From NCBI RefSeq assembly GCF_900091515.1, contig NZ_LT607410.1, positions 3,968,001-4,032,000 on the forward strand: a stretch of 64,000 bases of DNA, read 5' to 3'. Shown piece after piece: positions 1 through 64,000 of the stretch; position 1 is the first letter of the stretch, and each line of letters begins with the position of its first letter. This stretch comes from Micromonospora purpureochromogenes (GTDB taxonomy: Bacteria > Actinomycetota > Actinomycetes > Mycobacteriales > Micromonosporaceae). The translations under genes and the position numbers were made by a program. A model generated the notes under the pieces. The model had not been told where the DNA came from. It was given only the letters and a program-made list of their open reading frames with translations, and ran no database searches.

Positions 1-252
1 GGCACACCGTGCGCAACGTCCGGCGGGGCACGCAACCGGTGGACCGCCGGGGTGGGGCGGTACCGGCAGCGCGACGGGGTGACCGCGGGCGACGTGAACC
101 TGCTGCGGGTCGACGGCCGGGAGCTGGACATCAGCTCGGTGATGGCGGACTCGGCGGGCTCGTACCGCTGCGCCGGCGACCGGCTGGTGATCCGGCTGGC
201 GGCCGACGACGGGTCGTGGGGCGAGGAGACCTTCGTCCGCAGCCGCGCCTGA
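1..252 (+). CDS. 3' end of an unidentified protein (truncated by window edge)
   Basis: An open frame runs from the first base to a TGA at 250-252, giving at least 83 residues. The readable C-terminus is polar and acidic, ends in ETFVRSRA, and has one cysteine in a SYRCAGDR context. No family was recognised. The true start lies outside the window. It is followed by an AT-rich promoter-like stretch belonging to the next gene, so it is probably the last gene of its own unit. Confidence 0.5.
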   Translation, partial: GTPCATSGGARNRWTAGVGRYRQRDGVTAGDVNLLRVDGRELDISSVMADSAGSYRCAGDRLVIRLAADDGSWGEETFVRSRA

Positions 253-278
253 CAGGCCGACGCATCGCGGCATTTACA

Positions 279-293
279 TTTAACAAAGTTAAC
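279..293. promoter_or_regulatory. AT-rich inverted repeat upstream of the chitinase
   Basis: TTAAC at 280-284 and GTTAA at 288-292 are separated by AAA, inside a conspicuously AT-rich island (271-298) in otherwise GC-rich DNA. It lies about 36 bases upstream of the chitinase start. A regulator site or promoter element is inferred; no specific regulator motif was recognised. Confidence 0.4.
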
Positions 294-328
294 TGATAGC
301 CTCCCGCGCATCGACGAGGAGGTATGTC

Positions 329-1672
329 ATGCGACTCCGACCCGCACTCACCGCCCTGGCCGCCGGCGTGGCGCTGGCCACAGTCGCCGCCGCCCTGCCG
401 ACGACGCAGGGGCTCGCCGCGGCCATCACCGACGTCGCGGCCCTCGCCTGCACCGCGCCCGCCTGGGCCGAGGGCACCACCTACCCGGCGGGCAGCCAGG
501 TCAGCTACGCGGGCCGGCGCTACGAGGCCCTGATGACCCACACGCCACCGCCGGGCGCCGGCTGGAACCCGGCCGCCACGCCGTCGCTGTGGCGGGACCT
601 CGGCGCCTGCGACGGCGGCGGCACGCCCGCACCCACGCCGTCGCCCACCCGCACCTCGTCGCCCACCCCGACCCCGACGCCGACCGCGACGCCAACCACC
701 CCGCCGCCCGGCACGCCGACCTGCGCGGTCAAGCCCCGACCGGCGGGCAAGGTGCTGCAGGGCTACTGGGAGAACTGGGACGGCGCCGCCAACGGCGTCC
801 ACCCGCCGCTGGGCTGGATCCCGATCACCGACCCGCGGATCACCGGACACGGCTACAACGTGGTCAACGCCGCCTTCCCGGTGATCCGCGCCGACGGCAC
901 CGTGCTCTGGGAGGACGGCATGGACGCCACCGTCAAGGTGCCCACCCCCGCCGAGATGTGCCAGGCGAAGGCGGCCGGCCTGACCATCCTGCTCTCGATC
1001 GGCGGCGCCACCGCCGGCATCGACCTCAGCTCGACGGCGGTCGCCGACCGGTTCGTCGCCACGGTGGTGCCGATCCTGAAAAAGTACAACTTCGACGGCA
1101 TCGACATCGACATCGAGACCGGCCTGACCGGCAGCGGCGACATCAACCGGCTCTCCCCCTCCCAGGCGAACCTGATCCGGATCATCGACGGGGTGCTGGC
1201 CCAGATGCCGGCCGGCTTCGGCCTCACCATGGCCCCGGAGACCGCGTACGTCACCGGCGGCAGCGTCACCTACGGCTCCATCTGGGGCGCGTACCTGCCG
1301 ATCGTGAAGCGGTACGCCGACAACGGCCGGCTCTGGTGGCTGAACATGCAGTACTACAACGGCAGCATGTACGGCTGCTCCGGCGACTCCTACCCGGCGG
1401 GCACGGTGCAGGGCTTCACCGCGCAGACCGACTGCCTCCACACCGGACTGGTCGTCCAGGGCACCACCATCCGCGTCCCGTACGACAAGCAGGTCCCCGG
1501 CCTACCGGCGCAGCCCGGTGCCGGCGGCGGACACCTGCCGCCGTCGTCGGTGGCGCAGGCGTGGAACGCCTACCGGGGCGGGCTGAAGGGGCTGATGACC
1601 TGGTCGCTGAACTGGGACGGCGCCAAGGGCTGGACCTTCGGCGACAACGTCCGGTCCCTGCAGGGCCGCTGA
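329..1672 (+). CDS. secreted modular chitinase (CBM5/12-like domain + GH18)
   Basis: Predicted extracellular endo-acting chitinase hydrolysing beta-1,4-GlcNAc polymers. The 447 residues show a Sec signal peptide (about 1-32), a CBM5/12-like chitin-binding module (about 44-92, with AWAEGTTYPAGSQVSYAGRRY), a Thr/Pro linker with a TPSPT core, and a GH18 barrel. The barrel carries the hallmark FDGIDIDIE, whose final Glu (E263) is the expected proton donor, and SIGG on an earlier strand. The ATG at 329 follows a GAGGAGGT ribosome site. A strong 13-bp terminator follows immediately, so the gene is monocistronic. Confidence 0.93.
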   Translation: MRLRPALTALAAGVALATVAAALPTTQGLAAAITDVAALACTAPAWAEGTTYPAGSQVSYAGRRYEALMTHTPPPGAGWNPAATPSLWRDLGACDGGGTPAPTPSPTRTSSPTPTPTPTATPTTPPPGTPTCAVKPRPAGKVLQGYWENWDGAANGVHPPLGWIPITDPRITGHGYNVVNAAFPVIRADGTVLWEDGMDATVKVPTPAEMCQAKAAGLTILLSIGGATAGIDLSSTAVADRFVATVVPILKKYNFDGIDIDIETGLTGSGDINRLSPSQANLIRIIDGVLAQMPAGFGLTMAPETAYVTGGSVTYGSIWGAYLPIVKRYADNGRLWWLNMQYYNGSMYGCSGDSYPAGTVQGFTAQTDCLHTGLVVQGTTIRVPYDKQVPGLPAQPGAGGGHLPPSSVAQAWNAYRGGLKGLMTWSLNWDGAKGWTFGDNVRSLQGR

Positions 1673-1683
1673 GATCCGCTCCC

Positions 1684-1717
1684 CCGGCCCCGCCCCCGCT
1701 CACCGGGGCGGGGCCGG
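1684..1717 (+). terminator. intrinsic terminator after chitinase
   Basis: CCGGCCCCGCCCC (1684-1696) pairs perfectly with GGGGCGGGGCCGG (1705-1717) across an 8-base loop, starting 11 bases after the chitinase stop. There is no U-tract, as is usual for actinomycete terminators. Confidence 0.8.
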
Positions 1718-1781
1718 CTCGCGCCCGCACCCGGCGGTCGGGCGGCCGGACCCGCGCCGGACACTTCGACGCATCGACATG

Positions 1782-1811
1782 TTGCGACGACGTTGCGGAC
1801 GCCTCTAGGCT
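1782..1811 (+). promoter_or_regulatory. promoter of the GH5 cellulase gene
   Basis: TTGCGA (1782-1787) and TAGGCT (1806-1811) are spaced 18 bases apart, a fair match to the housekeeping sigma consensus of actinomycetes. The predicted start site falls on the CebR-type palindrome immediately downstream. The resulting leader is about 150 bases. Confidence 0.55.
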
Positions 1812-1815
1812 GTCA

Positions 1816-1829
1816 TGGGAGCGCTCCCG
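1816..1829. promoter_or_regulatory. CebR/CelR-type operator
   Basis: TGGGAGCGCTCCCG differs by only its last base from TGGGAGCGCTCCCA, the operator known for the LacI-family cellobiose/cellulose repressors CebR (Streptomyces) and CelR (Thermobifida). It sits 5 bases after the -10 element, where a repressor would block initiation. The cognate regulator is not in this window. Confidence 0.85.
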
Positions 1830-1967
1830 AGCCTCGTCCGGGCATCGAGGCGACACCGGGCACCGCCCGGACGGGTGGGTGATGTGTGGGCACCACATCC
1901 ATCCGGTCCACGGCCGGCCCGGGCACACCACCTCGCACCCGACCCCCGCACAGATTGAGACGGTCCC

Positions 1968-3422
1968 ATGCAGAAGATCCCCCGCCCGACGCGGCGGCAC
2001 CTGCTCGCCGCCGGTGCCGCGGCCGCCCTGACCATCGGCGCGTCGGCGTTCCTGCCGGTCGCCAACGCGATGGCGGCACCCGGCTGCGCCGTCACCTACA
2101 CCACCACCTCCTGGACCGGCGGGTTCACCGCCAACATCACGATCAAGAACCTCGGGGACGCGGTCAACGGCTGGACCCTCGGCTTCAGCTTCCCGGACGC
2201 CGGGCAGCGGGTGGGGCAGGGCTGGTCGGCGACGTACCAGCAGAGCGGCCAGTCCGTCACCGCGCAGAGCCTGAGCTGGAACGGCTCCCTGGCCGGCGGG
2301 GCGTCCACCACCATCGGCTTCAACGGCACCTGGACGGGCAGCAACCCGGCGCCCACGTCGTTCACCCTCAACGGCACGACCTGCATCGGCGCGACGACCC
2401 CCGCCACCCCGCCGCCGACCACCACACCGCCGACCACGCCACCCCCGACCACGCCACCGCCGACCACGCCACTGCCCACCGGGCAGACGCCGGTGGCAAT
2501 CAACGGTCAGCTCCGGGTCTGCGGGGTGAACCTGTGCAACCAGTACGGCCGGCCGATCCAGCTACGCGGCATGAGCACCCACGGCCTGCAGTGGTTCGCC
2601 CAGTGCTACGACGACGCGTCCCTCGACGCGCTCGCCACCGACTGGCACGCCGACCTGCTGCGGATCTCGATGTACGTGCAGGAGGGCGGCTACGAGACCA
2701 ACCCGAGCGGCTTCACCGACCGGGTCAACACCCTGGTCGACGAGGCCGGTGAGCGGGGCCTGTACGCGCTGATCGACTTCCACACGCTGACCCCCGGCGA
2801 CCCGATGTACAACCTGGACCGGGCCAAGACCTTCTTCGCCGCCGTCGCGGCCCGCAACGCCAACCGCACCAACGTCATCTACGAGATCGCCAACGAGCCC
2901 AACGGGGTCAGCTGGCAGACCATCAAGAACTACGCCGAGCAGGTCATCCCGGTGATCCGGGCCAACGACCCGGACGCGATCGTCGTCGTCGGCACCCGGG
3001 GCTGGTCCTCGCTGGGCGTGTCGGAGGGCGGCAACTCCACCGAGGTGATCAACAACCCGGTGAACGCCAGCAACGTGATGTACGCGTTCCACTTCTACGC
3101 CGCGTCGCACAAGGACAACTACCGGGCCGAGGTCGAGCGGGCCGCCGCCCGGCTGCCGCTGTTCGTCACCGAGTTCGGCACGGTCACCTACACCGGCGGC
3201 GGGGCCGTCGACGCGGGCAGCAGCACCACCTGGCTGGACCTGCTGGACCGGCTGAAGATCAGCTACGCCAACTGGACGTACTCCGACGCCGACGAGGCCA
3301 GCGCCGCCTTCAGGCCGGGCACCTGCTACGGCGGCACGTACGCCGGCACCGGCGTGCTCACCGAGTCCGGCGTCTTCATGCGCAATCGGATCCGTACCCC
3401 GGACAACTTCCCCACCAGCTGA
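1968..3422 (+). CDS. secreted cellulase: CBM2 + GH5 endoglucanase
   Basis: Predicted extracellular endo-beta-1,4-glucanase. The 484 residues comprise a signal peptide with a Tat-like TRRHLL stretch, a CBM2 cellulose-binding module (about 42-145, bracketed by two cysteines, with NGWTLGFSFP and SLSWNGSL), a Thr/Pro linker of TTPPP repeats, and a GH5 domain. In GH5, IANEPNG places the acid/base at E310 and VTEFGT places the nucleophile at E402. The CebR-type operator upstream argues for induction by cello-oligosaccharides. A 17-bp hairpin follows the stop. Confidence 0.93.
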   Translation: MQKIPRPTRRHLLAAGAAAALTIGASAFLPVANAMAAPGCAVTYTTTSWTGGFTANITIKNLGDAVNGWTLGFSFPDAGQRVGQGWSATYQQSGQSVTAQSLSWNGSLAGGASTTIGFNGTWTGSNPAPTSFTLNGTTCIGATTPATPPPTTTPPTTPPPTTPPPTTPLPTGQTPVAINGQLRVCGVNLCNQYGRPIQLRGMSTHGLQWFAQCYDDASLDALATDWHADLLRISMYVQEGGYETNPSGFTDRVNTLVDEAGERGLYALIDFHTLTPGDPMYNLDRAKTFFAAVAARNANRTNVIYEIANEPNGVSWQTIKNYAEQVIPVIRANDPDAIVVVGTRGWSSLGVSEGGNSTEVINNPVNASNVMYAFHFYAASHKDNYRAEVERAAARLPLFVTEFGTVTYTGGGAVDAGSSTTWLDLLDRLKISYANWTYSDADEASAAFRPGTCYGGTYAGTGVLTESGVFMRNRIRTPDNFPTS

Positions 3423-3433
3423 TCGAGCGACAC

Positions 3434-3471
3434 CGGGCGGCGCCCGTCCCGACCGGGGCGGGCGCCGCCCG
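3434..3471. terminator. bidirectional terminator between cellulase and FAD dehydrogenase
   Basis: A 17-bp stem (3434-3450 with 3455-3471, one G-U pair) closed by a GACC loop lies between two convergent genes and can serve both. Confidence 0.8.
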
Positions 3472-3512
3472 AGCGGTCGCGGGGCGGGCCGCCCCGCGAC
3501 CGGCGTGACTCT

Positions 3513-5171
3513 CTAGGCGACGGCCGCCGCGGCGGCCCGCCCGGCCGTCCGCCCGGAGAAGAGGCAACCACCGAGGAAGGTGCCCTCCAGGGAGTTGTAG
3601 CCGTGCATGCCGCCGCCACCGAACCCGGCGACCTCGCCGGCGGCGTACACCCCGCCGAGCGGCTCGCCGTCCGGGCGCAGCACCCGGCCGGAGAGGTCGG
3701 TGTGCAGCCCGCCGAGGGTCTTGCGGGTCAGCACGTGCAGCTGGACGGCGATCAGCGGACCCGCCGCCGGGTCGAGCAGGCGGTGCGGCGTGGCGACCCG
3801 GATCAGCCGGTCGCCCCGGTACCGGCGGGCGCCCCGGACGGCGTGCAGCTGGGCGTCCTTGCCGAACGGGTGCGCGATGTCGCGGTCGCGCGCCTCGACC
3901 AGCCGGCGCAGCGGCGTGACGTCCAGCTGCGGGCCGCCGGTCTGGGCCGCCAACGCGTTCATCCCGTCGACCAGTTCCTCCAGGGTGTCGGCGACCACGA
4001 AGTCGGCGCCGTGGCGCTTGAACGCCTCGACCGGGCCGGGCGCGCCGGGACGGACCCGGTGCAGGACCTGCCGGACGCTGCGGTTGGTCAGGTCCGGGTT
4101 CTGCTCGGAGCCCGACAGCGCGAACTCCTTCTCGATGATTTTCTGAGTGAGCAGGAACCAGCTGTAGTCGTGGCCCGTGCTCCGCAGGTGCCGCAGGGTG
4201 GCGAGGGTGTCGAAGCCGGGGAACAGCGGCGCGGGCAGGCGCCGGCCGGTCGCGTCGAGCCACAGCGACGACGGGCCGGGCAGGATCCGGATGCCGTGGT
4301 CCGGCCAGACCGGGTCCCAGTTGCGCAGGCCCTCGGTGTAGTGCCACATCCGGTCCGGGTTGATCACCTGCCCGCCGGCGGCCTCGGTGATGGCCAGCAT
4401 CCGGCCGTCGACGTGGGCGGGCACCCCGGCGACCATCCGGGTCGGCGGCGTGCCGAGCCGCGCCGGCCAGGCCCGCCGGACCAGGTCGTGGTTGCCGCCG
4501 ATGCCGCCCGAGGTGATGATCACGGCCTGCGCGCCGTACGCGAAGTCGCCGACGGCCACCCGGGAGGTGCTGCGGCCGCGCGGGGCGTCGTCAGGTTCGA
4601 GCACCGTCCCGCGTACCCCGGTGACCACGCCGCCGGCGGTGACCAGCTCGTCGACCCGGTGCCGGAACAGCAGCCGTACCCGGCCGCGCGCGACGGCGTC
4701 CTGGACCCGCCGGGCGAACGGCTCGACCAGCCCCGGGCCGGTGCCCCAGGTGACGTGGAACCGGGGTACGGAGTTGCCGTGGCCGTCGGCCGCTCCCCCG
4801 CCCCGCTCGGCCCAGCTGACCACCGGGAAGAGCCGGTGGCCCATCCCCCGCAGCCAGGCCCGCTTCTCCCCGGCCGCGAAGTGCACGTACGCCTCGGCCC
4901 ACCGGCGCGGCCAGTGGTCCTCGGGCCGGTCGAAGGCCGCGCTGCCCGTCCAGTCCTGCCAGGCCAGCTCGACCGAGTCGCGGATACCCATCCGCCGCTG
5001 CTCGGGCGAGTCCACCAGGAAGAGGCCGCCGAACGACCAGAACGCCTGCCCGCCGAGGTTCTGCGCGGGCTCCTGGTCGAGCAGCAGCACCCGCCGACCC
5101 GCGTCGGCGGCCTCGGCGGCGGCGACCAGGCCGGCCAGCCCGGCGCCGATCACGATGACATCCGTATCCAT
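3513..5171 (-). CDS. FAD-dependent dehydrogenase, 3-ketosteroid-dehydrogenase/fumarate-reductase-like
   Basis: A 552-residue flavoprotein. The N-terminus has the dinucleotide-binding fold VIVIGAGLAGLVAAAEAA, ending in the acidic LLLDQEP. The C-terminus carries the FAD-closing YAAGEVAGFGGGGMHG followed by a NSLEGTFLGG cap. This is the layout of flavoproteins annotated as FAD-binding dehydrogenase, related to KstD and fumarate reductases. The substrate is unknown. The open frame extends far upstream without a stop, but the start at 5171 is fixed by the Rossmann motif. It is divergent from a PucR-type regulator, which may control it. Confidence 0.85.
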   Translation of the reverse strand: MDTDVIVIGAGLAGLVAAAEAADAGRRVLLLDQEPAQNLGGQAFWSFGGLFLVDSPEQRRMGIRDSVELAWQDWTGSAAFDRPEDHWPRRWAEAYVHFAAGEKRAWLRGMGHRLFPVVSWAERGGGAADGHGNSVPRFHVTWGTGPGLVEPFARRVQDAVARGRVRLLFRHRVDELVTAGGVVTGVRGTVLEPDDAPRGRSTSRVAVGDFAYGAQAVIITSGGIGGNHDLVRRAWPARLGTPPTRMVAGVPAHVDGRMLAITEAAGGQVINPDRMWHYTEGLRNWDPVWPDHGIRILPGPSSLWLDATGRRLPAPLFPGFDTLATLRHLRSTGHDYSWFLLTQKIIEKEFALSGSEQNPDLTNRSVRQVLHRVRPGAPGPVEAFKRHGADFVVADTLEELVDGMNALAAQTGGPQLDVTPLRRLVEARDRDIAHPFGKDAQLHAVRGARRYRGDRLIRVATPHRLLDPAAGPLIAVQLHVLTRKTLGGLHTDLSGRVLRPDGEPLGGVYAAGEVAGFGGGGMHGYNSLEGTFLGGCLFSGRTAGRAAAAAVA

Positions 5172-5223
5172 GCCACCGACGCTACGTACCAGATTGCCAA
5201 AATGGTGGCGGTCGACGCGCAAG

Positions 5224-5250
5224 ATCCGGGGTAGGTTTTGTAACCCGGAT
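5224..5250. promoter_or_regulatory. inverted repeat in the FAD dehydrogenase/PucR divergent promoter
   Basis: ATCCGGG (5224-5230) and CCCGGAT (5244-5250) form a perfect 7-base inverted repeat with a 13-base spacer, 22 bases before the regulator start. It is a candidate operator for the adjacent regulator. Position and symmetry are the only support. Confidence 0.45.
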
Positions 5251-5271
5251 GACAAAGTGAGGGGCGGAAGC

Positions 5272-6495
5272 GTGTCCGACGCGCTCATCGACATCGAGCC
5301 GGGGCTCGCCGCCCTCCCGCCGACGGTCGGCGGGCACCTCCGCGGGCTGCGGGCGCCCCTGCACGAGCGGATCCTCGCGACCGTCCGCGCGGCCATGCGG
5401 GCGCAGGGCCGGTCGCTGACCGGCGGACAGGGGCAGGGCCTCACCCTCGGCGTCGAGACCGCCGTCGACGCCTTCGTCGAGGCGGTCGCCGACCCGGGCC
5501 GCGACCTCGCCGCCACCCGGGCGGTGTTCCACGCCCTCGGCCGCACCGAGTACCGGGAGGGCCACCGGGTGGACGCGCTGCGCACCGTCCTCACCCTCGG
5601 CGCCCGGGACATCTGGGCCTTCCTGGTGGAGAACGCCGGCCCGGCCGGCCCGGCGCCGGGCGACCTGTACGTCATCGCCGGTGCGCTCTTCGGCTTCGCC
5701 GACGCCCTCGCCGGCGCGGCGGCGGAGGGGTTCCTCGACGAGCAGCGCGACGCCGCGCAGGACTGGGCGACCACCCGACGCCGGCTGATCACCCTGCTGG
5801 TGCAGCCCGAGACCCCGGCCGAGAGCGCGCTGCACGCGGCGGCCGACGCGGCCCGCTGGCCGCCGCCCCGCAGCGTCGCCGTGGTCAGCGTCGACGGCAC
5901 CGACGCCGAGCACCTGGCGCGGTCCATCGGCGGGGGCGCGATCGCCACCGTCATCGACGACGCGGTACGGCTCGTCCTGCCCGACCCGGGCACGCCCGGG
6001 CGGCTGGCCCGCGCCCGGCAGGCGCTGACCGGCCGGCGGGCGGCGTTCGGGCCGACCGTCGAGCTGGGCCGGGCCCGGCTGTCGTACCGGCTCTCCCGAC
6101 GCGCGCTGGCCCTGCAACACGACGGCGTGCTCCCGGCGGGGCCGCTCGGTTGCGACGAGCACCTGCTGACCCTGCTGATGGCGTGGGAGCCGGGCCTCGC
6201 CGACCGGCTGGCCGCCGTCGGGCTGGCCGCGTTGGACGGCGTGCGGCCCGCCGCCCGGCAGGCGCTGGCCGAGACGCTGCACAGCTGGCTGCGCCGGCAG
6301 GGGCAGGTGGTCGCCGTCGCCGAGGAGCTGCACACCCACCCGCAGACCGTGCGGTACCGGATGCGCCGGCTGCGTGAGCTGTTCGGCCCGGCGCTGGACG
6401 ATCCCGACGCCCGGCTCGCCCTGCAACTCGCCCTCCGGCACCGGTTGAGCCGCCCGGCCGGTGACCACGGGTGGTCCGAGACCCGTCCGCGTTGA
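5272..6495 (+). CDS. PucR/CdaR-family transcriptional regulator
   Basis: A 407-residue protein. The last 60 residues form the PucR-type C-terminal helix-turn-helix, with LHTHPQTVRYRMRRLRELFG as the recognition region followed by LALQLALRH. The N-terminal 150 residues are helical (RsbT co-antagonist-like) and the middle resembles the GGDEF-like domain of this family. The GTG at 5272 follows GAGGGGCGG. It is transcribed divergently from the FAD dehydrogenase and is the likely local regulator of it. Its 3' end abuts the CopC-CopD gene. Confidence 0.8.
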   Translation: MSDALIDIEPGLAALPPTVGGHLRGLRAPLHERILATVRAAMRAQGRSLTGGQGQGLTLGVETAVDAFVEAVADPGRDLAATRAVFHALGRTEYREGHRVDALRTVLTLGARDIWAFLVENAGPAGPAPGDLYVIAGALFGFADALAGAAAEGFLDEQRDAAQDWATTRRRLITLLVQPETPAESALHAAADAARWPPPRSVAVVSVDGTDAEHLARSIGGGAIATVIDDAVRLVLPDPGTPGRLARARQALTGRRAAFGPTVELGRARLSYRLSRRALALQHDGVLPAGPLGCDEHLLTLLMAWEPGLADRLAAVGLAALDGVRPAARQALAETLHSWLRRQGQVVAVAEELHTHPQTVRYRMRRLRELFGPALDDPDARLALQLALRHRLSRPAGDHGWSETRPR

Positions 6496-6527
6496 ACCGT
6501 ACGGCTGTCCGATCCGAACCACTGGTC

Positions 6528-8159
6528 GTGCGTACCCGAACCGCCGCGCTGCTGGGGCTGCTGCTCGCCCTGCTGTCCGTACCGCTGGCGCCGCCCGTCC
6601 CCGCCGCCGCCCACGCCGCGCTGGTCGCCACCAGCCCGGTACGCGACGCGGTGATCGGTTCCCCGCCGCGGGAGGTGGTGGTGACCTTCGGCGAGCCGGT
6701 GTCCCCCGTCGCGGGGCGGGTGCAGGTCCTCGGCCCGGACGGGCGGAAGGTCCACACGGGTGAGCCGGTGGTGCGCGGCGGTACCCTGCGCATCCCGGTC
6801 CGGGTGCCCGAGCGGCCGCTCGGCACCTACCTGGTCAGCTACCGGGTGATCTCGGCCGACAGCCATCCGGTGGCGGGCAGCTTCACCTACTCCGCCGGCG
6901 CCCCGTCGGCGACTCCCCCGCCGCCCGACGGTCGGACCCGGCCCAGCGGTGCGCTGGCGCCGGCCGCCCGGTACGTCGGCTACCTGGGGCTGGTGCTGGC
7001 CGTCGGTCCGGTGCTGCTGGCCGTCGGGATGTGGCCGCGCCGGCGCTCCCGCCGCCCGGCCCAGGTCGCCGCCGGGGCGGGCCTCGGCCTGGTCGTGGTG
7101 GCCACCGCCGGGCAGTGGGTGGCACAGGCCGCCGACATGGTGGGAGCGCCGGTCGGTGAGCTGTCCCCGGCCGACCTACGGGCGGTGGGCGCCAGCGCCG
7201 TCGGCCCGGTGTTGGGCGCCCGGCTGGCCCTGGTCGGCGTGGCCGCGGCGCTGCTGCCCGCCGTCGTGGCCGGCCGGTCGGGTCGGGGGCGGCGGGCCGC
7301 GCTGGCGGTGGTCGGCGTCGCCGCGCTGACCACCTGGCCGTTGGCCGGGCACCCGGTGGCCGCGCCGCTGCCGCCGGTCAGTGTCGCCGTCGGCGTGGTG
7401 CACCTGGCCGCGATGGCGGTCTGGTCGGGCGGGCTGCTCACCCTGGTGGCGTTCCTGCTGCCCGGCCTGCACGAGCGGGTGCGCGCCCGCGTCCTGCCCG
7501 CCTGGTCCCGGCTGGCCACCGTCGCGGTGTGCTGGCTGGTCGCCAGCGGCGTCGCCCAGGCCGCGGTCGAGCTCGGCCGGCCCACCGCGCTGCTCGACAC
7601 GACGTACGGGCGGCTGCTGTGCGGCAAGGCCGCTCTGCTCGCCGTGGTGCTGGCGGTCGCCGCCGGGCAGCGACGCCTGGTGCGCCGGGGGCTGGCGGCG
7701 GGCCGGCCGGGCCGGGTCAGCCGGGCGGCGGGGGTCGAGCTGGCCGCCACCGCGGTGGTGCTGGCTCTCGGCGCCGTGCTGGTGCAGACGCCGCCGGGCC
7801 GCACGGCCGGCACCGAGGCCGCCCGGGCCAGCCGGGTGGGGGTCGCCCAGACGCTGACCAGCGGCCTGTACACCTTGCAGTTCGACGTCTACCCGGTGCG
7901 GGTCGGGACGCCGAACTCCCTGCACGCCTACGTCTACACGCCGCAGGGCCAGGCGCTGCCGGTCGTGGAGTGGACGGTCAGTCTGGCCCTGCCGGCGGCC
8001 GGCGTGGAACCGGTCCGGGTGCCGGTCGACACGCCGGAACCGCACCACGCCAGTGCGGAGGTCACCTTCCCGGTCCGCGGCGAGTGGACGCTGCGGTTCA
8101 CCGTCCGGACCAGCGACGTCGACCAGGCCACCGTCACCGCCACCGTGCCCGTCGGCTGA
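6528..8159 (+). CDS. CopC-CopD fusion copper-handling membrane protein with C-terminal beta domain
   Basis: Predicted copper uptake or tolerance protein. From the GTG at 6528 it has 543 residues: a signal peptide, a mature CopC-like domain starting AHAALVATSP and ending SADSHPVAGSF (the two His are the usual Cu(II) ligand positions), about eight hydrophobic segments forming a CopD domain (about 140-430), and a C-terminal beta domain (about 445-543). That last domain resembles YtkA/FixH-type folds. An earlier in-frame GTG at 6471 would overlap the upstream gene by 25 bases; the later start gives a cleaner signal peptide. Confidence 0.82.
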   Translation: MRTRTAALLGLLLALLSVPLAPPVPAAAHAALVATSPVRDAVIGSPPREVVVTFGEPVSPVAGRVQVLGPDGRKVHTGEPVVRGGTLRIPVRVPERPLGTYLVSYRVISADSHPVAGSFTYSAGAPSATPPPPDGRTRPSGALAPAARYVGYLGLVLAVGPVLLAVGMWPRRRSRRPAQVAAGAGLGLVVVATAGQWVAQAADMVGAPVGELSPADLRAVGASAVGPVLGARLALVGVAAALLPAVVAGRSGRGRRAALAVVGVAALTTWPLAGHPVAAPLPPVSVAVGVVHLAAMAVWSGGLLTLVAFLLPGLHERVRARVLPAWSRLATVAVCWLVASGVAQAAVELGRPTALLDTTYGRLLCGKAALLAVVLAVAAGQRRLVRRGLAAGRPGRVSRAAGVELAATAVVLALGAVLVQTPPGRTAGTEAARASRVGVAQTLTSGLYTLQFDVYPVRVGTPNSLHAYVYTPQGQALPVVEWTVSLALPAAGVEPVRVPVDTPEPHHASAEVTFPVRGEWTLRFTVRTSDVDQATVTATVPVG

Positions 8160-8201
8160 GGCACCGCCGGGCCGGCGGGCCGGCCCGCACCCGGCGCGCC
8201 G

Positions 8202-8216
8202 ACCGGGTGTCCCGGT
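8202..8216. terminator. small hairpin between convergent copCD and GH43 genes
   Basis: ACCGGG and CCCGGT flank a TGT loop (6-bp stem), next to further GC palindromes at 8169-8187, in the 74-base convergent gap. A weak terminator candidate. Confidence 0.35.
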
Positions 8217-8233
8217 GGCGGGCGTCCCTCGGG

Positions 8234-9868
8234 TCAGTCGACGGCCGCGCCGATGTGCCAGGTGGCCGAGTCGAAGTCGGCGTACCCGCCGTCGGCGCCG
8301 ATGTCCTGCACCCAGAGGCCGGCGAACGCCCCGGTGAAGCCCCAACCCGTCGGCTCACCGTCCACCGCGCGGGCCGCGTGCTCGTCGGAGAGGATGGTGG
8401 CGTCGAGCACGGGCGACAGGGGCCGCCACCCGTCGCCGAGGTCGTAGGAGAACCGCAGGGCCGGCCCGTCGAAGACCACCCGCAGTCCGAGCCGCGCGCG
8501 CCGCCCCAGCCGCACGGTCGCCTCCGGGTACGCCGCGCGCCGGCCGGAGTCGCAGCTGAGCACCGCCAGCACCGGCTCTCCCGCGTCGTCCAGGCTGACG
8601 TAGGCGTAGTGCCAGTTGCGGCTGTTGTAGTAGCCGGTGATCCCGGCCAGCTGGCGGAAGGTCTCCGGCCGGAACTCCAGCACGGTGGACAGGGCGCAGC
8701 GCGGGTCGGTTACCCGGCGGGCGACCAGGCTGGGCCGGTGCCGCCCGACCGGTGACTGGCCGCCGACGATCCGCAGGTGGGAGGGACGGACGGCGAGGTC
8801 GACCCAGTCCGGGGTCGCCGGGCGGCGCAGGGTGGACCAGGCCGGCCCGAGGGTGGGGGCGTCGAAGTCATCGGTCGCCGGCTCCGCCGGCCACGGCGCC
8901 GGCGGCAGGTCGGGGGCGGCCACCACGTCAGCGGGTACGCCCCCGCGCACCCGGGGCCACCCGTCGGCGGTCCACTCGACCGGTTGCAGGGCGGTCTCCC
9001 GGCCCAGCACGCAGTTGCCCAGCGGGGTGTAGGGGCGGCCGGTGAGGTGGGCCAGGTACCACCGGCCGTCGCCGGTCTCGACCAGGCTGCCGTGGCCGGC
9101 CTTCTGCAACCGCAGCTCGGGCCGGCCGTGCGAGCTGATCAGCGGTCCGTCCGGGTCCGGCCGGTACGGACCGAAGAGCGACCGCGAGCGGGCCACCGTC
9201 GCCTGGTGCTCCCAGCTGGTGCCGCCCTCGGCCGTGAGCAGGTAGTACCAGCCGTCGCGGCGGTAGAGGTGCGGTCCCTCGGTGACCCCGGCGGTGGTGC
9301 CCTCGAAGATCAGCCGGGGCGGGCCGACGAGCCGCCCGGCCAGCGGGTCGTACCGCTGGATCTCGATGCCGCCGAACGAGTCCCGCCCGGGGCGCCAGTC
9401 CGCGCGCATGGCCAGCAGCCAGGTGCTGCCGTCGTCGTCGTGGAAGAGCGACGGGTCGAAGCCGTGCGCGTGCACGGGCACCGGGTCCGACCAGGGGCCG
9501 GTGACGTCGGGTGCGGTGACCACGTAGTTCTGCGGATCCCAGTAGCCGCCGGCGAAGCTGGCCACGTCGGTGTAGACGAGGTGGAACCGCCCGTGCGCGT
9601 ACGACAGGCAGGGCGCCCAGACGCCGCACGAGTCGCCGACGCCGGTGAGGTCGAGCAGGCGGCGCTCGGTGAGGAGGCCGCCGAGCGGCCGCCAGTGGAC
9701 CAGGTCCCGGGAGTGGTGCAGCCGCACCCCGGGGTACCACTCGAACGTCGAGGTGGCCAGGTAGTAGTCCTCCCCCACCCGCAGGATGGACGGGTCGGGG
9801 TGGAAGCCCGGCAGCACCGGGTTGTGGATCACACGGGTGGTGGTGGGCGTGGTTACCCCGCTGGTCAT
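8234..9868 (-). CDS. GH43 family beta-xylosidase (BxlA-like)
   Basis: A 544-residue protein with no signal peptide, so an intracellular exo-enzyme for imported xylo-oligosaccharides. NPVLPGFHPDPSI supplies the catalytic base D25, HGFDPSLFHDDDG the middle Asp region, and GVTEGPHLY the acid Glu. The C-terminal 200 residues are the beta-sandwich typical of GH43 xylosidases. The ATG at 9868 is preceded by GAGGAG. It is the last gene of the unit running from 13030 downward (binding protein, two permeases, hydrolase), matching the bxlEFGA order known in Streptomyces. An arabinofuranosidase is the main alternative. Confidence 0.88.
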   Translation of the reverse strand: MTSGVTTPTTTRVIHNPVLPGFHPDPSILRVGEDYYLATSTFEWYPGVRLHHSRDLVHWRPLGGLLTERRLLDLTGVGDSCGVWAPCLSYAHGRFHLVYTDVASFAGGYWDPQNYVVTAPDVTGPWSDPVPVHAHGFDPSLFHDDDGSTWLLAMRADWRPGRDSFGGIEIQRYDPLAGRLVGPPRLIFEGTTAGVTEGPHLYRRDGWYYLLTAEGGTSWEHQATVARSRSLFGPYRPDPDGPLISSHGRPELRLQKAGHGSLVETGDGRWYLAHLTGRPYTPLGNCVLGRETALQPVEWTADGWPRVRGGVPADVVAAPDLPPAPWPAEPATDDFDAPTLGPAWSTLRRPATPDWVDLAVRPSHLRIVGGQSPVGRHRPSLVARRVTDPRCALSTVLEFRPETFRQLAGITGYYNSRNWHYAYVSLDDAGEPVLAVLSCDSGRRAAYPEATVRLGRRARLGLRVVFDGPALRFSYDLGDGWRPLSPVLDATILSDEHAARAVDGEPTGWGFTGAFAGLWVQDIGADGGYADFDSATWHIGAAVD

Positions 9869-9894
9869 GGGGAGGTCTCCTCGTGGGGGGCGGG

Positions 9895-10824
9895 TCACTT
9901 GCCGAAGCCGGCGGTGAGGCCGCCGAGCAGGTGACGCCGGCCGAACAGGTAGAGGGTGAGCACCGGCAGGGCGGAGAACACCACCAGCGCCATCAGGCCG
10001 GGCACATCGGTGCCGAACTGGTTCTGGAAGTTCCACAACCCGAGCGGCAGCACCCGCTGCTCGCGGCTCTGGGTGAGGACGAGGGGGAAGAGGAAGCCGT
10101 TCCAGGCGCCCAACCCGCTGAAGATGCCGATGCTGACCAGGCCGGGCCGGGCCAGCGGCACGACGAGCCGGGTGAAGGTGCGCGCCGAGCCCGCCCCGTC
10201 GACGGTCATCGCCTCGTACAGCTCGTCGGGGATGTCGCGCAGCGTGCTGGTGAGCACGACGACCGACATGGGCAGGGAGAACGCCACGGTGGGCAGGATG
10301 ATCGCCGGCAGCGAGTCGTACAGCTGGAGCCGAGTGATGATCAGGTAGATCGGGACGACCACGGCCTGGGCGGGGATGGCCAGGCCGAGCAGGAAGAGCG
10401 AGAACCCGACCCGCACGGTCCGACTCGTGCCGCGCACGATCGCGTACGCCGCGGGCAGCGCGAGCGCGAGCACCAGCACGATCGTCGCGGCCGTCACCAC
10501 CGCGCTGTTGAGCAGCAGCCGGGCGAAGCCCTGCCCCAGCACCCGGCCGTAGTTGTCGAGGGTCAGCGTCCCGGGCAGGGCCAGCGCGCCGTCGTTGAGA
10601 TAGCCGTCGGGGGTGCGCAGGCTGGTGACCAGGATGTAGTAGAGCGGCAGCACCACCACGAGCAGCCACAGGGTCGCCCCGACACCGGCCGGCAGGTTCA
10701 CCGGCCCGCGGGCCCGCGCCCGGCCCGGGGCGGGCGGCAGATCGGCGCGTACCCCCGTCGTGGCGGGCGCGGGCGTGCCGCGCGTCGGCGGCGGCGCCGG
10801 CCGCACGGACTGCGGGTGTCTCAC
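9895..10824 (-). CDS. carbohydrate ABC transporter permease 2 (MalG/BxlG-type)
   Basis: A 309-residue inner-membrane protein with six predicted helices. The EAA-loop reads YEAMTVDGAGSARTFTRLVVP, diagnostic of CUT1 permeases coupling to an MsmK-type ATPase, which is not encoded here. The GTG start at 10824 overlaps the stop of the preceding permease in a GTGA tetranucleotide, indicating translational coupling. The N-terminal 30 residues are Pro/Arg-rich and cytoplasmic. Confidence 0.88.
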   Translation of the reverse strand: MRHPQSVRPAPPPTRGTPAPATTGVRADLPPAPGRARARGPVNLPAGVGATLWLLVVVLPLYYILVTSLRTPDGYLNDGALALPGTLTLDNYGRVLGQGFARLLLNSAVVTAATIVLVLALALPAAYAIVRGTSRTVRVGFSLFLLGLAIPAQAVVVPIYLIITRLQLYDSLPAIILPTVAFSLPMSVVVLTSTLRDIPDELYEAMTVDGAGSARTFTRLVVPLARPGLVSIGIFSGLGAWNGFLFPLVLTQSREQRVLPLGLWNFQNQFGTDVPGLMALVVFSALPVLTLYLFGRRHLLGGLTAGFGK

Positions 10825-11744
10825 AGGCCCTCCCGGTCGCTGGCCATCCGGTGGTAGCCGGTGGCGCGGACGATCAGCACCGACAGCACGGTGCCGACGG
10901 CCACCAGCAGCACCGACAGCGTGCTGGCGTAACCCATGTCGAAGCCGACGAAGCCCTTGATGTACATGTGCAGCGGCAGCACCCGGGTCTCGGTGCCCGG
11001 CCCACCACCGGTGAGCAGCAGGATCGTCTCGAAGTAGGTGAGCGACCCGACGATCATCAGCACCGAGGAGGCGACGATCGTGTGGCGCAGCAGCGGCAGG
11101 GTGATCGACCGGAACTGGCGTACCCGGTCGGCGCCGTCGATGGCCGCGGCCTCGTAGAGGGTCGCGGGGATCTGCCGGACGGCGGCCTGGTAGATCAGCG
11201 TGTGGAACGGGACGAACTGCCAGGCGATGACGAGGGCGACCACGTACAGCGCGCGGTCCGGGTCGCCGATCAGGTTGCCGTCGGGCGCGCCCAGCCAGGG
11301 CCCCAGCGTCGCCGCGGCGCCGAAATTGGGGTCCAGCAGGGACAGCCAGGCCAGCGCGATCGCGGCGGTGGAGAGCAGCAGGGGCAGGAAGAAGGCCGCC
11401 GAGAGGATCGCCCGGTTGCGCTGCGGCGCCGCCGCCCAGACGCCCAGCAGCAACGCCAGCGGCGTCTGCACCACCCAGCACAGCGCCGTCAGCAGCAGTG
11501 TGGTCCAGATGCCGTGGGTCAGGTCGGCGTCGTGGCGCAGCGCCCGCCAGTTGTCCAGGCCCGTCCACACCGGGTCGCCGAGCCCGTTCCAGCGGGTCAG
11601 GCTGAGGTAGGCCACGACCAGGATCGGCGCCAGCCCGAAGGCGGTGAAGAACAGCCCGGCGGGGACCGCCCAGAGCGCCCGCGGCCGGCCGTGCCGGCGC
11701 CGGTCCGCCGGGGCCCGGCCGAGGGCCGGCACGGCCGCGGTCAC
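10821..11744 (-). CDS. carbohydrate ABC transporter permease 1 (MalF/BxlF-type)
   Basis: A 307-residue protein with six hydrophobic helices and the CUT1 coupling loop YEAAAIDGADRVRQFRSITLP. It pairs with the downstream permease as a heterodimer. The GTG start at 11744 overlaps the stop of the binding-protein gene as GTGA, so the three transporter genes are translationally linked. No ATPase gene is nearby; such systems commonly share a multitask ATPase encoded elsewhere. Confidence 0.88.
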   Translation of the reverse strand: MTAAVPALGRAPADRRRHGRPRALWAVPAGLFFTAFGLAPILVVAYLSLTRWNGLGDPVWTGLDNWRALRHDADLTHGIWTTLLLTALCWVVQTPLALLLGVWAAAPQRNRAILSAAFFLPLLLSTAAIALAWLSLLDPNFGAAATLGPWLGAPDGNLIGDPDRALYVVALVIAWQFVPFHTLIYQAAVRQIPATLYEAAAIDGADRVRQFRSITLPLLRHTIVASSVLMIVGSLTYFETILLLTGGGPGTETRVLPLHMYIKGFVGFDMGYASTLSVLLVAVGTVLSVLIVRATGYHRMASDREGL

Positions 11745-13030
11745 CGCGCCTTCCCCATCGCGGCGACGAACTCGGCCGCGGTGAGCTGGGAGAGGAAGAG
11801 CTTCTGCAGGTTGGTCAGCAGCTCGCTGCCGACCGAGGGCGGCAGCGCCTGGTCCCAGGACTGGGTGAACGACGACGCGCCGGACACCAGCTGGTAGGTG
11901 AAGGTGGTGAACTCGGCGCCCGGGGTGCCGGCCAGCTTGGTCTCCACGCCCTTGACCGCCGGTACCTGCCCGGCGGTGATCAGCCCCTGTACGTACGACT
12001 CGGAGGTCAGGGTCCGCTTCAGGAAGTCGACCGCCGTGTCGGGGTGCTTGGAGCTGGCCGACACCGAGTAGTAGTTGCTCGGGTTGCCGACCACCGCCGT
12101 CGGGTCGCCGGCGCCGTCGGCGACCGTCGGGAAGGGCAGCCAGCCCAGCTTGCCGTCCTTGACGAAGGCCGGGTTGTTGGTCAGCTGGGTGGAGTACTCC
12201 CAGCTGCCCATGAGGAACATGGCGGCCTTGCCGGTGGCGAAGAGCTTGGAGGCGCCGGAGTTGTCGTAGTTGATCGAGGCGAAGTTCGCGCCGAACGCGC
12301 CCCGCTTCGCCAGCTCCTGGCACATCGTGGCGGCCCGCACCACCGCCGGGTCCGACCAGGCGCCGGCCGTGCCGGCGGCGATCGCGGCGAACTTGTCGGG
12401 CCCGCCCACCCGGTCCAACAGGTACTCCAGGTACATCAGTTCGGTCCAGCCCTGCGAGCCGGGCAGCGCGATCGGGGTGACCCCCTTGGCCTTCAGCGCG
12501 TCGACGACTGCCAGCAGCTGGTCGTACGTCTTCGGCGGCTCGAGCCCGGCGGCGGCGAAGACGCCCTTGTGGTAGTAGAGGATCACCGGCTGGATCCCGT
12601 TCATCGGCAGGGCGTACTGCCGGCCGTCGACCTGCCCCACCGACAGCACGCTCGGCAGGAACGCGGCGGACAGGTCGGCCGTCCGGTCGGTCAGGTCGAC
12701 CACCTGGCCGGCCTTGACGAACTGGGCGAGGTTGCCGCCGCCCCAGTTGAAGAAGACGTCCGGCGCCTGCGGCGACCCCATCGCCACCTGGAGCTTCTGC
12801 TTGTAGGCGTCGTTGACGTACGTGGTGAACTGGATCTTGTTCTCGGCACCGGAGTTGTAGGCGTCGATGGCGGGCTTGACCACCTTCTGGTATTCGGCGT
12901 CCTGCAGAGCCCAGAGCTGAAGCTGGTCACCTCCGCCCGGCCCGGAGTTGCCGCACGCGGCGAGCGAGCCCAGCGCGCTGGTGCTGAGCAGGGCTGCGGC
13001 CGTACCACCCAGGAAATCGCGCCGACGCAT
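11741..13030 (-). CDS. sugar-binding lipoprotein of a xylobiose-type ABC transporter (BxlE-like)
   Basis: A 429-residue extracytoplasmic binding protein. The leader combines a twin-arginine motif (MRRRDFLGG) with a lipobox LAAC, so C26 should be lipidated after Tat export. The mature part is a type-1 (MalE-like) binding fold, containing for example ALPMNGIQPVILYYHKGVF. It is the first gene of the transporter unit and divergent from a LacI repressor. Xylo-oligosaccharides are inferred from the GH43 partner and the operator motifs, not from binding residues. Confidence 0.87.
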   Translation of the reverse strand: MRRRDFLGGTAAALLSTSALGSLAACGNSGPGGGDQLQLWALQDAEYQKVVKPAIDAYNSGAENKIQFTTYVNDAYKQKLQVAMGSPQAPDVFFNWGGGNLAQFVKAGQVVDLTDRTADLSAAFLPSVLSVGQVDGRQYALPMNGIQPVILYYHKGVFAAAGLEPPKTYDQLLAVVDALKAKGVTPIALPGSQGWTELMYLEYLLDRVGGPDKFAAIAAGTAGAWSDPAVVRAATMCQELAKRGAFGANFASINYDNSGASKLFATGKAAMFLMGSWEYSTQLTNNPAFVKDGKLGWLPFPTVADGAGDPTAVVGNPSNYYSVSASSKHPDTAVDFLKRTLTSESYVQGLITAGQVPAVKGVETKLAGTPGAEFTTFTYQLVSGASSFTQSWDQALPPSVGSELLTNLQKLFLSQLTAAEFVAAMGKAR

Positions 13031-13092
13031 GGCCGACCACCGTCCTCTCCACGACCCGGCCGCGCCCGACCGGATGCCTCGATAAGTTTCGG

Positions 13093-13101
13093 GAAAGTTT
13101 C
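13093..13101. promoter_or_regulatory. GAAA-G-TTTC operator near the ABC/GH43 operon
   Basis: A perfect GAAAGTTTC palindrome within GGGAAAGTTTCGATTTCG, 63 bases upstream of the binding-protein start. It shares its core with the second palindrome near the lacI-type gene and resembles the GAAA-N-TTTC inverted repeats found upstream of actinomycete xylan genes. Confidence 0.7.
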
Positions 13102-13205
13102 GATTTCGAGGCAGACTAGGCAGCGCCGCGAGATCGGGTCAAGGGGTCGCTGTCGATGGAACGGCAGCGGAAGCTAACGGATCGGACACGCCGGTGCGCA
13201 GGTTT

Positions 13206-13216
13206 CGAAACTTTCG
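13206..13216. promoter_or_regulatory. CGAAA-C-TTTCG operator near the LacI regulator
   Basis: CGAAACTTTCG is a perfect odd palindrome 46 bases upstream of the regulator start, and overlaps a second palindrome GTTTCGAAAC (13202-13211). Two sites in one divergent region suggest autoregulation plus repression of the transporter operon. Confidence 0.75.
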
Positions 13217-13261
13217 GGATACGATCGAGGGCAGGGCACATCGATCGCCGAGGAGAGTGGC

Positions 13262-14275
13262 ATGCCGGAGACGCGGGCGACCCTGTCGGAGATCGCGGCC
13301 GCCGCCGGCGTGTCCGTGCCCACCGTCTCGAAGGTGCTCAACGGCCGGCCGGACGTCGCGCCCACCACCCGCCAGAAGGTGCAGGACCTGCTCGATCGGC
13401 GCGGCTACACGGCCCGGCGGGCCACCTCCTCCGGCGGCGCTGGCCTCATCGACCTGGTCTTCCGCGACCTCGGCAGCCCCTGGGCGATGCAGATCCTCGA
13501 CGGCGTCGAGGAACTGGCCTACCGGGCCGGCATGGGGGTGGTGGTCTCCGCCGTGCACGGCCGGCACCGCACCCGCCCCGACCGGCGCTGGATCGAGCAG
13601 CTCTCCGCCCGCCGGTGCGACGGGGTGCTGCTGGTGCTCTCCGACCTCTCCCTGAGCCAGCAGAGCCAACTCGACGAGCTGGGCATCCCGGTGGTCATCA
13701 TCGACCCGGCCGGGCAGCCCGGCGCGGGCATCCCGTCCGTCGGCGCGACGAACTGGGCCGGTGGCGTCGCGGCCACGGAGCACCTGCTCGGCCTCGGCCA
13801 CGACCGGATCGCCGTGATCGGCGGCCAGCCCACCGTGCCGTGCAGCCGGGCCCGCGTCGACGGCTACCGGGCCGCGATGAACGCGGCGGGCCGCAAGATC
13901 CCCGCCGGCTACGTCCGGCACGGCGACTTCAACGCGCCGTCCGGGTACCGCGAGATGAACGCCCTGCTCGACCTCTCCCGCCCACCCACCGCCGTCTTCG
14001 CCTGCGCCGATCAGATGGCCCTCGGCGCCTACGAGGCGCTCTACGAGCGCGGCGCTCGGGTCCCCGACGACGTGAGCATCGTCGGCTTCGACGACCTGGA
14101 CGCCGCCCGCTGGTCGGCCCCGCCGCTGACCACCGTCCGCCAGCCGCTGACCGAGATGGCCGGGATGGCGACCCGGATGCTGCTCGCGCTGATCGCCGGC
14201 GAGGAGCTGGACAGCCACCGCATCGAGCTGGCCACCCCGCTGATCGTCCGGCAGAGCACCCGCCGGCCGGCCTGA
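13262..14275 (+). CDS. LacI-family repressor of the xylo-oligosaccharide unit (BxlR/XylR-like)
   Basis: A 337-residue protein. The N-terminal HTH reads TLSEIAAAAGVSVPTVSKVLNGR, with the hinge region after RRGYTARR. The rest is a periplasmic-binding-like effector domain ending in the typical PLTEMAGMATRMLL and LIVRQSTRRP. The ATG at 13262 has a GAGGAGAG site. It is divergent from the binding-protein/permease/GH43 operon, with palindromes between them, so it is the probable sugar-responsive repressor. The effector is inferred to be a xylo-sugar. Confidence 0.88.
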   Translation: MPETRATLSEIAAAAGVSVPTVSKVLNGRPDVAPTTRQKVQDLLDRRGYTARRATSSGGAGLIDLVFRDLGSPWAMQILDGVEELAYRAGMGVVVSAVHGRHRTRPDRRWIEQLSARRCDGVLLVLSDLSLSQQSQLDELGIPVVIIDPAGQPGAGIPSVGATNWAGGVAATEHLLGLGHDRIAVIGGQPTVPCSRARVDGYRAAMNAAGRKIPAGYVRHGDFNAPSGYREMNALLDLSRPPTAVFACADQMALGAYEALYERGARVPDDVSIVGFDDLDAARWSAPPLTTVRQPLTEMAGMATRMLLALIAGEELDSHRIELATPLIVRQSTRRPA

Positions 14276-14419
14276 ACGCCGCCCCACCTTCCCCGGTCCG
14301 CAAGCCCGGCGCCGCCGCGGCTGCTCCCGGCCGTGCCGACGAAATTGCCGGGGCGGATCGGCGCGCGGATTGAACGACCGGCGCCCCGGCACCGTACGAC
14401 CGGGTGAAGGGAGCTGCTC

Positions 14420-15145
14420 ATGAAGCGCATCACCCCGTTGCTGACCCTGCTGACCGGGGCCGGGACGGCCGCCGTGCTGTTCGCGATGAGCGCCCAGGCG
14501 GCGCCGCGTACGGTCCAGCCGACGGCCGCCGCCACCCCCTCGGCCAGCGCCACGGCCCCGCCCGCCGCGCCATCGACACCACCGGCCGACCCGACCGGGC
14601 AACCGCCCGCGCAGCCGTCCGAGCAGCGCGGCCGCCCCGGCGCTCCCACCACCGCCCCGGCCGCGCCGGTCACCGCGAACTGGACCGGCCGGCTCGACGG
14701 CGGCGCCACCGTCGCCATCACGGCCACCAAGGGCACGGCCGTGGCGTACGTCTGCGACGGCCGCCGGCTGGAGATCTGGCTGCGGGGCACCGCCGCGGAC
14801 GGCCGGCTGAAGCTGACCGGCAAGAAGGGCGCCACCCTCACCGCCACGATCGGCGACGGCGACCTCGCCGGCGAACTGGTCGTCGGCGACCAGCGGTGGA
14901 CGTTCACCGCCAAGGCCGGCGCCACACCCGCGCCCGTGCTCTACCGGGCCACCGCGCAGACGCGCAGGACCGGCGTCGACGGCGGTTGGATCATGCTGCC
15001 GGACGGCTCCCAGATCGGCGTGCTCACCCGCGACGGCTCCCCGGCGCCGGCCCCCCCGCTCGACCCGGCGTTCGGCACCACGATCGTCGACGGCAGCACC
15101 GTCACCGCCGAGCCGGTGGCCGGCGTCCCGGAGACGGCGGAGTGA
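14420..15145 (+). CDS. secreted proline-rich protein of unknown function
   Basis: A 241-residue protein with a clear signal peptide ending near AMSAQAAP, a 60-residue Ala/Pro/Thr linker, then a compact beta-rich domain (about 85-175, beginning ANWTGRLDGGATVAI, with one Cys in VCDGRRLEIW). No family was recognised. AAGGGAG precedes the ATG. Its stop overlaps the GTG of the membrane gene (GTGA), and a Rieske protein follows, so it is probably an extracytoplasmic component of that redox module. Confidence 0.7.
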   Translation: MKRITPLLTLLTGAGTAAVLFAMSAQAAPRTVQPTAAATPSASATAPPAAPSTPPADPTGQPPAQPSEQRGRPGAPTTAPAAPVTANWTGRLDGGATVAITATKGTAVAYVCDGRRLEIWLRGTAADGRLKLTGKKGATLTATIGDGDLAGELVVGDQRWTFTAKAGATPAPVLYRATAQTRRTGVDGGWIMLPDGSQIGVLTRDGSPAPAPPLDPAFGTTIVDGSTVTAEPVAGVPETAE

Positions 15146-15783
15146 GGGTCGGCCCCCGGCACGGCGTCGACGCGGACTCCGCCGACGACACCACGCCGGT
15201 CGTGCACGTACGGTTCGACCCGCCTCCCGCACCGGACCGGCCCGGCACGCTCGGTGCGCCCCGGGCGTCGCTGCTCGTTCCGGTGCTGGCGGGCGCGGCC
15301 GTCGCGGTGGCCGCCGGCGTCTACGGTCGGCTCCACACCCCGACCGGCATCGCCGTCAACCTGGCCGGCTTCTCCAGCCCGCAGGCGGTGAAGGTGTGGC
15401 TGGGCAGCGGCGCGGCGTTCTTCGCCGTCCTCCAGTTGCTCTCGGCGCTGGCGATGTGGGGCCGGCTGGGCGGCCTCTCCCCGTCCTGGGCGGGCACCGC
15501 GCACCGCTGGTCGGGCCGGATGGCGTTCCTGCTGACCGTGCCGGTGGCGGTGCACTGCCTCTACGCGCTCGGCTTCGCCGACCACGACCCGCGCACCCTG
15601 CTGCACTCGCTGCTCGGCTGCCTGTTCTTCGGCGCCTTCACCACCAAGATGCTCGCCCTGCCCCGGCCGGGCCTGGCCGGCTGGGTGCTGCCGGTGGCCG
15701 GCGGGGTGGTCTTCACCGTCCTGATTGGCATCTGGCTGACCTCGTCGCTGTGGTACTTCACCACGGTCGGCGTCGGCACCTGA
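15142..15783 (+). CDS. DUF6529-like polytopic membrane protein
   Basis: A 213-residue protein with a polar N-terminus of about 45 residues and five to six hydrophobic segments. Conserved-looking histidines lie in helix contexts (HRWSGR, HCLYALGF, HSLLGC), an arrangement like cytochrome b561-type haem proteins. Haem binding is an inference. I associate it with the DUF6529 group seen in actinomycetes. It is translationally coupled to the upstream secreted protein and lies 22 bases before the Rieske gene, so an electron-transfer unit is plausible. Confidence 0.65.
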   Translation: MRVGPRHGVDADSADDTTPVVHVRFDPPPAPDRPGTLGAPRASLLVPVLAGAAVAVAAGVYGRLHTPTGIAVNLAGFSSPQAVKVWLGSGAAFFAVLQLLSALAMWGRLGGLSPSWAGTAHRWSGRMAFLLTVPVAVHCLYALGFADHDPRTLLHSLLGCLFFGAFTTKMLALPRPGLAGWVLPVAGGVVFTVLIGIWLTSSLWYFTTVGVGT

Positions 15784-15805
15784 GGTACGAGAGGAAGGCG
15801 AGGAC

Positions 15806-16246
15806 ATGGTCGACGACCCCGATCCCGGCTGCCCGTCCCGGCGGGCGATGCTGGCCGGTGCCGGCGCGGCGGGCGTCACCGCCCTGCTGACCGGCTGCCA
15901 GACGTACGGCGAGGCCGCAGCCCCGGCCAGCGAGGCGACCGGCGCGGCGGGCGGAGCGGCCAAGCCGCTGGCCACGGTGGCGGACATCCCCGTCGGCGGC
16001 GGGAGGATCTTCGCCGCCCAGGGGGTGGTGGTCACCCAGCCCACCGAGGGCACCATCAAGGCGTTCTCGGCCAGGTGCACCCACCAGGGCTGCACCGTCA
16101 CCGCCGTCCGCGACCGCACCATCGTCTGCGCGTGCCACAACAGCGTCTTCGACATCGCCGACGGCTCGGTGCGCGGCGGACCGGCCGGTCAGCCGCTGCC
16201 GGAGGCGGCCGTCTCGGTGGAGGGGAACAGCATCCGGCTGGCCTGA
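15806..16246 (+). CDS. membrane-anchored Rieske [2Fe-2S] protein
   Basis: A 146-residue protein. The leader has SRRAMLAGAG (Tat-like) and an LTGC lipobox with C31, so it is probably exported folded and lipidated. The Rieske motifs are C-T-H-Q-G-C (C91, H93) and C-A-C-H (C108, H111), and C96 and C110 are placed to form the usual disulfide. It is shorter than bc1 Rieske subunits and lacks a transmembrane helix. As the third gene of the operon it likely exchanges electrons with the adjacent membrane protein. Confidence 0.88.
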   Translation: MVDDPDPGCPSRRAMLAGAGAAGVTALLTGCQTYGEAAAPASEATGAAGGAAKPLATVADIPVGGGRIFAAQGVVVTQPTEGTIKAFSARCTHQGCTVTAVRDRTIVCACHNSVFDIADGSVRGGPAGQPLPEAAVSVEGNSIRLA

Positions 16247-16611
16247 CCGGGCGGGACGGACCGCGCGCTCAGCTGTCGGGGGGTGACCGCCCGCAGCCGG
16301 TGCCGGGCCATCGCGTGGCCGAACGAGGTCCCGCCGCCCACAGGATCGCGCCCGGCGGGCGCCTCCGGGCGGCCGGCCCGGCGGGCGACGCCCGGACGGT
16401 CCGGGGTCGCCGCGACCGGAGGGGACGGTAGAGTGGACCACCGCAGCCGACGCCCCGCCAGGCGTCGCGAGCGAGCGTCAAGCAGCGGCGCTGGTCCCCG
16501 GTCCGCCCCCGCGGAGCCGCATCCGCGGCCGACGGGAGTGGGCCGTTCCCATCATGCGCTGCCCCGGCTCCGCCGGAACGATTGCGCCGGTTCGCAAGGA
16601 CGTCAGACGCC
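16247..16611. other. intergenic region before GAF-ANTAR gene
   Basis: No gene is supported in these 365 bases. GGTAGAGT at 16427-16434 is a possible -10 element; a similar GGTAGAGT occurs at 18987-18994 before the repeat-rich surface gene. Confidence 0.35.
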
Positions 16612-17349
16612 ATGCCGCAGTCCCCCCTCGACCTGACCGAGGCCTTCATCCAGCTGGGCACGATCCGCCACGACGAGACGGGCCTGGACGCCATCCTGAC
16701 CCGGATCGCCCAGGTCGCCCGGGACGGCATCCCGGGGGCCGCCGAGGTGTCGGTGACGCTGGTGCACGGCACCGAGGCCACCACCGCCGCCTACACCGGC
16801 GACCTGGCGCTGCGCCTCGACGAGTGGCAGTACGAGCAGGGTCGGGGCCCGTGCCTGGACGCGGCGACGACCGGCACGGTGATGATCGTGACGGACATGG
16901 CGACGGAGAGCCGGTGGCCGGAGTGGGCGCGGCGGGCGAGCGAGGCCGGCGCGGGCAGCTCGATGTCGATCGGCCTACCAATCCAGGAGGCGGTGGTCGG
17001 AGCGTTGAACGTCTACGGCACCCGGCCCGGCGCGTTCGACGAGGTGGCGGAGGCCGCGCAGACCTTCGCCGACCACGCCGCGGTCGCCCTGGCCAACGCC
17101 CACCTTTATGACAGCACCGCGAACCTCGCCCAGCAGATGCAGTCGGCGATGCACAGCCGGGCGGTCATCGAGCAGGCGAAGGGGATCATCATGGGGCAGC
17201 GGCGGTGCTCGGCGGACGAGGCGTTCGCGATCCTGGCCAAGGTGTCGCAGAACTCCAACCGCAAGGTGCGTGACGTGGCCGAGTCATTGGTGCGTCAGGT
17301 CACCGCCGGTGGCGCGGCGCCCCGGCAGTCGACCCGCCCGGAGGGCTGA
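16612..17349 (+). CDS. GAF-ANTAR domain RNA-binding antiterminator regulator (copy 1)
   Basis: A 245-residue protein. A GAF sensor domain (about 25-165, with YEQGRGPCLDAA and SMSIGLPIQEAVVGALNVYG) is followed by an ANTAR domain (about 180-235: AVIEQAKGIIMGQRRCSADEAF). ANTAR proteins bind paired RNA hairpins and prevent termination. The ATG at 16612, with AAGGA upstream, is preferred over a TTG at 16582. Its 3' end converges, 8 bases apart, on a close paralogue, suggesting inverted duplication. Confidence 0.87.
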   Translation: MPQSPLDLTEAFIQLGTIRHDETGLDAILTRIAQVARDGIPGAAEVSVTLVHGTEATTAAYTGDLALRLDEWQYEQGRGPCLDAATTGTVMIVTDMATESRWPEWARRASEAGAGSSMSIGLPIQEAVVGALNVYGTRPGAFDEVAEAAQTFADHAAVALANAHLYDSTANLAQQMQSAMHSRAVIEQAKGIIMGQRRCSADEAFAILAKVSQNSNRKVRDVAESLVRQVTAGGAAPRQSTRPEG

Positions 17350-17357
17350 GTCACCAC

Positions 17358-18068
17358 TCAGCCGGGTGTCCCCTCGGCCCGCGTCACGAGCGCCGCGGCG
17401 ACGTCGCGTACCTTGCGGTTGGTGTCCTGGGACAGCTTTGACAGGATCGCGAACGCCTCGTCCGCCGAGCACCGCCGTTCGCCCATGATGATGCCCTTGG
17501 CCTGCTCGATGACCGCCCGGCTCTGCATCGCCGCGCGCATCTGCTCGGCCAGCGTCGCGGCGTCCTCGTACAGGTGGGCGTTGGCCAGGGCCACGGCGGC
17601 GTACGCGGCGAAGGTCTTCGCCAGCTCCTGCGCGTCCCGGTCGAAGGCGCGCGTCGCCAGCCCGTAGACGTTGAGGGTGCCCACCACGGCCTCCTGGATG
17701 GGCAGCCCGATCGACAGCGAGCTGCCGACACCGGCGTCCCGGGCCCGGCCGGCCCAGTCCGGCCACCGGTCCTCCTCGGCGGTGTCCGGCACGGAGAGCG
17801 CGTCGCCGCTGACCGAGGCGTCCAGGCACGGGCCCCGGCCCTGCTCGTACTGGAACTCGTCGAGTTCGAGGGCGAGCTGGCCCGTGGTCGCCACACTCTG
17901 CGCGGTGGTGCCCCGCAACAGCGTCACGGAGACCTCGGCGGCGCCGGGGATGCTGCGCCGGGCCAGCCCGGCGACGGAGCGCAGCACCTCGTCGACGCCG
18001 GCCTCGTCGAGCCGGATCCGACCGAGCTCGGCCAGGGCGTCCTGCGGGGACAGCGGAGTCTGTGCCAT
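17358..18068 (-). CDS. GAF-ANTAR domain RNA-binding antiterminator regulator (copy 2)
   Basis: A 236-residue protein strongly similar throughout to the convergent neighbour: both share YEQGRGPCLDA, LSIGLPIQEAVVGTLNVYG in the GAF domain and VIEQAKGIIMG-RRCSADEAFAIL in the ANTAR domain. Copy 2 differs mostly in the GAF loop regions, so the two probably sense different signals but could recognise similar RNA hairpins. It starts with ATG at 18068. Confidence 0.87.
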   Translation of the reverse strand: MAQTPLSPQDALAELGRIRLDEAGVDEVLRSVAGLARRSIPGAAEVSVTLLRGTTAQSVATTGQLALELDEFQYEQGRGPCLDASVSGDALSVPDTAEEDRWPDWAGRARDAGVGSSLSIGLPIQEAVVGTLNVYGLATRAFDRDAQELAKTFAAYAAVALANAHLYEDAATLAEQMRAAMQSRAVIEQAKGIIMGERRCSADEAFAILSKLSQDTNRKVRDVAAALVTRAEGTPG

Positions 18069-18403
18069 GGAACGGGCCCTTCACGACGGGGCGTACCCCA
18101 CGGGTGCGGCGGGCGTGCGCCGCGTCGGTCTTCGGTCGGACCGTCCCCAGGACCGCGCGCGGCGGCCGCGTGCCCGGGGCCGGGGTGGCGGCCTCGCACC
18201 GGGGCGGCGTGGCACCTCGCACCCTACCCGCCGCGCCGACGTCCCGTCGCCCGAGTCGGCGGAGGCGCCGGAAGGTCGTCGCCCGCCATGACGTGTGGAA
18301 ATCGGCCGGCAGGGGTAGCGTCGGAGCCGGGTCGAGACACGCGCCCAGGACCGGCACCGAACCGCGGTGCCGTGAAGTCCGATCAATCCCGCAAGGGGGC
18401 GCG
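18069..18403. other. divergent intergenic region (GAF-ANTAR 2 / STAS)
   Basis: 335 bases without a supported gene, holding the promoters of two divergent genes. The only element I can point to is a SigB-like promoter candidate at 18293-18318. Confidence 0.4.
18293..18318 (+). promoter_or_regulatory. possible stress-sigma (SigB-like) promoter for the STAS gene
   Basis: GTGT (18293-18296), 16 bases, then GGGTAG (18313-18318) resembles the GTTT-N14-16-GGGTAT pattern of actinomycete SigB-type promoters. The match is partial. Confidence 0.3.
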
Positions 18404-18925
18404 ATGTCCACGGAACTGCCGTACGACCGAAGCCGGGGTGCGGACGGCGACGTCCCCCCGGGGCCGCCGGTGATGTCACTCCACTGTGAGCACGAGGGAC
18501 CGCTGACGGTGGTGTCGGTCCACGGTGAGGTGGACATGAGCAACGCGCACCTGCTCGTCGACCTCGTGGCGGGGCTCGCCCGCCACCCCGCCCCCCGGGT
18601 CGTTCTGGATCTCTCCGGGGTCCGCTTCGTCGACCTGCACGCGGTACGCGCCCTCATCGAGGCGGACCGCCTGCTCAGGGAGGCGGCGGGCGGCCTGGCG
18701 CTCCGACGACCGCCCCGCTGCGTCTCCCGGCTGCTGCACCTCACCGCGACGGCGCACCTGTTCGGAGTGGACGAGGGTCCGGTCCCCGGCGACGCGCCGT
18801 GGGCCGGGCCGGCCGCCACCGGCGACCGCGTCCCGCCGAGGCCGGCCACCGGCGCCCTGTCGCCCAACTCCCGGATGGACGCCCGTCGGCCGCCGCTGCC
18901 CAGCGTCCGGGAGGTGCCGGCCTGA
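18404..18925 (+). CDS. STAS-domain protein (anti-sigma antagonist-like) with altered phosphosite
   Basis: A 173-residue protein. The STAS core (about 26-120) reads LTVVSVHGEVDMSNAHLLVDLV and VVLDLSGVRFVDLHAV. In SpoIIAA/RsbV proteins the D-S-[ST]-G loop carries the phosphorylated Ser; here residues 77-81 are D-L-H-A-V, with no Ser or Thr. The C-terminal 50 residues are Pro/Arg-rich and probably disordered. The ATG at 18404 follows AAGGGGG. No anti-sigma factor kinase gene is adjacent. Confidence 0.75.
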   Translation: MSTELPYDRSRGADGDVPPGPPVMSLHCEHEGPLTVVSVHGEVDMSNAHLLVDLVAGLARHPAPRVVLDLSGVRFVDLHAVRALIEADRLLREAAGGLALRRPPRCVSRLLHLTATAHLFGVDEGPVPGDAPWAGPAATGDRVPPRPATGALSPNSRMDARRPPLPSVREVPA

Positions 18926-19039
18926 CCAGCGGCACAGAAACCTCCACGCCGCGCCGCGCGCTCTCTGTCACCGCACCGGCGCTTTCGGTAGAGTCCGCGG
19001 TGCCGGCCCTCGGGGACGGCTGAGGTCGGGGGTGCGGCG

Positions 19040-20296
19040 ATGAGCGTGCGGAGCGGGCGGCTGGTGCCTCTCGCGCTGCGCTTCGGGCTCGTGCTCGGCG
19101 CCGCCGCCTGCGCCTGGATCGGCTACGAGGCGGGCGACGACCGGTCCGCGCGCGCAGCCGACGCGCTACCCGTCGTCACGGTGGATACGGTCGTCGGAGG
19201 CGTGACCGACCTGCTCCAGGTCACCCTCCCCCCGGTGGCGATCCCGCCCTCGGTCGCGGCCGACACCCTGGATCCCCCGCGCCCGCCCGGGTCCGTCGAC
19301 GACGGCGGCGACACGGGCGGCACGACGCCGTCCCGGGCCGGGTCGTCCCCGACAACCGACACCCGCGAGGCGACGCCGGCACCGAGACGCCGGACAGCGC
19401 CGCCCGCCGACCGACCTACCCGAGCCGTCCCGTCGCGCCCGAGGACGCCGGAGACCGTGGCCGCGCGCACGAGCCGGCCGCCGCGGGACCGGGTGGCGAC
19501 ACCGCCGGTCACCGCCGTCGACCGGGTGGCCACCCCCGTCGTAGGCACTCTGCCCGCCGTACTCGACCCGGTCGCCGGCCCCGTCCTCGGCGCCCTGCCC
19601 CCGGTGGTCGACCCGGTGGCCGGTCCCATCGTCGGCGCCCTGCCCCCGGTGGTCGACCCGGTGGCCGGTCCTATCGTCGGCGCCCTGGCCCCCGTGGTCG
19701 ACCCGCTGCTGCGCAGCCTCCACCCGGTCCTCAGGCCGCTGGAGCCGGTGCTCCAGTCGCTGGAGCCCGTGCTCCAACCGCTCGAGCCGGTGCTGCGGCC
19801 GCTGGAGCCGGTGCTGGGGCCGCTCGAGCCGGTGCTGGGGGCGCTGGAGCCGGTGCTGGGGGCGCTGCGCCCGGGCGAGGTCGCCCCGCCGGCCGAGCGG
19901 GGGGCGGGCGGCACGGCCGAGCAGGCGCCCGGGGTGACCGGCACGGCCGGGCGACCACCCGCCAGGACCGCCCCGCCGGCACCATCCGCCGCGATGCCGC
20001 CCACCGGCCAACCCCGGACCGGGGCGGCCCTGGCCGACCCGGCACAGACGAGGACGGTCGCGTGGTCCCCGGCGGGAGCCGGCGCCGATCCGCTCCGACC
20101 CGACGTGATCCCGCACCGCGGCGCACCCGCCACCGACACCGGCGGCGTGGTGTCCGGCGGCGGTGTCCACCAGCCCGCCGGCGACGCCTCGACCGTCGCC
20201 TGGACCTCGCCCGCCACCGGGCTGCGGCTCTGCCGGCCGGACGGTCCCGCTCCGCTGCCGTCCCGCTGTCCCCGGCCGGGGAGCAGACCCGCCTGA
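19040..20296 (+). CDS. secreted/surface protein with two tandem-repeat blocks
   Basis: A 418-residue protein of unrecognised family. The N-terminus is a signal or anchor helix (LALRFGLVLGAAACAWIGY). The centre carries four 15-residue units of the type DPVAGPIVGALPPVV (about residues 160-219), then six 7-residue units LEPVLxP (about 234-275). The rest is Pro/Ala/Thr-rich. The low-complexity, Pro-spaced hydrophobic repeats suggest an extended wall-spanning or coiled surface element. A GGTAGAGT element lies about 50 bases upstream. Frame choice is supported by the regular repeats and GC-rich third positions. Confidence 0.65.
   Translation: MSVRSGRLVPLALRFGLVLGAAACAWIGYEAGDDRSARAADALPVVTVDTVVGGVTDLLQVTLPPVAIPPSVAADTLDPPRPPGSVDDGGDTGGTTPSRAGSSPTTDTREATPAPRRRTAPPADRPTRAVPSRPRTPETVAARTSRPPRDRVATPPVTAVDRVATPVVGTLPAVLDPVAGPVLGALPPVVDPVAGPIVGALPPVVDPVAGPIVGALAPVVDPLLRSLHPVLRPLEPVLQSLEPVLQPLEPVLRPLEPVLGPLEPVLGALEPVLGALRPGEVAPPAERGAGGTAEQAPGVTGTAGRPPARTAPPAPSAAMPPTGQPRTGAALADPAQTRTVAWSPAGAGADPLRPDVIPHRGAPATDTGGVVSGGGVHQPAGDASTVAWTSPATGLRLCRPDGPAPLPSRCPRPGSRPA
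19517..19696 (+). repeat. 4 x 45-bp in-frame tandem repeat
   Basis: Four 45-base units encode V/L-D-x-V-A-x-P-[VI]-[VL]-G-x-L-x-x-V. Units 3 and 4 are almost identical at the nucleotide level, indicating recent slippage or unequal exchange. Confidence 0.8.
19739..19864 (+). repeat. 6 x 21-bp in-frame tandem repeat
   Basis: Six 21-base units each encode LEPVL plus two residues (QS, QP, RP, GP, GA, GA). Whole codons are kept in register, so the array can expand or contract without a frameshift. Confidence 0.85.
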
Positions 20297-20570
20297 CGGC
20301 GTCCGCCGACGCGACGTGGGGGTCCACCTCGTCGTGGCGCCGCCGCCGTCGCCTCGGATCGGGTCCGACCGCGACGGCCGTCGCCACCGGAGTTCCCGCC
20401 GTCGCCGTCGGCCGCGCGTCCCTGTCTCCCACCGCTCCGGCGTCCGCCGGACTGACGGCCCTGCGCGGGCCCCGCGTCGCCGACCACACCGGCGCCTGGT
20501 GTCACCGGGCCACCGGCCGGTCGACCACGCCTGCCGTACCCCGATCATGATCTTGATCAGGAGTCACACC

Positions 20571-21251
20571 ATGAGCTATCCCATGCCCGTCGCCCGCGCC
20601 CGCTGGTGCGACGTCGGCCGGACCGTCGACCTTGTCACCGCCAGTCTCGCCACCACCGTGCTCGGTGCCTGGCTGGTCCCCGACGAGCATCGCAGGCCGG
20701 TCGTGCTGGCCGACGTGGCCCGGATCTGGACCGAACACGCGCTGCTGGTCGGCGACGTGTTCCTGCTGCGCGCCGGCGCGGCCGCCACCGTCTGGTTCCA
20801 CCGCTACCGGCCCATCCCGCCGCCCGCCCGCTACGAGGAACGGCTCGCGCTGGCCTGCGGCGCGGACCACGAACGGTTCCTCCTCCTCGACCAGGCCCTC
20901 ACCGCGCACCGCCCCGCCCAGGCGCACCACCACCTGGCGATCCTGGCGGTGCCGCCCGGCCCGCACCGCGCGGCGCGGGCCGACGCCGTCCTCGCCGGTA
21001 GTCAGCGGTGGATGGACACGCTCGGCCTGCCGACGTACGCGGAGACCTTCAGCGAGGGCCACCGCGCCCTGCACGGTCGGCACGGGTACCTGGAGCGCGA
21101 CAGCTTCCCCCTGCTGAACGGGATGCTGGTGCACCCGATGTGGCGTCCGGCGTCCCAGCCGGAGCGACGGGGCGCCAACGTCACCCGCTGGCCGACCGGG
21201 CGACCGGCTCGACCCGAGCAGAACCGGGCGCGGGAGTGGGTCCCGAGATGA
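20571..21251 (+). CDS. GNAT-family N-acetyltransferase-like protein
   Basis: A 226-residue protein. The region 119-178 follows the GNAT pattern: AHHHLAILAVPPGPHRAARADAVLAGSQ for the acetyl-CoA-binding strand and helix, then LPTYAETFSEGHRALHGRHGYLER for the final strand. The usual R/Q-x-x-G-x-G/A pyrophosphate loop is poorly conserved (PPGPHRAARAD), so activity is uncertain. The ATG has an AGGAG site that overlaps the inverted repeat TGATC-TT-GATCA (20548-20559). The substrate is unknown. A strong terminator follows. Confidence 0.65.
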   Translation: MSYPMPVARARWCDVGRTVDLVTASLATTVLGAWLVPDEHRRPVVLADVARIWTEHALLVGDVFLLRAGAAATVWFHRYRPIPPPARYEERLALACGADHERFLLLDQALTAHRPAQAHHHLAILAVPPGPHRAARADAVLAGSQRWMDTLGLPTYAETFSEGHRALHGRHGYLERDSFPLLNGMLVHPMWRPASQPERRGANVTRWPTGRPARPEQNRAREWVPR

Positions 21252-21564
21252 CCGGGTGAGCCGCGGCACCGTCCCGGGCGCGTCGATGATCCGGGGCGGC
21301 CCCCGAGGCCGCCCCGGATCCCCGTCGTCCCGCTCGGCGGACCAGCGGTGACCTCGTCCAGGAGTTCACGGAGCCGGCGATGTCGCACCGGGAGCCCCTG
21401 GCGACGTGGCCCCGCTGTCGCAACCCGGGCGCCACGGCGACCACGTGCCGGGCGGAACGGGCAGCAGGCGGTGGCGGAACGGGCAGCGGGCGTCGCCCCA
21501 CCGCCCGTCCACTATGGCCTACGGCGATCTGGCGGACACGGCCGGTCACCGCGATGATGACAGC
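21252..21564. other. intergenic region before the NACHT gene
   Basis: 313 bases that hold the terminator of the GNAT gene and presumably the NACHT promoter. I could not pick a convincing -35/-10 pair. The NACHT frame is open back to a GTG at 21406, so a longer N-terminus is possible. Confidence 0.4.
21288..21320 (+). terminator. intrinsic terminator after GNAT gene
   Basis: GATCCGGGGCGGCC (21288-21301) pairs perfectly with GGCCGCCCCGGATC (21307-21320) across a 5-base loop, a 14-bp stem 36 bases after the stop. Confidence 0.8.
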
Positions 21565-23997
21565 ATGTGGCCGCACCGTCGCTCCGGATCGCCGCCACTG
21601 CTCCTCTTCTCCGTGCTCAACGCGGCCAACTCGTCCGCCGTCGCGATCGCCGTGAACGTCGCCACCGCCGAGTTCCCGCAGGCGCACGGGTGGACGGACA
21701 ACTTCACCGTGATGGCCTCGATCGTGGCGGCGGTGACCGTGGTCAGCGCCGTGTCCGCGTGGCTCGACCGGAGAGCCGACCGGGCGTCCGCACCGCCGTT
21801 GCCGCCGGACCCGCCGGCCGCCGCCGGACCGATGACGACCCGGCAGCGCTGGATCCTCGCCGTCGGCGCCGTCATCCTGACCTCCGGGCTGGCCACGTTC
21901 GTCTGGCTGCGGCCGGGGCTGGGCGGGCGGGAACGGCTGAGTGTCGTCCTCACCCTGGTCGGTTTCGCCGTCGTGGCCTGGCTCGTGGCATGGTGGGCGG
22001 TGAGGGCGGGACGGCCGCACCCGACCGCCGAGGCCACCCGGACCGGGGAGGCGGGCATCACCACGAGAAGACGTGTCCTGCAGCGCGTGTACCAGTGGTG
22101 GGTACGCGACGCGCTGCACCGCTCGCTGCAACAGGCGGTACGCCTGGACGTGGCACTCGACGCCCAGCCCGACGCGGTGGAGGCGTACGAGGGACCGACG
22201 CAGGCCGCCCTGCAACGACTGGGCGAGCCCGAGCCGCTGCCCGACGGGACCCGCCTCGTCGACGTCTACGACGCCGGCCGCAGGGTCCTGCTGATCGGCC
22301 GACCGGGGTCGGGCAAGACCACCCATCTGCTGCAGCTCACCGAGGAACTCCTGCGTCGGGCGCGGGACGACGAGGACAGCCCGGTGCCGGTGGTGCTGCT
22401 GCTGTCCCGGTGGCGCACCAACCACCCGCACTTCTGCTCGTGGGCGAGCGCCGAGATCGGTGAACGCTACGGTGTCGCTCCCGCCGAGGTGCGGCAGTCA
22501 CTGGACGACGGGCGGATGATCCTGCTTCTCGACGGCCTCGACGAGGTCGACGGCGACTACCAGGACGCCTGCCTGGAGGCGATCAACTCGTTCGCCAGGG
22601 CGGCGAGCTTCGCGGCCACCGGCATGGTGGTGACCTGCCGGTCGCAGGACTACGAGCGGCTGCACCGCCTCGCCTTCGACACCGCACTCGTGGTGCGGCC
22701 GCTGAGCCGCGGCCAGATCGACCGGGCGCTGCGCTCCGCCGGCCCCGACCTGGACACCCTCCGGCACGCCCTGGACCGGGACGAGACGCTGCGCGAGCTG
22801 CTGACCACGCCACTGATGCTCGGCGTGGCCACGATCGCCTACCGCGGCGCCACCCCCGACCTGCTTCCGGCCGGCGGGGACAGCGACGCGCACCGCGAGG
22901 TGCTCTACCGACTCTTCGTGCAGCGGATGCTGACCCGCCGGCGCAGCCTGCGCGGCCGGCCGGAGGTGGACGGCACGAGCTTCCCGCCCCGCGAGGCGCG
23001 CTGCGCGCTGATCTGGCTCGCGCGGCTCATGCGCCGCCGGAGCCAGACGGTGTTCTACCCGGACTGGCTCACGCCGGCCTGGCTGCCGGGCCGGCGTACC
23101 GAGTGGACGCTCCCGCCGGCGCGGGGCCTGGCCGCCCGGCTGGCCCGGCGACTCGGTTGGGACCACACCAGCACGGGGCTGGTCGGCGGTGGTCTCGCCG
23201 CCCTGAGCGGGGCCGCCGCCACGGTGCCCTTCGGCGCCCTGATCGGCGGGGTACGGGGCGCGGTCGTCACCGCGGCCGGCGCCGCCGCGTTCTTCGGCCT
23301 CGGCATCGGGCTCACCTTCGGGGTGCTGCTCCAGGTGCCCCGGCTCAACCGCCTGTTCGTGCCCTTCATCGGGCGGGAGGAGAGCACCGCCTACGCGGCC
23401 TCCGAGTGGACCACCTCGGCGCGGTCCGCGGCCACCGGCTTCCTGTTCTGGTCGGCCTTCGGCGTGGTGTTCGTCGGCGTCCCGGTGGCGCTCTCGTCCA
23501 CCTGGCCGGCCGCCGCGCTGATCGCGCTGACCCTCGGCACGGGTGGAGGGCTCAGCGGTGGCAGCGTGCCCGACTTCGCCAAGCCGCCGGCGTCGCCCGG
23601 CCATGCCCTGCGCGCCTCGCTGCACCGCTTCACCCGGCTGATGATGATCCTCCTCGGCCTCGTCGCGGCGTTGCTGGCGGTCACCTTCGCGCTGCACGGC
23701 CCCTGGTTCGCCGTCGTCGCCGCCCTGCCGATGACCGTCGCCCTGATGCTGACGGCGGGACCGGGCCGCGCCTGGCTGCGCCACCGGGCCGTCAGCTTCG
23801 GCATCGCCCGGTCCGGCCTGCTGCCGTCGAACCTGGTCGAGTTCCTCTCCTACGCCGACGACCGGGTCATCATGCAGCGCGTCTTCGGCGGGTACGCCTT
23901 CATCCACCGGACCCTGCGCGACCACCTGGCCGACGAGGATCCCTTCGACCGGCTGCCGGAGCCGGGCCGACGGGTGCTGGCCGAGGAGGTTGGCTGA
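21565..23997 (+). CDS. membrane-embedded NACHT-type NTPase (STAND family)
   Basis: From the ATG at 21565 the protein has 810 residues. There are about four hydrophobic helices in the first 150 residues, then a NACHT module with Walker A GRPGSGKTT (K251) and Walker B ILLLDGLDEVDG (D323, with D326/E327). A second hydrophobic block (about 530-735) with five to six helices follows, and a C-terminal FIHRTLRDHLA motif typical of this NTPase class. Leucine-rich or other sensor repeats are absent. Such STAND NTPases act in signalling, and some bacterial NACHT proteins in antiphage defence; which applies here is unknown. The gene appears to stand alone. Confidence 0.8.
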   Translation: MWPHRRSGSPPLLLFSVLNAANSSAVAIAVNVATAEFPQAHGWTDNFTVMASIVAAVTVVSAVSAWLDRRADRASAPPLPPDPPAAAGPMTTRQRWILAVGAVILTSGLATFVWLRPGLGGRERLSVVLTLVGFAVVAWLVAWWAVRAGRPHPTAEATRTGEAGITTRRRVLQRVYQWWVRDALHRSLQQAVRLDVALDAQPDAVEAYEGPTQAALQRLGEPEPLPDGTRLVDVYDAGRRVLLIGRPGSGKTTHLLQLTEELLRRARDDEDSPVPVVLLLSRWRTNHPHFCSWASAEIGERYGVAPAEVRQSLDDGRMILLLDGLDEVDGDYQDACLEAINSFARAASFAATGMVVTCRSQDYERLHRLAFDTALVVRPLSRGQIDRALRSAGPDLDTLRHALDRDETLRELLTTPLMLGVATIAYRGATPDLLPAGGDSDAHREVLYRLFVQRMLTRRRSLRGRPEVDGTSFPPREARCALIWLARLMRRRSQTVFYPDWLTPAWLPGRRTEWTLPPARGLAARLARRLGWDHTSTGLVGGGLAALSGAAATVPFGALIGGVRGAVVTAAGAAAFFGLGIGLTFGVLLQVPRLNRLFVPFIGREESTAYAASEWTTSARSAATGFLFWSAFGVVFVGVPVALSSTWPAAALIALTLGTGGGLSGGSVPDFAKPPASPGHALRASLHRFTRLMMILLGLVAALLAVTFALHGPWFAVVAALPMTVALMLTAGPGRAWLRHRAVSFGIARSGLLPSNLVEFLSYADDRVIMQRVFGGYAFIHRTLRDHLADEDPFDRLPEPGRRVLAEEVG

Positions 23998-24002
23998 CCG
24001 TC

Positions 24003-24038
24003 CGCGAGCCGGCGCGAGCCGGCGCGAGCCGGCGCGAG
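24003..24038. repeat. 10-bp tandem repeat after the NACHT gene
   Basis: CGCGAGCCGG is repeated 3.6 times with no interruption just after the NACHT stop. The 155-base gap to the ROK gene holds no supported gene. Confidence 0.8.
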
Positions 24039-24152
24039 CTGCGGCGCTACCTGGTTCGGGCTGCCCGCCGGCGACCAGGACCGGTCCGGGCTGTTCCGCG
24101 ACGGCCGGTCGCCACCGAGGTCGGCCGCGCTCTCCAGCGGGCCCGGTGACGG

Positions 24153-25352
24153 TCAGTCCCGTACGCCGCCGGAGGCGAGCAGCCGGGCGATCGGCAGGGT
24201 CGCCGCGCCCAACGCCACCGCGTCCACCCCCAGCCGGCCGAGCTGGATCGACGCCTGCTCGTACGGCTGGCGCAGCGCCTGCCGGCCGGCGGCCGCCCGG
24301 ATGGCCGGGAGCAGGTCGCCGAGGGCCACGGCGGCCCAGCCGCCGAGCACCACCCGCTCCGGGTTGAACAGGTTGATCAGGTTGGCCACCCCGGCCCCCA
24401 GGTAGCCGGCGGTCTCGTCGAGCACCCGCCGGGCGGTGGCCGAGGTGGCCGCCGCGTCGACCAGGGCGGCGAGCTGGGACTCCTCGTCGTCGCCGGGGAC
24501 CGGCCGGCCCCGGCGGGCCTCCCGGTAGCGGTCGATGATCGCCTCGGCGCCGACGTACGCCTCCAGGCAGCCCCGGGCGCCGCAGCGACAGGCCCGGCCG
24601 CCGTACACCAGGGTGGTGTGCCCCCACTCGCCGGCGCTGCTGGACGCCCCCCGGTAGGTGATCCCGTTGGTCACCACGGCCGCGCCGACGCCGGAGCCGA
24701 CCAGCGCGAACACGGCGTGCCGGGCACCCCGGCCGGCGCCGAACCACATCTCCGCCTGGCCGAGGGTCTTGGCCCCGTTGTCGAGGTGCAGCGGCAGGTC
24801 GGTCCCGTCGGCGATCAGCCGTTGCAGCGGGACCCGGTCCCACCCGAGCGCCTGGGCGTGCACCACCGCCTGGGCGCCCTGCTCGACCACCCCGGAGACG
24901 CCGATGCCGACGCCGAGCACGTCGGCCGCCGCGACGCCCGCCCGGGCGGTCACCGCGTCGATGCCGGCCAGCACGTGGCCGGCCACCGCGGCGGGCTCGG
25001 TGCGGGCCGGGTCCAGCGGGTACTCGCTGCTGGCCAGCAGCGTCATCGCCAGGTCGAACAGCTCGACCCGGACCCGGGTCTCCCCCACGTCGACGCCGAT
25101 CACGGCGGCGAATCCCGGCGCGACCCGGAGCATCATGCTCGGCCGCCCTCCGTCCGAGGAGGCGGCGCCCGCCTCGACGACCAGCCCCTCGTCGATCAGG
25201 TCACCGACGACGTTGCTCACCGCGGGCTGGCTCAGCCCGCTGCTGCGCACCAGGTCCTGCCGGGTCAGTGGACCGTCGAGGAAGACCTTCGTCAGCAGGG
25301 TGGACCGGTTGCGCAGCCGGAGCCCCCGGTTCGTCGCTCGCACCAGCTCCAC
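24153..25352 (-). CDS. ROK-family transcriptional repressor
   Basis: A 399-residue protein. An N-terminal winged helix (GPLTRQDLVRSSGLSQPAVS) precedes a ROK sugar-kinase-like domain with the zinc motif CRCGARGCLE and ALVGSGVGAA in the nucleotide/sugar region. The GTG at 25352 has GAGG at the right distance. It is divergent from a sugar ABC transporter/beta-glucosidase operon, with an AT-rich palindrome over that operon's -10, so it is the likely glucoside-responsive regulator. ROK proteins of this length are usually regulators rather than kinases. Confidence 0.88.
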   Translation of the reverse strand: MELVRATNRGLRLRNRSTLLTKVFLDGPLTRQDLVRSSGLSQPAVSNVVGDLIDEGLVVEAGAASSDGGRPSMMLRVAPGFAAVIGVDVGETRVRVELFDLAMTLLASSEYPLDPARTEPAAVAGHVLAGIDAVTARAGVAAADVLGVGIGVSGVVEQGAQAVVHAQALGWDRVPLQRLIADGTDLPLHLDNGAKTLGQAEMWFGAGRGARHAVFALVGSGVGAAVVTNGITYRGASSSAGEWGHTTLVYGGRACRCGARGCLEAYVGAEAIIDRYREARRGRPVPGDDEESQLAALVDAAATSATARRVLDETAGYLGAGVANLINLFNPERVVLGGWAAVALGDLLPAIRAAAGRQALRQPYEQASIQLGRLGVDAVALGAATLPIARLLASGGVRD

Positions 25353-25404
25353 TCGCCACCTCGCATCCTCCTCGGCCCGCCCGGGCGACTGTACGTCCCC
25401 ATGC

Positions 25405-25433
25405 TTGACGGCCCTTCCGACAACCACTTTAAT
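25405..25433 (+). promoter_or_regulatory. strong housekeeping-type promoter of the GH1 operon
   Basis: TTGACG (25405-25410), 17 bases, TTTAAT (25428-25433): one of the best sigma-70-like promoters in the window. Start near 25440 gives a leader of about 140 bases before the binding-protein GTG. Confidence 0.75.
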
Positions 25434-25444
25434 GACGACATTAA
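25429..25444. promoter_or_regulatory. candidate ROK operator overlapping the -10
   Basis: TTAAT-GACGAC-ATTAA is a perfect inverted repeat lying across the -10 and start site of the operon promoter, with another TTAA just beyond (25445-25448). The position suits repression by the divergent ROK protein. Confidence 0.65.
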
Positions 25445-25580
25445 TTAAGGCGTGATGTAACCCGTCGGGATCGACGTCCCCCGTTCGCTCCCCGCCCCAC
25501 CGCCCGGTCGGCCGCGCGTCACCTCCGCCCCGCGACAGCTGCCCACCGGTCCCCCACCACTGCAACCAGAAGGGCACACC

Positions 25581-26879
25581 GTGTCGAGACGACACCTCGG
25601 GATGATCGCCGTGGCCGTGCTGGCCGCCGCCTCGCTCACCGCCTGCGGCGACTCGGACGAGGCAGGCAGCGCGTCCGGCAAGACCCTCACCTACTGGGCC
25701 AGCAACCAGGGCCCCAGCCTGGAGGCCGACAAGCAGATCCTCCAGCCGGAGCTGGACAAGTTCGAGAAGCAGACCGGCATCAAGGTCACGGTTGAGGTCG
25801 TGCCCTGGTCCGACCTGCTCAACCGGCTGCTCGCCGCCGCCGCCTCCGGGCAGGGCCCGGACGTGGTCAACATCGGCAACACCTGGTCGGCGTCGATGCA
25901 GGCGACCGGCGCGATGGTCGAGTTCGACGACGCGACCCTCGGCAAGGTCGGCGGCAAGGACCGGTTCGTCCCCGCCGCGCTCGCCGCCGCCGGCGCGCCC
26001 GGCAAGCCGCCGGCGGCCGTGCCGCTCTACAGCCTGACCTACGCCCTCTACTACAACAAGAAGGCGTTCGCCGACGCCGGCATCACCAGCCCGCCGACCA
26101 CCTGGGAGCAGGTCGCCGAGTACGGCCGCAAGCTCACCGGCAACGGCAGGTGGGGCCTGGCCGTGGAGGGCGCCAACCCGTCGGAGAACGCGCACCACGC
26201 CTTCACCTTCAGCCAGCAGTACGGCGGCGAGTGGTTCGACGCGTCCGGCAAGCCGACCTTCGACACCCCGCAGAACGTCGCCGCGGTGAAGCGCTACGTC
26301 GACCTGATGGCCGCCGACAAGGTGGTCAACCCGAGCAACGCCGAGTACGCGCAGAACCAGGCCGTCTCCGACTTCGCCAACGGCAAGGCGGCCATGCTGC
26401 TCTGGCAGGCGGCCGGCTCGAACCTGAAGTCGCAGAACATGGCCCCCGACGCGTACGGAATCGCCCCGGTGCCCTTCCCGGCCACCCCGCCGGCCGGCGG
26501 CAAGAAGGTCAACAGCATGGTCGCCGGGATCAACATCGCCGTGTTCAAGCACACGAAGAACAAGGACGGCGCGCTGGAGTTCGTCAAGTTCATGACCAGC
26601 GACGCGGAGCAGGTGGCGCTGAACAGAACGTACGGCTCGCTGCCGGCGGTCAAGACCGTCGCCGGTGACGCCGCGTTCGCCGCGCCCGAGCAGAAGGTGC
26701 TCCAGGAGGTGCTGGCCACCACGGCGGCGCCGCTGCCCCAGGTGCCCAACGAGAGCACCTTCGAGACGCTGGTCGGCACCGCCATCAAGGAACTGTTCGC
26801 CGACGCCGCGAGCGGCCGGCCGGTCACCGAGGACAGCATCCGGCAGAAGCTCACCCGGGCCCAGCAGCAGCTGCGCTGA
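25581..26879 (+). CDS. sugar-binding lipoprotein of ABC transporter (beta-glucoside type)
   Basis: A 432-residue extracytoplasmic binding protein. The leader MSRRHLGMIAVAVLAAASLTAC ends in a lipobox with C22. The mature part is a MalE-type fold with LTYWASNQGPSLEADKQ at the N-terminus. Start is GTG at 25581. It is the first gene of a four-gene operon with two permeases and a GH1 glucosidase, which suggests cello-oligosaccharides or another beta-glucoside as ligand. A long stem-loop separates it from the permeases and probably raises its relative expression. Confidence 0.87.
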   Translation: MSRRHLGMIAVAVLAAASLTACGDSDEAGSASGKTLTYWASNQGPSLEADKQILQPELDKFEKQTGIKVTVEVVPWSDLLNRLLAAAASGQGPDVVNIGNTWSASMQATGAMVEFDDATLGKVGGKDRFVPAALAAAGAPGKPPAAVPLYSLTYALYYNKKAFADAGITSPPTTWEQVAEYGRKLTGNGRWGLAVEGANPSENAHHAFTFSQQYGGEWFDASGKPTFDTPQNVAAVKRYVDLMAADKVVNPSNAEYAQNQAVSDFANGKAAMLLWQAAGSNLKSQNMAPDAYGIAPVPFPATPPAGGKKVNSMVAGINIAVFKHTKNKDGALEFVKFMTSDAEQVALNRTYGSLPAVKTVAGDAAFAAPEQKVLQEVLATTAAPLPQVPNESTFETLVGTAIKELFADAASGRPVTEDSIRQKLTRAQQQLR

Positions 26880-26890
26880 CCCGCCGGACC

Positions 26891-26930
26891 GGTGGTCGTG
26901 GGAGGGATCGCCGACCCTCCCACGACCACC
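26891..26930 (+). terminator. intercistronic 16-bp stem-loop (attenuator or mRNA stabiliser)
   Basis: GGTGGTCGTGGGAGGG (26891-26906) pairs perfectly with 26915-26930 across an 8-base loop, 12 bases after the binding-protein stop and before the permeases. Similar hairpins in sugar ABC operons cause partial termination or protect the upstream mRNA, giving excess binding protein. Confidence 0.85.
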
Positions 26931-26947
26931 TGAGCGAGAGGACCTCG

Positions 26948-27931
26948 ATGGCAACCCGCACCACCCCCCGGGCCGTCGCGCCGCCCGACCGGCCGGCCGA
27001 CGCCGCCGGCACCGCGCCCCGCCGCCGGCGCTCCCGCCGTACGCTCCTGCCGTACCTGCTGCTCGCCCCGGCCGTCGTGCTGGAACTGGCGGTCCACGTG
27101 GTGCCGATGACCGTCGGCGCGTGGATGAGCCTGCTCGAGCTGACCCAGTTCCACATCCGCGACTGGTCGACCGCGCCCTTCGTCGGGCTGGACAACTACC
27201 GGGTCGTGCTCGACGTCGACTCCGCCGCCGGGGCCGAGCTGCTGCACTCGTTCTGGGTGACCGTCGTCTACACGATCATCTCGGTCGGGCTCTCCTGGGT
27301 GCTCGGCACCACCGCGGCCGTACTGCTGCAACGCCCGTTCCGGGGGCGCGGCCTGCTGCGCGCCCTGTTCCTCACCCCGTACGCGCTGCCGGTCTACACC
27401 GCGGTGATCACCTGGAGCTTCCTCTTCCAGCGCGACAACGGCCTGGTCAACCACGTCCTGGTCGACCAGCTGCACCTGCTCGGCGACAGGCCGTTCTGGC
27501 TGATCGGCGGGAACAGCTTCGTGGCGCTGCTGGTGGTGTCGATCTGGCGGACCTGGCCGTTCGCTTTCCTGTGTGTGATGGCAGGCCTGCAGAACATCCC
27601 CGCCGACCTGTACGAGGCCGCCGCCGTGGACGGGGCCGGCTTCTGGCGCCGGCTGCGCTCGGTGACCCTGCCGATGCTGCGCCCGGTCAACCTGGTGCTG
27701 CTGCTGGTGCTCTTCCTGTGGACGTTCAACGATTTCAACACCCCGTACGTCCTCTTCGGCGGCTCGGCGCCGGACCAGGCGGACCTGATCTCCATCCACA
27801 TCTACCGCAGCTCGTTCAAGACCTGGGACTTCGGCTCCGGGTCGGCGATGTCGGTGGCGCTGCTGCTGCTCCTGCTCGCGGTCACCGCCGGGTACCTGCT
27901 GATCACCAACCGCCGGAGGAACGATGCGTGA
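26948..27931 (+). CDS. sugar ABC transporter permease 1 (MalF-type)
   Basis: A 327-residue protein. The N-terminal 40 residues are Pro/Arg-rich cytoplasmic sequence, then six transmembrane helices. The coupling loop reads YEAAAVDGAGFWRRLRSVTLP. It begins with ATG at 26948 after a GAGAGGA site and overlaps the next permease by 8 bases. As in the other sugar system of this window, no ATPase gene is present, so a shared MsmK-like ATPase is inferred. Confidence 0.88.
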   Translation: MATRTTPRAVAPPDRPADAAGTAPRRRRSRRTLLPYLLLAPAVVLELAVHVVPMTVGAWMSLLELTQFHIRDWSTAPFVGLDNYRVVLDVDSAAGAELLHSFWVTVVYTIISVGLSWVLGTTAAVLLQRPFRGRGLLRALFLTPYALPVYTAVITWSFLFQRDNGLVNHVLVDQLHLLGDRPFWLIGGNSFVALLVVSIWRTWPFAFLCVMAGLQNIPADLYEAAAVDGAGFWRRLRSVTLPMLRPVNLVLLLVLFLWTFNDFNTPYVLFGGSAPDQADLISIHIYRSSFKTWDFGSGSAMSVALLLLLLAVTAGYLLITNRRRNDA

Positions 27932-28763
27932 GACCGCCGCCGAGCGCTGGAGCCGCCGGGTGGTGCTGACCCTGCTCGCGGTCTTCGTGCTGGTGCCGCT
28001 GTACGCGATGGTCAGCAGCGCGGTCAAGCCGCTGCAGGACGTGCAGAACGCCTTCACCTGGTGGCCCCGACGCCCCACCGCGCAGGCGTTCGTGGACATG
28101 TGGTCGACCGTCCCGCTGGGCCGCTACCTGGTCAACAGCCTGGTCGTCTCCAGCGTGGCGGCGGTGCTGTCGGTGTCCGTGGCGATCTTCGCCGCGTTCG
28201 CGGTCAGCCGCTACCGGTTCCGCGGCCGGAGCCTGTTCTCGGTGACCGTGCTCTCCACCCAGATGTTCCCCGGCATCCTCTTCCTGCTGCCGCTGTTCCT
28301 GATCTACGTCAACCTCGGCAACGCCACCGGCATCGCGCTGTACGCCAGCCGCACCGGCCTGGTCATCACCTACCTGACCTTCTCGCTGCCGTTCTCGATC
28401 TGGATGCTGGTCGGGTACTTCGACTCGATCCCCCGCGAACTCGACGAGGCGGCGCAGGTCGACGGGGCCGGCCCGCTGCGCACCCTGTTCCGGGTGATCC
28501 TGCCGGCGGCGGTGCCGGGCATCGTCGCGGTCACCGTGTACGCCTTCATGACCGCGTGGGGCGAGGTGCTCTTCGCCTCGGTGATGACCGACGAGAACAG
28601 CCGCACCCTGGCCGTCGGCCTGCAGGGCTACTCCACCCAGTTCAACGTCTACTGGAACCAGGTGATGGCCGCCTCGCTGGTGGTCAGCGTGCCGGTCGTC
28701 GCCGGCTTCCTGGCGTTGCAGCGCTACTTCGTCGCCGGCCTCACCGCCGGCGCGGTCAAGTAA
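27924..28763 (+). CDS. sugar ABC transporter permease 2 (MalG-type)
   Basis: A 279-residue protein with six helices and the EAA loop [22 protein letters not shown]. It starts with ATG at 27924 inside the end of permease 1, so the pair is translationally coupled. The beta-glucosidase gene begins 4 bases after its stop. Confidence 0.88.
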
Positions 28764-28767
28764 GGCC

Positions 28768-30177
28768 ATGTCCACCGAACCTCGCGAGGAGAAGCCGCCC
28801 GTGCCCGACCTGTCCAAGCTGCCGCCCGACTTCCGCTGGGGCGTCGCCACCTCGGCGTACCAGATCGAGGGCGCCGTACGCGCCGACGGCCGCGCCCCGT
28901 CCATCTGGGACACCTTCTGCGAGGTGCCGGGGGCGGTCGACAACGGCGACACCGGGGCGGTGGCCTGCGACCACTACCACCGGTGGCCGCAGGACGTCGC
29001 GCTGATGCGGCAGCTCGGGGTCGGGGCGTACCGGCTCTCGGTGGCCTGGCCCCGGGTGCGGCCAGACGGCGTCGGCCGGGTGAACCCGGCGGGCCTGGAC
29101 TTCTACGACCGGCTGGTGGACGCCGTGCTGGCCGCCGGCATCCAGCCCGTCGTGACGCTCTACCACTGGGATCTGCCGCAGGCGTTGCAGGACCGGGGCG
29201 GCTGGCCGGAGCGCTCCACCGCCGAAGCCTTCGCCGACTACGCGGCCGTCGTCGCCGCCCGCCTCGGCGACCGGGTCACCGACTGGTGCACCGTCAACGA
29301 GCCGCTCTGCGTCGCGTGGATCGGGCACCTGGAGGGGCGGATGGCGCCCGGCGAGCGGGACCTGACGCGGGCGGTGCGCACCGCCCATCACGTGCTGCTC
29401 GGACACGGGCTGGCCACCCAGGCCGTCCGGGCCCACGCCGCCCGGCCGGCGTCGATCGGCCCGGTGCTCAACCTCAGCCCGTGCGAACCGGCGAGCGACC
29501 GGCCGGCGGACGTGGCCGCGACGCGGCGGATGGACGGCCACGTCAACCGGTGGTGGCTGGATCCGCTGCACGGCCGGGGCTACCCGGCGGACATGGTCGC
29601 CACGTACGGCGTCGAGCCGCCGGTCCGCGGCGACGACCTCGCCGTGATCGCCACGCCGAGCGACTTCCTCGGCGTCAACTACTACTTCCGGCAGGTGGTG
29701 GCCGACGACCCGGACGGGCCGCCGCCGTACGCCCGGCAGGTGCCGGTGCCCGGCGCGACGCAGACCGGGATGGGCTGGGAGGCGTACCCGGCCGGGCTGG
29801 AGGACCTGCTGGTCGCGGTCACCGAGGAGTACGCCCCGGCCCGGATCATGGTCACCGAGAGCGGCGCCGCCTGGCCCGACCGGGTCACCCCCGAGGGCAC
29901 GGTCGAGGACCCGGAGCGGACCGCGTACCTGGAGGGGCACCTGGCGGCCTGCGCGGCGGCGCGCGAGCGCGGCGTGCCGCTGGACGGCTACTTCGTCTGG
30001 TCCCTGCTGGACAACTTCGAGTGGGCGTACGGCTACGACAAGCGCTTCGGTCTGGTGCACGTCGACTACGCCACCCAGCGGCGCACGGTCAAGGCCAGCG
30101 GGCTGCGCTACGCCGAGCTGATCCGCGCCCACCAACGGCTGGCCGGGTCGAGCGAGGCGGTCCCGGCACGCGGCTGA
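28768..30177 (+). CDS. GH1 beta-glucosidase
   Basis: A 469-residue intracellular enzyme with no signal peptide, cleaving imported beta-glucosides or cello-oligosaccharides. [15 protein letters not shown] is the GH1 N-terminal signature. TVNEP gives the acid/base E178 and VTESG the nucleophile E364 (most family members have TENG). The C-terminal [14 protein letters not shown] is the aglycone-site strand. It ends the transporter operon and is followed by a strong terminator, so import and hydrolysis are co-expressed under the ROK regulator. Confidence 0.92.
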
Positions 30178-30205
30178 CGGACGGGTTGCACCGCGAACCA
30201 CCAGC

Positions 30206-30244
30206 GGTCCCGGCGGCACCGTGGACAGCGGTTCCGCCGGGACC
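30206..30244. terminator. bidirectional terminator between GH1 and TetR genes
   Basis: GGTCCCGGCGG (30206-30216) pairs with CCGCCGGGACC (30234-30244). The loop itself folds further (ACCG with CGGT), giving an almost continuous 15-bp stem between two convergent genes. Confidence 0.8.
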
Positions 30245-30275
30245 GGCGTGGGGAAGCGGCGGCCGACCGGGCGGG

Positions 30276-30902
30276 CTACCGCAGCCCGGCGGCGATGGCG
30301 TCGACGAGCAGGGCGCCCAGGATCCGGGTCAGGGTGGCCCGCGCCGCCTCGACGTCCAGGCCCATCGCGTCGCGCATCATGCACCAGGCCGACCAGGTGC
30401 TCGCCACGGTCAGCGCGTCGAGCAGCTGCTCGCGTCCCGGCCCGGCGTGCGCCAGCTCCGGGCCGAAGATGGTCTCGATCTCGTCGCGTACCCGGGCGAT
30501 GTTGCCCTCCCGGTTGCGGCGCAGCTGCGGCGAGAAGGGCTCGCGCAGCGCGGAGGCGCGGGCCGTGGGCGCCAGCACCTCCAGCATCCGGGCGCGCTGG
30601 GTGCTGAACTCCCCGATCCGCCGAGTCAGCGGCAGCTCCGGCGAGATCGGCCGGACCATCGACTCCTGCCGCTCGCTGACCCGCCGGCCGGTCGCGGCGA
30701 ACAGGGTCTCCATGTCCTTGAAGTTGGTCCACAAGGTACGCAGCGACACTCCCGCGCGTTCGGCGATGCGCTCCCCGGTGGGCCGGAGGTCCCCCTCGTC
30801 GATCAGCGCGAGGTGCGCGTCGACGATGGCGGTGCGGGTACGCTCGGCGCGCGCCGACCGCCCGTCCACCCGTGCCGGCCCGTCGGCGTCCACGTCGATC
30901 AT
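30276..30902 (-). CDS. TetR-family regulator of the LivKMHFG-type cluster
   Basis: A 208-residue protein. The N-terminal HTH is RTAIVDAHLALIDEGDLRPTGERIAERAGVSLRTLWTNF-like, and the C-terminal ligand domain is all-helical. The ATG at 30902 follows GGGGGACC. Its promoter holds CACCGGCAGTGTA (30942-30954), which recurs at the liv-type operon promoter (36136-36148, one mismatch), so it probably represses itself and that operon. The inducing ligand is unknown. Confidence 0.82.
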   Translation of the reverse strand: MIDVDADGPARVDGRSARAERTRTAIVDAHLALIDEGDLRPTGERIAERAGVSLRTLWTNFKDMETLFAATGRRVSERQESMVRPISPELPLTRRIGEFSTQRARMLEVLAPTARASALREPFSPQLRRNREGNIARVRDEIETIFGPELAHAGPGREQLLDALTVASTWSAWCMMRDAMGLDVEAARATLTRILGALLVDAIAAGLR

Positions 30903-30937
30903 GTGATGGTCCCCCGTCCGGTGCGGTGCCCAAGAAA

Positions 30938-30954
30938 ACTGCACCGGCAGTGTA
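30938..30954. promoter_or_regulatory. TetR operator, copy 1 (autoregulatory)
   Basis: ACTGC-ACCG-GCAGT inverted repeat (30938-30951) extended by GTA. On the minus strand it contains TACACT, a -10-like hexamer for the TetR gene. Shares 12 of 13 bases with the site at 36136-36148. Confidence 0.65.
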
Positions 30955-31071
30955 TCGACATGCGCCAAACGGGGATCGGACGGCCTTCCCTGGGCCGGTC
31001 CGTTGCCGTGTCGGGGGCGACAATGCGCACCCTGCGTGCGGCCTGTTGGACGGCAGAAAGCACTGAACAGG

Positions 31072-31103
31072 ACCGGGCCGCCACCGTCGGGTGGCGGCCC
31101 GGT
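31072..31103 (-). terminator. terminator of the LivKMHFG-type operon
   Basis: ACCGGGCCGCCACC (31072-31085) and GGTGGCGGCCCGGT (31090-31103) form a perfect 14-bp stem with a 4-base loop, about 30 bases after the binding-protein stop. Confidence 0.82.
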
Positions 31104-31132
31104 TCGGGGCACCGCGCTGCGGCGGTCGCGGA

Positions 31133-32404
31133 TCAGCTCGTCGGGATCGCCTCCGCCGGCGGCGCGGCCGGCGCACCGGTCGCCTCGGTGACGGCGCCGT
31201 CACCGTCGTCGGTGGTGTAGGTCGGGCCGAAGTACGCCTGCACGCCGTTCTGCACCTTGTTCATCCGGACCCCGCTGTAACCCGCGTGGACGTCCTTGCT
31301 GTAGCGGAACGGGGTGAGGCCGGGCCCGGTGAAGCCGCCCTTCTGCACGGCCTCGACCAGCTTCTCGCGGGTCAGGTCCTTGCCGGCGGCGAGCAGCGCC
31401 TGCACGAAGGTGTACGCCATCGAGTAGCCGTAGACGGCGTTGCCGTCGATCGGGTTGGCGGCGTTGTACTGCTGGTGGATCTTGGTGTACGCCTGGATCC
31501 ACGGGTTGCTCGGGTCGTTCGCCATCGGCAGGTAGTTGTCGGCGATCATCCCCTCGAGAATCACCTTCTTGTCGCCGAGCTGGCCGGAGAGCGTGGTGTA
31601 GTCGGCGCCCACGTTGGACACCACCCACTGCGCCCGGAACCCCTGCCCGGCGGCCTGGCCCATGGCCAGCGCGGTGAAGCCGGGGATGCTCGCCGAGATC
31701 ACCACCTGGCAGCCGGCCGCCTTCAGCGCGCCGATCGCCGGGCCGACCTGCGGGTTGGTGGGGGTGTAGGTCTGCTTGGCGACCACCGGCCCGAGGATCT
31801 TCTCCACCCCGGCGAGCGAGTCACGACCGAAGTCGTCGTTCTGCCCGAAGTGGCACACCTTCTGGCCGGGGAACTGCTGCTTGACGAAGGTGGCGAGGAT
31901 CTTGCCCTCGACGGTGTAGTCAGGCTGCCAGCCGAAGGTGGTCGGGTACTTCTCGGGCTGGTTCCAGTTGCGGCTGCCGGAGGAGACGAAGAGGTCGGGC
32001 ACCTTCTGCGTCTTGACGAACTCCAGCACGTTGGTGTGGGTGGGGGTGCCGAGGCCGCCGAGGAGCGCGAAGACCTTGTCGTCGAGGACGAGCTTTCGCA
32101 CGACGTTGTCGGTGTTCGCCGGGTTGTAGCCGTCGTCCATCACCTTGTAGACGATCTTCCGGCCGTTGACACCGCCCTTGCTGTTGACGTGCTCGAAGTA
32201 CGCCTTGGTGGCGGCGGAGATCTTCGAGTAACCGGCCGCGGCGGGGCCGGTGAGTGGCTGGTGGGTGCCGATCACGACCTCGGTGTCGGTGACGCCCGGG
32301 ACGTTCTCGGCCGCCTGCTGCTCGTCGTTGGCGCAGGCCGACGCGCCGACCAGGAGCGCGAGGCCGGCAGCGGCCGCGAGTACGCGGCGTGTGGTGAGAT
32401 GCAT
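31133..32404 (-). CDS. branched-chain-amino-acid-type ABC binding lipoprotein (LivK-like)
   Basis: A 423-residue binding protein of the HAAT family. The leader MHLTTRRVLAAAAGLALLVGASAC ends in a lipobox with C24. The mature region begins with VIGTHQPLTGPAAAGYSKI and carries the periplasmic-binding type-1 fold. In this order it is the last gene of a five-gene operon (G, F, H, M, K). HAAT systems also carry amides, urea and aromatic compounds, and the neighbouring fatty-acid genes leave the substrate open. Confidence 0.87.
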   Translation of the reverse strand: MHLTTRRVLAAAAGLALLVGASACANDEQQAAENVPGVTDTEVVIGTHQPLTGPAAAGYSKISAATKAYFEHVNSKGGVNGRKIVYKVMDDGYNPANTDNVVRKLVLDDKVFALLGGLGTPTHTNVLEFVKTQKVPDLFVSSGSRNWNQPEKYPTTFGWQPDYTVEGKILATFVKQQFPGQKVCHFGQNDDFGRDSLAGVEKILGPVVAKQTYTPTNPQVGPAIGALKAAGCQVVISASIPGFTALAMGQAAGQGFRAQWVVSNVGADYTTLSGQLGDKKVILEGMIADNYLPMANDPSNPWIQAYTKIHQQYNAANPIDGNAVYGYSMAYTFVQALLAAGKDLTREKLVEAVQKGGFTGPGLTPFRYSKDVHAGYSGVRMNKVQNGVQAYFGPTYTTDDGDGAVTEATGAPAAPPAEAIPTS

Positions 32405-32456
32405 GGTTCTCCATTCCGGTGCAGGTGCGAAACGGGGTGGGGTGGAACCGGGTGAG

Positions 32457-33596
32457 TCAGGGGTGCGGGGTCCGGCGGCCCGGCCGGAGGCGTGCGGTGA
32501 GCGTGCGGGCGGCGCCCTGGAGGCCGCCCGGGGCCGCGAGCATGACGACGATGAGGATCAGACCGAACACGGCGAGGGCCAGGTTGCCCTCCAGCCGCTG
32601 GGCGAGGCCCGCCGGCAGCGTGAAGGTGTCGGTGACGAGGCTCGGCAGGTCCTGCAGGGCCACCAGCAGGACGGCTCCCCAGACCGCCCCGGCGAGGCTG
32701 CCCAGCCCACCGATCACGATGGCCATCAGCAGGAACAGCGACAGGTCGAGGGCGAACTTGCCGGGGGCCACGGTGGCGGTCAGCACCGCGTACACGCCCC
32801 CGCCCAGGCCGGCGCAGGCGGCGCTCACCACGAAGGCCAGCACCTGGTTTCGGGCGAGGTGGATGCCGGCGAGCCGGGCGGCCACCTCGTCGTCGCGGAC
32901 GGCGCGCAGCGACCGGCCGAACCGGCTGCGCACCAGGTTCGCCATCAGCAGCATCGTGGTGAGCGCGGCGAGCAGCGCGATCCAGGCCAGCCACCGCTCC
33001 GGCTGGAAGTACGCGCCGAGGAACGCCGGTGGCGTCTCCGCCGGGAAGCGCAGCCCCTGCTCGCCGTTGAAGACGCCGGTGAAGATCGTGGTGATCGCCG
33101 GGACCAGGGTGGCGACGGTGAGGGTCACGCCGGCCAGGTACGGCCCGCGCAGCCGGGCGGCGGCCAGCCCGATGACCAGCCCGGCCGCCGCGGTCACCGC
33201 GACCGCGGCCAGCAGGGACAGCGGCAGGATCCACCGGCCCTGCACCGCGCGCGCCTCGAAGGCCCGCTGGACCAGGGCGACGGTGTACGCGCCGGTCGCC
33301 ATCAGCGCGCCGTGCCCGAGCGAGAGCTGGCCGTTGAGCCCGACCAGGACGGTGTAGCCGGCGGTGACGCAGAGGAACGCGCAGACCCGGGCCACCTGCA
33401 GGTTCTGGTACGGCGGCAACTGGTTGGTCAGCAGCACGACGAGGATGCCGGCGAGCACGACCGGGACCAGGTGGCGCAGCAGCGTCGAGCCGCCCGCCTT
33501 CGTGGCGTCCGGCGGGCCGGGCAGCAGCCGGCGCAGCGGTGACGGCCGGCCGGGTGGCGGTTCGGCCGTGGACACGTCGGGCTGGGTGGTGGTCAC
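32457..33596 (-). CDS. HAAT ABC permease, LivM-type
   Basis: A 379-residue protein with about ten hydrophobic segments and the LivM hallmark LVGLNGQLSLGHGALMATGAYT. It begins at a GTG (33596) that overlaps the LivH-type stop. The N-terminal 45 residues and the last 15 are cytoplasmic and polar. It forms the transmembrane pore with the LivH-type protein. Confidence 0.87.
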   Translation of the reverse strand: MTTTQPDVSTAEPPPGRPSPLRRLLPGPPDATKAGGSTLLRHLVPVVLAGILVVLLTNQLPPYQNLQVARVCAFLCVTAGYTVLVGLNGQLSLGHGALMATGAYTVALVQRAFEARAVQGRWILPLSLLAAVAVTAAAGLVIGLAAARLRGPYLAGVTLTVATLVPAITTIFTGVFNGEQGLRFPAETPPAFLGAYFQPERWLAWIALLAALTTMLLMANLVRSRFGRSLRAVRDDEVAARLAGIHLARNQVLAFVVSAACAGLGGGVYAVLTATVAPGKFALDLSLFLLMAIVIGGLGSLAGAVWGAVLLVALQDLPSLVTDTFTLPAGLAQRLEGNLALAVFGLILIVVMLAAPGGLQGAARTLTARLRPGRRTPHP

Positions 33597-34471
33597 ACGT
33601 GCCTCGCTCTCGCGCTGGAGAAGAGCCCGCCGGGGCGGACCAGCAGGACCGCCAGCAGCAGGACGAGGACGGCCAGCGGCGTGGTGTCCGGGCCGAGGTA
33701 GCCGGTGACGTAGGACAGGATCAGGCCGACCAGCAGGCCGCCGACCACCGCCCCGGCCGGGCTGTCCAGGCCGCCGACGACGGCGGCGGTGAACGCGACG
33801 ACGAAGACCAGGTCCATCGCGTGCGGGTGCAGCCCCAGCCCGGTGGGGATGACCAGCATGCCGGCGAGGGCGCCGACCGCGGCGGCGAGCGCCCAGCCGA
33901 TCGTGAGCATCCGGTTGACGTTCACCCCGAGCAGCCGGGACACCTCGGGCGCGAAGGCGGAGGCCCGCATCCGCAGGCCGATCGGCGTACGGGTGAACAG
34001 CAGCGCGAGCAGCACCACGACCACCAGGACGGCGCCGAGGACCCACAGGTCGTACGGGGAGAGCGCGGCGATCCCGCCGATCGACAGGGCGTCGGTGTCG
34101 AACGGCGCGGCCGCCGGCCGGTACTCGTTGCCGAAGACCATGCCGAGCACCGCCTGGATCAGCAGCACCAGGCCGAGGGCGACGATGACGTCGTTGAGCG
34201 GGTTGGCGTGGCCGACGAAGCGCATCAGCACCCGCTCGACGAGCGCACCCAACGCCAGGCCGGCGAGGACGGCCGCGCCGAGGCCCAGCCAGTACGAACC
34301 GGTGGCGGAGGCGACCGCGTAGCCGACGTAGGCCGTGGCCACCGCCATCGCGCCCTGCGCGAAGTTGACCAGCCGGGCGGCCCGCCAGATGAGGACCAGG
34401 GCGAGGGCGAACGCCGCGTAGACGGCGCCGGTGGACAGTCCGTCGAAGGTGAGGAACAAGAACCGGTCCAA
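33593..34471 (-). CDS. HAAT ABC permease, LivH-type (TTG start)
   Basis: A 292-residue protein with eight hydrophobic segments and the LivH signatures LTFDGLSTGAVYAAFALALV at the N-terminus and LVNFAQGAMAVATAYV. The start is a TTG at 34471, supported by an AGGAAGGA site 7 bases upstream and by the conserved N-terminus. The stop overlaps the LivM-type start. Confidence 0.87.
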   Translation of the reverse strand: MDRFLFLTFDGLSTGAVYAAFALALVLIWRAARLVNFAQGAMAVATAYVGYAVASATGSYWLGLGAAVLAGLALGALVERVLMRFVGHANPLNDVIVALGLVLLIQAVLGMVFGNEYRPAAAPFDTDALSIGGIAALSPYDLWVLGAVLVVVVLLALLFTRTPIGLRMRASAFAPEVSRLLGVNVNRMLTIGWALAAAVGALAGMLVIPTGLGLHPHAMDLVFVVAFTAAVVGGLDSPAGAVVGGLLVGLILSYVTGYLGPDTTPLAVLVLLLAVLLVRPGGLFSSARARHV

Positions 34472-34498
34472 GCGCGGATCCTTCCTACTGGTGGGTGG

Positions 34499-35215
34499 TC
34501 AGAACCCGAGGTACGCGTGACGTAGCGTCTCGTCCTCGCGCAGCTGGGCCGCCGGGGTGGCCATGACGACGCGGCCCAGGGACATGACGACGCCCTGGTC
34601 GGCGACGGAGAGGGCACTGCGCACGTTCTGCTCAACGAGCAGGACGGTCAGCCCGGTGTCGTCGCACAGCCGACGCAGCAGCGCCATGATCTGCGCGGTG
34701 ACCCGGGGCGCCAGGCCGAGCGACGGCTCGTCGAGCAGCAGCAGCCGGGGCCGGGCGATCAGCGCCCGGCCGAGGGCGAGCATCTGCCGCTCCCCGCCGG
34801 AGAGCTGGTGTCCGGCGTGCCGTCGCCGCCGGGCCAGCGGCTCGAACAGCTCGTACACCTCGTCCTGGGCGCGCCGGGCGTCGGCGCGGTCGCGGCGCCA
34901 CAGCCCGCCGAGGCGCAGGTTCTCCTCGACGGTCAGCTCGGCGACGATGCCGCGGCCCTCCGGCACATGCGCCAGGCCGCGGCGCACCAGCGCCTCGACG
35001 CGGACGCCGCGCAGGTCCGCGCCGTCGAACCGGACCTGGCCGGCGGTGGGACGCAGCAGGCCGGACAGGGTACGCAGCAGGGTGGTCTTGCCGGCGCCGT
35101 TGGCGCCCAGGACGGCGGCGATGGTCCCGGTCGGCACCTCGAAGGTGACCTCGCGCAGCACCGGCACCGGGCCGTAGCCGGAGCTGAGCCCGTCGACCGT
35201 CAGGATGGCGCTCAC
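34499..35215 (-). CDS. HAAT ABC ATPase, LivF-type
   Basis: A 238-residue ATPase: Walker A GANGAGKTTLL, signature LSGGERQMLALGRAL, Walker B RLLLLDEPSLGLAP, switch His in the following strand region (VLLVEQN in place of the usual His, as normal for LivF). The GTG start at 35215 overlaps the LivG-type stop as GTGA. Confidence 0.9.
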   Translation of the reverse strand: MSAILTVDGLSSGYGPVPVLREVTFEVPTGTIAAVLGANGAGKTTLLRTLSGLLRPTAGQVRFDGADLRGVRVEALVRRGLAHVPEGRGIVAELTVEENLRLGGLWRRDRADARRAQDEVYELFEPLARRRRHAGHQLSGGERQMLALGRALIARPRLLLLDEPSLGLAPRVTAQIMALLRRLCDDTGLTVLLVEQNVRSALSVADQGVVMSLGRVVMATPAAQLREDETLRHAYLGF

Positions 35216-36060
35216 GGCGCGACCACCCGACCGGCGGCGGTGCCGGTGGCGCCGGCCGGGACGTCGGCGCCGAGGTACGCCTCGGTCACCAGCGGGTCGT
35301 CGCGGACCTGCTCCGGGGTGCCGGCGGCGATGACCTTGCCGAAGTCCAGCACCACGATCTCGTGGCAGACCGACATGACCAGGTCCATGTGGTGCTCGAC
35401 GAGCATGATGGAGCAGGCGGCGTCGGCCCGGCCGGGCAGCGCGGTGATCAGCTCGGCCAGCTCGCCGATGTCCTCGGCGCCGAGTCCGCCGGCCGGCTCG
35501 TCGAGCAGCAGCAGGCGGGGTCGGGCGATCAGGGCGCGGGCGAGGGCGACCCGCTTGCGCACCGCGTACGGCAGGGTGTCGGGCGCGGCGGCGGCGTGCC
35601 GCGCGACGCCCAGCTCGGTGAGCAGGTCGAGGGCCGCCTCGCGCAGCCGCCGTTCGTCGCGGTCGCTGCGGGGCAGGCCGAACAGGGCGCTGGTGAAGCC
35701 GGCCCGGGCGGCGTGGCTGGCGCCGGCCATGACGTTCTCGACGACGGTGAGGCCGGGGAAGAGGCCGACGCCCTGCAACGTGCGGGCGATGCCGAGGCGG
35801 GTGAGTCGGTGCGGACGCGGCCGGAACGGCCGGCCGTCGAGGGTGAGCGAGCCGCTGGTCGGCGGGACGAAGCCGCAGACCACGTTGAACAGGGTGGTCT
35901 TCCCGGCGCCGTTCGGCCCGATGACGCCGACGATCCGGCCGGGCGGCACCCGCAGGGAGACGCCGTCCAGCGCGACCAGGCCGCCGAACCGGACGCCGAC
36001 GTCGCGCAGGACCAGGTCGGTGCCGGCGGCGGCGGCGGTGTCGGTGGGTGGTGGGCTCAT
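35212..36060 (-). CDS. HAAT ABC ATPase, LivG-type
   Basis: A 282-residue ATPase: Walker A GPNGAGKTTLFNVVCGF, Walker B RLLLLDEPAGGL, MLVEHHMDLVM for the switch region. The signature motif is the LivG-type variant (LPYAVRKRVALARAL). The ATG at 36060 is preferred to a GTG two codons earlier because GAGG sits 5 bases before the ATG. It is the first gene of the operon, under the promoter at 36143-36170. Confidence 0.9.
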   Translation of the reverse strand: MSPPPTDTAAAAGTDLVLRDVGVRFGGLVALDGVSLRVPPGRIVGVIGPNGAGKTTLFNVVCGFVPPTSGSLTLDGRPFRPRPHRLTRLGIARTLQGVGLFPGLTVVENVMAGASHAARAGFTSALFGLPRSDRDERRLREAALDLLTELGVARHAAAAPDTLPYAVRKRVALARALIARPRLLLLDEPAGGLGAEDIGELAELITALPGRADAACSIMLVEHHMDLVMSVCHEIVVLDFGKVIAAGTPEQVRDDPLVTEAYLGADVPAGATGTAAGRVVAP

Positions 36061-36135
36061 CTTCACCTCTTACGGGACGCGGCGACGGGGGAAAGCGCGG
36101 TGCGACTCGGGCGAAGCATCAAGGGATAGTTATTA

Positions 36136-36148
36136 CACCGGGAGTGTA
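36136..36148. promoter_or_regulatory. TetR operator, copy 2 (controls the LivKMHFG-type operon)
   Basis: CACCGGGAGTGTA, with an internal inverted repeat TACAC-N5-GTGTA (36134-36148). It matches the site in the TetR promoter 5 kb away at 12 of 13 bases and covers the -10 of the operon promoter. Confidence 0.7.
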
Positions 36149-36170
36149 CTTTTCGAGCGGAGACCGTCAA
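36143..36170 (-). promoter_or_regulatory. promoter of the LivKMHFG-type operon
   Basis: Read on the minus strand: TTGACG (36170-36165), 16 bases, TACACT (36148-36143). The TetR-type operator overlaps the -10, giving a simple steric repression model. Confidence 0.7.
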
Positions 36171-36256
36171 TGACTTGTTACGACGCTGTGATGTGGACGC
36201 GTCTCACCAGGACAATGGCGGTCGGCCCGGGTCGCTCCCGACCCGGATCGCAGCGG

Positions 36257-37810
36257 CTATTGCACTTGCTGTGCAGGGGTTTCCAGCATTTCTTTCTTCA
36301 GTTCCCGCTTGAGCAGCTTGCCGGTCGGGCCCTTGGGCAGTTCGGCCACGATGCGGACCTGCCGCGGGTACTTGTACGCGGCGAGCCGCTCCCGGCAGTA
36401 CGCCACCAGGTCGTCGGGCGTCACCTCGGCGTCCGGCGTGACGCTGAGCACCGCCACGACCTCCTCCCCCAACTTGGCGTCGGGGCGGCCGAGCACCGCG
36501 GCCTCGACGACCGCCGGGTGGGCGTACAGGACCTCCTCGACCTCCCGGGGATAGACGTTGTACCCACCCCGGATGATCATGTCCTTCTTGCGGTCGACGA
36601 TGAACAGGTAGCCGTCGGCGTCGGCGTACGCCAGGTCTCCGGTGTGGAACCAGCCGCCACGGAACGCCTCCGCGGTCGCCTCGGGGTTCTTGTAGTAGCC
36701 CTTCATCACGTTGTGGCCGCGGACCACGATCTCGCCGACGTGCTCGGGCCCGGGCGGCAGCGGCCGGTCGGCGTCGTCGACGATGCGGGTCTCCACCCCC
36801 CAGATCGGCTTGCCGATGGAGAGCACCTTGCGCTGCTCGGCGCTGATGTTGAACGTCGTCGTGCTGGCCGTCTCCGACAGCCCGTACCCCTCCAGGATCA
36901 CCACGCCCGGGAACCGCTCCTCGAAGGACCGGATCACCTCGCCGGGGATCGCCGCCCCACCGGAGACGCCGACCCGCAGCGAGGAGAGGTCCCGACCGGT
37001 GAGGTCGGCCTGCAACAGGGCGAAATACATGGTGGGTACGCCGGAGAAGATGGTGCACCGGTGCCGCTCGATGGCGTCGACCACCGGCCCCACCTCGAAG
37101 CGCGGCACGAGCACGATGGTGCCGCCGTAGCGAACGGCCACGTTGAGCACGCTGGAGAGGCCGAAGACGTGGAACAGCGGCAGGACGGCCAGGCCGATGT
37201 CGTCGTCGCGGAAGCCGAACAGGTCGCCGCCGACGGTGCAGTTCATGTAGAGCTGGAAGTGGGTCAGCTCGGCGCCCTTGGGCCGGCCGGTGGTGCCGCT
37301 GGTGTAGAGCAGCACGGCCGTGTCGTCGGCGTTCGTCGGCGCGATCTCGCCGGTGTCCTCGGCCGCGTACAGCTCGTCGAAGTGCCGGGTGCCGTCGGGC
37401 CGCCGGTCGCTGCCCGGCAGGTTGACCACGTACGTCGTCACGCCCTCGACCTCGGCGGCCCCCTTGGCCGCCTCCTGCGCGAACAACTCGAAGGTGATGA
37501 AGACCTTGGTGTCGGAGTCCGCCAGGTGGTACGCGACCTCACCGGCGCGCAGCAGCGGATTCAGCGGCACCATGACCAGGCCCGCCTTGAGGACGGCGAA
37601 GTAGGCGAAGAGGAACTGCGGCACGTTCGGCAGCTGCACCGCCACCTTGTCGCCCCGGCGCAGGCCCAGCCCGAGCAGGGCGGTGGCGACCCGCCCGGAG
37701 ATCTCGTCCACCTGTCGGTAGCTGAAGCTCAGCTGGTCGAGGTGGCAGAGCGGCTTGTCGGGATGCGCCCGGCGGGGCTCCCGGAGGATGGTCGCGAGGT
37801 TGAAGCTCAT
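36257..37810 (-). CDS. long-chain fatty-acid/aryl-CoA ligase (AMP-forming)
   Basis: A 517-residue ANL-superfamily enzyme that adenylates a carboxylate and forms its CoA thioester. Motifs: VLLYTSGTTGRPKGAELTH (P-loop), GYGLSETAS (A5), GWFHTGDLAY (A7), and the C-terminal GPTGKLLKREL with the catalytic Lys. The ATG at 37810 follows GGAGGAG. It lies downstream of an SDR gene on the same strand and divergent from an acyl-CoA dehydrogenase, so a fatty or aromatic acid degradation role is likely. Confidence 0.9.
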   Translation of the reverse strand: MSFNLATILREPRRAHPDKPLCHLDQLSFSYRQVDEISGRVATALLGLGLRRGDKVAVQLPNVPQFLFAYFAVLKAGLVMVPLNPLLRAGEVAYHLADSDTKVFITFELFAQEAAKGAAEVEGVTTYVVNLPGSDRRPDGTRHFDELYAAEDTGEIAPTNADDTAVLLYTSGTTGRPKGAELTHFQLYMNCTVGGDLFGFRDDDIGLAVLPLFHVFGLSSVLNVAVRYGGTIVLVPRFEVGPVVDAIERHRCTIFSGVPTMYFALLQADLTGRDLSSLRVGVSGGAAIPGEVIRSFEERFPGVVILEGYGLSETASTTTFNISAEQRKVLSIGKPIWGVETRIVDDADRPLPPGPEHVGEIVVRGHNVMKGYYKNPEATAEAFRGGWFHTGDLAYADADGYLFIVDRKKDMIIRGGYNVYPREVEEVLYAHPAVVEAAVLGRPDAKLGEEVVAVLSVTPDAEVTPDDLVAYCRERLAAYKYPRQVRIVAELPKGPTGKLLKRELKKEMLETPAQQVQ

Positions 37811-37887
37811 CGGTGCTCCTCCTGTACGGCGAGTCGCTGGGACATCGAGCAACGTGACAGCCGGTCTACGCCCTCCGCCCTCGGGCG

Positions 37888-38640
37888 TCAAGGCATGACG
37901 AGGCCGCCGTCGACCGGCACGGTCACTCCGGTCACGTACGACGAGGCGTCACTGGCCAGCCAGATCAGCGTGGCGGCGAGCTCCTCGTGCTCGCCGAGCC
38001 GCCCGGCCGGGGCGAGCGCCTTGACCATCTCGAAGGTGCCCGGCTCCAGCTGGTCGCTCATCTCCGAGGCGAAGAAGCCGGGGGCGATGCAGTTGACCCG
38101 GATGCCCTTGCGGCCGGTCCACTGTGCCGCCAGGTCGCGGGTCAGGCCGATGACGCCGGCCTTGCTGGCGGCGTACGCGGCCTGCGGGATGCCGCCCGGG
38201 CGGAGGCCGATGACGCTGGAGATGTTGACGATGGCGCCGCCGCCGGTCGCCGCCCGGGCGAACGCCTGGGCCATCCAGTAGCTGCCCATCAGGTTGACGT
38301 CGACCACCGAGCGGAACTGCTCCGGGGTCTCCCGGGTGGCGGGCACCGCGGTGCCGACCCCGGCATTGTTGACCAGCACGTCCACCCGACCGAAGTGCTC
38401 GATGGCGGTGTCGACCAGCGCCTGGCAGTCCTCGGGCCGGCTGACGTCGGTGGCGCGGGCCGCGTACCGCCGGCCGGCCGCCTCGACCAGCGCGCCCGTC
38501 TCCGGCAGGCGCTCGACGCGGCGGGCGCCGAGCACGACGTCGGCGCCGGCCTCGGCGAGCGCCCGGGCGAACGACACCCCCAGGCCGGAGGAGGCGCCGG
38601 TGACGACGGCGACCTTCCCGTCGAGGCGGAACCGGTCCAT
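37888..38640 (-). CDS. short-chain dehydrogenase/reductase (FabG-like)
   Basis: A 250-residue protein with TGASSGLG for NAD(P) binding, NNAG, the catalytic Ser in NISSV, and Y-x-x-x-K in YAASKAG, then IAPGFFASEM and the VPVDGGLVMP C-terminus. It probably oxidises or reduces a 3-hydroxyacyl or similar intermediate. The ATG at 38640 is chosen; in-frame GTGs 3 and 9 bases earlier are possible. The first gene of the unit with the CoA ligase. Confidence 0.88.
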   Translation of the reverse strand: MDRFRLDGKVAVVTGASSGLGVSFARALAEAGADVVLGARRVERLPETGALVEAAGRRYAARATDVSRPEDCQALVDTAIEHFGRVDVLVNNAGVGTAVPATRETPEQFRSVVDVNLMGSYWMAQAFARAATGGGAIVNISSVIGLRPGGIPQAAYAASKAGVIGLTRDLAAQWTGRKGIRVNCIAPGFFASEMSDQLEPGTFEMVKALAPAGRLGEHEELAATLIWLASDASSYVTGVTVPVDGGLVMP

Positions 38641-38685
38641 CACGCTCACCCTGGGGCTCCTCACGGTCACGGTGCTCTGGACGCC

Positions 38686-38705
38686 CATACCGACCAGCCG
38701 GTATG
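38686..38705. promoter_or_regulatory. TetR-type palindrome in the SDR/acyl-CoA dehydrogenase divergent promoter
   Basis: CATACCG (38686-38692) and CGGTATG (38699-38705) form a perfect 20-base inverted repeat with a 6-base spacer. It is placed to control both divergent units, most likely by the TetR protein encoded at 39974-40633. Confidence 0.75.
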
Positions 38706-38762
38706 TTCGGCGTCCGGCGACGGTAGCGAGCCGCCGACACACCCGTCAATGGGGAGACAGCC

Positions 38763-39977
38763 ATGGAATTCGAACCGAGTGCACGGTCCGCCGAGTACCT
38801 CAAGCGGCTCCAGGAGTTCATGGACGACCACGTCTACCCCGCCGAGCCGGTCTACGCGGCCCAGCGCGCCGAGCTCACCGAGGCCGGCCGCCGCCACCAC
38901 CTGCCCGCGGTCGTCGAGGAACTCAAGGCCGAGGCGCGCCGCCGGGGGCTGTGGAACCTGTTCCTGCCGGACGTCTCCGGGCTGACCAACCTCGAGTACG
39001 CCCCGCTCGCGGAGCTGACCGGCCGCTCCATCGAGCTCGCCCCGGAGGCCGTCAACTGCGCCGCCCCGGACACCGGCAACATGGAGATCCTGCACATGTT
39101 CGGCACCGAGGAGCAGCAGGAGCGCTGGCTGCGCCCGCTGCTCGACGGCGAGATCCGGTCGGCCTTCGCGATGACCGAACCGGACGTGGCCTCGAGCGAC
39201 GCCACCAACGTCCGCACCCGCATCGAGCGCGACGGCGACTCGTACGTCATCAACGGCCGCAAGTGGTGGACCACCGGCATCGCCGACCCGCGCTGCGCCG
39301 TCATGATCGTGATGGGCAAGACCGACCCGTCGGCCGACACCCACCGGCAGCAGTCGATGATCCTGGTCCCGGTGGACACCCCCGGCGTCGAGGTGGTGCG
39401 CTCGCTGCCCGTCTTCGGCTACCACGACCAGCACGGCCACGGCGAGGTCGTCTTCACCGACGTCCGGGTGCCGGCGTCGCACCTGCTCGGCGAGGAGGGC
39501 GGCGGTTTCGCCCTCGCCCAGGCCCGGCTCGGCCCGGGCCGCATCCACCACTGCATGCGCGCCATCGGCCTGGCCGAGCGGGCGCTGAGCCTGCTGGTGC
39601 GCCGCGCCACCACCCGGGTCGCCTTCGGTCAGGAGCTGGCCCGCCAGGGTGTGGTGCAGCAGCAGATCGCCGAGTCGCGGATGGCGATCGAGCAGGCGCG
39701 GCTGCTCACCCTCAAGGCGGCCTGGATGATCGACCGGTACGGCGCCAAGGCCGCCCGCACCGAGATCGCCGCGATCAAGGTGATCGCGCCCCGCGTCGCG
39801 CTGGAGGTGCTCGACCGGGCCATCCAGGTGCACGGCGGGGCCGGCGTCTCCGACGACTTCCCGCTCGCGTCGATGTACGCGGGCGCCCGTACCCTGCGCA
39901 TCGCCGACGGCCCCGACGAGGTGCACGTGCGCGACGTGGCCCGCCGGGAGATCCGCCGCCAGCTGGAGTCGCGGTGA
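38763..39977 (+). CDS. acyl-CoA dehydrogenase family protein
   Basis: A 404-residue flavoenzyme catalysing alpha,beta-dehydrogenation of an acyl-CoA. Motifs: [16 protein letters not shown] (FAD/substrate site), [12 protein letters not shown], and the C-terminal [19 protein letters not shown]. Length and the PAEPVY N-terminus resemble the ACAD10/11-like actinobacterial group. The ATG is preceded by GGGGAGA. Its stop overlaps the GTG of a TetR gene. Confidence 0.9.
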
Positions 39978-40633
39978 CCGTGGCGACCGAGCCCGCCGTC
40001 ACCCCCGAGCGCCGGCGGGCGCCGCGCGGGTCGGCCCGGCAGAGCATCGTCGCGGCCGCCACCGAGCTGTTCGCCCGGCGCGGCTACGAGGCGACGAGCG
40101 TCCAGGAGATCGTGGCGGCGGCGGAGGTGACCAAGGGGGCGCTGTACCACTGGTTCGGGTCGAAATCCGAGCTGCTGACCAGCATCTACCGGGAACTGCT
40201 CGCGGAGCAGACCCGGCGGCTGGCCGAGATCGCGGCCGGCGACGGGCCGGTCCGGGAACGGCTGCGCGCCGCGGCCCTCGACGTGGTCGAGCACACCGCC
40301 GAACACCTGGCCGAGCTGACCGTCTGGGCCCGCTCGGCGCACCTGCTCGACGACGAGCACGCCGAGGCCACCCGCCGGGAGCGCCGGCGCTACCACGACC
40401 TGTTCCGTGACCTCGTGCGCGAGGCCCAGTTGGCCGGCGTGGTCCGCGCCGACGTCTCCGCCACCGTGGTGACCCACACGTTCCTCAGCGCCCTGGGCAA
40501 CATCCACACCTGGTTCCACCCGGACGGGCCGCTGACCTTCACCGAGGTCGGTCATCAGCTCGTCGCGCTGTTCGTCGACGGCGTGCGCGCCCCGGCGCAG
40601 TCCGCGCCCGCCGGGGACCCGGCGCGGGGCTGA
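39974..40633 (+). CDS. TetR-family regulator (fatty-acid cluster)
   Basis: A 219-residue protein. The HTH region [42 protein letters not shown] is classical TetR, followed by a helical effector domain. The GTG at 39974 overlaps the acyl-CoA dehydrogenase stop (GTGA), so regulator and enzyme are made together. It is the best candidate for binding the CATACCG palindrome; an acyl-CoA effector is inferred. Confidence 0.85.
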
Positions 40634-40646
40634 CGCCGGCCGGGGG

Positions 40647-41516
40647 TCAGATGTTCGCCGAGTCGGCCGGGACGTCGGCCGGCAGCGACGGTGCGCCCGC
40701 CGGCTGGTCGCCACCCCGGCAGGCCAACCCCAGGGTGTACGCGGTCATCGACAGCGACCCGTACGCGTACCCGTCCACCAGCACCTCGGGCCGGGTTCGG
40801 GTCGCACCGGCGATGCCGGCGAGGTAGAGCAGCGGGATGAAGTGGTCCGGCGTCGGCACCGCCGACCCGAAGTCGCGGTGGGCGTCCAGCCGGGCCGCCT
40901 CGGTGGGCTCGTTCCGCATCACCTCGCGGGCCGCGTCGTCGAAGCGCCGCGCCCAGTCGAAGCCCTGGTCGACCAGCTGCGGATCCACCCCGCCGAGGTT
41001 GTGCACCACGTTGCCGCTGGCCACGATGAGCACCCCGCGCTCGCGCAGCGGCGCGAGCTGGGCGCCCAGCCCCAGGTGGTAGTCCAGCCCCTTGAAGGCG
41101 TTGATGCTCAGCTGCACCACCGGGATGTCCGCCGCCGGGAAGGCGTGGGTCAGCACCGACCAGGTGCCGTGGTCGATGCCCCACGAGTCCACGTCGGCGC
41201 CCACCCAGGTGGGATGCACCAGGTCGCTGACCTCCTCGGCCAGCTCGGGCAGACCCGGCGCCGGGTACTCGACGTCGAACAGCTGCGGAGGGAAGCCGTA
41301 GAAGTCGTGGATCGTGCGTGGCCGGGGCATCGCGGTGACGGCGGTCGCGCCGATGTACCAGTGCGCCGAGATCACCAGGATCGCCCGCGGGCGCGGCACC
41401 GCCCGCCCGAACGCCCGCCACGCCGAGGTGTACCGGTTGACCGCCAGGGCGTTCATCGGGTTGCCGTGGCCGAAGAACGCGGCGGGCATCGTGCCGGGGC
41501 TGGTCTGACCGCTCAT
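40647..41516 (-). CDS. extradiol dioxygenase of the DODA (4,5-DOPA dioxygenase, YgiD) family
   Basis: A 289-residue member of the class III extradiol dioxygenase (LigB-type) family. Conserved His positions for Fe/Zn binding appear in FFGHGNPMNAL, VISAHWYIG, and SGNVVHNLG, with DHGTW near the middle and TPDHFIPLLYLAG at the C-terminus. The start at 41516 has a GGAGGGA site; an upstream in-frame ATG (41537) does not. The natural substrate is unknown; a catechol or DOPA-like compound is expected. Confidence 0.87.
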   Translation of the reverse strand: MSGQTSPGTMPAAFFGHGNPMNALAVNRYTSAWRAFGRAVPRPRAILVISAHWYIGATAVTAMPRPRTIHDFYGFPPQLFDVEYPAPGLPELAEEVSDLVHPTWVGADVDSWGIDHGTWSVLTHAFPAADIPVVQLSINAFKGLDYHLGLGAQLAPLRERGVLIVASGNVVHNLGGVDPQLVDQGFDWARRFDDAAREVMRNEPTEAARLDAHRDFGSAVPTPDHFIPLLYLAGIAGATRTRPEVLVDGYAYGSLSMTAYTLGLACRGGDQPAGAPSLPADVPADSANI

Positions 41517-41591
41517 GCCGCTCCCTCCGGTCGTCATCCGAGGGTAGTCCGGCGCGGCGGGCGTCGCGGCCGATCGCGCCCGGAACGCGCG

Positions 41592-42131
41592 TCACGCGAC
41601 CAGGTAGGCCGGCGGCACCGCGTCGGTCAGCCACACCCCGTTCGCGCTGCGGTAGAAGACGTGCCCGTCGCGGGCCATCGCCGACGCGTCGACGGTGAGG
41701 ACCACCACCGCGCCGCTGCGGCGGGCGCCGACCCGCCGGGCCGTCGCCACGTCCGGCGAGAGGTGTACGTGGTGCCGCCCGCCCCGGTGCAGGCCGGTGG
41801 CCCGGATCGAGTCGAGCGCGGCCGCGCCGGTGCCGTGGTAGAGGCGCTCCGGCGGCGCGGTGGGCTCCAGCTGGAGGTCGACCGGGATGGAGTGCCCCTG
41901 GCTGGCCCGGATCCGGTCCACCCCGTCGGCGCCCCGCTCGACGGCGAAGCGCTGCTTGTCGTTGCCGGCCACGACCGCATCGAGGTCGGCGCGGTCGATC
42001 CGCAGGGCGGCGAGCAGGTCGGCCACGGTGACCCAGCCGGCCCGGTCCGGGGCTAGGCCGAACTTCCCGGGCTGGTGGCGCAGTGCCAGTGACATCCGCT
42101 TGCTCAGCCGCACCAGCGCCCGATCGTCCAC
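41592..42131 (-). CDS. kptA: RNA 2'-phosphotransferase (KptA/Tpt1)
   Basis: A 179-residue enzyme that transfers a 2'-phosphate from RNA to NAD+. SKRMSLALRHQPGKFGL is the diagnostic N-terminus (catalytic Arg and His), LYHGT contributes His, and GLHRGGRHHVHLS and RSGAVVVLTVDA follow the family. The GTG at 42131 is the most likely start. In bacteria the physiological substrate is not established because these species lack the tRNA splicing that makes 2'-phosphates. No RNA ligase gene is adjacent. Confidence 0.9.
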   Translation of the reverse strand: MDDRALVRLSKRMSLALRHQPGKFGLAPDRAGWVTVADLLAALRIDRADLDAVVAGNDKQRFAVERGADGVDRIRASQGHSIPVDLQLEPTAPPERLYHGTGAAALDSIRATGLHRGGRHHVHLSPDVATARRVGARRSGAVVVLTVDASAMARDGHVFYRSANGVWLTDAVPPAYLVA

Positions 42132-42223
42132 TGCACCATTGTCGACCACGGCCGGACGGGGTGGCGACGGGATACCGCCCCGCCCCGGACGCACCGACGT
42201 CCGGGGCCCGGCAGCGCTGCCCG

Positions 42224-42856
42224 CTACGGGTCCCGCCGACTGAACCGGGCCGCCGCCGGGCCGTCGAGCCGGCCGGACGGGAGCCGGCGCCCGCAGACCA
42301 CCAGCAGCAGATCCTGGGCGAGCCCGCGCAGGGGTGTGCCCTCGCCGTGGCACCAGTCGAGGTCGGTCGCCCGGAGCTGGACGCCGGTCAGGTCGGTGCC
42401 GAAGAACGCCACGTTGCGCGGGGACATCCCGGTCAGCACCAAGGCGACCCGGTCCGGTGGGACGTGGCGGTCCAGCCCGAGGCCGACGGTGATGTCCAGG
42501 CCGTGGATGACGTCGTGGGAGAGCGCCCCGCGCACGCCCCCGCCCGGTGGCGTCCACCGGTGGTCGATGTTGTCCCGAAGCGCCGCGAGCAACTGCGCGG
42601 GCGACAGCGCGGCGGCGTCGCGGCGGGCGGTGCGGTCGGCCATCCGGTTGACGTTCCCGCGCGCCCTGACCAGCTCCACCAGGGTCCGCCCGAGCGAGGT
42701 CCGGAACGGCATCGTGGTGTGCGCGACGACCTCCCGCACCCGCCACCCGTCGCACAGCGTCGGCGCGTCCCACCGGTCGGCGGGCAGCGCCGCCAGCAGG
42801 TCGACCAGTTCCGCCCGTTCCGCCACCACCGCGGCGCGGAGTTCGTCGTCGGTCAT
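42224..42856 (-). CDS. mycothiol-dependent maleylpyruvate isomerase-like (DinB/MDMPI) protein
   Basis: A 210-residue protein of the TIGR03083/MDMPI-type group. LCDGWRVREVVAHTTMPF contains the first metal-binding His region, and SHDVIHGLDITVGLG the second. The ATG at 42856 follows GGAGGAAT. Members act with mycothiol or are of unknown activity. It is divergent from an ECF sigma factor with 103 bases between the starts, an arrangement common for redox or stress-linked pairs. Confidence 0.8.
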   Translation of the reverse strand: MTDDELRAAVVAERAELVDLLAALPADRWDAPTLCDGWRVREVVAHTTMPFRTSLGRTLVELVRARGNVNRMADRTARRDAAALSPAQLLAALRDNIDHRWTPPGGGVRGALSHDVIHGLDITVGLGLDRHVPPDRVALVLTGMSPRNVAFFGTDLTGVQLRATDLDWCHGEGTPLRGLAQDLLLVVCGRRLPSGRLDGPAAARFSRRDP

Positions 42857-42959
42857 CCGGATTCCTCCCGTCCAGTGCGGGACCCCTTCGCCGGGGCCCT
42901 CGCACCTGATACGGGCCGGACCCGCGAAACTCATCGGTCGGTGGGCGTATGGTCGCCGG

Positions 42960-43949
42960 GTGCGGGAGGAAGCGGTCGCCGAGGACGTCCCGGTCGAGCT
43001 GCTGCGCACCGAGCTGACCGGCTTCTGCTACCGGATGCTCGGCTCCGGTTTCGAGGCCGAGGACGCGGTGCAGGAGACGTTGACCCGGGTCTGGCGGGCC
43101 GCCGACCGCTACGACCCGGCCCGCGGGTCGCTGCGGACCTGGGCCTACCGGATCGCGACGAACGTCTGCCTGGACATGCTGCGCGGCGCGCAACGGCGGG
43201 CCCGGGCGATGGACCTCGGCCCGGCCGCCGAGGCCGGTGCGGCCCTCGGGGCACCCGCGCCGGAGCACGTGTGGGTCCAGCCGGTCCCGGACGACCGGGT
43301 GCTACCCGGATACGGCGACCCGGCGGAGCAGGCGCTGCGGCGGGAGAGCATCCGGCTGGCGTTCGTGGCCGCCCTGCAACACCTGCCGCCCCGACAGCGG
43401 GCCGTGCTGATTCTGCGCGACGTGCTCTGCTGGCGGGCCGACGAGGTGGCGCACCTGCTGGAGGCCAGCGTCGCGTCGGTGAACAGCGCCCTCCAGCGGG
43501 CCCGGTCCACCCTGCGCACCGTCGCCCCCGGCCCCGGGGAGCCGGTCCGGCCCGTCGACGCGGCGCAACGCGAGCTGCTGACCCGGTACTGCACCGCGTT
43601 CGAACGCCACGACGTACCGGCCCTGGTGGCGCTGCTGCACGCCGACGCCACCATGTCGATGCCGCCGTTTCGCTGGTGGCTGCACGGCCGGGACAGCATT
43701 GCGCAGGCGCTGTCCGATCCGGCGGCCTCGTGCGCGGGCGCGCGGCTGGTGCCCACCGCGGCGAACGGCGCGCCGGCGTACTGGCAGACCCGGCCGGCGC
43801 CCGACGGCGTCCACCGGCCCTTCGGGCTGGTCATCCTGGATCTGGCCGGGGACCGGGTGCGGGGCATCACCACCTACCTCGACGCGGACCGGCTGCTGCC
43901 GCTGTTCGGCCCGCCGGCCCGCTCGACCGATCCGGCGCCGGCGCACTGA
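42960..43949 (+). CDS. ECF sigma factor with C-terminal SnoaL-like domain
   Basis: A 329-residue protein. Region 2 is GFCYRMLGSGFEAEDAVQETLTRVWRAADRY, region 4 is LQHLPPRQRAVLILRDVLCWRADEVAHLLEASVASVNSALQRARSTL, and the last 130 residues resemble a SnoaL/NTF2 fold (YCTAFERHDVPALVALLHADATMSMPP). This is the layout of ECFs without a separate anti-sigma factor, where the extra domain modulates activity. Start is GTG at 42960; no ideal ribosome site was seen. Confidence 0.87.
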   Translation: MREEAVAEDVPVELLRTELTGFCYRMLGSGFEAEDAVQETLTRVWRAADRYDPARGSLRTWAYRIATNVCLDMLRGAQRRARAMDLGPAAEAGAALGAPAPEHVWVQPVPDDRVLPGYGDPAEQALRRESIRLAFVAALQHLPPRQRAVLILRDVLCWRADEVAHLLEASVASVNSALQRARSTLRTVAPGPGEPVRPVDAAQRELLTRYCTAFERHDVPALVALLHADATMSMPPFRWWLHGRDSIAQALSDPAASCAGARLVPTAANGAPAYWQTRPAPDGVHRPFGLVILDLAGDRVRGITTYLDADRLLPLFGPPARSTDPAPAH

Positions 43950-44120
43950 GGCCTCATCCGCGGCCACCGTGGCGTGCTACGGCTTGTCCTCCTGCACCGG
44001 ACGGGCATCTCGGTGCTCGGCGTCGGTACTGCCCATGGCCTCGCCTCGATGCCGGGATGCCGCGCAGCCGCCCGACTCACGGGCGGGTTCGTAGCGCGGG
44101 GGGGGTCCCTATGGGGTTCG

Positions 44121-44640
44121 TCAAGCGGCAATCGGCGCCGCTGGGGGAGGCTGGTAGGGGATCTTGTCGCGGAGCATGGCGTAGAGGACGTCGCAGCGGC
44201 GGCGGGCGAGGCAGATGAGGGCGGCGTTGTGGCGGTTGCCTTCGGCTCTTTTTCGGTCGTAGTAGGCCCTGCCGGTGGGATCGGCGAGGACGGCGAACGC
44301 GGCGAGGAGGAGCGCCCGTTTGAGGTTCTTGTTGCCGCCTCGAGGTGGGTGTTCACCGCGGATGCTGCTGCCGGATCGTCGGGCGACGGGGCGAGTCCGG
44401 CGTAGGCGGCCAGGTGGCCCGGCGTCGGGAAGGCGGTGCCGTCGCCGACTTCGAGCAGGATCCTGGCGGCGGTCCTGACGCCGATGCCGGGCATCGAGGT
44501 CAGGACCGGGGCAGAGGGTGCGCATCAAGCATCCTCTCGACCTCTGTGGCGACCTGGCCGCGTTGCCGCAAGACCTCGCGCAGGCTGTCGGCAGGGCGGG
44601 GCAGGATCGTCTCCGGCCCGCCCGATCGGCCCAGGTGCCA
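44121..44640 (-). pseudogene. degraded IS110-family transposase (C-terminal half)
   Basis: On the minus strand three frames together spell the C-terminus of an IS110-type transposase: SLREVLRQRGQVATEVERML (about 44620-44520), then MPGIGVRTAARILLEVGDG and HLAAYAGLAP (from 44494), then RSGSSIRGEHPPRGGNKNLK and RRRCDVLYAMLRDKIPY to the stop at 44121. Two single-base frame breaks lie near 44512-44517 and 44388-44392. The N-terminal DEDD half is missing, so it is an immobile remnant. The exact 5' limit (about 44640) is an estimate. Confidence 0.85.
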
Positions 44641-44817
44641 CTCAACCCGCGTGGATTGATTGCCCGAGGTAACCCAGCTGTGCCGGCGCTGGCCACTCTC
44701 GCCGGCCTCCACCCGGCCACCCTGGTGCTACCCAACCGGGGTGACAAGAAGGACGAAGAAGAGAAGGACGACGACCACCGGTACCCGACGGCGGTTATGG
44801 GGACTGTAGGACGAACG
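44641..44817. other. unassigned DNA between two remnants
   Basis: No coding signal was recognised. It includes a purine-rich run on the plus strand (about 44740-44776, GACAAGAAGGACGAAGAAGA followed by more of the same) that is unusual for this GC-rich window. Confidence 0.4.
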
Positions 44818-44960
44818 GTGCCGGGCAGAAGCAGCAGGACCGGACCGCTCCCGCCGATGACGGCATGCAGGGCGATGTCGTTGACCTCGACGAAGCGGCT
44901 TTGAAAGGTGTCGGTGAACCCGGGCGGTAGCTGCTCGACGAAATCCTGTATCACCACCAC
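44818..44960 (-). pseudogene. 5' stub of an alpha/beta-hydrolase gene
   Basis: From a GTG at 44960 the frame reads FVEQLPPGFTDTFQSRFVEV, then a VNDIALHAVIGGSGPVLLLLPG segment, which is the N-terminal strand and oxyanion-loop region of epoxide-hydrolase-like alpha/beta hydrolases. Similarity stops after about 47 residues; the remaining roughly 230 residues, including the nucleophile elbow, are absent. The break is close to the IS110 remnant, so insertion followed by deletion is the likely history. Confidence 0.7.
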
Positions 44961-45091
44961 CGCCTCCGTCCCACAACCGAACCTACGGTTCGGTCACCTG
45001 CAACCGGGAAGGCAGCAGATCCCACCCGGTGTTACATGCCAGGTAAGGCCGAGATTCTACTTGCCCCGTACTCGAGCAGGAGACAGAGAAG

Positions 45092-45385
45092 ATGGCGAAG
45101 GCATACTGGATCAACACCTTTCGGTCGATCAAAGACGAGAAGAAGCTAGTCGCCTACGTTGAGCTGGCCGGGCCGGCCATGCGCGCCGCGGGTGGCAGGT
45201 TCCTGGCGCGCGGACTTCCGGCTCGAGCGTTCGAGTCCGGAATCATGGAGCGCACCACGCTGATCGAGTTCGACAGTGTCGACGCCGCGGTCGCGGCCTA
45301 CAACAGCCCCGCCTACCAGCAGGCGCTCCGGGTGCTCGACGACGGAGCCGAACGCGACCTGCGCATCATCGAGGCGGTTTCCTGA
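45092..45385 (+). CDS. DUF1330 family protein
   Basis: A 97-residue protein matching the DUF1330 pattern: KAYWINTFRSIKDEKKLVAYVELAGPAMRAAGGRFLARG-like N-terminus and ERTTLIEFDSVDAAVAAYNSPAYQQAL near the C-terminus (dimeric alpha/beta barrel fold). AGGAGA precedes the ATG. The function is unknown. It appears intact although surrounded by decayed genes. Confidence 0.85.
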   Translation: MAKAYWINTFRSIKDEKKLVAYVELAGPAMRAAGGRFLARGLPARAFESGIMERTTLIEFDSVDAAVAAYNSPAYQQALRVLDDGAERDLRIIEAVS

Positions 45386-45758
45386 ACGCACGCCGCCGGC
45401 AATTGAAGTCGCCGTGCCCGCCGTGTCGACACAATCGTGCGGCCTCGGCATGGCGCGGCACGCTCCCTCGGGCACGAACGCCTTCGCTGGCAACCCGGCT
45501 CTGGTCGACACCGACCCGGTGCCGATGGTCCCCCCTCCCACCTCGCCGGAGGAGGCACCACCTCGGCCCGGCCTGCGCTAAGCGGTGACGCCGGTTGTCG
45601 CGCGCTCCTCGGGGTCGTTGTGACCGGGCTCGTTCCTGGCGATGACCCGGTCCTACGCTGCCTTCGCCACCACCGTCAGCGACCGCTTCCCGGCCGCTTG
45701 AACCTACTAACCAAGATCGCCGGAAACACCGTTGGCGAGACAGCCCCGCCTCCGGTTT
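45386..45758. other. 373-base non-coding or decayed stretch
   Basis: Several short frames cross this region but none has a ribosome site, family motif or consistent codon use. I see no gene here. Confidence 0.5.
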
Positions 45759-46127
45759 TCAGCGTGGTGGGCCGATCCTGCACACGTGGTATTGACGGAT
45801 CCGCCAGGAACCCGCGCTGAGCTCGAGGGCCAGGGACAGGTACACCGGGGCTTCCCAGCCTGTGGGATCGCGGAAAACGACGTGGGCGAAACCACCAGCC
45901 GCCCCCTGGCCGATCGAGTAGGTGTGCAACACGGTCACGTCCGCGCTGCGATCGTCGGGTACGGCGCCGTAGTAGGCACGTACCATCTGCCGGCCGACGA
46001 GCACCTCGGGGCCGAAGCCGAGGAAGAGGGCATCCGGGTGGAACAGGTCGGCCATGGCCTCGACATCATGGTCGTCAAATGCTGCCTTCCACCGGCCGAG
46101 CACCTCGTCCATCGGATTGCTGGTCAT
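45759..46127 (-). CDS. SnoaL-like/NTF2-fold protein
   Basis: A 122-residue protein: VLGRWKAAFDDHDVEAMADLFHPDALFLGFG is the start of the NTF2-like polyketide-cyclase/SgcJ fold, with YHVCRIGPP at the end. The ATG at 46127 has a GAGGAG site and is preferred to the frame opening at 46178. The function cannot be assigned; members are often catabolic or antibiotic-pathway isomerases. Confidence 0.78.
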   Translation of the reverse strand: MTSNPMDEVLGRWKAAFDDHDVEAMADLFHPDALFLGFGPEVLVGRQMVRAYYGAVPDDRSADVTVLHTYSIGQGAAGGFAHVVFRDPTGWEAPVYLSLALELSAGSWRIRQYHVCRIGPPR

Positions 46128-46277
46128 GGGGCTCCTCGTTCTGGCATGACCTCGGCCGAGGGTGGTCCGGGCCTTCATCCGTCAATCGTGCCCGTTCGGC
46201 TCGCCGCTACTGAGTGCTTTGACCATGTCGGACATCGCGGGGGATGTGGCCGCTTCGTCGTTCGTGAATCGGGTCCT

Positions 46278-46472
46278 GTGATCACCGGTGCGTCCCGAGG
46301 CATCGGGGCCAACCTCGTAATCGGGTACCGCAGGCCGGGGTACGGGTCACCGGGATCAACCTCGCCGGTTTCTTCCACATCACCCGGCGGGTTTTGCCCC
46401 ACCCGCTGGCCGCTGGCGGGAAGCATCCGGTCACCATCACGCCTCGCCTCGTGGACCAGCAGATCCGGTTCA
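46278..46472 (+). pseudogene. remnant of a short-chain dehydrogenase gene
   Basis: VITGASRGIGANLVIGYRR (from 46278, frame 3) carries the SDR nucleotide-binding motif. From 46340 another frame reads VTGINLAGFFHITRRVLPHP and HPVTITPRLVDQQ, the SDR region around the catalytic-Ser strand. About 80 residues between these blocks and the Tyr-x-x-x-Lys half are gone. The frame change and loss of the active site mean it is not functional. The rest of 46128-46604 holds nothing else I can identify. Confidence 0.75.
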
Positions 46473-46604
46473 CCACCATCGGCCCACTCACGGCCGATGC
46501 GGTGAAAACAGGCGCTAAATGCCGTGAAATACGCATAAGCTGGGGCTCGCTGCGGATCGAACCAGTTGCCCCCGGGGCAGCCACACCAGCCAGGAGAAGC
46601 TGCC

Positions 46605-47204
46605 ATGACCAGCGTCAAGCTGTCCGTCATCTACTACTCGGCTACCGGTACCGTCCATGCGATGGCCGAGCGCCTGGCCGAGGCCGGGCAGAAGGCCGGG
46701 GCTGAAGTCCGCCTTCGGCAGTGTCCCGAGCTCGCCCCCGCCGAGGCCATCGCCTCCAACGCGGCATGGAGCCAACACTTCGACCGGACCAAGGACGAGC
46801 CGAAGGCCACCGCGGATGACGTCGTCTGGGCTGATGCCGTTCTGTTGGGCACCCCGGTCCGCTACGGCAACGTCTCCAGCCAACTCAAACAGTTCCTGGA
46901 CACCCTTGGTCCACAGTGGGTGCAGGGCCTGCTGGCCGACAAGGTGTACGCGGGCTTCACAGCCGCGCAGACGCCCCACGGCGGCCAGGAGGCGACGTTG
47001 CTGGCTCTCTACAACAGCATTTATCACTTCGGCGGCATCATCGTGCCGCCCGGGTACACCGACCCGTTGAAGTTCGCCGACGGAAACCCCTACGGGGTCT
47101 CCCACGGCACGGGCGGCAACAACACCGACCCGCTGACCGAGGTGCAGTTCGCCGCCCTGGATCACCTGGCGCAGCGAGTGGTCCGCCAGGCCGGCAAACG
47201 CTGA
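46605..47204 (+). CDS. wrbA: NAD(P)H:quinone oxidoreductase, WrbA family
   Basis: A 199-residue flavodoxin-fold enzyme reducing quinones by two electrons with bound FMN. SVIYYSATGTVHAMAE is the FMN phosphate loop, LGTPVRYGNVSSQLKQFLD and the aromatic-rich NSIYHFGGIIVPPGY follow the family, as does PYGVSHGTGG. The ATG at 46605 has AGGAG 9 bases upstream. Directly after the SDR remnant; intact and probably expressed. Confidence 0.92.
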   Translation: MTSVKLSVIYYSATGTVHAMAERLAEAGQKAGAEVRLRQCPELAPAEAIASNAAWSQHFDRTKDEPKATADDVVWADAVLLGTPVRYGNVSSQLKQFLDTLGPQWVQGLLADKVYAGFTAAQTPHGGQEATLLALYNSIYHFGGIIVPPGYTDPLKFADGNPYGVSHGTGGNNTDPLTEVQFAALDHLAQRVVRQAGKR

Positions 47205-47349
47205 CATCTGGAAGATCGGGACGACCCAGTGGGGCGGAGTCGAGCTGGTCGGTCCCCGTCGGGCAGCACCGGGTTGAGCCGGAGCACGTCGCCGCCGGCG
47301 GCGGTGGGTGTCGGCCTGCCGGCGGGCCGGGCATGGCGCGCCTGCACGC

Positions 47350-47381
47350 CCACGGCGCCCGGCAGGAGCCGGGCGCCGTGG
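47350..47381. terminator. bidirectional terminator between wrbA and fasciclin genes
   Basis: A perfect 14-bp stem (47350-47363 with 47368-47381) with an AGGA loop lies in the convergent gap. Confidence 0.82.
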
Positions 47382-47400
47382 CGTCAGTGCCGGGGTCAGG

Positions 47401-47506
47401 GCAGGTCGAGCGGGCGCAGCACCCGGTCGACGGCGTGCGCGATCTGCCGGGTCAGTGCAGGTCGATCGGGCGCAGCACCCGGTCGACGGCGTGCGCGATC
47501 TGCCGG
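47401..47506. repeat. 56-bp-offset tandem duplication of the fasciclin gene 3' end
   Basis: Bases 47401-47450 repeat at 47457-47506 with one difference (G47410 versus T47466); the flanking GGGTCAG is also shared. The second copy contains the last codons and stop of the fasciclin gene, the first lies just beyond that stop. Confidence 0.9.
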
Positions 47507-48102
47507 TTGCCCCTGTTGATGTCGTACGCGACCACCTGCGCGTCGCGGTCGCTGGGGTCGGCGTCGACCAGGCGCACCTGGCGGAAGTGCCGCCAGCGCA
47601 GCACGTCCACCTCGACGGTGGTGCCCAGCGCGGTGGTCAGCTCCGCGCCGTCGGCCTTGAGGGCCGCACGCCGGTCGATGGTCGCGCCCGGCACCACGTG
47701 GTAGAGCAGCACGTTCTCGACGGTGTCGATGCCGAGCCCGGCGACGGCGGTGAAGGCGGCCTGCTCGCTGGGGAGCCGGTGGGCGTGGGTGAGGTCCCGG
47801 ACGAGCTCCCGGAACGCGGCGTCGGTGGGGACGAACGCGGTCAGCGCGACGGTGCCGTCGGCGAGCACCTTCACCGGGGAGTTCGGCTTGGCCTCGAGGA
47901 CGGCCAGCACCGCCGCGGTGAGCACGTCGAAGTCCCGGGGGTCGCGGTCGAAGCCGCCGGTGTCCCGGGTGAACACCTCGGCCAGGCTGCGGGTGCCGGG
48001 CTGCTTGCCGGAGGCCTGGGCGGGTACCGCCACGGCGGCGGTGGCCAGCACGGTGGCCATGGTGCCCACGGCCACGCGGGCGGCGAGTCGTGCGATCTTC
48101 AT
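47452..48102 (-). CDS. secreted fasciclin-domain protein
   Basis: A 216-residue protein with a signal peptide (MKIARLAARVAVGTMATVLA, cleavage near AQASG) and one FAS1 domain: TAFVPTDAAFRELVRDL is the H1 box and NVLLYHVVPGATID the YH box, with INRGNRQIAHAVDRVL near the end. FAS1 domains mediate adhesion or interaction at the cell surface. The ATG at 48102 follows AAGGG. The 3' end is tandemly duplicated beyond the stop. Confidence 0.87.
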   Translation of the reverse strand: MKIARLAARVAVGTMATVLATAAVAVPAQASGKQPGTRSLAEVFTRDTGGFDRDPRDFDVLTAAVLAVLEAKPNSPVKVLADGTVALTAFVPTDAAFRELVRDLTHAHRLPSEQAAFTAVAGLGIDTVENVLLYHVVPGATIDRRAALKADGAELTTALGTTVEVDVLRWRHFRQVRLVDADPSDRDAQVVAYDINRGNRQIAHAVDRVLRPIDLH

Positions 48103-48191
48103 CGGCGAACCCTTCGTCGGTGCGACCAGATCCGTGACTGTCGTCACGACCATTGCTTCGCCCCGATTCCGGCCGGTGGATGCACCCCGCC

Positions 48192-49656
48192 TCAACCGAG
48201 TTCGGCGACCACCTTCGCGGTGAGTTCGCGGACCACGTCGACCAGCAGGTCGATGTCGGCCTCGGTGGTCCGCCAGTTGACGATCGCCGGGCGCAGCGCC
48301 ACCCGTCCGTCGTGGACGGTGGTGCCGGCGTACACCCGGCCGTCGGCGAGCAGGGCCGCGCCGAGCCGCCGGTTCACCTCGTCGAGCGCCGTTTCACCTA
48401 CGCCCGCCGGGCGGGCCCGGAAGCAGACGATGCAGAGCGGCACCTCGGCGAGGCGTTCCAGCTCGGGTGTCTCGTCGACCCGGCGCGCCAGGCGCTGGGC
48501 CAGGTCGAGGTGCCGTTCCACCATGGACCGGTGGCCCTCCCGCCCGTACGCGGCGAGGGTCGCCCAGATCGGCAGGGACCGGGCCCGGCGGGAGGAGTCC
48601 GGGCCGAGCAGGGCGTAGTCCGCGCCCTCGCCCGGTGTCGGCAGGGCGCTGCCCTCCCCCGGCAGGTACGCCGCGCCGGGCATGCCGAACGCGACCGGCA
48701 GCCGGGACGGGTCCTTGAGGAAGGCGAAGCCTCTCGTACGGCACGTTGAGCCACTTGTGCCCGTCGCCGGCGATCGAGTCGGCCCGTTCCATGCCGGCGA
48801 CCAGCCCGGCGGTGCGCGGGGAGAGCGCGGCGAAGATCCCGAACGCGCCGTCGACGTGCAGCCAGGCGCCGTGCCGTTCGGCGAGGTCAGCGAGGTCGGC
48901 CAGCGGGTCGAAGTCACCCGTGTCCACCTCCCCGGCGCTGGCGATCACCACCGCCGGGGCGGCCAGCTCGGCGAGCCGCCGGTCGAGCGCGACGAGGTCG
49001 ACCCGGCCGGCGCCGTCACGGGCGTGGATCTCGACGGTGTTGCGGCCGTGCCCGAGCAGTTGCAGCGCCTTGCGGTCGCTGGGGTGCAGGTAGCCGCCGG
49101 AGAGCACCGGCATCCGGGGCAGCCCGGCCAGCCCGTCCGCGGCGACGTCGACGCCGTGCCGCTCGCCCCACCAGTGGGTGGCGGCGGCGAGCCCGGTGAC
49201 GTTGGCGAAGGTGGCGCTGGTGACCAGCGCACCGCCGTGCGTGGCGGGCAGCCCGAACAGCTCCCGCAGCCAGGTCAGCGCGATCGTCTCGACCTCGCTG
49301 GCGAGCCGCGAGGAGGCGCGGAAGGCGGCGTTCTGGTCGAGCAGGGCCGCGGTCCAGTCGGCGGCGAGGGCGGCCGGGGTCGTCCCGCCGATGATGAAGT
49401 GGAAGAAGCGGGGGCCCGCCGAGTGGGTGGCCGCGGCCGTCCCGACCCGCAGCAACCGGTCCAGCGCGGCGGCCGCGCCCTCGCCCCGCTCGGGCAACGC
49501 GCCGCCGTCGGCCGGGTGCCAGAGCTGGCCGAGCAGCGCCTGGCTGTCCGGGTCGTGCACCGGCCGGTCCGCCAACGACGACAGGTACGGCCCGGCCGCC
49601 TCGTACACCCGGCGCAGCGCCTCGTTCCCGTCGGCGTCCCGCAGCGGATCGGTCAT
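48192..49656 (-). pseudogene. PLP-dependent group II decarboxylase (AADC-like), frameshifted
   Basis: The first frame (49656 to about 48733) encodes FHFIIGGTTPAALAADW, VTSATFANVTG, LHVDGAFGIFAALSP and GDGHKWLN with the PLP lysine K301. After NVPYE the match continues only in another frame as GFAFLKDPSRLPVAFGMPGA through LRPAIVNWRTTEADID to 48192. The total length (1465) is not a multiple of three. The break is at 48732-48735, consistent with a 2-base loss or 1-base gain. Either a recent pseudogene or a sequencing error; all other residues look conserved. GAGGAGG precedes the ATG. Confidence 0.85.
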
Positions 49657-49885
49657 CGCAGCGCCTCCTCGGGGGCCGGTGGCGGTCGGGCTCCCCCACC
49701 CTGGCACCGGTCGGCGGGGTCCGCGCCGGCCAATTCCGCCGCGGTGGCCCGCGGCGTCGTCGACAATGGCGCACCGCCCTGCCGACGACCCGGTGCCTGG
49801 TGAGGCGGCCGGCGGTAAGGGGCGGACGTGAGGGCCGTCATAACGGCTGGACGGTCGGCCGGGCCCTGCTGCTAGCCTTCTCGCA

Positions 49886-49996
49886 GGTCATGAGCGCCAG
49901 CGTCAAGCCCCGGCTCGCTGGCCGGCAACCCTCCTCCACGGTGGGGTGCTCCGGGTGAAGACCAGGCACCGGTGTGGCACCGGTGCAAGCGTGGCC
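49886..49996 (+). promoter_or_regulatory. SAM-IV riboswitch
   Basis: The sequence GGTCATGAGCGCCAGCGTCA..CCCCGGCT..GCTGGCCGGCAACCCTCC..CGGTGGGGTGC-TCCGGGTGA-GACC matches the known SAM-IV aptamer core of actinomycetes (the closing GGTC/GACC stem, 49886-49889 with 49960-49963). A 9-bp hairpin (49966-49974 with 49978-49986) and an AAGCGTGGCC 3' element follow, as in the family. A TAGCCT (49873-49878) upstream is a plausible -10. It senses S-adenosylmethionine and normally lowers expression when SAM is high. Confidence 0.9.
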
Positions 49997-50028
49997 TGGT
50001 TGCCAGGTCAGCACCGACCAGGAGAACC

Positions 50029-50178
50029 ATGTCTGCTCAACTTTTCGCCCCGCCCGTCGGCGGTGCCGTGCCCGCGGCCCCGTCCGACGCGCCGGCTGCC
50101 CGCCTGCTGCTGGTCAAGCGGCGACACGTCGACCTGATGCGGGTCTGCAGCGACGGCTGTCGCCGCCCGACCGCGTAG
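50029..50178 (+). CDS. 49-residue Cys-containing leader peptide
   Basis: A small ORF with AGGAG (50020-50024) at normal spacing from its ATG encodes a peptide ending LVKRRHVDLMRVCSDGCRRP. The RRHVD-x-x-R-V-x-S-x-x-C pattern matches the actinobacterial leader peptides found ahead of sulfur-related genes. It holds two Cys codons (residues 40 and 44), suited to ribosome-stalling control by cysteine. It lies directly downstream of the SAM-IV element and 104 bases before the ABC operon. Confidence 0.8.
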   Translation: MSAQLFAPPVGGAVPAAPSDAPAARLLLVKRRHVDLMRVCSDGCRRPTA

Positions 50179-50282
50179 TCGACGACCCCCTTTCCTCGTA
50201 CCACCTCCAGCGGTTTGCCCGTCCGGCACGCCGTCTCCCGGCGCGCCCGTGTGCCCGCCGACCGATCAACCCGGAGACACCT

Positions 50283-51143
50283 GTGCGATTTCTTCCCGCT
50301 CTGTCCAAGGTGGCCGCGCTCGGCGCCGCCGCCGTCCTCGCCGCCACCGCGCTGACCGCCTGCGGCGACGACTCGTCCGAGGCCGCCGACAACCCGTACG
50401 GCCTGCTCCAGCCGGGCGTGCTGCGCGCCGGCACGCTGACCGACGCGCCGCCGAACGTGTACCTGAAGGACGGCACGTTCACCGGCTTCGACAACGACCT
50501 GCTCACCGCGGCCGCGGCGAAGGTCGGCCTGAAGGTGGAGTTCGTCGGGACCGACTTCTCCGCGCTGCTGTCCCAGGTCAACAACCGCAAGTTCGACATC
50601 GGCAGCTCCTCGATCACCATCACCGAGGCGCGCAAGAAGACCGTCGACTTCGGCAACGGCTACGACTTCGGCTACTTCGGCCTCGACGTGCCCGCCGGTT
50701 CCCCGATCACCAGCTTCGACCAGCTCGCCGGCAAGCGGGTCGTCGTCGTGCAGGGCACGGTGCAGGACGACTACGCCACCGGCCGGAACCTCGACCCGGT
50801 CCGGGTGCCCGACTACAACGGCGCGATCAACCAGCTCAAGGCCGGCACCGCCGACGCCTGGATCGCCCCCGCCGAGATCGGCGAGAAGTCGGCGGCGGAC
50901 AGCAGCGGCAAGATCACCGTGGCGGCCAAGCAGCTCAGCCCCGCCCCCACCGCGTACGCGTTCGCCAAGGGCAACGACAAGCTGCGCGAGGCGCTGAACA
51001 AGGGACTCGACGAGGTCATCGCCGACGGCACCTGGACCCGGCTCCAGGCGCAGTACTACCCGGGCCGGCCGATCCCGGCCGACTTCAAGCCCGGCAGCGG
51101 GGCCGTCGCGGTGCCGGCGGCGTCGGCGTCGACCACCTCCTGA
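50283..51143 (+). CDS. amino-acid ABC transporter binding lipoprotein (family 3)
   Basis: A 286-residue binding protein. The leader ends LAATALTAC with lipobox C27. The mature part is a family-3 fold for polar amino acids: DGTFTGFDNDLLTAAAAKVGLKVEFVG and SSSITITEARKKTVDFGN. GTG at 50283 after GGAGAC. The SAM-IV riboswitch and Cys leader peptide upstream indicate a sulfur-containing ligand such as cystine, cysteine or methionine; this is inferred from regulation. Confidence 0.87.
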   Translation: MRFLPALSKVAALGAAAVLAATALTACGDDSSEAADNPYGLLQPGVLRAGTLTDAPPNVYLKDGTFTGFDNDLLTAAAAKVGLKVEFVGTDFSALLSQVNNRKFDIGSSSITITEARKKTVDFGNGYDFGYFGLDVPAGSPITSFDQLAGKRVVVVQGTVQDDYATGRNLDPVRVPDYNGAINQLKAGTADAWIAPAEIGEKSAADSSGKITVAAKQLSPAPTAYAFAKGNDKLREALNKGLDEVIADGTWTRLQAQYYPGRPIPADFKPGSGAVAVPAASASTTS

Positions 51144-51186
51144 CGGTACGGATGACGAGCGAGCGGGGCGGACGGGGACGAGACCG

Positions 51187-51984
51187 ATGGACACCTTGAG
51201 CACCCTCTGGGAGACCTTCTTCGACCGGGACTCGATGCGCGAGGCGCTGCCCGAGATGCTCACGGTCGGGCTGCCCAACACGCTGATCCTGGCGATCTCC
51301 GCCGCCCTGCTCGGCTCGATCCTCGGCATGCTGCTGGCGATCGCGGGCATCTCGCGTACCCGATGGTTGCGGTGGCCGGCGCGGGTCTACACGGACGTCT
51401 TCCGCGGCCTGCCGGCCGCGGCGACCATCCTGCTCATCGGTGTCGGCCTGGCGCCGCTCGGCATGGAGGTCTGGGGGCCCAACCCGTACCCGTTGGGCAT
51501 CCTGGCGCTGTCGCTGATCGCCGGCGCGTACATCGGCGAGATCTTTCGCTCCGGCATCCAGAGCGTCGAGGCCGCCCAGCTGGAGGGGGCGCGGGCGCTC
51601 GGCTTCTCCTGGGGCGAGGCGATGCGGCTGGTGATCATCCCGCAGGGGGTACGCCGGGTCCTGCCGGCCTGGGTCAACCAGCTGATCGCGCTGATCAAGG
51701 ACTCCAGCCTGGTCTACTTCCTCGGGCTGGTGGCCAGCCAGCGGGAACTGTTCCGGATCGGCCAGGACTACGCCGCCACCACCGGCAACGAGTCGGCGCT
51801 ACTGCTGGCCGGCCTGTTCTACCTGGCGTTGACCGTGCCGCTGACCCACGCGGTCAACTGGATCGACCGGCGGCTGCGCCAGGGACGGTCGGTGACCGTC
51901 GACCCCGACGACGACGGCGGGCTGGCCCTGGCCGGCGAGACCGCCCTGCCCCCGCAGACCCCGACCGGGAAGGACCACCGATGA
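51187..51984 (+). CDS. amino-acid ABC transporter permease (HisM-type)
   Basis: A 265-residue protein with five hydrophobic segments and the HisMQ coupling loop [26 protein letters not shown], followed by [13 protein letters not shown], typical of polar and sulfur amino-acid permeases. The ATG at 51187 lies 43 bases after the binding-protein stop. Its stop overlaps the ATPase start (ATGA). Confidence 0.88.
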
Positions 51985-52724
51985 CCGCCACCACCACCAC
52001 CTCGGTCAGCCTCGCCGTCCGGGACGTCCACCTCGCCTTCGGCGCCAACCGGGTGCTGCGCGGCGCCGGCCTGCACGTCGGGCGCGGCGGCACCGCCTGC
52101 GTGATCGGCCCCTCCGGCTCGGGCAAGTCCACCCTGCTGCGCACCATCAACCGGCTGATCGAACCGGACCGGGGCGACGTGCTGCTCGACGGGCGCAGCG
52201 TGCTGCGCGACGACCCGGACGCGCTGCGCCAGCGGGTCGGCATGGTCTTCCAGCAGTTCAACCTCTTCCCGCACATGAGCGTGCTGCGCAACATCACCCT
52301 GGCGCTGCGCCGGATCAGGAAGCTCTCCGAGGACGAGGCCACCGCGGTCGCCCGCGCCCAGCTGGAGCTGGTCGGGCTGGGCGGCAAGGCGGACTCCCGC
52401 CCGGCGCACCTGTCCGGCGGGCAGCAGCAGCGGGTGGCCATCGCCCGGGCGCTGGCGCTGCAACCGCAGGTGATGCTCTTCGACGAGGCCACCTCGGCGC
52501 TCGACCCGGAGCTGGTCAAGGGCGTCCTCGCCGTGATGGCCGATCTTTCCGCCGACGGCATGACCATGGTGGTGGTCACCCACGAGATGGGCTTCGCCCG
52601 CGAGGTCGCCGACACCGTCGCCTTCATGGACCACGGGGTGGTGCTGGAGGCCGGCGAGCCGGCCGCGATCTTCGAGGCGCCGGAGCACCCCCGGCTGCGC
52701 CGCTTCCTGTCCCAGGTGCTCTGA
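51981..52724 (+). CDS. amino-acid ABC transporter ATP-binding protein
   Basis: A 247-residue ATPase: Walker [17 protein letters not shown]-loop [10 protein letters not shown], signature [15 protein letters not shown], Walker [15 protein letters not shown], and the switch His in [14 protein letters not shown]. Closest in style to GlnQ/TcyC-type ATPases. Overlaps the permease by 4 bases; last gene of the SAM-IV-regulated operon. Confidence 0.9.
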
Positions 52725-52758
52725 GCCCCTGGCCGGCGGCGGCTCCCGGCGGGGTCGA

Positions 52759-53808
52759 TCAGAGCCGGCGGGCGGTCAGCCACCGGTCCGGCCAGTAGCC
52801 GACCCCGTCCAGCAGGGGCGCGCCGGAGAGGTCACCCATGGTGGGACCGTCGGTCTGGGACCGGCTGGAGATGAACCGGTGGTGCCCGCCGTCGTCGATG
52901 CCGAGGTAGATGCCGGAGTGGTCGATCTGCCGGCTTGGCACCGGCTGGGCGTTGAAGAAGACCAGGTCACCGGGGAGCAACTTGTCGATCCCGCGGGCCC
53001 GCTGGCCCGAATTGGGCATCAGCTGGACACCCGGGCCCACCTCCGCCATGGCGTACGCCCGGCGCGGCAGGCCCTCGCCCGGGGTGTTGGTACCGCGCAG
53101 CGGATAGCCGAGCCGGTGACCGTAGACCATTCGCAGGTAGCCGGAGCAGTCCAGGGCCAGCTTGCGCTGCGGCTCGGGGATTGCCGCCTTGCCGTCCAGG
53201 AACGACCAGGGCAGACCCAGGTAGTCGTAGAAGTCGGAGCGCTCCTGACGGCCGTCGGGATCCGCCGGGTCCGGCGGTCCGAACGAGGCGTCGCCGGAAT
53301 ACTGCTGCCCCTGGTTGTCCCGCTTCACCGGTGCCCCGTCGACGTACTCGAAGGCGATCGACAGCACGTCCGGCGAGCGGTCCCGGCGGGCGGCGGCGAA
53401 CCAGTCGACGAACCACTGCTCCTGTTCGGCGCCGGCCCGCCACGGCTGCGGCGCGAGCCGGACCCACATGTCGGTCTCGATCTTCGCGTCCGTGAAGCGC
53501 GGCTCCTCGAACGTCCGGGACGGACCGTAGATGTGTGCGGTCCGCGCGCCGTCGGTCATGATCGCGACCGGCTCCCCCGACGAGTCGATGATCTCCGTAC
53601 GATCCGGTTCGGACGACCGCTGGTAGTGGTAACCCGACGCGCCGGCCGCCTGGCCCTCGGTCGCCTTCGCCAGGCCCAGGGTCAGCTCGGGTTCGTCCCC
53701 AGCCGACGGCCGGGCCACCAGGTAGGTGAGCATGCTCGCGGTGATCAGCAGGACGAGCCCGAGGATGCTCGACACGGCCGGCCTGCGGAGATACCTGCGA
53801 TAGCTCAT
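52759..53808 (-). CDS. NlpC/P60 peptidase-domain protein of the pgs cluster
   Basis: A 349-residue protein with an N-terminal membrane anchor (SSILGLVLLITASMLTYLVA), a unique 180-residue middle region, and a C-terminal NlpC/P60 domain. LDCSGYLRMVYG supplies the nucleophile C221, DHSGIYLG the His (H297), and GHHRFISS the third position. These enzymes cleave gamma-D-glutamyl bonds in peptidoglycan or polyglutamate. The ATG at 53808 has AGGAG. It is directly downstream of pgsC on the same strand, so a role in trimming or releasing a gamma-glutamyl polymer is inferred. Confidence 0.85.
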   Translation of the reverse strand: MSYRRYLRRPAVSSILGLVLLITASMLTYLVARPSAGDEPELTLGLAKATEGQAAGASGYHYQRSSEPDRTEIIDSSGEPVAIMTDGARTAHIYGPSRTFEEPRFTDAKIETDMWVRLAPQPWRAGAEQEQWFVDWFAAARRDRSPDVLSIAFEYVDGAPVKRDNQGQQYSGDASFGPPDPADPDGRQERSDFYDYLGLPWSFLDGKAAIPEPQRKLALDCSGYLRMVYGHRLGYPLRGTNTPGEGLPRRAYAMAEVGPGVQLMPNSGQRARGIDKLLPGDLVFFNAQPVPSRQIDHSGIYLGIDDGGHHRFISSRSQTDGPTMGDLSGAPLLDGVGYWPDRWLTARRL

Positions 53809-53852
53809 TCCTGCTTCTCCTTTCGATGACGGGTGCGAGTCGGACGGAAGGG

Positions 53853-54338
53853 TCAGGTCACCGGCACGAAACCCGCGACGACGCCGCTGTACGTGATGCC
53901 GAACGTGATCGCCGTCACGATGAGGGTCGCCAGGATCGTCGCCCTCGGCGGCTGGCGCACGAGCTGGTAGGCGATCAGCCCGGGAATCACGAAGCCCAGC
54001 GTCTGGTGGGCGAACAGCAGTGGCAGGTCGCGCTGGACGAGCAGGAACATGGACAGCTGCAACAGCACGCTGACCAGCACGATCGCGGCGAACAGCCGCT
54101 TCCCGTACAGGATGATCACCCGGTGCATCAGCCGGGCGATGAGGTAGGTGACGATGGTGACCCCGACCACGATCACCGCCTGGAGCTGGTCCTCGATGAG
54201 GGTCAACGCGATCCAGCCCGGGGTGATCATGCCGCCGGGCGAGAGGTTGGTGGTCAGGTAACACAGCAGGGCGAACACCAGCCCGATGCCGAGGCTCGCC
54301 GTGGCCAGCTGGGCGCTGAGTTCTCCGCCGAACGTCAT
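53853..54338 (-). CDS. pgsC: poly-gamma-glutamate biosynthesis protein PgsC/CapC
   Basis: A 161-residue protein with five hydrophobic helices and the PgsC landmarks: GIGLVFALLCYLTTNLSPGGMITPGWIAL and LFAHQTLGFVIPGLIAYQ. PgsC is the membrane partner of PgsB. Its ATG overlaps the PgsB stop by one base (TGATG), so the two subunits are translationally coupled. Confidence 0.9.
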   Translation of the reverse strand: MTFGGELSAQLATASLGIGLVFALLCYLTTNLSPGGMITPGWIALTLIEDQLQAVIVVGVTIVTYLIARLMHRVIILYGKRLFAAIVLVSVLLQLSMFLLVQRDLPLLFAHQTLGFVIPGLIAYQLVRQPPRATILATLIVTAITFGITYSGVVAGFVPVT

Positions 54339-55576
54339 CAGTGGCTCCCTTCTCCGGTCGAGGTACGAAGGGTGGAGGCGGAGGGAGAGCCGTCCTCGCA
54401 GGTCCAGCCCGGCAGTGTCGCCAGCTGGTGGACCAGCACCTCACCCTGCCCATGGATGTTCCCGACGGCGACGATCGAGGAGTCGTCCGGGGTCGCTGCG
54501 GTCACGCCCTGCAGCAGGCTGTCCGGATCCGGTTTGCCGCCGAGGTCGATCACCCGGTCCTGAAGGTCCGCGGGCACGGTGGTCCGGGCGCTCTTGGTGA
54601 CCTCTCCGATCAGGACGATGGTCTCCGGTCTCACCCGGCCGCTCAGCTCGCCCATCTGCCCGTTGCGCTCGATCCGGTCCGGCCGGCAATTGATCACCAT
54701 CGTCAGCGGGCGGGTGATGAGCTGCTGGTCCTCCAGTTGCTGGATGTTCATGAAGGTCGACTCGGGGTCGTTGGCGGCGAAGATGTTCGCGAACCGGAAC
54801 CGCTTGTCGCCGTGCATCACCCGGGCCACGGAGAGCACACCCGGGTCGGGCGGCGCCTCCCACATGCCCCGCAGCGCGCTCTGCCGGTCGACGCCCAGTT
54901 CCCCGGCGACGGCCAGCGCGATCGCGACGTTCTCCTTGAAGGTGATCCAGCCGAAGCCGTTCATCTCGTGGTCGCTGACCGATTCCGGGTCGACCGCGAT
55001 CAGGCGGCAGTCCCGCCGGTCGGCCTCCTCCTGCAGGATCGCGAGCCGTTCCCGCTCGGCGGTGATGCAGGTGCCGCCCACCGGCATCGACCGGCTCAGC
55101 GACCGGGCGACATCGTCCAGGGTGGGCCCCATCTCGGCGAGGTGGTCCTCGCGGACGTTGCACAGCACCCCGATGTTCGACCGGATCAGCTTGCTCTGGT
55201 TGACCTCCTGCAGCGCCGGCATCACCGCCATGCACTCCATGACCAGAGCGTCCGGATGGTAGACGGCGGCCCGCCGCACGATGCCGATCTGCTCGACCAC
55301 GTTGGCGATGCCGAACTTGCGGTGCACCGGCTCCTCGCTGGCGTCCGGGAAGATGAACCGGGCCGCCGTGCCGGTGGTCTTGGCCACCACCACCTGCCCA
55401 CCGCCGCGCAACCCGCCGGCACAGAGCCGGGTGATCGAGCTCTTGCCCCGGATGCCGTTGACCAGCACCCGGTCCGGAATCATGTTCAGGTTCCGGTAGT
55501 GGTTACGCTGCTCGACCATCCCCGCGCCGAACAGCGCCACACAGCAGAGGACGAAAACGACGTAGAGGTATACCAC
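54338..55576 (-). CDS. pgsB: poly-gamma-glutamate synthase PgsB/CapB
   Basis: A 412-residue Mur-ligase-like amide ligase that joins glutamate through the gamma-carboxyl. An N-terminal helix (VVYLYVVFVLCCVALFGAGM) precedes the ATP loop GIRGKSS (41-47), then VVAKTTGTAAR, ALVMECMAV (metal and substrate region) and CNVREDHLAEMGPTLDD. The GTG start at 55576 has AAAGGAG; the frame is open upstream but lacks a better site. Substrate could be D-Glu, L-Glu or another diacid; that is not readable from sequence. Confidence 0.9.
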   Translation of the reverse strand: MVYLYVVFVLCCVALFGAGMVEQRNHYRNLNMIPDRVLVNGIRGKSSITRLCAGGLRGGGQVVVAKTTGTAARFIFPDASEEPVHRKFGIANVVEQIGIVRRAAVYHPDALVMECMAVMPALQEVNQSKLIRSNIGVLCNVREDHLAEMGPTLDDVARSLSRSMPVGGTCITAERERLAILQEEADRRDCRLIAVDPESVSDHEMNGFGWITFKENVAIALAVAGELGVDRQSALRGMWEAPPDPGVLSVARVMHGDKRFRFANIFAANDPESTFMNIQQLEDQQLITRPLTMVINCRPDRIERNGQMGELSGRVRPETIVLIGEVTKSARTTVPADLQDRVIDLGGKPDPDSLLQGVTAATPDDSSIVAVGNIHGQGEVLVHQLATLPGWTCEDGSPSASTLRTSTGEGSH

Positions 55577-55577
55577 G

Positions 55578-57893
55578 TCAACTCCTTTCGTCTCGGTCGT
55601 CGGCGCGGGTGTCGGCACTCTCGCTCAGCCAGACAGTGGCCCGACCGGCTTCGGGTTGCGGCGGGACCTCGGGCAGCACGACGGTGCGGTCCTCCTCGGT
55701 GCCGCGCAGCCGGCTCGCACCGCCCAGCCGGCTGGAGCCGGTGTGCCGGACCTGGCGGCAGACCTCCAGGCACATCGCCAGCGCCCCGATGTCGTCGTGG
55801 CGTTGCGGCGAGATCGGCTCCTCCACGTCCCCCTCGCTGATCCGGTCGGCCTGCACGGCGAGGCGGCGCAGCGGCCGCGCGAAGACGAAGTACTGCCACG
55901 TCTGGCTCAGCAGCACCACGCCCGTCGTGGCACCGGCCACGAGCAGCGTCCACCGCCGTCCGTCGCTCTGCGGCAGCCGCAGCCCGGCCAGGTCCTGCTC
56001 CACCACCAGCGACCACTTCAGCGGAGCCACGGTGTTCGGCTTGTTCAGGCCGGCGGCGGCGATCAGCGCCGGCCTGCCGTCCGGCGTCTTCGCCATACCC
56101 ACAGTGCCGCCCTTCAGCGCCTCGGAGGCGGCAACCCGGGCGGTGCCCTCCAACTGCTGGAAGGCGCGGAAGCCGTTGGAGTCGAAGACGGTGCGCAGGT
56201 CCTCGTCGACGACCCGTACCTGCCCGTCCACCGCCCGGATCATCTCCAGCAGGTAGTCGATGTCGAACTCGCCGACGGTCGCGACGCCGTTGGGAGCGAC
56301 CCGGAAGGCGTACACCAGCGGCACGCGTGCGGTTTCGCCGTCCAGTTCGATGCCGGTCTCACCGCGCAGCGGCTCCTTGCGAAGCGGCTCCCGTCCCGCG
56401 GCACTGACGACCGATCCGTTCGGGTCCATCAGGTAGAGGCTGCGGAAGCGGTGTTTGTCGGCCAGTTCCTGCTTCAGCTGCGGGGCCAGTTGAGCCGGGT
56501 CGGGCGTCGCCTCCGACGCCTGGGAGATGCGGGTCACCGTCTGCAGGCCGTTGTTCAGCGCCTTGCCCATCACGTTGCTCGCCGCCTCGGCCCTGCTCTC
56601 CTCGTCCCGGACGAGTTGGCCGGGGATCGGCGGCTCAGGTGAGCTCAACGTGTAGGCCGCCGCCGCCGCCGGCCAGAGCAGCGCCACGACGGTGGCCAGG
56701 GCCATGCCCTGGTTCACGGTCGGTCGCCACCGCCACCGCCAGCGCTTCCGGCCGGCGGTACCGGACGATGGATCGTCGGACGTGAGCGACAGCGCCCGGG
56801 CGATGCGGTGGGCCTCCGCGACGCGCAACGGGTGCCGCTTGCTGGGGACCTCACCACAGGCGTCCGCCTTGGCCCGCTCCAGCAGCGACCGGACGGGCCT
56901 GACCAGCGCCAGCCGCATCAGCAGGAAGCTGGGCACCGCCATCGCCAGCAGGGTCAGGCCGAGCAGGAAGCCGTGCACGGTGGAGGTGCCGCCCGTTTCC
57001 TCGGCGACGATGAGGGTCGCCACCGTCGCCCCGGTCTCCCCCACCGGAGCGGAGGAGACGACCAGTTGCTTGTTCAGCCACTCCGTCACCCGGATCGGGT
57101 GGCCCTCGGTGGATCGGGACTGCGCCAGCCCCTGGAAGACCACCGGCAGGTGGACGTCGGGTACGGCACTGACCCCCTGCATCAGGGTGCTCTTGCCGTC
57201 CGGTGTGATGACGAAGATGCCCTGCCGGGCGTTGGGGTTGAGGCGGAGTTCGTCCACGTCGAGCGGTTGGGTCGCCAGCAGGGTCCGGGTGCCGTCCAGC
57301 GCGACGCTGCGGACCAGCGCCGGCCCGTCCGGAGTGGTGATCGGGAACGTGTCCTTGGCGGGCAGCGCCGGTGGCAGCAGCTCCATCGGTACGCCGCTGC
57401 CGGCGGTGGCCAACGGGCGCCGCGACGCGGTCTCCACGATCGCGGCCCCGGTCCACTCCGTGCCGTTGCCCACCACCTGCTTGACGAACTCCGGGTCGGG
57501 CGTCGTCGGTGGCCGAGCCGCGATGCGCTGGTCGAGGTCCTCCACGTAGTGGTTGATGGTCAGCCGCATGCTGGAGGCGACCTTCGACACGTTGTCCCGC
57601 TGCGAGTCGACCACGGCCGGGGGGACGCCCCGTTGGTTGTTGATGGCGAACCCGAGCACGATGGCGGCCGCCAAACACATGATCGCCCAGAGGTACAGCA
57701 TCGACGGCTTGCCGGAACCGGCGGGAAAGCCGGCAGTCGGGAGCTGCTGGTCCAGCGCCCGTCGCCGCCACGGGACCGCCTGCTCCTGGGGCGGGTCGGA
57801 GGGCACCGACGGCACGGACGCGCGCCCGCGGAAGGGCTGCTGATCGCGGCCCCGGTCGGGGGCGGGCTGTTCGCCTCCGTTCCTGCTCTTCAT
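55578..57893 (-). CDS. large HAMP-containing membrane protein with two extracytoplasmic sensor regions
   Basis: A 771-residue protein. A Pro-rich cytoplasmic N-terminus of about 70 residues is followed by a helix (LYLWAIMCLAAAIVLGFAI), an extracytoplasmic region (about 105-315), a helix pair (FLLGLTLLAMAVPSFLLM), a cytoplasmic linker with RHPLRVAEAHRIAR, a second helix near 420 and second extracytoplasmic region (about 440-660), then a last helix and HAMP-like ARPLRRLAVQADRISEGDVEEP. No kinase, cyclase or chemotaxis domain follows. Its stop is one base before the pgsB GTG. I infer a regulatory or scaffold subunit for polymer synthesis, replacing the missing PgsA. Confidence 0.7.
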   Translation of the reverse strand: MKSRNGGEQPAPDRGRDQQPFRGRASVPSVPSDPPQEQAVPWRRRALDQQLPTAGFPAGSGKPSMLYLWAIMCLAAAIVLGFAINNQRGVPPAVVDSQRDNVSKVASSMRLTINHYVEDLDQRIAARPPTTPDPEFVKQVVGNGTEWTGAAIVETASRRPLATAGSGVPMELLPPALPAKDTFPITTPDGPALVRSVALDGTRTLLATQPLDVDELRLNPNARQGIFVITPDGKSTLMQGVSAVPDVHLPVVFQGLAQSRSTEGHPIRVTEWLNKQLVVSSAPVGETGATVATLIVAEETGGTSTVHGFLLGLTLLAMAVPSFLLMRLALVRPVRSLLERAKADACGEVPSKRHPLRVAEAHRIARALSLTSDDPSSGTAGRKRWRWRWRPTVNQGMALATVVALLWPAAAAAYTLSSPEPPIPGQLVRDEESRAEAASNVMGKALNNGLQTVTRISQASEATPDPAQLAPQLKQELADKHRFRSLYLMDPNGSVVSAAGREPLRKEPLRGETGIELDGETARVPLVYAFRVAPNGVATVGEFDIDYLLEMIRAVDGQVRVVDEDLRTVFDSNGFRAFQQLEGTARVAASEALKGGTVGMAKTPDGRPALIAAAGLNKPNTVAPLKWSLVVEQDLAGLRLPQSDGRRWTLLVAGATTGVVLLSQTWQYFVFARPLRRLAVQADRISEGDVEEPISPQRHDDIGALAMCLEVCRQVRHTGSSRLGGASRLRGTEEDRTVVLPEVPPQPEAGRATVWLSESADTRADDRDERS

Positions 57894-58088
57894 GGCGACC
57901 CTTCGCTCTCGGCGACATCGGAACGTGCGCGTCATGTCGATCATCGAACTCGGCAGGGTGAGGAGACTTCACCCGACCGGGATGAACTCGGCGGGCGTCG
58001 AGTCCGCGTCGCGGCCGCGTCGAGCGGTGGCACCACGTGGCGGCCGACGGGGTGAGGCCGCCTCACACCGCGGAGGTGAACTGGTACG
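57894..58088. other. gap between HAMP protein and gamma-glutamyltransferase genes
   Basis: 195 bases without a gene. The two flanking genes point the same way, so this may hold a second promoter of the cluster. None was recognised. Confidence 0.35.
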
Positions 58089-59969
58089 TCAGCGCCCGAT
58101 CGCGCTGCCGTCGCGGCGCTTGTCCGCCGCCCCGAGCAGCTCGTCGCCGCGTACCTCGATCGCGGTGAGACCGCTGTCCAGTGCGATGAGCCGGGGACAC
58201 GGGTGCTCGCGGACCACGAGTTCGGCCATGATCGCGCTGACTCGCCGGCCCGCTTCGAGCTCGGAAGGCGCCCCGACCGACTTTCCGCACTTTCGCGTGA
58301 TGTCCTGCCCGCTGAAATGCCCCTGGTCGATGGCCTCGGCCGGCCCCATGCCGTCGACGATCACACCCACCAGCGCCTGGGTCACGTAGTCCGGGATGTG
58401 CGAGCCGCCGGCGGCGCCCACCACCAGCTTCAGCTTCCGTCCCTGTTCATCCAGGACGATGGTCGGCGACATCGACGCCGTGGGACGCTTCTTCGACTCC
58501 ATGACGTTCACCGGCTTGCCGGGTGAGACCGACGACGTGTCGGTGAAGTTGTTCATCGCGTTGTTGAGGATCATCCCCCGCGCCTCGAGGTGCGCCCCGA
58601 AGTGCGTGTTGATGGTGGTCGTCATGGACACGGCGTCGCCGTCGCTGTCCACGATGCTCACGTTGCTGGTCGGGTCGCCGACGTCGATGGTGCTCGGGAC
58701 GTCCCCGGTCGGCCCCGGAGGGATCCGCTCCGGCGGCTCTCCCGGTTTGACCGGGTCGATCGCGCGGTCCGAAGAATAGAGGGAGAAGCGCTGGTCGAGA
58801 TACTTGTTGTCCAGCAGACCGGCCGCCGGCACCTTGTGGTAGGCCGGGTCCCCGATGTACGCCCGGCGATCGAAGTTCGCCAGCCGGCTGGCCTCGACGA
58901 AGAGGTGCATCCGATCGGCCGAGTCCGGCTCGCTCCTGCCCACCTGGCCGCGGTCGAGCAGGCCCAGCATCTCCAGTACGGACACTCCCCCGAACGCGGG
59001 CGGCGCCGAGGTGCACACCAGCACGCCCAACACCTTCCGGCACATCGGTTTGCGTTCGATGGGCGCGTATTCGGCGAAGTCCTCGGCGGTCATGAGACTG
59101 GGGATCACGACCGGTCCGGCGGTGTTTCCCTTCAACTTGAACGGCCCCTTCGCCGCGTGCTGCACGATCGCCGGGGCGATCTTCCCCTTCGGGTCGTAGA
59201 AGGCGTCCGCCCCGCCGTCCCGAACCTCCCGCAACACCTGCGCGATCTCCGGGTTGCGAATCGTCGTACCCGGCTTCTTGGCCTTGTCGCCGTTGCAGTA
59301 ACGGGGGCGCAGGTCGGGGTAGTTGCAGCGCTTGCGCCCGTTATTGCGCTCGTCGAGCCCACTGCTCAGGGCTTCCGGCATGGGGAAGCCGTTCGCGGCC
59401 AGGTTGATGGCGTCGTCGAAGAGCTCGTCCCAGGGGAGGTCCCCGTACACGTCGTGGACGTCCGAGAGCACCCGCAGCGTGCCCGGGACAGCGAACGCCC
59501 GGGCCGTCGCCGACGCCGCGTACGGGAACCGGTCGACACCGAGCGCCTTACGCTCCTGGTCGGTGGGAGTCATCAGGTTCTGCGGCACGTTCTTCGGCGC
59601 TCGGGACATGCCGTCGAAATACCGCACCGTGTGTTTGTCGGGATCCCAGTAGTTGATCAGCGTGCCGCCGGTCAGCCCGGAGGCGTGTGGCTCCACGACG
59701 GCCAGGACCGCCTGCACGGCCACGGCCGCATCCGCGGCCGAACCGCCCTTGGCGATGATTTTGCAACCGGCCTGGACCGCGAAGGGATTGGCCGCCGCCA
59801 CCATGAACTTCCGACCCACGGCGTCGGCTTCCCGGCCGGTGGTGGGATTCGCGCACGAGTCGGCACGCGCCGCAGCCGTGTTCGCTCCGGTGACCGCTGA
59901 CGACAGAGCCGGAAAAACGAGCGTCAGCACCAGCGCGGACAGGTAGGAGCGCCGCTTCCGTGCGTACAT
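58089..59969 (-). CDS. gamma-glutamyltransferase-family protein (CapD/GGT-like)
   Basis: A 626-residue exported N-terminal-nucleophile hydrolase. A signal peptide (MYARKRRSYLSALVLTLVFP) precedes NPFAVQAGCKIIAKGGSAADAA (typical GGT start), then DPTSNVSIVD with the expected self-processing Thr at 434, and AVSMTTTINTHFG and VVGAAGGSHIPDYV for substrate binding. The ATG at 59969 has GGGAGG. In Bacillus, CapD/GGT relatives attach or release poly-gamma-glutamate; the pgs neighbours make the same role likely here. The usual TTH before the core is PTSN in this protein. Confidence 0.87.
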   Translation of the reverse strand: MYARKRRSYLSALVLTLVFPALSSAVTGANTAAARADSCANPTTGREADAVGRKFMVAAANPFAVQAGCKIIAKGGSAADAAVAVQAVLAVVEPHASGLTGGTLINYWDPDKHTVRYFDGMSRAPKNVPQNLMTPTDQERKALGVDRFPYAASATARAFAVPGTLRVLSDVHDVYGDLPWDELFDDAINLAANGFPMPEALSSGLDERNNGRKRCNYPDLRPRYCNGDKAKKPGTTIRNPEIAQVLREVRDGGADAFYDPKGKIAPAIVQHAAKGPFKLKGNTAGPVVIPSLMTAEDFAEYAPIERKPMCRKVLGVLVCTSAPPAFGGVSVLEMLGLLDRGQVGRSEPDSADRMHLFVEASRLANFDRRAYIGDPAYHKVPAAGLLDNKYLDQRFSLYSSDRAIDPVKPGEPPERIPPGPTGDVPSTIDVGDPTSNVSIVDSDGDAVSMTTTINTHFGAHLEARGMILNNAMNNFTDTSSVSPGKPVNVMESKKRPTASMSPTIVLDEQGRKLKLVVGAAGGSHIPDYVTQALVGVIVDGMGPAEAIDQGHFSGQDITRKCGKSVGAPSELEAGRRVSAIMAELVVREHPCPRLIALDSGLTAIEVRGDELLGAADKRRDGSAIGR

Positions 59970-60458
59970 ACAACAACCTCCCGGGATTGATGCCGCGGCC
60001 TCGGACCAGGAATCTGCTCGGATCGCGTGAGGCCTTCGCCCTGCTGTCCGTTCCGAAGGGACGGCTCCCGCCGTTGGGCTGGCACATTCGGTTGCACACG
60101 CGGGCACAGTCGTCGACGCGCCGACGTGGAAAGGCAGCCGACACCGGCATCATGGTTCTCGTTCGGGTGACCCCGCAGGGCATCGCGAGAAGTCGTGGCC
60201 GCTGGGACGAGGGTGTCGAAGGTGGTAACCGGCAGTGCGGCGAACGAACGCGGCTACGCCGAGCCCACCCAGAGCGCCTGACGCTAGGTGACGAATCCGC
60301 ACCCGGCTGTCTACAGCGTGTTAGCGTCGGGGTGGCGGTGCCTGCTGGCGTACGCGCAGGGAATGGCCCATCTTGGCCGCCGTCATCGCCCAGCTGGCCA
60401 CGAGCCCTCGTTGGCGCTCGTCCGACCACCGGCACGACATCCACCCTGAGGAGGAACC
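59970..60458. other. divergent promoter region (gamma-glutamyltransferase / DUF6230)
   Basis: 489 bases without a supported gene, separating the pgs cluster from the rightward operon. TAGCGT (60322-60327) is a possible -10 of the rightward operon. Nothing else stands out. Confidence 0.4.
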
Positions 60459-61070
60459 GTGCAGGAGAGGTCCGACATCCCGGGACGTACCCGTTGGCGG
60501 CGCTTCGCCGCCCTGGCGATCCCGGCGACCGCGGTCGCCGGCGTGATCGTGTTCGGCATGGCCAACGGCGCCATGGCCGCCTCGTTCGCCGTCTCCGGGC
60601 AGACGTTCAAGGTCTCCGCCTCGGAGCTGCGCGGTGAGGGCTTCGTCCAGTACGGCGGCGTCGCCCAGGAGGTCGACGGGACGAGGCACCCGGTGGCGAC
60701 CACCGGTATCCGCAGGGCGCAGCTCTTCGACCTCTGCCAGTCGGTGAAGGCGCCCGGCGTGCCCGCCGTGATCACCCTCAACGCCGGGGGCGGTGGCCGG
60801 CCCGCCACCGCCAGCGACCTGCTGATCGACGCCGAAGAGCTCGAGGGTGACGCCCGGTTCACGAACATCCAGATCAACCGGGACGCGTCGACCCTCGAGG
60901 GCGGCCCCCCCAACGCGAAGGGTCCCCGGGGGACGTTCGGCCAGCAGGCCGACACCGTCACGATCACGAACCTCCGCCAGGTGGCCCGCTCCACCGAGGC
61001 CCGGACGTTCAACCTCACCGGATTGAAGCTGAAGGTCAAAACGGGCGCGGCCGCCAAGGAGTGCTTCTGA
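60459..61070 (+). CDS. DUF6230-like secreted/anchored protein
   Basis: A 203-residue protein with an N-terminal Arg-rich stretch and helix (FAALAIPATAVAGVIVFGMANGAMA), then a beta-rich domain with SFAVSGQTFKVSASELRGEGFVQYGG and a lone Cys near LFDLCQSV. I associate it with the DUF6230 actinomycete family. The GTG at 60459 has GAGGAGG. It is the first gene of an operon with a DUF6114-like protein, an order seen in other actinomycetes. Confidence 0.72.
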   Translation: MQERSDIPGRTRWRRFAALAIPATAVAGVIVFGMANGAMAASFAVSGQTFKVSASELRGEGFVQYGGVAQEVDGTRHPVATTGIRRAQLFDLCQSVKAPGVPAVITLNAGGGGRPATASDLLIDAEELEGDARFTNIQINRDASTLEGGPPNAKGPRGTFGQQADTVTITNLRQVARSTEARTFNLTGLKLKVKTGAAAKECF

Positions 61071-61138
61071 GCTGACCTCCGCCCCGCTGTCCGTGTGGCG
61101 GAGGCTGTGCTCGACCCCTCACTCGGCAGGAGGCATGG

Positions 61139-61753
61139 GTGGACAACGGCGAACCGCGGAACGCCCGGCCGGAGCGGCTCCGCGACCGGCGCGGCTTCCG
61201 CCGCTGGCGACGGACCCGACCGTTCTGGGGCGGCCTGTTCACCGCCCTGGCAGGTCTGCAGATCTTCGGCACCACCCAGATGTCGCTCGCCGGCCTCACT
61301 CTCCAGACGGGGACGACCGGCTTCCTGTCCTGGCTGATCCCCACCATCCTGGTGACCTGTGGGCTGCTGATGTGGTTCAAGCCCCCGCACCGGGTCCTCT
61401 ACGCCGTGGTCGCCGCCGTGACCGCGCTCTTCTCGCTGATCGGAGTGAACCTCGGCGGCTTCTTCGTCGGCCTGCTGCTCGGCCTGGTCGGCAGCGCCCT
61501 CGGTTTCGCCTGGACGCCGAACACCCCGCCGAGCGCCGCGGCGGCCAGCGAGCCGGCCGGCGAGCCAGGGGTACGGGACGAGACAGCCGACGACGCGAGC
61601 GGGCCCGACGAGACCACGGGCGACCGGACGGCACGACCCGGGACGCCGGAGAACGGGCCGGGGCCGGACCAGCCCACGGCCGGTACGGGAGCTGACCGGA
61701 CGGCCCCCGACGCTGCCCCCAGCACGGGCAGCCGGCCCTCGTCGACGAACTGA
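61139..61753 (+). CDS. DUF6114-like membrane protein
   Basis: A 204-residue protein with four hydrophobic helices (FWGGLFTALAGLQIFG, FLSWLIPTILVTCGLLMWF, VLYAVVAAVTALFSLIGV, FFVGLLLGLVGSALGFAW) and an acidic Thr/Pro-rich tail of about 75 residues. It starts at a GTG (61139) with AGGAGG and overlaps the next gene by one base (TGATG). The function is unknown. Confidence 0.72.
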   Translation: MDNGEPRNARPERLRDRRGFRRWRRTRPFWGGLFTALAGLQIFGTTQMSLAGLTLQTGTTGFLSWLIPTILVTCGLLMWFKPPHRVLYAVVAAVTALFSLIGVNLGGFFVGLLLGLVGSALGFAWTPNTPPSAAAASEPAGEPGVRDETADDASGPDETTGDRTARPGTPENGPGPDQPTAGTGADRTAPDAAPSTGSRPSSTN

Positions 61754-62730
61754 TGTCCGGCCGGGACAGCCTGGGGCTGCACCTCACCCGGCCGTCGCCC
61801 GGCGCGTACCAGGAGTCCGCTGCGGCCCCGAGGCTCTGGCCGGCCGAGCGGACGAAGCCCGAGCAGCCGGTGCCCCCACAGCGCAGCCTACGGTTCTTCG
61901 CGGCGCTGCTGGGGCTGCTCGGGATCTCCGCCACCGTGACGCTCGCCGCGCCCGGCCTGGCGCGGGCGTCGACCGTACCCGTCCCGGCCCGGGACGGGCC
62001 CACCTGCCCGACCGAACCGGCGCCGGACGGGCTGGCCGGTTCGTCCGCGATCAGCCCGAGCGGGTACGCGAAGGCGAACGTCCTCGCCCTCAGCGGCCTC
62101 GGCCCGTTCTACCGGGGCCAGGACGACGCGGAGGGTGCCAGGCGGCAGCCGGAGCGCGCGGCCGCATCCGGCCCGCCACCGCTCACGACCCTGCTGGCCG
62201 CCGGCTCCGGGCCGATCGTCCTGGCTCTCGACTGCGCCCGCCCCGAGCCGACCCCGGCCGCCCCAGGGGCCGGGAAGACCTTGCCGAGGATCCCCGCCGA
62301 GCCCGGCCAGCCGCTGGTGGCGAAGAGCCCGGTCCAGCTGACCGGCTCCGCCATGACCATGACGGGGTTGCGGATCGAGGGAATCGTCGAGCTGCCCACC
62401 GCCGGCGGCACCCTGCGGGCCTTGAAGTTCAGCATGGATCGGGTGACGACCGACGACGCCCGACTCCGCGCACCCGGCTCGGCCGGCCGCACCGTGCGGG
62501 TCGCCACCGATCAGCTGACGCTCAGCGGCGAGGTCGCCGTCTACGCCACCCGATTCGTCGGACGTCTCCCCGGCGTAACGATCACGCTGAGCCCGGAGCT
62601 GCCGCTCCCCCCGGGGATCGCCACCACCTCGCCGGTCCCGGTGACGTTCACTGGCGTGGCTGTCGACCTGGCCTTCCTGGAGGGCCACTCGCTCACCGCC
62701 CGGCCGGCGCTGAAGCTCAGCGTGAACTGA
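61753..62730 (+). CDS. secreted protein of unknown function, third gene of the DUF6230/DUF6114 operon
   Basis: A 325-residue protein. A 45-residue polar N-terminus is followed by a signal-like helix (FFAALLGLLGISATVTLAA), a Pro/Ala-rich region with two Cys, and a beta-rich C-terminus (about 195-325: LTGSAMTMTGLRIEGIVELPT, LKFSMDRVTTDDARL). The repeated beta pattern resembles that of the first gene of the operon, so the two may be related. Coupled to the upstream membrane gene. Confidence 0.65.
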   Translation: MSGRDSLGLHLTRPSPGAYQESAAAPRLWPAERTKPEQPVPPQRSLRFFAALLGLLGISATVTLAAPGLARASTVPVPARDGPTCPTEPAPDGLAGSSAISPSGYAKANVLALSGLGPFYRGQDDAEGARRQPERAAASGPPPLTTLLAAGSGPIVLALDCARPEPTPAAPGAGKTLPRIPAEPGQPLVAKSPVQLTGSAMTMTGLRIEGIVELPTAGGTLRALKFSMDRVTTDDARLRAPGSAGRTVRVATDQLTLSGEVAVYATRFVGRLPGVTITLSPELPLPPGIATTSPVPVTFTGVAVDLAFLEGHSLTARPALKLSVN

Positions 62731-63259
62731 CGGCTGCACCGTCGGTCAGACGCCGCGATCCTCAACCCCGGCGCGGTCGGGGCCAGACACGCCCTGCGGC
62801 ACCGTGGCTCACGCACCCGACCTGACTGCGCCGGCAGGCCGTGCGGGAGCCACCACGAGGCGGTGGGCGGCCGGAAGGCCCTGTCCCCCGCCACCGGGCA
62901 TCAGTGCGACGCCCCCTCGATGACGCCTCCCACCGGCAACCGCATGCCGCCAATTGGGCCTCGGACGGCAATCCACGCGGCGTGGCATATGCGGCCCAGG
63001 AATCCTGAGCATGGGCGCCGGCCCCGCGTCGGGTGACCGGCTCCGAGATCCCTCCCGTCGCACCCGGTCCCAGCGCCACCTTCCGCACCAGCCTTCGCGC
63101 GCCCCGGGGCCCTTCTACTCCTCCTGCGGGATTTCCGCGCGTGATTGCGCAAAGCCGACCGGAACCCCCGCTACTCGGGTAGTCTCGCGCGTTTCCGTGA
63201 ACCGGGCCCGGGTAAGCGGCGGGCGACGGCCGGTAAGACCAGTCGAGGGGAGTATCACG
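62731..63259. other. 529-base intergenic region before the C39-like peptidase
   Basis: No gene is supported. The only element I note is an ECF-type promoter candidate at 63160-63183. Confidence 0.4.
63160..63183 (+). promoter_or_regulatory. possible ECF-type promoter of the peptidase gene
   Basis: GGAAC (63160-63164), 16 bases, GTC (63181-63183) fits the general GGAAC-N16-17-GTC pattern of ECF sigma factors. The short pattern has a high chance-match rate. Confidence 0.3.
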
Positions 63260-63958
63260 ATGAATTCGGTGTTCCGTAAGAGCGTGCTGTCCGTTGCCGT
63301 GCTGGCCAGCGGCGCCTTCACTGGTTCGGCGATCGCCGCCCAGGCGTCCGCCGATCCGATGACACCGTCGCAACCGACACAGGTGCAGAGCGTGCCGGCC
63401 TCCGCCGACCAGCCTCCGCCGCCGCCCGCGCCCCCGCCGGCGCCTCCGCCGGAGGACGGGCAGCGGGTGCTCCACTACGACTATCAGCGCCAGCCGAACT
63501 CCTACTACTGCGCGCCCGCCGCAACCCGGATCGCCCTGTCCACCCAGGGCAAGGTCGTGAGCCAACGCGAGGTCGCCGACAAGCTGGGCACCACGGCGGA
63601 CGGCACCGACTCGGTGGACGCCACCACTCGCGTGCTCAACGACATGACCGCCGGCGGCTACGAGACGACCGAGATCCAGGGCGCCGAGGCCGACCCGCAG
63701 CAGGAAGCTGAGCTGCGCAACAACGTGGTGGAGGCGGTCGACGCCAACCGTGGCGTGGTAGCCAACATCATGGGCACCGCCGTCGACACCGAGGGCCACC
63801 GGTACTCGTACGAGGGTGGGCATTATCTGAGCGTCGTCGGTTACCGCGACGGCGGTGAAACCATGAAGATCGCCGACCCGTACGACCCGACGAAGAGCTA
63901 CTGGATGACCGACGACAAGCTCGCCGACTGGATCGCCGCACGCGGCTACTCGAGCTAG
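63260..63958 (+). CDS. secreted C39-like cysteine peptidase
   Basis: A 232-residue exported protein. A signal peptide (about 1-32) precedes a Pro-rich spacer, then a papain-fold C39-type domain: QPNSYYCAPAATRIAL gives the nucleophile C84, GGHYLSVVGYRD the His (H188), and MKIADPYDP the Asp. It lacks the ABC-transporter domains of bacteriocin-processing C39 peptidases and belongs to the stand-alone group common in actinomycetes. The ATG at 63260 has GAGGGGAG. Its substrate is unknown. Apparently monocistronic in the visible region. Confidence 0.87.
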   Translation: MNSVFRKSVLSVAVLASGAFTGSAIAAQASADPMTPSQPTQVQSVPASADQPPPPPAPPPAPPPEDGQRVLHYDYQRQPNSYYCAPAATRIALSTQGKVVSQREVADKLGTTADGTDSVDATTRVLNDMTAGGYETTEIQGAEADPQQEAELRNNVVEAVDANRGVVANIMGTAVDTEGHRYSYEGGHYLSVVGYRDGGETMKIADPYDPTKSYWMTDDKLADWIAARGYSS

Positions 63959-64000
63959 CCCCGACCAGGACGTTCCCGCCGGCCGGGTCCCCCACGGGAC

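Follow-up and report, generated by a model that had tools for sequence, protein, structure and literature searches.

Proteins that combine Cache and HAMP domains usually signal into kinases or methyl-accepting domains. The poly-gamma-glutamate operons of Bacillus are under the control of the DegS-DegU and ComP-ComA systems according to a passage of PMC5751247, and the gene for the endo-hydrolase PgdS lies immediately downstream of pgs according to PMC4497714. Excerpts of PMC6029982 describe polymer formation without PgsA, giving an L-rich product, which contrasts with earlier claims that all three genes are essential. Among the matches listed from titles, starts of abstracts and open-licence PMC text, none connected pgs genes with a protein of the HAMP or Cache type.

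A pgs-type cluster with a HAMP protein and no linked pgsA

We analysed a window of 64,000 nucleotides (the whole stretch of DNA examined) from Micromonospora purpureochromogenes. As originally predicted, it carries a five-gene cluster on a single strand, and family searches confirmed each member. All five genes are on the minus strand: the gene for a secreted enzyme of the gamma-glutamyltranspeptidase (GGT) type (58089..59969, 626 aa), a gene for a tandem dCache-HAMP protein with four TM helices (55578..57893, 771 aa), the gene for the poly-gamma-glutamate synthase amide ligase PgsB (54338..55576, 412 aa), that for the PgsC/CapC membrane subunit (53853..54338, 161 aa, approximately five TM helices) and that for a secreted NlpC/P60-type hydrolase (52759..53808, 349 aa). 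The coordinates bear out the expected tight junctions, with a 1-base gap between the HAMP gene and pgsB and a 1-base overlap between pgsB and pgsC. A gap of 44 bases separates pgsC from the NlpC gene, and the GGT and HAMP genes are 195 bases apart, so that the GGT gene need not share a transcript with the others. A profile search found no PgsA (PF09587) gene within the five-gene cluster, which is thus not a Bacillus-type pgsBCA operon; genes of this family sit only elsewhere in the genome, and the predicted lack of pgsA in the cluster therefore holds.

PgsB matched its equivalog model well above the cut-off (TIGR04012, 388.4 versus 222.7 bits) and contains the P-loop NGIRGKSS. PgsC has five hydrophobicity peaks and matched the family model (PF14102, 116.6 versus 27 bits), but fell below the equivalog cut-off (TIGR04011, 79.9 versus 96.45 bits), indicating that it has diverged. 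At the limits used, no solved structure was related to PgsB or PgsC by sequence. The GGT-type enzyme scored 364.3 bits with PF01019 and 295.8 bits with TIGR00066, under the 357.85 cut-off of the latter, and its Thr434 aligns with residue 1 of the small chains of GGTs in the PDB, which is the nucleophile of known GGTs, placing the enzyme in the GGT family. Its closest solved relatives are ordinary GGTs, and solved CapD chains also match by sequence. The hydrolase matched PF00877 (30.5 versus 23 bits) with Cys221 and His297 in place; the Cys pattern was found in 138 of 143 NlpC-type rows, and the His pattern used matched in 80 of them. Judged on its sequence, the cluster looks built for a glutamate polymer.

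The intergenic region between the GGT and HAMP genes (57894..58088) contains a dyad, GGGTGA-N7-TCACCC, at 57956-57974, which is a possible operator or terminator; a weaker second copy nearer the GGT gene was seen by eye. Taken alone the dyad is not beyond chance, since 6 of 100 shuffles contained a match. L019, L030 (two), L033 (two), L040 (the same genome as L187), L188, L190 and L191 also have exact copies in front of their HAMP gene, and there was no exact copy at this place in L189. Relatives with a linked pgsA and relatives without one both have sequence in front of their HAMP gene that matches the 195-base gap.

The HAMP protein is a duplicated TM-dCache-TM-HAMP unit

Comparison with hhalign and an AF2 model (pLDDT 83) revealed that the HAMP protein is an internal duplicate of a whole TM-dCache-TM-HAMP unit. 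The first repeat spans residues 60-372 (56778..57716, minus strand) and ends in a degenerate HAMP; the second spans residues 388-735 (55689..56732, minus strand), with the Pfam HAMP domain at residues 672-706 and a retained D-[DE]-x-G-type motif. The two repeats aligned over 287 columns with a probability of 99.4% (E 2.1e-21) against 1% for a reversed control, and with only 70% (E 4e-5) when a narrower 49-sequence alignment was used. Both ectodomains adopt the dCache fold in the model, so the 'dual ectodomain' of the original prediction stands, and the fuller picture is duplication of the entire unit. Some lineages encode the units as separate genes near pgsB (L108, L050, L110).

HAMP (PF00672, 33.1 versus 25 bits) was the only Pfam family above its cut-off in the 771 residues, and no output domain matched after it at E up to 1. 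The absence of an output domain noted earlier is therefore upheld at the level of Pfam profiles, none of which recognised a kinase, cyclase or methyl-accepting domain. Residues 724-771 were modelled with pLDDT below 50. The C-terminal tail is conserved in Micromonosporaceae and not in Streptomyces; it would be a natural candidate for docking. The amino-acid dCache motif, searched in the form RxW[YF], was absent from all 29 sequences, and no ligand is therefore suggested.

The HAMP protein accompanies one clade of PgsB

On a tree of 77 actinobacterial PgsBs, a HAMP partner was found for 51 of the 52 members of one clade and for none of the 25 others. This tree requires two changes to explain the presence of HAMP and ten for linked pgsA. 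The lone exception within the clade is L048. The HAMP-positive count includes four partial or split cases (L094, which is contig-cut, L108, L110 and L125), and genes lying in two frames or pieces were counted as present unmended (L025 and L050 in the survey, L232 and L236 among the named loci described below); the split in L050 could be a frameshift. At 15 positions PgsB has residues peculiar to the HAMP clade, and 14 of these positions fall within its N-terminal third.

The HAMP gene lies just upstream of pgsB in all of 80 named loci (80 of 338 relatives), two of which, L229 and L246, run into a contig end, in a sample that is biased towards the clade because the query was built from it and that overlaps the survey (L040 and L187, for example, are one genome). 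An NlpC-type gene follows downstream in 78 of these 80, and a GGT gene adjoins the HAMP cluster on the same strand in 5 of the 51 HAMP-type survey loci. Among 115 distinct junctions, all from loci in which both the PgsB core and the end of the HAMP protein could be recognised, the distance from the HAMP stop to the candidate pgsB start was within 20 bp in 109, where the start is the candidate nearest the HAMP stop, a choice that favours small distances. The commonest distances were +1 (30), +6 (22), +15 (16), +2 (12) and -4 (12), and 66 junctions had an overlap or a gap of at most 5; the end of the HAMP gene in L263 is more distant from pgsB than is typical. Conversely, a scan of 249 genomes of the order, taking the best four candidates in each, gave 14 places encoding the HAMP protein, 12 of them within PgsB loci. 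In L273 a pair of single-unit proteins occurs without pgs genes, near what appear by eye to be response-regulator and kinase-like genes.

The search for HAMP-flanked pgsB genes thus found the pairing in 51 of the 77 survey loci and in several actinomycete families. A restriction to one lineage, which was to have told against the original prediction, is contradicted by named loci from Streptomycetaceae, Pseudonocardiaceae and Nocardiaceae. This partnership between the HAMP protein and PgsB is the new point here.

PgsA comes and goes in HAMP-type loci

Genes for both the HAMP protein and PgsA occur in 24 of the 51 HAMP-type survey loci and in 30 of the 80 named loci; in the close relatives L033 and L040 the order is GGT-pgsA-HAMP-pgsB-pgsC-NlpC. 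The HAMP protein is thus not confined to loci where PgsA is absent, and its proposed general role as a PgsA substitute was rejected. Linked same-strand pgsA is also missing from 6 of the 26 HAMP-less survey loci. In seven named loci the available sequence stops 4.5 kb or less upstream of pgsB, and these may still have a linked pgsA.

The source genome encodes four PF09587 proteins. The nearest gene (L001, ~217 kb off) is not of the pgs type; two others elsewhere are, one of them inside a second, HAMP-less cluster, so we rejected the idea that this genome is truly PgsA-free. It had been proposed that a pgsA homologue elsewhere that complements the cluster would overturn the prediction: pgs-type PgsA genes are indeed present, and a role for them in this cluster is putative. 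Of the 50 named loci that lack a linked pgsA, 48 had their genomes searched, together with 11 survey genomes; the other two were L247, whose genome is also that of L239, and L266, from G027, a genome with a pgs-type PgsA. A pgs-type PgsA was found elsewhere in 36 of 53 distinct HAMP-type genomes lacking a linked pgsA, the source genome included, and was not found among the best candidates (at most 33 per genome) in the other 17, absences that are soft because only these candidates were scored. The 17 include G499, which is 100% complete and gave no PF09587 match at all, and weaker cases such as G923 (77% complete), G748 (89%) and the MAG G990. All of 12 further survey genomes without linked pgsA have a pgs-type PgsA, giving 17 PgsA-negative genomes in 65. 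PgsA is probably an optional, exchangeable extra of HAMP-type loci, not linked here and present elsewhere in the genome.

Possible roles of the HAMP protein

The pairing of the HAMP protein with pgsB persists even beside pgsA, which favours viewing the protein as a built-in controller over viewing it as a replacement for PgsA. We put at roughly 60% the probability that it is a dedicated transmembrane sensor or regulatory subunit that acts through contact with PgsB-PgsC. The control subunit tied to an external signal that the original prediction offered fits the dCache ectodomains, the HAMP domains, the missing output domain and the near-constant coupling to pgsB. That the protein instead replaces PgsA functionally, as a membrane scaffold or extracellular subunit for export that permits PgsA loss, would agree with the lability of linked pgsA within the HAMP clade and with the 17 of 53 genomes, G499 among them, in which no pgs-type PgsA was found. 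We regard this as unlikely, given the coexistence of both genes in so many loci, near relatives included, the PgsA encoded elsewhere in 36 of the 53 genomes and in all 12 further ones, the HAMP-less loci that also lack linked pgsA, and the different family to which PgsA belongs. Moreover, B. subtilis PgsBC makes polymer without PgsA in the excerpts of PMC6029982, which removes the need for a substitute.

A structural part of the synthase, such as a scaffold for assembly or chain length with Cache domains serving as spacers or polymer guides, would equally show tight coupling to pgsB, near-constant presence, no output domain and no recognised ligand motif. This non-sensing role seems unlikely to us, as the TM-dCache-TM-HAMP layout in both repeats and the HAMP motif kept in the second suggest that signalling is under selection, and the single-unit pair of L273 lies near two-component-like genes without pgs. 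The same pair, and the usual coupling of Cache-HAMP proteins to kinases or methyl-accepting domains, would suit a co-receptor for a kinase or regulator encoded elsewhere, placed beside pgsB only to ensure co-expression. The argument against it is weak: among the six families profiled in the neighbourhoods of survey and named loci, no regulator was recognised as a cluster member. We hold such a co-receptor to be very improbable.

For the sensor acting by contact, the near-constant core of a distinct actinomycete subfamily, [tandem dCache-HAMP protein]-PgsB-PgsC-NlpC/P60 in a Pgs/Cap synthase locus, would operate as follows. The two extracellular dCache domains would sense an external cue, which might be a small ligand, an ion, the polymer or the wall; the two HAMP modules in one chain could form an intramolecular signalling bundle; and, because no output domain of the kinase, cyclase or methyl-accepting kind is recognised in the protein, it would alter PgsB-PgsC activity through direct contact. 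NlpC/P60, joined by GGT in the small clade of this cluster, may then act on the polymer, cutting, releasing or trimming it. A more specific version is tentative: a single-chain receptor of two fused units would gate the synthase by contact, without kinase or second messenger, as a fixed subunit in several actinomycete families, and PgsA would be an optional modulator, perhaps acting on D/L composition, dropped altogether in some lineages. Against a contact model stand L048, L273, the unconserved tail in Streptomyces, the missing RxW[YF] motif (29 of 29) and the weaker duplication score with 49 sequences.

If correct, a synthase with its own sensor would represent a new control route for an anionic capsule-like polymer, one that polymer engineers could use as an external switch. 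Because linked pgsA has been gained and lost repeatedly in the HAMP clade, the old PgsA dispute becomes testable. Labels such as 'HAMP domain-containing protein' or 'histidine kinase' on these proteins mask a likely synthase partner.

Comparison with known systems

The B. subtilis pgsBCA(E) operon with pgdS resembles the Micromonospora cluster in PgsB and PgsC, as judged by family models, and in having a hydrolase gene downstream. It differs in that the Micromonospora cluster lacks pgsA, leaves no space for pgsE, couples a tandem dCache-HAMP gene to pgsB and encodes an NlpC/P60 protein in which a single domain of that type was recognised. The cap operon with CapD, compared by name only, likewise has a GGT-family enzyme adjoining the synthase, whereas the window GGT is nearer ordinary GGTs, a GGT is rare beside HAMP-type loci and there is no local pgsA. 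HAMP-less actinobacterial pgsB-pgsC-pgsA-GGT clusters (L117-L124, L126, L131-L133) have PgsB, PgsC and GGT in common with ours, but their pgsA is downstream of pgsC and their PgsB lies on a distant branch of the tree. In contrast to known dCache-HAMP receptors, such as the chemoreceptors PctA/PctC, histidine kinases and the SiaA phosphatase, the protein described here has no recognised cytoplasmic output domain, has the whole unit duplicated in one chain and is tied to a polymer synthase gene.

The five-gene cluster and its surroundings

The five genes lie where the original prediction placed them, all on the minus strand and all backed by family models, in a genome whose nearest protein match (97% to M. 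purpureochromogenes) marks it as a Micromonospora: a gamma-glutamyltranspeptidase-type (GGT) gene (59969–58089), the HAMP gene (57893–55578; 771 residues), pgsB (55576–54338), pgsC (54338–53853) and an NlpC/P60 gene (53808–52759). The tight junctions it described were also recovered, with 1 base separating the HAMP gene from pgsB and an overlap of 1 base between pgsB and pgsC. The window PgsC is diverged, scoring below the TIGR04011 cut-off. Genes for an amino-acid-type ABC transporter (a binding protein, a permease and an ATPase, assigned by eye) occupy 49974–52724 on the plus strand and run towards the NlpC gene, from which 34 bases separate them; genes for DUF6230 (170.6 bits) and DUF6114 (118.7 bits) proteins lie at 60459–61753 on the plus strand, divergent from the GGT gene.

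The HAMP protein is coupled to PgsB

Using TIGR04012 (E up to 1e-20), PgsB was found in 39/300 family, 24/348 order and 21/396 phylum genomes, these samples sharing genomes. Annotation of 77 PgsB loci (the window, L015, L019–L059, L094 and L104–L136) with six family profiles placed a HAMP protein directly upstream of pgsB in 51. The HAMP protein of the window cluster contains a duplicated TM-dCache-TM-HAMP unit with the dCache fold. In a PgsB phylogeny built by maximum likelihood (quick search; SH-aLRT support values), the 51 HAMP loci all fall in a single clade of 52 (support 87), whose one HAMP-less member is L048, and a wider clade of 59 (support 97) adds a HAMP-less Micromonosporaceae type. 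HAMP presence requires 2 changes on this tree and linked pgsA 10.

The original prediction had proposed searching genomes for this pairing, and it also recurs among named relatives. A PgsB alignment was scanned against one genome per GTDB species, and in the best 80 of 338 relatives, a sample biased towards the HAMP clade because the query was built from its PgsBs, the HAMP protein is directly upstream of pgsB in all 80 (two cut by contig ends) and NlpC/P60 is present in 78. These relatives are Micromonosporaceae, Streptomycetaceae, Pseudonocardiaceae and, once, Nocardiaceae. Across both sets the HAMP stop lies at most 20 bp from the candidate pgsB start at 109 of 115 distinct junctions. The HAMP-protein profile matched 10/249 order genomes at 14 places, of which 12 fall in PgsB loci; the remaining two places are overlapping, paired single-unit dCache-HAMP genes in genome G482 (L273 8066–10134), without pgs genes and with response-regulator and kinase-like genes nearby.

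Double-length PgsC-like proteins (312–367 aa matched), possibly duplicated PgsC, adjoin pgsB in L107, L111, L113, L134, L135 and L136, which lie in a separate PgsB clade; 7–9 TM are predicted in L107, L113 and L136. Several hundred bases separate the PgsB core from pgsC in L046, L049, L051–L053 and several Streptomyces loci, and the called PgsB frames of 597–705 aa in L046, L049 and L051–L053 suggest a C-terminal extension. The NlpC-like protein of one PgsA-free cluster (L110 10637–11653) lacks the catalytic Cys and His motifs.

PgsA is optional at HAMP loci

Among the 77 loci, a same-strand PgsA gene is present in 24 of the 51 HAMP loci and each time lies 5' of the HAMP gene; in HAMP-less loci it is always downstream of pgsC (20/26), and no same-strand linked PgsA was found in 6/26. 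In the named loci PgsA is linked in 30/80, always upstream, with 7 loci ending too near upstream for a linked pgsA to be ruled out. The window's small clade (5 rows, support 100) includes two loci ordered GGT-pgsA-HAMP-pgsB-pgsC-NlpC and three, the window among them, without pgsA. Both of those pgsA genes belong to the second-cluster lineage and not to the one linked in other Micromonospora, so pgsA at the window-type locus looks, from sequence, exchangeable.

The predicted absence of PgsA holds for the window cluster but not for the genome, which has four PF09587 genes. One is the pgsA of a second cluster, pgsB2-pgsC2-NlpC2-pgsA (C1:6548761–6552877; L015 7762–11878), which has no HAMP protein and is preceded by an 895-residue ORF, surface-protein-like by eye. 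Another, unlinked (L017, C1:6.088 Mb), scores 567 bits against the pgs-type PgsA profile and groups (SH-aLRT 97) with the HAMP-cluster-linked PgsAs of L033 and L040, both close relatives, as well as with the PgsA of L058. The remaining two fall in other PF09587 groups.

A search of 57 genomes for pgs-type PgsA, reduced to 53 distinct HAMP-type genomes without linked PgsA by removing two duplicates and two without HAMP, found it elsewhere in 36 (at least 327 bits) and nothing above 126 bits in 17. All 12 further survey genomes (G075, G112, G027, G062, G313, G416, G482, G497, G532, G550, G553 and G574), searched with a similar profile, have one of at least 400 bits. PgsA would thus usually be available to HAMP systems in trans. 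Combined, pgs-type PgsA was not found in 17/65 such genomes, and G499, a 100% complete genome, had zero PF09587 matches, so PgsA-free HAMP systems probably exist in nature. In PMC6029982, B. subtilis pgsBC without pgsA made polymer, with a D/L ratio of 5/95 in place of 75/25; its Discussion cites work of the opposite view on the PgsA requirement, and PMC5751247 states that pgsA deletion stops synthesis.

A dyad upstream of the HAMP gene

Within the 195 bases preceding the HAMP gene is a dyad, GGGTGA-N7-TCACCC (57956–57974). The window contains a single match to the loose pattern, where 0.06 would be expected, and because 6/100 shuffles reached this number the window dyad proves nothing on its own. 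The dyad recurs with the same spacing ahead of the HAMP genes of L019, L030, L033, L040 (= L187), L188, L190 and L191, with two copies in L030 and L033 (106 and 111 bp apart); the exact dyad was not found in L189. Across the home genome the loose pattern occurs at 24 places, against 1 for a backward control. The conserved dyad is a candidate for either an operator or a terminator.

Proposed function and relation to known systems

Judging from their families, PgsB and PgsC would join glutamates by gamma-amide bonds and move the chain across the membrane, and NlpC/P60 and GGT would cut or trim gamma-glutamyl bonds outside the cell. Less firmly, the HAMP protein is proposed to sense an outside cue and alter PgsB-PgsC activity through contact. 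Among the matches listed in open-licence PMC literature, none describes a HAMP protein as a pgs subunit. By its PgsB and PgsC, the window cluster belongs to the Pgs/Cap kind, to which clusters of its type add the HAMP protein as a conserved subunit candidate; the linked pgsA that is a feature of the Bacillus operon is missing from it.
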